Of a stretch of DNA of 20,213 nt, positions 1 through 20,213 are shown one piece after another. The number at the start of each line of letters is the position of its first letter. Position 1 is the first letter of the stretch. A model generated the notes under the pieces. The model was not told where the DNA came from. It worked only from the letters and a program-made list of their open reading frames with translations, and ran no database searches. The position numbers were made by a program, and so were the translations under genes. Source of the stretch: Spirogloea muscicola. Taxonomy: Eukaryota; Streptophyta; Zygnematophyceae; Spirogloeales; Spirogloeaceae. The stretch covers positions 216,181-236,393 of the forward strand of contig WELB01000138.1 of the NCBI GenBank assembly GCA_009602725.1. The letters run 5' to 3'.

Positions 1-40
<40 letters not shown>
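1..40. repeat. (CT)20 microsatellite at the contig start
   Basis: Twenty uninterrupted CT units. Together with the poly-T at the other end this suggests that the contig was broken by the assembler in simple sequence rather than at a biological boundary. Confidence 0.97.
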
Positions 41-43
<3 letters not shown>

Positions 44-65
44 CTGCGGCTCTTGCAGACCTACG

Positions 66-175
66 CACCTGCCATTGGCACGTAACACCGGCCCTCCCAC
101 GCAAGCGCACTTCTCACCGGCACCTGCCAGTGGCACATAACACCGGCTCTTTCACGCAAGCGCACTCACACCAGC
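66..175. repeat. Two tandem copies of a 55-bp unit
   Basis: Copy 1 (66-120) and copy 2 (121-175) both begin CACCTGCCA and share GGCAC.TAACACCGG and CACGCAAGCGCAC. They differ by scattered substitutions and a small indel near the end. The function is unknown. The repeat lies just upstream of the first recognisable coding exon, in its 5' UTR or in an intron. Confidence 0.8.
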
Positions 176-215
176 TGCATCACTGGCAACACGGTTGCGG
201 CTGCGCCGGTGGCAG

Positions 216-877
216 ATGCAGGTCCTGGAGCCGACCGACTACGTGCACCTGCAGGGCAAGCCCTTCATCAAGAAGAGCGGTGTGACCCCTGGCCTCCATT
301 GCCGCCACCATATCTACAACCGCTGACGCCATTGGGGCACGACACTGGATGACGACTGCCGGTGGCCGCTGTGGTGGCGCAGGCTGGCGCAAGATCGCCT
401 TCTTCTTCGGCGTGTCGTTCGAGCTGCGGGACCTGCGGATCGAGCGCGAGCCTGGGTCGCCGGACGTCGTCCGCTGCGAGTGCGTCGCGCGCGCCAGCAT
501 GCCGTACGCGCACGTGCAGCCCACCGCCGCCGTCGCCGCTGCCGCCGCCGCGCGTCTGTGGACCTGATGGGCAGAGAGCGCGGCGGCAGGTCCGGCCGGT
601 TCGCTGAGGCGTGGGGCTCGTGCGACCGCGCCGAGAAGCGGTTCGCCAAGCCCAACAACGACGTGCCGTGCACGGCGGAGACCCGTGCCAGACGCGCGCC
701 TGCCAGGTTCCGCTGCCACTGGCTCGGCAGCTTCTCCGCGATAACGTCGCGCTGCCGCTTGTGTGACTCGTTTCCGCCGCGCTCCTCGTTGCTGAGGTTC
801 TCGAGTTGCTGTGGGGGTTTTGTGTTGCTTGGACTAAGGACCTCCTGGGGATCGGCGAGTACCGCGGGGACAGGTGA
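216..877 (+). CDS. Conserved small protein with GWRKIAF / TAETRAR / DLLGIGEYRG motifs, frameshifted as written, 5' end uncertain
   Basis: Four spliced exons fit: 216-279, 383-503, 590-706 and 839-877 (stop TGA 875-877). Introns are 103, 86 and 132 nt. Splicing restores continuous motifs: GKPFIKKS joins G-WRKIAFFFGVSFE, then CVARASM joins P-SGRFAEAWGSC, then KPNNDVPCTAETRAR, RACQ and DLLGIGEYRG. About 113 residues are visible. From memory, this motif order occurs in uncharacterised plant proteins and in archaeal or plasmid hypothetical proteins; I recall no function and assign none. The third exon is one base short of keeping frame: at 693-700 (a CG-rich run) RACQ is reached only by a shift, and the fourth exon's frame requires the same correction. 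This is either a sequencing error in GC-rich DNA or a decayed copy. The open frame continues upstream of the ATG at 216 (LRRWQ), and 213-215 is CAG, so an earlier exon may be missing. It is convergent with the receptor kinase. Confidence 0.6.
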
Positions 878-1814
878 CGGCGCGCTGCTGGGGGCTCCAA
901 GCACAGCGCAGCGTAGGCGGCCGAGCACAGCAGTCTGGGTGGCCGTTTCAGCGGTTCAGCAGCGGCGGCAATGCCCGTTGGCCATCCAGTCAAGCACCAG
1001 TTGAATCGCTTCATGGGGTTCCTCGCAGAAATAATAAGGCCAAGAGCAGGGAAAGCCTGTGCCAAGCAGGGCACAACCTGGCACTCAGTCAGGTAGTTAG
1101 CCCCGCTGCTGCAAGTTGGACACAGCCCCGGATTAAAGCCGGCTAGGCAAATAAGCAGGTGTCATTCTGGCTTGAGAAGGTGACAAGCAGGGAAAGGGCA
1201 GTGGTGTTTCATGCTGGATGTGTCCCAGGTGACTGCCTAGCCGCCTGCTTTTGAGCTGCAGAATGATTAGCACTTCGACGAGAAGAACATGGAAGAGAAG
1301 AGCGCCAATATTGCTAGCAGTTTTTGCTCTGTTGGGCTTGGCAGCAGGGTGATTGCTGCAGTACTCACTGCAGATTCTTGTAGAAACTGCACAATGAATT
1401 CCAGCTATGTGCATAAAGGTCATACATGATAGTTTCGGGCTGCCCACACCAATTGTGATGGTCACTGCATCAACCTCGTTAGTGGGCAAAATTTACAGGT
1501 CTTACGAATGATAAGTCCTTGGATAATCTCCATGGCTGCTGCCCAGCAAAGCTGCTGCTAATCGAAACCCGAGTACATCGATCGAAAGTGCCCAGATCTC
1601 AGAATGTTCATGAGGTGATAACATATAAGACCACAGCTCCTGCACACTAATACCTCTAGAAGTTGGAGAGTACAAGAAGCAAGTAATGGTGGGATGTATA
1701 AGAGGTAGGTTATAGTAGTTTATGGGATAAGAGATAGATTATAGGAGCTTTCGGGAGGTAAAGGAAGCCGTTGGGTAACTGTCAATCACAGTGGCTGCAA
1801 GACGGCAGCTCTGC
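878..1814. other. Intergenic stretch between convergent genes; no gene recognised
   Basis: I see no conserved protein, RNA gene or spliceable exon here. It should hold the 3' UTRs of the small gene on the left (plus strand) and of the receptor kinase on the right (minus strand). The longest open frame (1133-1489, minus) has no recognisable motif. Around 1690-1755 a purine-rich sequence of about 30 nt (ATAAGAGGTAGGTTATAG, then ATAAGAGATAGATTATAG) is repeated imperfectly. Confidence 0.55.
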
Positions 1815-4800
1815 TTATGTTGACTGCTCCTGCAGCTTGCGGTGCTCTGGCATCAGCTGAACCAGCACGTCTACGACCGCTGGCATGTCCGGCCTGCTTG
1901 CCGGCTGCGCCTGCAGGCACGCCCAGGCGAGCCGGGCGAGCTGCTCCATGCCGTGTACAGGGTAGCGGCCCCTCAGGGCCGGGTCGACGATCTTGTCAGC
2001 CACGCTGGCTGCCTTCTGCAGCAATGGGACAGCCTGTGCATTATGCAGAACGATTGGCCCTTATCGTTATGTTAGAACGTCTGAATAATCTGTCAGACTG
2101 CAGCAACGTGCAGACTATATCTGCAAGACCGAGGATTGCACAACTCATTGCCAGACAAAAGACTCACCCAAAGAACGAGGCTGTCCTGGCCCTCTGGCCG
2201 AGTGTGGTCGATGGGCTTCCGGCCTGTCAGCAGCTCCAGCAGGACCACCCCAAAGCTGCACAAGGAGGGGATGTCTCCGGCTCACCATTTATTCGAACTT
2301 CAATTCCTTTTTCATTGACACACGGCTAATGGGCAGTGACAAATTGCAGCAGCGATGGGCATCTATGAACTGCTGACGAGGCCATTCAGTGTGGGTCTTT
2401 CACCAATTTGCGCCTCTTGAGATGCTCCTGAGATACTCACACTTAAGTGATGTGAATGCATGCAGCAAGAATGCAACAATACCTGAACACATCACTCTTG
2501 ACTGTAGTCAAGCCCATATTTGCCTGCTCGGGGGCCTGATAGCCAGAGCTGCCTAAAACCCCAACTACGGATGATGTACGCGCCCCTGCCGAGGATGCTG
2601 CCGGTCTGGCTACACCAAAGCTGGAGACCTGGAGGATGGAGATCATGTATGACGTAGAAGTCACTAGTCATGATAATTATGAGCAATGCCTTGGCAGCAT
2701 AATCGTCCAATTTTCTTAGCTAGCAAGCAAGTAGAAGTCTCAGGGAAGAGTCCTCACCTTTGCTCGCCATTTCTCATCCAGCAGGATGTTCCTAGACTTC
2801 AAGTCGCCGTGCAGAATAGGCACAGTTGCCGAATCGTGGAGGTACTCCAAGCCTCTGGCAGCACCAAGAGCCACACAGATCCTTGCTTCCCAGCTCAGAC
2901 CCTTCTTGCCGGCAGTGAAGTCGAGATGCTCTCTGAGCGTCCCATTTGGCGCAAATTGTGTCACAATGAGCTGCTCATTCCTTTCAGTACAGTAACCTAT
3001 GAAGTTCACAAGGTTGAGGTGCTGTGCCTTTGACAGGACTTCCACCTGCTCGCAAACATGAAGAGGGCACATTTGTCATCACTGGTACAATATATCTCAG
3101 CCTTCTATGAAAGACATAGAAAGGTTTTGCCAGTTTCACCTGCAGTCCTGCAGAAGCTGCGAATGAGGTGAAAGCACACTTGCATACCTCAGCACGGAAC
3201 TGGCTGGTGAGGCCCTGGCCACTTCTCCCGCGTAAATGCTTGATGGCAACGTCTTGCCCGTTTGCGAGAGTGCCCCTGTACACAGCACTGCCCTCTTCGG
3301 AGCTGATCCGATGCCCTTCGTTGAAGCCGCCGCTGCTCATGTACAGCTCCTCATACGGTACTTGCAACACCTTGACGCTGAGAACTGTCTCTTCTGGCTC
3401 AGTCTCAACTAGTAGAGGTGGATCTTGGGAGCATCAAAGTAGCACAAAAGTAGAAAACAAGACAGGGTCAGCAGGAGGATCCATATCACATGCCTTGCCT
3501 TAGAGAAAGATAGCAAAACTTCATCTGGGTAAATCGTGGAGTCCTCATACCAGTTCTGCTATTATCGTCTTTGCGTGGAGCAGGTGCCTCATTGCCATCA
3601 AAAGAATTTGGTCGGCTGGGCAGCTGTTGAAAAGGATGATTATCATAGGTTCCCATGATGGTTGTGGACTTCTTGATGCTGCCTACACGGATCTCTCTGT
3701 ATACTATCAGTGCAATTGCCAGGGCAACCAGAGCCGCGGCACTTAGAACAATTGGAATGATGTAAATGAGTGGGACAGAGCGCCGCTTGGATTTGACTCC
3801 TGTCACCATTGCAAGGGCTGCATTAAAAGTATGACCAAGAAGCAGCCAGCAGCAAGGTCCAAGCAAACCAGAAATTCTTGAGACAGTGCCTCCAGAACAT
3901 TCCAAATGGCATCAGTTCAAGAATGTGCACAAGCTACAGAGCTTTGGCCCCAGAGTTTTTCTGACAATTTGAAGTCCTAGATGTGCACAATGTGCAGGAT
4001 GACTTCCTCTTGAATTCTCTGTCAGAATTTTGTCGTCAAGTGAGCAGACGTGCAAGCCTGCCTGGACAGCCGCATTCTGGACAGCTACTCACTCACCGGT
4101 TTGCCAAGGGTCGGTGACACTCAAGATGATATACGGACCCAATTGTGGATGCACCAGTGTGCCATTTAGCTCCAGTAGCTGCTTGCGCAGCGCGGAGACG
4201 TCCTCTGCGGAAAAGAATGGTCCTGCTACTGGCAAGAGCGCCAGATCAAGGATCACGCTGCCAGCTTGCCTTGACAACACAGTCATCTGCAGCCAGCAAG
4301 CCGAGTTGAGTACCGGAGACAGGACAGACGCCCCTGGACGTGCGGGCAAACACTGCGTGCCATTATCAGCATAATTCGTTAACAAGCATTGAGGTCTGGC
4401 AGACTCCAACACATGTAAAACCCATGAGAGCATTCAATCAGGTGCACTGCATATGACATAGCAATATGTTCACCTGTTCACGACATTGTTCGAGTATAGA
4501 AAAGGTATACCTGTGTTTGACTGGCAAGGAGCAGATGCGAGAATTGTGAAAGGAAGCTTCGCTGGTCTGAGGGTGCAAAGGTACTGAAATCTGCTGCCAA
4601 CAGCCGGACCTTGACCATCATAGGCGCCGAGCATTGACAGCTGGACTCTTGTTGCTGTAACAGCAATTGAGCTGTTGGACAGGCTGGGCATGCTGGCACA
4701 GATTGGCAAATGCATGGAAGTTAGAGGCACTTACAATGCACAAGCCCCTATTGCTTGTTAACTGCTGCTATCAGCTTACAGCGCTAATTGCTTCAAAAAA

Positions 4801-7191
4801 TCTTCAACAAGAAAACACACTGCTTGACCTCTCAAGTAAGCTTGAGTAAAATGCAAAAGATTACATGAGTGCTTCAATGTAGAGAACATGAGTGGCAATC
4901 AACCGCAAGGACGTTCCTCTGCTGTTGAAGTGAATGTGAACACAAGACTTACATGTATTGCAACTGCACAAAGTGCTTGAGACTGTGGATTTGCAGGTCT
5001 CCAGGCCTTGGTAACCGCCCGAGCAGATGCATGGCCAAGGGTCCTCAACGACACATGATTCAGGAGGTGCAGCACTGTGTACTGCTGCTATTGGTGGTGA
5101 CATGTACTTTGGTGGATGGGAAGTTGTAACGAGTGTCACCGGAGAAGGGCTGCGACGAGCCGGGGCTTTGGGTTTATCTGGTGTGCTTGGGTGCGGTGCT
5201 GGTGAGTTTGAGGCTTGCGGAGGTGGATAGGTGCTGGGTGGTGCATTTGCGACGCAACCTGGGGTGGTTGCCTCACACAGACTACCGGTGTCGTACCTGT
5301 TGCAGCACTGAGGACTTAGTAAGATAATGCTAGGTTCTGTGACTACTAATACGTCATCACAAGAGGGGGTCAGTCATAAGTTGGGCTTTGTGAGCACTCA
5401 CGTGAGCTTTGTCAAATGTGTAAGAGATGTAGGAATTGCTCCTGTGAGGTGATTGTGCTCCAGCTCACTGCCAGCGAGGAGACAAACTAGTCATGATTCG
5501 GCCATCTTGCCTTGGCATCATACACTTCGTAATAGAAGAAGGCCTCATTCCTGCTATTATCAGACAGGACTGTCCACCTCAAGCAGAGGCCGTAGATGCT
5601 ATCACCAATATCATCGTGCTCTTAACTATATAATGCAACTGGAGGCTAGAGCTTTTGAGTTATTCGACTGCAGGCAACCACTGCAAGCATAAAGCAACAG
5701 CAGCCAATCTTGTGGAACTTACAGAGTCTGCAGACTACTGAGGTGCCCAAGCCACTCCGGAATGCTTCCAGATATGCCGTTTGTGCTGAGGTCCCTGTGC
5801 ATCAATAGATGCAAGTATCAGCTCCCCACATTCAGTGAGCCTGCAGTGATTTCTCTGACCACCTTCGGCTAAACGCTGCTATGCACAGCAGTTGCTTGTC
5901 AACAATGAGAAGGCGCCTTGATGTATCCAGAGTGACATGCTTTGCGACATACATATCTCCGGCGCACAAGCTGTGCGCTTCTGTCATTACTGGAGCATCT
6001 CAAGCCTGAGCCACAACGTGCCACAAGATGTGACAAGGAAAGGACTGTAAGTGGACACAATAAGGTGAACCTCCTTGTAAGAGCAACCATTAGGCTGTAA
6101 GGGTAAGAAGCACTTTCATGTGTGCATGCAAGAGAACCTCCTTAAATCTCTTGAAACCATGCAGCATCTTACTATCACCTCAATCAATCCTGAGCCGCCC
6201 TTTGGCACTGAAAACCCCTTTTACTATCTACAGACTAGCCATGTACCCATCTGCACAGTAAAATCCCTCACAGAGTGGCGTATTGCTCACAAAGTCCTTA
6301 GTTGCTTCAGCTTGAAGATGGCTGCTGGAATGTCTCCATACAGGCGCATGCTGCCCAACAATCTACAAGCAGATGGTACTAAAATCAGCAAGGAGAAAGA
6401 AGGAGTGCAAAGTAATGCTTAGATGATGACTTATTTTACATAAGGACCACCAGAATGCAGAGAAACATCCAGAGACTTCCTTGAGACCCTCAGCACCCAC
6501 TGAATGTCATTGCAGGAAGCTTTAGCTCCCTGCTAACTAGCGCAGCACCTAACCGCAGGGAATAGGAAGGCCTACATCGCAATTTCAGACATGTAGCAGT
6601 GGTCTTTGAGGATGCCTAACTGTAGGATATAAGAATCTCAGATGATCATGTCACTCACAAGCCAACGACATGCTGAGGATGGCTGTTGTCACACACAACC
6701 CCTGACCAGCTATCACGGCAGGGGTGTTGTCCAGACCAATCCAACAGAGCGATGGGCTTTCCAAACGAAACGTATATCTGCTTCAGAGCTTCCACTGCTC
6801 GACGAAAATATGAGGGGTGAGACGTGCTATCACAACATCGTAAGTGCCTATGTGAATAGGAAGCTACTGTACATTCTGTCAACCTGGCCCACAACTTAGA
6901 CACTGCACCGTGTCAGGAATGTAGGCTCCTAAAGTGGTCACATGAGCTTGTAGGCAAGGCACAGAGGTCAACGGGCCCACAAACGGCAGGTCTTCCTTTT
7001 CCTCATAAAGCAGGGTGCTACTCGACGAAGGCATCTTCGGAACACAATGAGAGGCTCGAGGTACTGGTGACAGGAAAAGGTAATGTCGACTCACCCTCCT
7101 TGCGGGTGGCCTCAGCAGCGACCTCCACGGCGCTGGCTAGGAACACGAGGAACATAGCGAGGCTGAGGCGCCGGTGCTTCCACGACGCCAT
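1815..7191 (-). CDS. LRR receptor-like kinase, LRR-VIII-like ectodomain with a degenerate (probably inactive) PTI1-like kinase domain
   Basis: Fourteen exons fit with GT-AG borders and matching phases: 7191-7095, 6794-6659, 6362-6291, 5794-5723, 5467-5402, 5296-4953, 4683-4511, 4286-4097, 3817-3551, 3408-3188, 3045-2758, 2628-2483, 2255-2168, 2033-1815 (TAA). The product is about 792 aa. It has a signal peptide (1 to about 27), an LRR N-cap with [16 protein letters not shown], and three LRRs (about 78-148), two on 72-bp and one on a 66-bp phase-2 exon. A proline-rich stretch and a Cys-containing region (SCPTAQ...SSCQCSAP, then ...QLGPYIILS) follow, recalling LRR-VIII ectodomains. One membrane helix lies at about 398-423, followed by the kinase. 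Kinase features: VAIK Lys529 and alpha-C Glu546 are present. The glycine loop reads [10 protein letters not shown], the catalytic loop HGDLKSRN (non-RD), DFG is replaced by SFG (645-647), and APE (674-676) is intact. [10 protein letters not shown] and SLVLW recall PTI1-like kinases. It probably acts at the plasma membrane as a scaffold or co-receptor; ligand unknown. Exon 9 has an alternative in-frame acceptor 18 nt downstream. Confidence 0.88.
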
Positions 7192-7283
7192 GGCTCGCCG
7201 GGCTCGCCGCGCGGATGACTCGCGGCCGGAGGCTGATGCGGTGGCTGACCGGAGCGCCTGCTACCCTGCTGGCCCGTGCGGGG

Positions 7284-7365
7284 ACCGGCGGCGGCGGCGG
7301 CGGCCTCGGCGCTGGCCTCGGCGGCGGCCTTGGCGGCGGCGGCGGCGGCGGCGGCGGCCGAGGCA
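7284..7365. repeat. Interrupted GGC/GCC trinucleotide run
   Basis: GGC units are interrupted by CTC and CTT triplets. It lies just upstream of the receptor kinase start codon on the minus strand and would fall in its promoter or 5' UTR. Confidence 0.85.
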
Positions 7366-7740
7366 GCGCTACTGTGGCGAAGTGGCAATTGCTGGGGGAG
7401 GGGAAGAGAAAAATCGGGTGGGGGGGTAAGAAGACCGTTGGCTAGGACGGTAACGACTCGCCAACGTTATTGTCACGGCGCGTGGTTGTCACGTCGCGTT
7501 GGACACCGACGATGTCAGCCGCGTGCCGGGGCCGTCGCGTCGGGAGCGACGGAGACGGGGGGTGGGCCCGCCTGTGCCCCGCCCTGCCCTTCTGGGGCAC
7601 CCTCCCTCCCCTCCCGCTCCGCAGTCGCTTGCCAGGCCTCTGCCTTCCGTCGCCGCCCTCCCTCCCCTCCCGCGAAGAGTGCTAGAACCCTCCCGCTCCG
7701 GGCTTCCTTTGCACCCCCCTCCTCCGCCATCTCCGCCNGC

Positions 7741-7749
7741 GCCGCCGGC

Positions 7750-7781
<32 letters not shown>

Positions 7782-7783
7782 CT
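7741..7783. repeat. Second GGC/GCC trinucleotide run, in the exportin-1 5' UTR region
   Basis: Consecutive GGC triplets with one AGC interruption end about 50 bp upstream of the exportin-1 ATG. The nearby N at 7738 suggests that the run was hard to sequence or assemble. Confidence 0.85.
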
Positions 7784-7830
7784 AGGACCTCGACGGCGGC
7801 TCGCGCAACTGCGACCGGCGGGGTGGCGGG

Positions 7831-10800
7831 ATGGCGGAGCGGCTCCTCGACTTCTCGCAGCCGCTCGACGTCGCCCTCCTCGACTCCACCATCGACGCCT
7901 TCTACGGCACCGGATCCAAAGACGAAGTGAGCCTTGATGATAGCTTGTTCTGCCAGCGACTCGCTCCCGCTCTAGAAGCTCCTAAGGAAGCTCAAACGGC
8001 GCTTGGAGGCTCTCTGTGCCAAGCTGCTCTTTCCTTGTAGGCCTCGAAAGAAGATGACGACATAGAGCTTCTGGCCTGAAGCCCCTAATCAGCTATCAGC
8101 GCTACACTGTACGCGCGTCCGTCTTGCGGTCGTCGTGCGGTCGTGGCACTCAGCCTGCTTGGTACAGCTTGAGCTGGTGCGTCATCAATGCCATCTGCGG
8201 GCTCTTCCTCGATGCCTGCAGCGGGCCGCCGCGGAGCGCGTCCTAAGAGCCCTCCAAGAGCACCCTGAGACCTGGACGCGCGTCGTGTCGGTCCTCCAGA
8301 CCAGCCGCAACCAGAACTCCAAGTTCTTTGCCCTACAGGTGAGCTCCCATGGTGCGGTGTCCTTCACTCTGTTGCGAAGGCTAAGCATGTGCAGCTCTAG
8401 TCAGTCTGCTCAACTGCCATATATATATCTAGCAAGGGTTTTGCGCAGACGCTTGGCTAGGCACAGGGACATGCATTGAAGTCAATTTCCCGGAATTCAG
8501 CTACTTTTCTCGTCTTGGACAAGTGGCAAAGCCCACTTGCACACGGTCGTCACAAGAAGCGAGACCCAGGTTGTCGACATAGTGAGCGACAAGATCCTGA
8601 GGCTCCTGTTATTGTTTAGACTCTTGGCTATTGAGCTAATTCTAAGCATGCTCTTTCTTGTTTGGCACTTTGCAGGTCTTAGAGGGTGTCATCAAGTACC
8701 GGTGGAACGCCCTTCCTGTGGAGCAGAGGGACGGAATCAAGAACTACATCTCTGATTTGATTGTGCAGGTAGGGTTCTACTCTAGTAGCTGATAGCAGTA
8801 AGTCCTCTTTCAGAAGAAGCGCTGACCAGGTAGCTCCACTACCAATGTCGTGCCATATTCAGCATGCATGCAGGGTTGTCTGTCGTTGATAACAACTTCC
8901 CTGAGCCAAGGAGCTTTCCATCATCTTATTCAATTTGATCATTGTTATCGTTTTAATCACTTTAATCATTCCTGCAGATATCACGAGATGAGACGACATT
9001 CCGTTCTGAGCGATTGTATCTCAACAAACTCAACATTATTCTAGTCCAGGCATGACAAGATTGCCCCACCATCTCACTGCTTATTTCAAGTCTTGCATCT
9101 ACCTGGCTAGCATTGCTTAGACTGAGGCTTGAATATAATGTAGTTCCAGTTCCTAGTTCCTGGGCAATGGGGTCTTGCAGCCCCCTCTGTGACTTCAATT
9201 TCTCGACTTCGTCGGACGCCGATTGGGGCTGGCCCTCTTAGCTTGCTGTGTCTGATGACTTCAGACATTCATGTTGGGCAGGTCCTCAAGCATGAGTGGC
9301 CTCAACGTTGGCCAAACTTCATACCAGACCTTGTAACAGCTGCAAGGAGCAGTGAAACCCTGTGTGAAAACTGCATGGTCATTCTTAAGGTACTTTCAAT
9401 TCAAGAAGTTGGCTGCATATGCATGAGAAGCTGACATCCATGCGATGTGATCATGTATCTAGTCAATCACGGATACCTTCCATTTGCTGTATAGCTTGAG
9501 ATTGAGCTCACAACCATCTCTTATCCAATCACAGCTCCTGAGTGAGGAGGTGTTTGACTTCTCGCGCGGAGAGATGACCCAGCAGAAGATTAAAGACTTA
9601 AAACAATCACTTAACAGGTAAGCTGGCTGCCACTCATGTCCACATATGTCCTGCTGTACTCTCTGGTGCGCCTCTGCTCCAGGGACCAGACTCTTCCTGG
9701 CAGTGACAGCAATGTGGCTTTTCTGTGTGCACTGCTGGTGCAGCGAGTTCCAGCTGGTCCACGAGCTCTGCCAGTATGTTCTCGCTGCCTCGCAGCGGCC
9801 CTCACTGACCAGGGCAACGCTCTCCACACTGCATGCATTCCTCTCTTGGATACCATTGGGCTACATCTTCGAGTCCACTCTGGTCAGTCGGCCCCCCTTG
9901 GAGCTCATATTGATGTCCCATCTGCAGGAGATGTCAATTAATCTCTAGTTTGAGATGCAGTGTTGCTGATTACTTGTCCTGGGTGTTAGTAGCCAGTAAG
10001 AAGTACTCATGCTTGCTGAGGATCATGGAGCAAGATGACAGGTTGCAGATGTTAAATAGCTGCCATATATGCCTCGTGTGCACTGCAGTTGGAGAGTTTG
10101 TTAAAACTCTTCCCCATACCGGCGTACAGAAATCTTGCGTTGCAGTGCCTCACTGAGGTAAATCTACGATCGTGAGCTCTTTCTGTCTTAGCAATAATAT
10201 CGAATCGTGTCAAGCGTGTCGCTTCTGGGGAGCGCGAAGGGCATTACTTTGGCCAATGACGTCCTTTTCTGAGCCGCAATGCACTTGCTATGAGCCCTGT
10301 GCTGCCTACTCCACTCGTCATACCTACCCAGGATCACTTGCCAATATGTGCCTCGCCATTGGGTGGTTGCTGCAGGTGGCTGCCCTTAGCTTTGGCGACT
10401 ATTACAATCCACACTTTGCCAAGCTATACACGTTCTTCATGGAGCAGCTCCAGGCAAGAGAGCTCTTCTGCATCCAAATGCTGCAGACTTTAGACCCTGG
10501 TCTACAAAGGATGGAGGAGCTGTGATGATAATGCATAATAAGCAAATACATGGCATGCCTAATGCTGATGCAATTCTTGGCTGCCATTGCAGGCCATCTT
10601 GCCGCTCTCTACAAATATTCCTGAAGCCTATAATTTAGGCAGTGATGAGGATCAGGTAAAACTGGGCTATCAGGCAGTGACATCGGCATGTCAAGGACTT
10701 ACCTCCCTATCTCGCTAGAATTTGGCGTCCAGCTTAATTCATCACAAGTCTGACAGCAAGGCTCCCATTACCTTTACTTTTGCTACTTTGCCACTTCAAA

Positions 10801-13800
10801 TCTGATGTCTGGTGTCGTGCCTGGCTGTACATGTACACAGTCTTTCATCCAGAACCTTGCACTCTTCTTCACATCCTTTTTTAAGGTAAGATCCATCTGC
10901 ATGTTATGAAGTCTGGATACATCTTCCTGCATTTTGTGCTCTCGTGTAAATTGAAGGCATCACTTGGTATTGATTCCTCTGGGTTCTGTAAGTTGCTCAA
11001 GCCGTTAGCATCCAACAACAGCCACCTGCATAAATGTGTCTCCTTGAGTCCATTGCAGTATCACCACATTGCATTGAGCTCCCTGCTTCCAGTAGCTTGT
11101 GAGCTGGTTCTGAGGTGTGTTGCATGTGTCGGCAGGCTCACATCCAGGTCTTGGAAGCAGCACCAGAGCCCCTCCTGTTCGGCCTTGACTACCTCATTTA
11201 CATCTCGTACGTGGAGGACACTGAGGTCTTCAAGGTACATCTTACACTCTAGCCTGATTTCTACGGTTCGTTTCCGCCAAGCTGAAGTAGCAAGTTGCTG
11301 CTTGGTCTTCTTCACACTTTAGTTGAAATTGCTAGTGAGCTACGCTTTTGTATTGGCATGCTCTTGTTGCTCTTGTTCTTCAGTGGTTTGACATATTTGG
11401 TATAAATCCACTTCATTAAGAGTGCAGCGAGCTGATTGCCCTTCTTGCTGGCACCATAGCTTTTGTCGACTCAGTCAACCCTCTACTTTGTGCAAGCGGT
11501 GGTTTATATGCTCCTCCATGTCAAGTGTTTGGGCAGCAACAAGTCTTGGCAGATTTGCTTTGGCATCTTACAAGGAGAATGTTGATAGCTGTGTGCAGGT
11601 GTGTTTAGACTACTGGAATGTGCTTGTCTGCGAGCTATTTCAGTCAGAGTGCAGTATGGAGGCTACACTGCCACCAACACCTCTTGGGTTGCAGGCAAGT
11701 TCTTACTTGCACCAGTTGGATGACACAGTGTTTTAGCATGCACACGTCATGGGTACGTGAAGCCACTGTGTGGATCTGCAGACAGCACTATCTACGGATC
11801 AATTAGTCCACTTTAGAACCTGCCATCATCTTTGTGAGCTTTACGCACTACAGTGACTTGCTTTTGTGACAGTAGAGAGGAATGTTCCCCACTAAATTCA
11901 TGCGATGGAGATTGTGAGTAAGGAGCAAACCTGCAAATACTGCAAGGGCAGTAGGAGGCAACAACACTTAGTCACGTACTATTGTACTTGTGGGCTCGCA
12001 GGTGGGCTTAGTAGTCGGTGCACCCATGACGAACGGAATTGGTGGGCAGATGTCACCACGAAAGCAGCTGTACTCGGGGCCAATGTCTAAGCTGCGACTC
12101 CTCATGATCAGTAGAATGGCCAAGCCAGAGGAGGTTTTAATAGTTGAGGACGAAAATGGCAACATAGTCCGAGAAACGATGAAAGACAATGACGTTCTTG
12201 TCCAGTACAAGGTAGATAATTTGTCGAGTGCTTGGTTTGATCAAATGCTCGATGTGTTATCTGATTGCTCTGCTCTTCCAGGCTTCAATATTGCAGTATG
12301 AGCAGAGAGGTGTGGTTGTAAGTGCTCAGGTGGACAGTCTTCACATTGCAATGTTGCAGATAATGAGAGAGACGCTGATCTACCTCTCACATTTAGATCA
12401 CGAGGACACTGAGCAGCAGGTCAGCACAGGAAGACTACTGCTTCAAATATGTGATGGAATGGCCTTGCAATCACATACTAGAGGACAGCTAGTTAAGCAA
12501 TGATGTACTTCTGATGCCTTTTAGGACATTATCAAGAGGGTGGTCGTTCTTTCAGAGGTGGTGTCGATGAGATTGAGAAAGTTCCTGCTTGTAATTTCGA
12601 TCACAAACACTGCTTGATTCTTGCAGATGCTCAAGAAGCTGACCAAGCAGCTGAATGGAGATGAATGGTCGTGGAACAACCTGAACACTCTGTGCTGGGC
12701 GATTGGGTCTATCTCTGGTTCTATGGTCGAGGATCAGGTCAGTCAACATGGCTCCTTTAGTCTGACAGCCTACTCCCAGGAAGCGTGTTCGTGAATGTCG
12801 TATTGCTTGCGATGTCAGTTGGTGGGTCTGAAGCTGATGTGAGTGTCAAAGGCTGCACGGGTGTGCCCATGGCACAGAGACCCCACGGTGTGCAGCTCGT
12901 GCCTGCCCAGTTAGGCAGCAGATGTTGGGCAGCTGTCACATGGAATGCTGGACTTCTTGCGCAATGCAGGAGAATCGTTTTTTGGTGACTGTGATTCGCG
13001 ACCTGTTGAACCTCTGTGAATTCACAAGAGGGAAGGACAACAAGGCCGTCATTGCCAGCAACATCATGTACGAAGCAAGTGGGGCGACCTGGGGTCGAGT
13101 CGGGTCTTGTCCACACAAGAGAGTCCTCTGCTTGACTAGCTCTTGAGAGACGTCCAAGTGCTTGCTACTTGTCATGCAGGAGAGCCGATTCTTGGTGCAA
13201 GTGGTCCAAGATCTTCTCACGTTATCAAAGGCAGTCAAGGGAAAGGATCATAAGGCGGTGGTCGCCAGTGACATCATGTAGGCTAGGCCATTGGACCTTG
13301 AAAAGGCGCAAATTGAAGCCGGAGAGCTTTTACCTGCTGTCGTACATGTCAAAATTGCTCTGTCTAATTTGTGCCAATTTTACTGCCACAAGTGGCAACT
13401 AGGAACATATGCTGCAGCAAAGAACATTGTGAAGATGTAAGTCTGCTGCCACATAGTGCCATGCTCATCTTTGTGGTTTGCTTTTGCAGGTATGTCGTTG
13501 GACAGTATCCGAGATTCTTGCGAGCTCATTGGAAGTTCTTGAAGACGGTCGTAAACAAGCTGTTTGAGTTTATGCACGAGACTCACCCTGGGGTGCAGGT
13601 GTGTGGAATATCTCTTTGCTGTGGCCTCTGAGGGCAGCTTATTGTAGCTGAGCGCCATGTATGCTTTTAGGACTAAGAGCTTTTCCTGTGTGGTGGCCTA
13701 AGTTTCAATAGCTAGACTTTTATCTTATTCCAATCTGCCTCGCAATGTACGCATGCCTGTGCTGTGCGCTAGGCTGGCAGCAATACTGACAGGCCTCCTG

Positions 13801-16800
13801 CTTCTTGCAATACAGGACATGGCGTGTGACACCTTCTTGAAGATTGTACAGAAGTGCCGTCGCAAATTCGTGATACTACAGGTATGCCATGGATTTCTCA
13901 CTTGTCAGATGCGCATTCTATGATATTTTGGTCCTGATATTCTTAACAGGCATATGTATGCGAGTCAAAGTAGCCATGCTCGCATTGTGCAACACCAGGT
14001 TTGCTAGGGTACTACTGATCATGTGCTTTGTGCAGGTGGGTGAGACAGAGCCTTTCATACTAGAGCTACTACGAGGGCTGTCAACAACCATCCTCGACCT
14101 GCAGGCACATCAGATCCACACCTTCTATGAGTCTGTAAGTGCAGCTTGCCATGTGTGCACTATACATGGACGTCCTTGCAATGGCCACTCCAGATGTGTG
14201 CAGTCTGGAATCAAGTGGGTGAGAGGATCTTTGGCCTCTTAGTCACTCAATCAGGCCAGTCAAGTTTCTCATTAAGGTCATGTCATCTGCTTTCAGGTTG
14301 GTTATATGATCCAAGCAGAAACTGATCAGCTGAAGCGTGACGAGTATCTTCAGAAGTTGATGCAGCCGCCCAACGTGGTGAGTCTCAACTTTTGCACTGC
14401 GTGAGGCTATCGTGCTCTTTTGAGGAAGCTTGCTGTGTTGCATCTCTTGATCCCAAGCTCATCTTAGCAACTCCAGTCCTGTCTGTGAGTATGGGTGTCC
14501 AGTCTCCCAGTTGGCATCGTCTGCCACTGCACAAACTGCATCAGTCACATCCTGCCTCTGTCCTCGGCGTGTGATCTGCAGAGATGGGCGCAGATTATTG
14601 AACAGGCTAAGCAAAATGTCGAGTTTCTGAAATTGCCCGACTCCATCAGAGCAATTCTGAATATTCTGCAGGTGCATATTGAGGACACCTCTGTCTCTTC
14701 AACTGTCAGCAATTTATCATGTCGATGCAGCTATTGCAGCTCGATGACCAAGGCATATGTTTGACTCGTATCTATGTGCATGCTGGGTGGATGCAGACCA
14801 ACACAAGAGTGGCTAGTGCACTTGGACAGCCTTTCCTTACGCAAATTACACTCATCTATCTTGACATGCTCAATATATACCGGTATGCTGGCACAGCATG
14901 TAGCATACAGAATGGGCATTTGGCAGTCCACCCCATTGCTGTTATTTGCATTGACGTATGGATGAATGATTTACCACGTTCTGGCATTCATGACTGTCAA
15001 TCATAGTGTGTGTAATATTCGTCATTGGAAGCCCTATGCCTGTGGTGGAGCTTGTTTCTAATATAGTCACAAAATCTCCTTGCAGGATGTACAGCGAGCT
15101 CATCTCAAGTAGTGTTGCTGAAGGAGGGCCTTACGCTTCAAAGACGTCATTTGTCAAGCTTCTCAGGTAAAGCACATCAGGTGGCTTGTGCAAAATACTG
15201 CCTGATGCTACTGTTGCTACTATGTATTGTGGGCTCTTGGAAGCGCAAGGTAAGCCTTTGTTTGTTACCATAATGTCAGCACTGATAGCTCATCAGCCTG
15301 CACATCATCTTCCTCAAGCAAGTCCTTTATGCTGAAGATGGTGCAGCAGCATGCACTGATGAACCTGAATTGCAAGTCATTAGTGCGGATACATGTGGTG
15401 AGCGTCATCAGTTTTGGCTATCGTTGCATTGTTGCAGGTCTGTCAAGCGGGAGACTTTGAAATTGATTGAGACGTTTGTGGACAAATCCGAGGACCCCGA
15501 GCTCGTTGCAAAGCAATTTGTGCCGGCTATGATGGATCCCATCCTTGGAGACTATGCGCGCAATGTGCCTGATGCAAGAGAATCTGAAGTCCTCTCTCTA
15601 TTTGCCACCATTATCAACAAGTGAGGGCTGTCTTACAGCTAGTTATGCATGCAGTATCAACACTACTTTCTTAATATGAGGGTCTTGTTAATAACGACCT
15701 CCATACTCCATGGTCATTGTTTTGAGAGATGACGTGTGAAGATCTGGCAGGCTCGGCTCACTGGAAGTGCTGTTACTTGCAGGTTGAAAGTTGCAATGCT
15801 TGATGAGGTCCCCCGCATTTTTGAGGCTTGTTTTGAGTGCACGCTCAAGGTAGAGCAATTATTACTTCTAGGCATCCTTCTAATACTCAAAGCAGGGGTT
15901 AAGATCTTCTTGAAGAGGTTGCAGTGGCACAGCCTGTGACATGCATGAATATTCGACTTACCCAGCTTGAAAGCACCTGATTGTTGCTGTCTAGTACCTG
16001 GTGTATCCCATCTTCAAGTGCTGTGACATGGCTCACATTGTTGTTGTTATCATACCAGATGATCACAACGAACTTTGAGGATTACCCTGAGCACAGGCTC
16101 AAGTTTTTCTCGCTCTTGAAAGCCATTGCCTCACATTGCTTCCGTGCACTTTTTACTCTTTCCAGCCAGGTGTGTGTGCGTCTCTTTAGTTTGAAGGCAT
16201 GCAGGCATGCCGCTATGACATGATCATTGCGCCCTTTTATTATCAAGGATTTCGTACTCCTTGTTGCTGCGTATAGCTGCTCATTGACTTGCTTCTAACA
16301 ATTGAGCGGGTTGTTGGCTGTTTTGGCTTAGCAGCAATTGAAGCTTGTGATGGACAGCATCTTCTGGGCATTCCGCCACACAGAAAGAAATGTTGCAGAG
16401 ACAGGCCTCAACCTCCTACTAGAGATCCTTACCCAATTCCAGGTCAGTTACAAGGAGATTCTCAAACTCGAGTAATAATAGCTCAGACCCCAAATCCTCA
16501 GTCCACCTTCCACCAGCTTCCATAACACCTCACTCTAATGGGTGCACGCCATGATCACCTTGGGCATGCACCTGGAGTTGTACTTAGAAGTTGTAGGGGC
16601 TTCTATCAGCTGTCTGCTGAGGTCCTTGTACGTGGTCCGCACATAATGACCTCGCAGTATGCCCCAGCGGACTTGCTGCTGGTTATTCTCACCAACTTCC
16701 AGGTAGGTCTGTCGGTCTGTCTGTCTGTCTATCTGGACAGCCAAGTGTCAGTGAGCAGATCGGGACCTCCTTTTCCTCTTAAATCTAAGTAGGCTACTGG

Positions 16801-17813
16801 AGATCATCCAGAGAAGCTTCTATTAGAAAGCCCGACTTTGATGAATGTAGAGCAGCTCAGACAAGCTCTTTGTACTTCGCTCATGTCAAGGAATTTGGTT
16901 TTACCCCTGCTTGCAGACGTCGGAGTTTTGCAACCAGTTCCACCAGACCTACTTCCTTACCATTGAGCAGGAAATTTTTGCTGTGCTGACGGACTCCTTC
17001 CACAAGCCTGGCTTCAAGCTTCATACCCTGATCTTGCAGCACCTCTTCTGCCTGGTAGGTCCACTTTGTGAATTCTGTTCTGGAGAAGTAACCGAGGAGA
17101 TTGTTCAGAGCTGGCTTATCATGATTCGTCTGATGAGTTCAGTAACATGCAGAGGCTTGCAGGTTCCAGTCGCTGATATTCCACTAGCCTTTGCCAGTGC
17201 TTACCTGAGACAACTCCTGTTTGGCAGGTGGATTCTGATGTTCTCACGCAGCCACTATGGGATGTTGCTAAGTTGGGGCCGACGGCCTTTGCAAACAATG
17301 CTGCATTTGTACTCGACTACACAATTACGTTGCTGAGCGAGTCCTTTCCCAACATGACTCCTATTGAGGTGGCTGCCTTTGTCAAGGGCAGCTTTGAGGT
17401 CAAGCATGACCTGGCTGCCTTCAAGAATCACCTACGCGACTTCCTCGTGCAATCAAAAGAGTTCTCGGACAAGGTACGTGCAGGGGTTGAGCTTGTTTGT
17501 GAGTCCTTGCATGCAGCTGGTTTGTGGGTCGCAGGGTCGATTACCACTGTACTTACGTCAACCAAGACATGCTGGCAAGCGTTGGGGCAAAAGAGGCGAC
17601 ATGCTCATGCAGTCCTTGCATTGTTGCTTGCTGACAGAGTTGTCAAATTTAATGCTTAGTTTCCCTTGGCTGCTCATGCTTTATATGCAGGACAACAAGG
17701 ACCTGTATGCCGAGGAGGCAGCAGCCCAGCGGGAGGCTGAGAGGCAGCGCATGCTGGCCATCCCGGGCCTCATTGCACCGGCAGAGATACAAGACGAGAT
17801 GGTGGATGCCTGA
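7831..17813 (+). CDS. XPO1: Exportin-1 (CRM1), nuclear export receptor for leucine-rich NES cargoes
   Basis: A karyopherin-beta that carries NES proteins out of the nucleus with RanGTP. Exons: 7831-7926, 8222-8338, 8676-8768, 8978-9049, 9282-9389, 9535-9617, 9744-9882, 10089-10157, 10376-10453, 10593-10655, 10841-10885, 11136-11234, 11599-11694, 12002-12211, 12360-12419, 12627-12737, 12970-13067 (17a) or 13180-13277 (17b), 13490-13598, 13816-13881, 14036-14134, 14297-14377, 14582-14671, 14797-14882, 15086-15166, 15438-15620, 15783-15849, 16059-16169, 16335-16442, 16917-17054, 17228-17473, 17691-17813. They join in frame to 1,074 aa, against 1,075 for Arabidopsis XPO1A as I recall it. Visible parts are the importin-beta N-terminal domain ([15 protein letters not shown]), the HEAT-9 acidic loop ([17 protein letters not shown]), the NES groove of HEAT 11-12 (exons 17-18) and the C-terminal tail ([14 protein letters not shown]). 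Three introns start with GC. Oddities are a duplicated exon 17, a possible duplicate of exon 28, and Arg where plants have Pro in CFPAL. Confidence 0.97.
9050..9281 (+). other. GC-AG intron 4 of exportin-1
   Basis: The exon ends LVQ with CAG, followed by GCATGA. No GT donor nearby preserves the frame, and the next exon (VLKHEWP) continues in phase 0. Confidence 0.85.
10454..10592 (+). other. GC-AG intron 9 of exportin-1
   Basis: The donor reads CAG, then GCAAGA. Flanking exons end MEQLQ and resume [13 protein letters not shown] in phase 0, matching the order in plant XPO1. Confidence 0.87.
11695..12001 (+). other. GC-AG intron 13 of exportin-1
   Basis: The donor reads CAG, then GCAAGT, the classic strong context of GC donors. 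The upstream exon ends PLGLQ. The downstream acceptor TCGCAG at 12001 is inferred from frame and length, because the first residues of exon 14 are poorly conserved. Confidence 0.82.
12970..13067 (+). other. Exportin-1 exon 17a: canonical NES-groove exon with the reactive Cys
   Basis: 98 nt, entering in phase 0 after ATGCAG and leaving in phase 2 (AT, then GTACGA). It encodes human residues 513-545 equivalents: [16 protein letters not shown], then [17 protein letters not shown]. Cys529 corresponds to human Cys528, the covalent target of leptomycin B. Lys (human 534 and 537), Ala541 and Met545 equivalents are all present. This copy is the closer one to plant and animal XPO1. Confidence 0.95.
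13180..13277 (+). other. Exportin-1 exon 17b: tandem duplicate with Ser at the leptomycin site
   Basis: 98 nt, 112 nt downstream of 17a, with the same phases (ATGCAG acceptor; AT, then GTAGGC donor) and no stop. It encodes [16 protein letters not shown], then [17 protein letters not shown]: 20 of 33 residues match 17a, and 11 of those 20 codons differ silently. Relative to 17a it has Cys to Ser and Glu to Lys at the human 528-529 positions and Ile to Val at 521. It keeps Lys534, Lys537, Ala541 and Met545. Splicing 17a to 17b, or skipping both, shifts the frame into stops within exon 18. Confidence 0.85.
16610..16702 (+). other. Candidate alternative or cassette exon 28b of exportin-1
   Basis: An open 93-nt segment in phase 0 at both ends lies in the longest intron (474 nt), between TATCAG and GTAGGT. 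Its last 11 codons read [11 protein letters not shown], against [11 protein letters not shown] at the end of exon 28: 8 of 11 residues match with several silent differences. The first 20 residues do not match exon 28. A shorter version starting at 16658 after CTCGCAG would hold only the similar part (45 nt). Treating it as an exon splits the intron into 167 and 214 nt, the usual size here. Confidence 0.4.
16703..16734. repeat. Short GTCT-rich tetranucleotide tract
   Basis: Imperfect GTCT units (GGTCTGTCGGTCTGTCTGTC) lie in intron 28, directly after the donor of the candidate exon 28b. Confidence 0.7.
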
Positions 17814-17908
17814 CGAATGTCACTGCGTGATGACGGCCTAGCAGGGCCCATTCTAGGACTTCATTGATGGCCGCAGTGCGGAACTTTAGGATCGATAAGT
17901 AGTAGTAA

Positions 17909-18089
17909 TTACTCAAGGAAGCCGTAGCCGACCCCTCTGGTGATGCCTCCCCCGGCAGTGACAACGTGGCAGGTGCAGGTCTCTCGCTTGGCCTCAGAAA
18001 GTCCTGTTTGATCAACCTGCCGGCGGTGGCTGAATTGGGGCCCCCCAGGAACTTCGACTACAGCCGAGAGACAGTAGGACATTCCTTGA
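17909..18089 (-). CDS. Possible terminal exon of a small secreted protein, unrecognised
   Basis: A minus-strand open frame ends in TAA and can start after TTCAAG at 18090 with two bases (GA). That phase would accept the orphan signal-peptide exon, which ends in phase 1. It reads MSYCLSAVVEVPGG, later KRETCTCHVV and ends GGGITRGVGYGFLE. The joining intron would be about 1.8 kb, far longer than others here, so intermediate exons or a different gene are more likely. The plus strand of the same stretch is also open (LSLGLRKSC, LPAVAELGPP), so the strand is uncertain. Confidence 0.2.
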
Positions 18090-18960
18090 ATAGGCATTGG
18101 TGCACTACACATCTGAGCCTTTGGCGCTAGCCGTGACTGAGCAGCATGCCGCTAGCATGGCTGTTGTCTAGTCTGGCAGGATTGCAGGAGAGGACGCCAC
18201 TTTGCAAATCTTTGCTGATTGTTGTTGGAGGCTCGCTGCAAAAGTTTCTTGGCTGCATTTGCTGCAGCCACCAGCTTGGTCACCAGTTGCTTAGCAGTGG
18301 GCTCCTGTTCCAGGCCTCACAACTCTCTGCAGGCCTTTGGGCAAAGCAAGTCAGTGCCGTTGCTGTTTCAGAAGCTCTTGTGTGTGGGCTTGCCAGCATG
18401 CCCAAGCCCTCTGGCCATGGCGGCTTGTTACACTTCCAAAGCCAGTACCGACATTAAGCTTACAGTTGCAGGTGCACCATGCGGCCCCTGGTGATGCCGC
18501 AACATGGTGGCAGGATGCCGTAGCACAAAGGGGCTGACCACTTGGTGCAGACAGGAGCTGGGAGGGGTTCGTCATGCCCAGGGTTGTAAGAGCTGGTTCC
18601 ACTTGACACAGAAACAGCTCAAGTGTCAAGGACCAGCTCAGCTAGCCATGGCTTCAGGTTGTTGTGAGTTCCAAGCGCTCACATAGCCCAGAGCCCATGA
18701 TTAGCCACTCGTTTTCTCGTCTCCGCAATCTCGACGACCTGAAGAGCAAACTGATTGCTAACAGTAAAGAATTTTCACCGCCTTGGAAAATTGCATTGCA
18801 TTGCAACGGTGGGATGAAAGCGTCCTTTGGCATTCTTTGCATCCACTGGTAATGGATGTTGGGCTGGCCATTGACGTTCACTGGCTGGTAGGGAGTCCGA
18901 GCTAGATCTTATACAGCGGCTCGCCCCATGTTTGTCACGCGACGCCAAGGTCAATAAGGT

Positions 18961-19015
18961 GAGCAGCCCGGCTTCAATGCGGCCGGGTCGCTCGCTACGG
19001 TGCTCCGCATGCACC
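18961..19015. repeat. Copy A of a dispersed repeat with a CCCGGCT hairpin
   Basis: It shares GAGCAGCCCGGCTTCAA, then CCGGGTC.CTCGCT and TCCG.ATGC, with 19692-19746. CCCGGCT (18967-18973) can pair with GGCCGGG (18981-18987) across a 7-nt loop, with one G-T wobble. Upstream, at 18833-18868, ATTCTTTGCA and GGGCTGGCCA also recur in copy B, with a shorter spacing there. Confidence 0.6.
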
Positions 19016-19208
19016 TGTCAGCCCTGTGCCAACATAATGAAGCTTTCGCAGGGCACTTGCAAGCAGGCCGCCTTGTGGATGCTGCTTCTGGGTCTCCCCA
19101 TCCTGACACTTTTTGGCTGCAAGCTACTTCGACTTGCAACTGCTGACTAAGGGTTATTGAGCACCCATCTGTGACAGCCACTTGGGTAGCTGTATGGTCC
19201 CGCACTTT

Positions 19209-19241
19209 CCCGCCTCTTCGGACCTTGTCCGAAGGGGCGGG
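19209..19241. repeat. Strong perfect-but-one inverted repeat (hairpin)
   Basis: CCCGCC-T-CTTCGGA pairs with TCCGAAG-G-GGCGGG around CCTTG: 13 Watson-Crick pairs and one wobble, with a 5-nt loop. A diverged relative of the surrounding sequence (CTTGTCC, CACAGCC, CGCCCC) occurs at 19555-19630. The function is unknown; it may be part of a mobile or repeat element. Confidence 0.6.
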
Positions 19242-19403
19242 TGGCCTTTCACAGCCATCGCCCCCTCTTGGGGACAACCCTTTGATTTGGCATGGGCCAA
19301 GTCAAAGACAGGCGAGATGTCAAAGATGTTGCTAACAAGGCCGAGCCGCCACACATGACAAGCCAAACAAGAAGCGCGGCCAGATTGACTGGTGGCTGGG
19401 AAA

Positions 19404-19667
19404 GGCCAGCCCAAAGGAATGGACAAGGTCTGAGGGAGCCTGAGTGCGGAGCCTGACAAGCCAAGAATCCAGCTTAGACTTCAGTCGGGTCAGGTTGACA
19501 CTCTAGCTGACGATATCACCATCGTGTACTCGCTTGGTGCTTGGTCATATGTTCCAGCGCTCTTCGGCCCATTTGAATCTTGTCCAGCCTTTTCGGGCTG
19601 GCTTTTCATAGCCTCCTCGCCCCTCTCTGGAAGAGCTCAATTCTTTGCAAATTCCTTTGGGCTGGCC
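19404..19667. repeat. 17-bp perfect inverted repeat pair
   Basis: GGCCAGCCCAAAGGAAT at 19404-19420 is the exact reverse complement of 19651-19667, 230 bp away. With the diverged direct copies nearby, this suggests a small nested or rearranged repeat family. No transposase frame is visible. Confidence 0.6.
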
Positions 19668-19691
19668 AGCTGAAGCCTCGGGCAGCAGGGC

Positions 19692-19746
19692 GAGCAGCCC
19701 GGCTTCAACGTAGCCGGGTCCCTCGCTCAGGTTTTCCGTATGCGTT
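19692..19746. repeat. Copy B of the dispersed repeat
   Basis: The partner of 18961-19015. Here the hairpin is perfect: CCCGGCT (19698-19704) and AGCCGGG (19712-19718) with loop TCAACGT. One stem position differs between copies (A here, G in copy A), yet pairing or wobble is kept in both. Confidence 0.6.
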
Positions 19747-19904
19747 TGGCCGTCTCGATGCAGCGGTCCCTCGCCTTCGCGGTTCACTTGCGCGCAGGCC
19801 GAGCTTTGGCGGCGGCCTTCGGCTTCCGTCGAAAGAGATCGTGTATTAGAAAGAAATGTAGGCCAATTGGAGGTCAAGCGTAACGTCAGGTACATTCAGC
19901 GTAC

Positions 19905-19989
19905 CCGAAGTCCGCAATCCGGCGACGGAGGCAAGGCAGGAGGCGACAAGCGCCCCGGCGCACAGCAGGAGAAGCCGCGAGGGCGCCAT
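19905..19989 (-). CDS. First coding exon of an unidentified secreted or membrane protein (signal peptide)
   Basis: On the minus strand an ATG at 19989-19987 opens 28 codons plus one base, before a donor GTACGC. The product begins MAPSR and runs through LLLLCAGALVASCLASVAG, a textbook secretory signal: short basic n-region, leucine- and alanine-rich core, small residues before the likely cut. The preceding minus-strand sequence is CGG-rich, as in the other 5' UTRs here. The receptor kinase exon 1 has the same layout (signal peptide, then a phase-1 donor), so this could start another receptor or secreted protein. I could not find its second exon with confidence. Confidence 0.45.
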
Positions 19990-20069
19990 GCGGTGCGCAG
20001 GAGCCGCTTCTCATGTGCTGCGGGCGACGCCGGGGGCTGCTCCGGCAGCAGGCGGGGCGCGGCGCGAGG

Positions 20070-20090
20070 GCGGCGGCGGCGGCGGCGGCC
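20070..20090. repeat. CGG trinucleotide run
   Basis: About six consecutive CGG units lie directly before the poly-T end. They would sit in the 5' UTR or promoter of the minus-strand signal-peptide gene. Confidence 0.8.

Positions 20091-20213
<123 letters not shown>

Follow-up and report, generated by a model that had tools for sequence, protein, structure and literature searches.

Tandem mutually exclusive exons have been reported in Dscam, 14-3-3 zeta, Mhc and MRP1 of insects, and in fly and human the introns adjoining such exons are described as raised in conservation (PMC6071210). For exportin-1 (XPO1, CRM1), a regulated splicing event has been reported from the green alga Chlamydomonas reinhardtii, where an exon-skip leading to a premature stop changes over the diurnal cell cycle, rising after mitosis with a peak at TP23; it hits the N-terminal importin-beta domain, and the text available for that report mentions neither a mutually exclusive exon nor a second receptor (PMC7534427).

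The NES groove of CRM1 lies between HEAT repeats 11 and 12 (PMC5487384). Within it, Cys528 is reported as the covalent target of leptomycin, anguinomycin and ratjadone, with plumbagin and 15d-PGJ2 listed as further electrophiles hitting the same residue (PMC7221118). Fission yeast is reported to become resistant through Cys to Ser at this site (Cys529Ser in S. pombe) and budding yeast, which is without the Cys, to be insensitive (PMC7221118), and human CRM1 C528S is described as leptomycin-insensitive and in use as a backbone for export assays (PMC11674046). Leptomycin can reportedly still occupy the CRM1 groove when the Cys is absent (PMC4588050).

We analyzed a 20,213-nt stretch of contig WELB01000138.1 (the window) from Spirogloea muscicola, a zygnematophyte alga for which a triplicated genome has been reported (PMC7994812). 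Its forward strand carries, at 7831..17813 from ATG to stop, what reads as a complete exportin-1 gene, with a CRM1 C-terminal domain, a groove exon that shows homology to CRM1 chains of solved structure and a full-length frame. The model, for which exons were picked by eye using translations in all three frames together with GT/GC-AG splice sites, has 31 exons (counting 17a as exon 17) and encodes 1074 amino acids, in line with the length expected of an exportin-1 (about 1070; the human protein is given as 1071 amino acids, PMC7221118). Three introns of the model have GC donors (9050 GCATGA, 10454 GCAAGA and 11695 GCAAGT), the same in all three genomic copies described below. The sole ambiguous base (N) of the window, at 7738, lies about 90 nt before the start codon beside a GGC/GCG repeat run, and a plant-type receptor-kinase-like frame, recognized by eye, occupies 2740-3075 on the minus strand to the left of the gene.

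Within this gene, exons 17a (12970..13067) and 17b (13180..13277), both on the forward strand, probably form a tandem-duplicated mutually exclusive pair that would give exportin-1 two versions of its NES groove. The prediction draws its support from the exon anatomy, the frame consequences, the conservation of the pair among three gene copies and the long-term protein constraint on 17b. Both exons are presumably spliced in vivo, each to the exclusion of the other. As in Dscam-type pairs, 17a and 17b are neighboring homologues that match in length and phase, the frame survives only if a single one of them is used, and the flanking introns are unusually conserved; the Spirogloea case differs in the gene concerned, in that no docking/selector pairing was found, and in that exclusivity is predicted from sequence. 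As with S. pombe Cys529Ser, S. cerevisiae Crm1 and human C528S, exon 17b has a residue other than Cys at the reactive position and keeps groove residues; unlike these leptomycin-insensitive proteins, it would be a splice isoform made beside a Cys form rather than a fixed allele or a laboratory mutant. Chlamydomonas offers a second green alga in which XPO1 splicing is regulated, the regulation being predicted in Spirogloea.

The preliminary description of this DNA had proposed two 98-nt exons, 112 nt apart, running from phase 0 to phase 2 with 20 of 33 residues identical, and these coordinates and counts are confirmed. Each exon is preceded by AG and followed by GT, is entered in phase 0 and ends two bases into a codon that exon 18 completes; the 20 identities include the Met split with exon 18, and 11 of the 19 identical full codons differ silently. 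Adjacent homologous exons that are similar in length, agree in phase and have their own splice sites are what characterizes tandem mutually exclusive pairs. Exon 17a aligns with residues 513-544 of the human exportin-1 chain 3gb8 at E 1.3e-10, and 17b aligns with the same residues at E 2e-4 (1.3e-5 to 6.1e-4 over all chains listed). We take this stretch to cover helix 11A with its tip loop and the first part of helix 11B. The best protein match to exon 17 in the intron has a score of 102, where 100 base shuffles reach 35 at most, and the pair recurs at three loci on three contigs; exon 17b is therefore not a chance resemblance.

Frame provides a second line of evidence. With either 17a or 17b alone the 1074-residue frame stays open, whereas inclusion of both leads to a TGA at 13540 and skipping of both to a TGA at 13565, each within exon 18 (13490..13598, forward strand), so that one-at-a-time use alone preserves the protein, as had been claimed. 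Loss of frame with both or none is likewise a mark of tandem mutually exclusive pairs. Under the proposed mechanism, each XPO1 pre-mRNA would take one of the two exons, and transcripts containing both or neither would be frameshifted to the exon 18 TGA and end in nonsense-mediated decay or as truncated protein, decay presumably clearing the wrong splice forms. The two full-length receptors would then differ in residues 513-544 alone, that is, in one wall of the NES groove.

The same stop codons suit a different reading, in which 17b is a poison exon that is mainly joined to 17a, or provokes the double skip, and thereby turns down the XPO1 level, its protein content being incidental. Both wrong combinations yield the exon 18 TGA that such a mode would use, and the Chlamydomonas XPO1 exon-skip, with its premature stop and diurnal cell cycle changes, is a reported event of this general kind (PMC7534427). 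A pure poison exon would nevertheless have no need of what 17b holds, namely 20 of 33 shared residues, the groove residues and an open frame kept through silent saturation. As the sole role of 17b we consider this unlikely; a poison-exon mode and a productive pair may occur together in one gene.

Genome searches (153 Mb, 471 contigs) were run with the exon-pair DNA, the joined exon 16-17b-18, a 91-residue peptide and the CRM1_C family as queries. All four returned the same three XPO1 loci, on the contig of the window and on contigs C4 and C5; as these searches score best candidates only, the count is at least three, and further divergent copies are possible. The CRM1_C model (PF08767) is above its cut-off at all three loci found, and each has the 17a+17b pair with GT and AG in place, with Cys in 17a and Ser in 17b at position 528. 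Recurrence at three loci means that the pair does not stem from a mistake in a single contig. Long blocks of the loci are 83-90% identical (a few short segments fall outside this range on either side), which identifies the three as old duplicates. No retrocopy showing spliced 17b was found among the best candidates scored: the 318-nt joined exon 16-17b-18 gave nine genome matches, all of them single-exon stretches at the three loci.

The three loci were aligned and variable sites were counted by exon and intron. Over the whole gene pS is 0.139 and pN 0.0029. Exon 17b has the lowest pS of 32 exons (0.030, a single silent variable site), followed by 17a (0.063), values that are weak taken alone at about 22 silent sites per pair each; silent divergence in exons 16 (12627..12737, forward strand) and 18 is ordinary (pS 0.157 and 0.179). 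The three introns adjoining the pair, again comparing three copies in one genome, are variable at 36 of 550 sites, as against 1174 of 5864 (20%) in the 28 other introns together. Raised conservation of the adjoining introns, a further mark of tandem mutually exclusive pairs, is thus found here as well. By far the slowest intron is 17a-17b (13068..13179), where, apart from a 1-nt indel, a single site out of 112 varies; intron 17b-18 (13278..13489) varies at 16 of 212 sites and intron 16-17a at 19 of 226. In the last of these the variation is uneven, with 10 of 43 gap-free sites variable in the first 48 nt and 9 of 183 in the remainder (12786..12969), so that the low-variation zone reaches from about 48 nt into intron 16-17a to exon 18. 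Of all 360-nt windows over the 23,557 sites aligned among the three copies, 12921-13280 varies least, with 5 variable sites; the next non-overlapping one has 21 and the median is 68. The 360-nt window on the pair is also the least variable in each of the two pairwise comparisons of the analyzed locus with another copy. A search of the whole stretch against Rfam for a structured RNA as cause of the conservation gave no match at gathering level.

Constraint on both introns and silent sites suggests regulated splicing, and conserved introns and silent sites would fit regulated unproductive splicing equally well; on the other side, 17b is without any amino-acid change over the three copies, which a poison exon does not ask for. 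The conservation could also have a cause other than selection, if gene conversion homogenized the block around the pair and 17b is an unused remnant. There are three copies in one species, and the window and C4 copies are identical from about 13380 to 13510 while C5 differs, which looks pairwise; recent conversion between these two copies may have added to their likeness there. The low block, in contrast, is three-way and located on the pair, exons 16 and 18 diverge silently at ordinary rates, no comparable tract occurs elsewhere in the 23.6 kb compared, and conversion leaves unexplained why 17b is still groove-like after silent saturation. Conversion among copies could be behind part of the low divergence; that it accounts for the block, with 17b unused, is highly improbable.

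The exon 17 introns are not the sole slow ones of the gene. Intron 28-29 (16443-16916), at 474 nt the longest, is unusually conserved (41 of 471 sites variable) and comes third when the introns are ordered from low to high divergence, before intron 16-17a. It contains an open stretch bounded by AG and GT (16610-16702) that ends in DLLLDILTNFQ in the C4 and C5 copies and resembles the end of exon 28. Its score of 35 is marginal, given that 100 shuffles reached up to 33 and that this was one of 30 introns tried, and 4 of its 5 variable sites change a residue. It may be a copy of exon 28 that is decaying, or else a conserved non-coding element.

That 17b is an old copy under selection, as the preliminary description held, is borne out by its divergence from 17a. 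Silent sites between the two exons are saturated (pS 0.98) and dN is about 0.33, and in 5000 simulations of neutral evolution of 17a, run to a distance of no more than 0.70 differences per site, on average 2.5 and never more than 9 of 32 residues were kept and 77% of the sequences acquired a stop. Saturated silent sites, low dN and the simulations together mean that 17b has long been kept as protein, and three-copy conservation points the same way. The dN/dS comparison proposed earlier could be made for three copies of one genome, among which 17b shows no non-synonymous difference (222 non-synonymous sites summed over the three pairs) next to its low pS, and between 17a and 17b with the values just given. 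Constraint of this duration suggests a productive 17b isoform.

How one exon would be chosen over the other can be approached from the splice sites, on a scale set by no more than 28 sites from one gene. The exon 16 donor (CAG/GTCAGT) outscores 27 of the 28 other donors, whereas those of 17a (CAT/GTACGA) and 17b (CAT/GTAGGC) outscore 5 and 8, respectively; weak donors on both alternatives would fit a regulated choice. On the acceptor side 22 of 28 others score below 17a, 18 of 28 below 17b, which is average, and all 28 below exon 18. At 112 nt, the intron between the alternatives is shorter than any other in the model (the second shortest has 125 nt), and such shortness does not by itself block splicing of 17a to 17b. 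Minor-class introns are recognized by a splice-site consensus of their own, and judged by eye against this yardstick the donors GTCAGT, GTACGA and GTAGGC with their AG acceptors are not minor-class, which speaks against U2/U12 incompatibility. Competing RNA structures of the docking/selector type were sought as inverted repeats of at least 10 nt (7-nt seed), and there were none. Nor is there excess folding around the pair (z 0.24; 11 of 20 shuffles fold as well), and all three comparisons of intron-intron duplexes were at shuffle level, with 10, 12 and 15 of 30 shuffles as good (30 per pair, by an approximate dinucleotide-preserving swap). Since competing RNA structure was not found, frame filtering combined with trans-acting regulation is the likelier route to exclusivity. 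The simplest account that the anatomy offers is that splicing factors acting in trans, probably by reading the conserved introns and silent sites, would choose between the two weak donors, and that the frame would discard wrong combinations.

The residue changes bear on what the two receptors might do. Alignment with 3gb8 confirms the substitutions named in the preliminary description: Ser for Cys at 528, Lys for Glu at 529 and Val for Ile at 521, with Lys534, Lys537, Ala541 and Met545 kept; 13 positions differ in all, 12 of them besides 528, and Leu525 is kept as well. Exon 18, said there to be the other groove wall shared by both forms, carries the Val565, Lys568, Leu569 and Phe572 positions unchanged. 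Several of these residues are named as groove residues in print (Leu525, Met545, Lys537 and Ile521 in the legend of a docking model, PMC10374058; Ala541 in PMC11674046), and 17b spares all of them except Ile521, which becomes Val. The two isoforms would accordingly be expected to differ in cargo choice, in sensitivity to cysteine-reactive inhibitors, or in both.

With a residue other than Cys at 528, the predicted 17b form has the feature that marks leptomycin-insensitive CRM1, and drug resistance is possible for it. As human CRM1 C528S exports drug-insensitively and Cys-less yeasts resist, the 17b isoform may well be export-competent and evade covalent inhibitors. A functional meaning might follow if one gene supplied an electrophile-sensitive Cys528 receptor and an electrophile-proof Ser528 receptor, and a splice switch kept or rerouted export in the presence of cysteine-reactive compounds, be they leptomycin-like poisons of soil bacteria or the alga's own stress oxylipins and quinones. 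We regard this as rather unlikely, and resistance as the selected function of 17b has only a small chance of being right; extending the Cys528 electrophile link to the organism's own reactive oxylipins is speculation.

The pair may equally be functional with the Cys/Ser difference incidental to it, selection having acted on helix-tip residues, cargo preference or groove opening. This reading overlaps with that of a mutually exclusive pair giving two groove versions, and we put its chances at about even. Between budding yeast and human, no stretch of the groove other than 526-530 is reported to have more than two unconserved residues (PMC4596688), yeast does without the Cys (PMC7221118), and 12 positions besides 528 distinguish 17a from 17b. 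In our alignment the CRM1 chain 4fgv has Thr at the 528 position. This chain is presumably from Chaetomium. Against a merely incidental role, Ser at exactly 528 is reported to abolish leptomycin sensitivity (PMC7221118, PMC11674046), and 17a keeps the Cys in all three copies. Because the 526-530 stretch is variable, yeast is Cys-less, 4fgv has Thr and leptomycin fits a Cys-less groove, protection against soil CRM1 poisons is one possibility among others for the predicted pair.

We are aware of no CRM1 gene, in any organism, that gives rise to two versions of the groove sequence. No description of mutually exclusive exons in exportin-1 was found in the literature searched, which lies largely outside the subscription journals, and the predicted pair would thus be new, being located at a drug-target site in a gene where none was found described. 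The earlier statement that no exportin-1 splice switch of this kind had been described stands, for the literature searched, as regards mutually exclusive pairs and gives way for splicing of the gene more broadly, as the exon-skip with premature stop in Chlamydomonas XPO1 is described (PMC7534427). As a transport receptor, CRM1 is highly conserved. A splice switch in its groove, if true, would open the selection of cargo to regulation and would amount to a natural experiment on which residues of the groove determine the cargo taken. The residue targeted by leptomycin and selinexor would likewise come under splicing control, and the role of Cys528 could be tested with two natural isoforms.

Relatives were also sought in GTDB, viral and plasmid contigs with a peptide spanning 17a, exon 18 and exon 19. 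None of five pattern matches in viral contigs encodes a relative, and plasmids gave none; a single one of the 58 pattern matches in GTDB contigs does, encoding an XPO1 fragment that has Cys at position 528 and is uninterrupted by introns over the part matched. This fragment (L029:1640-1912) looks eukaryotic and lies in a contig filed under the Clostridiales metagenome genome UBA7001, where it is presumably contamination.
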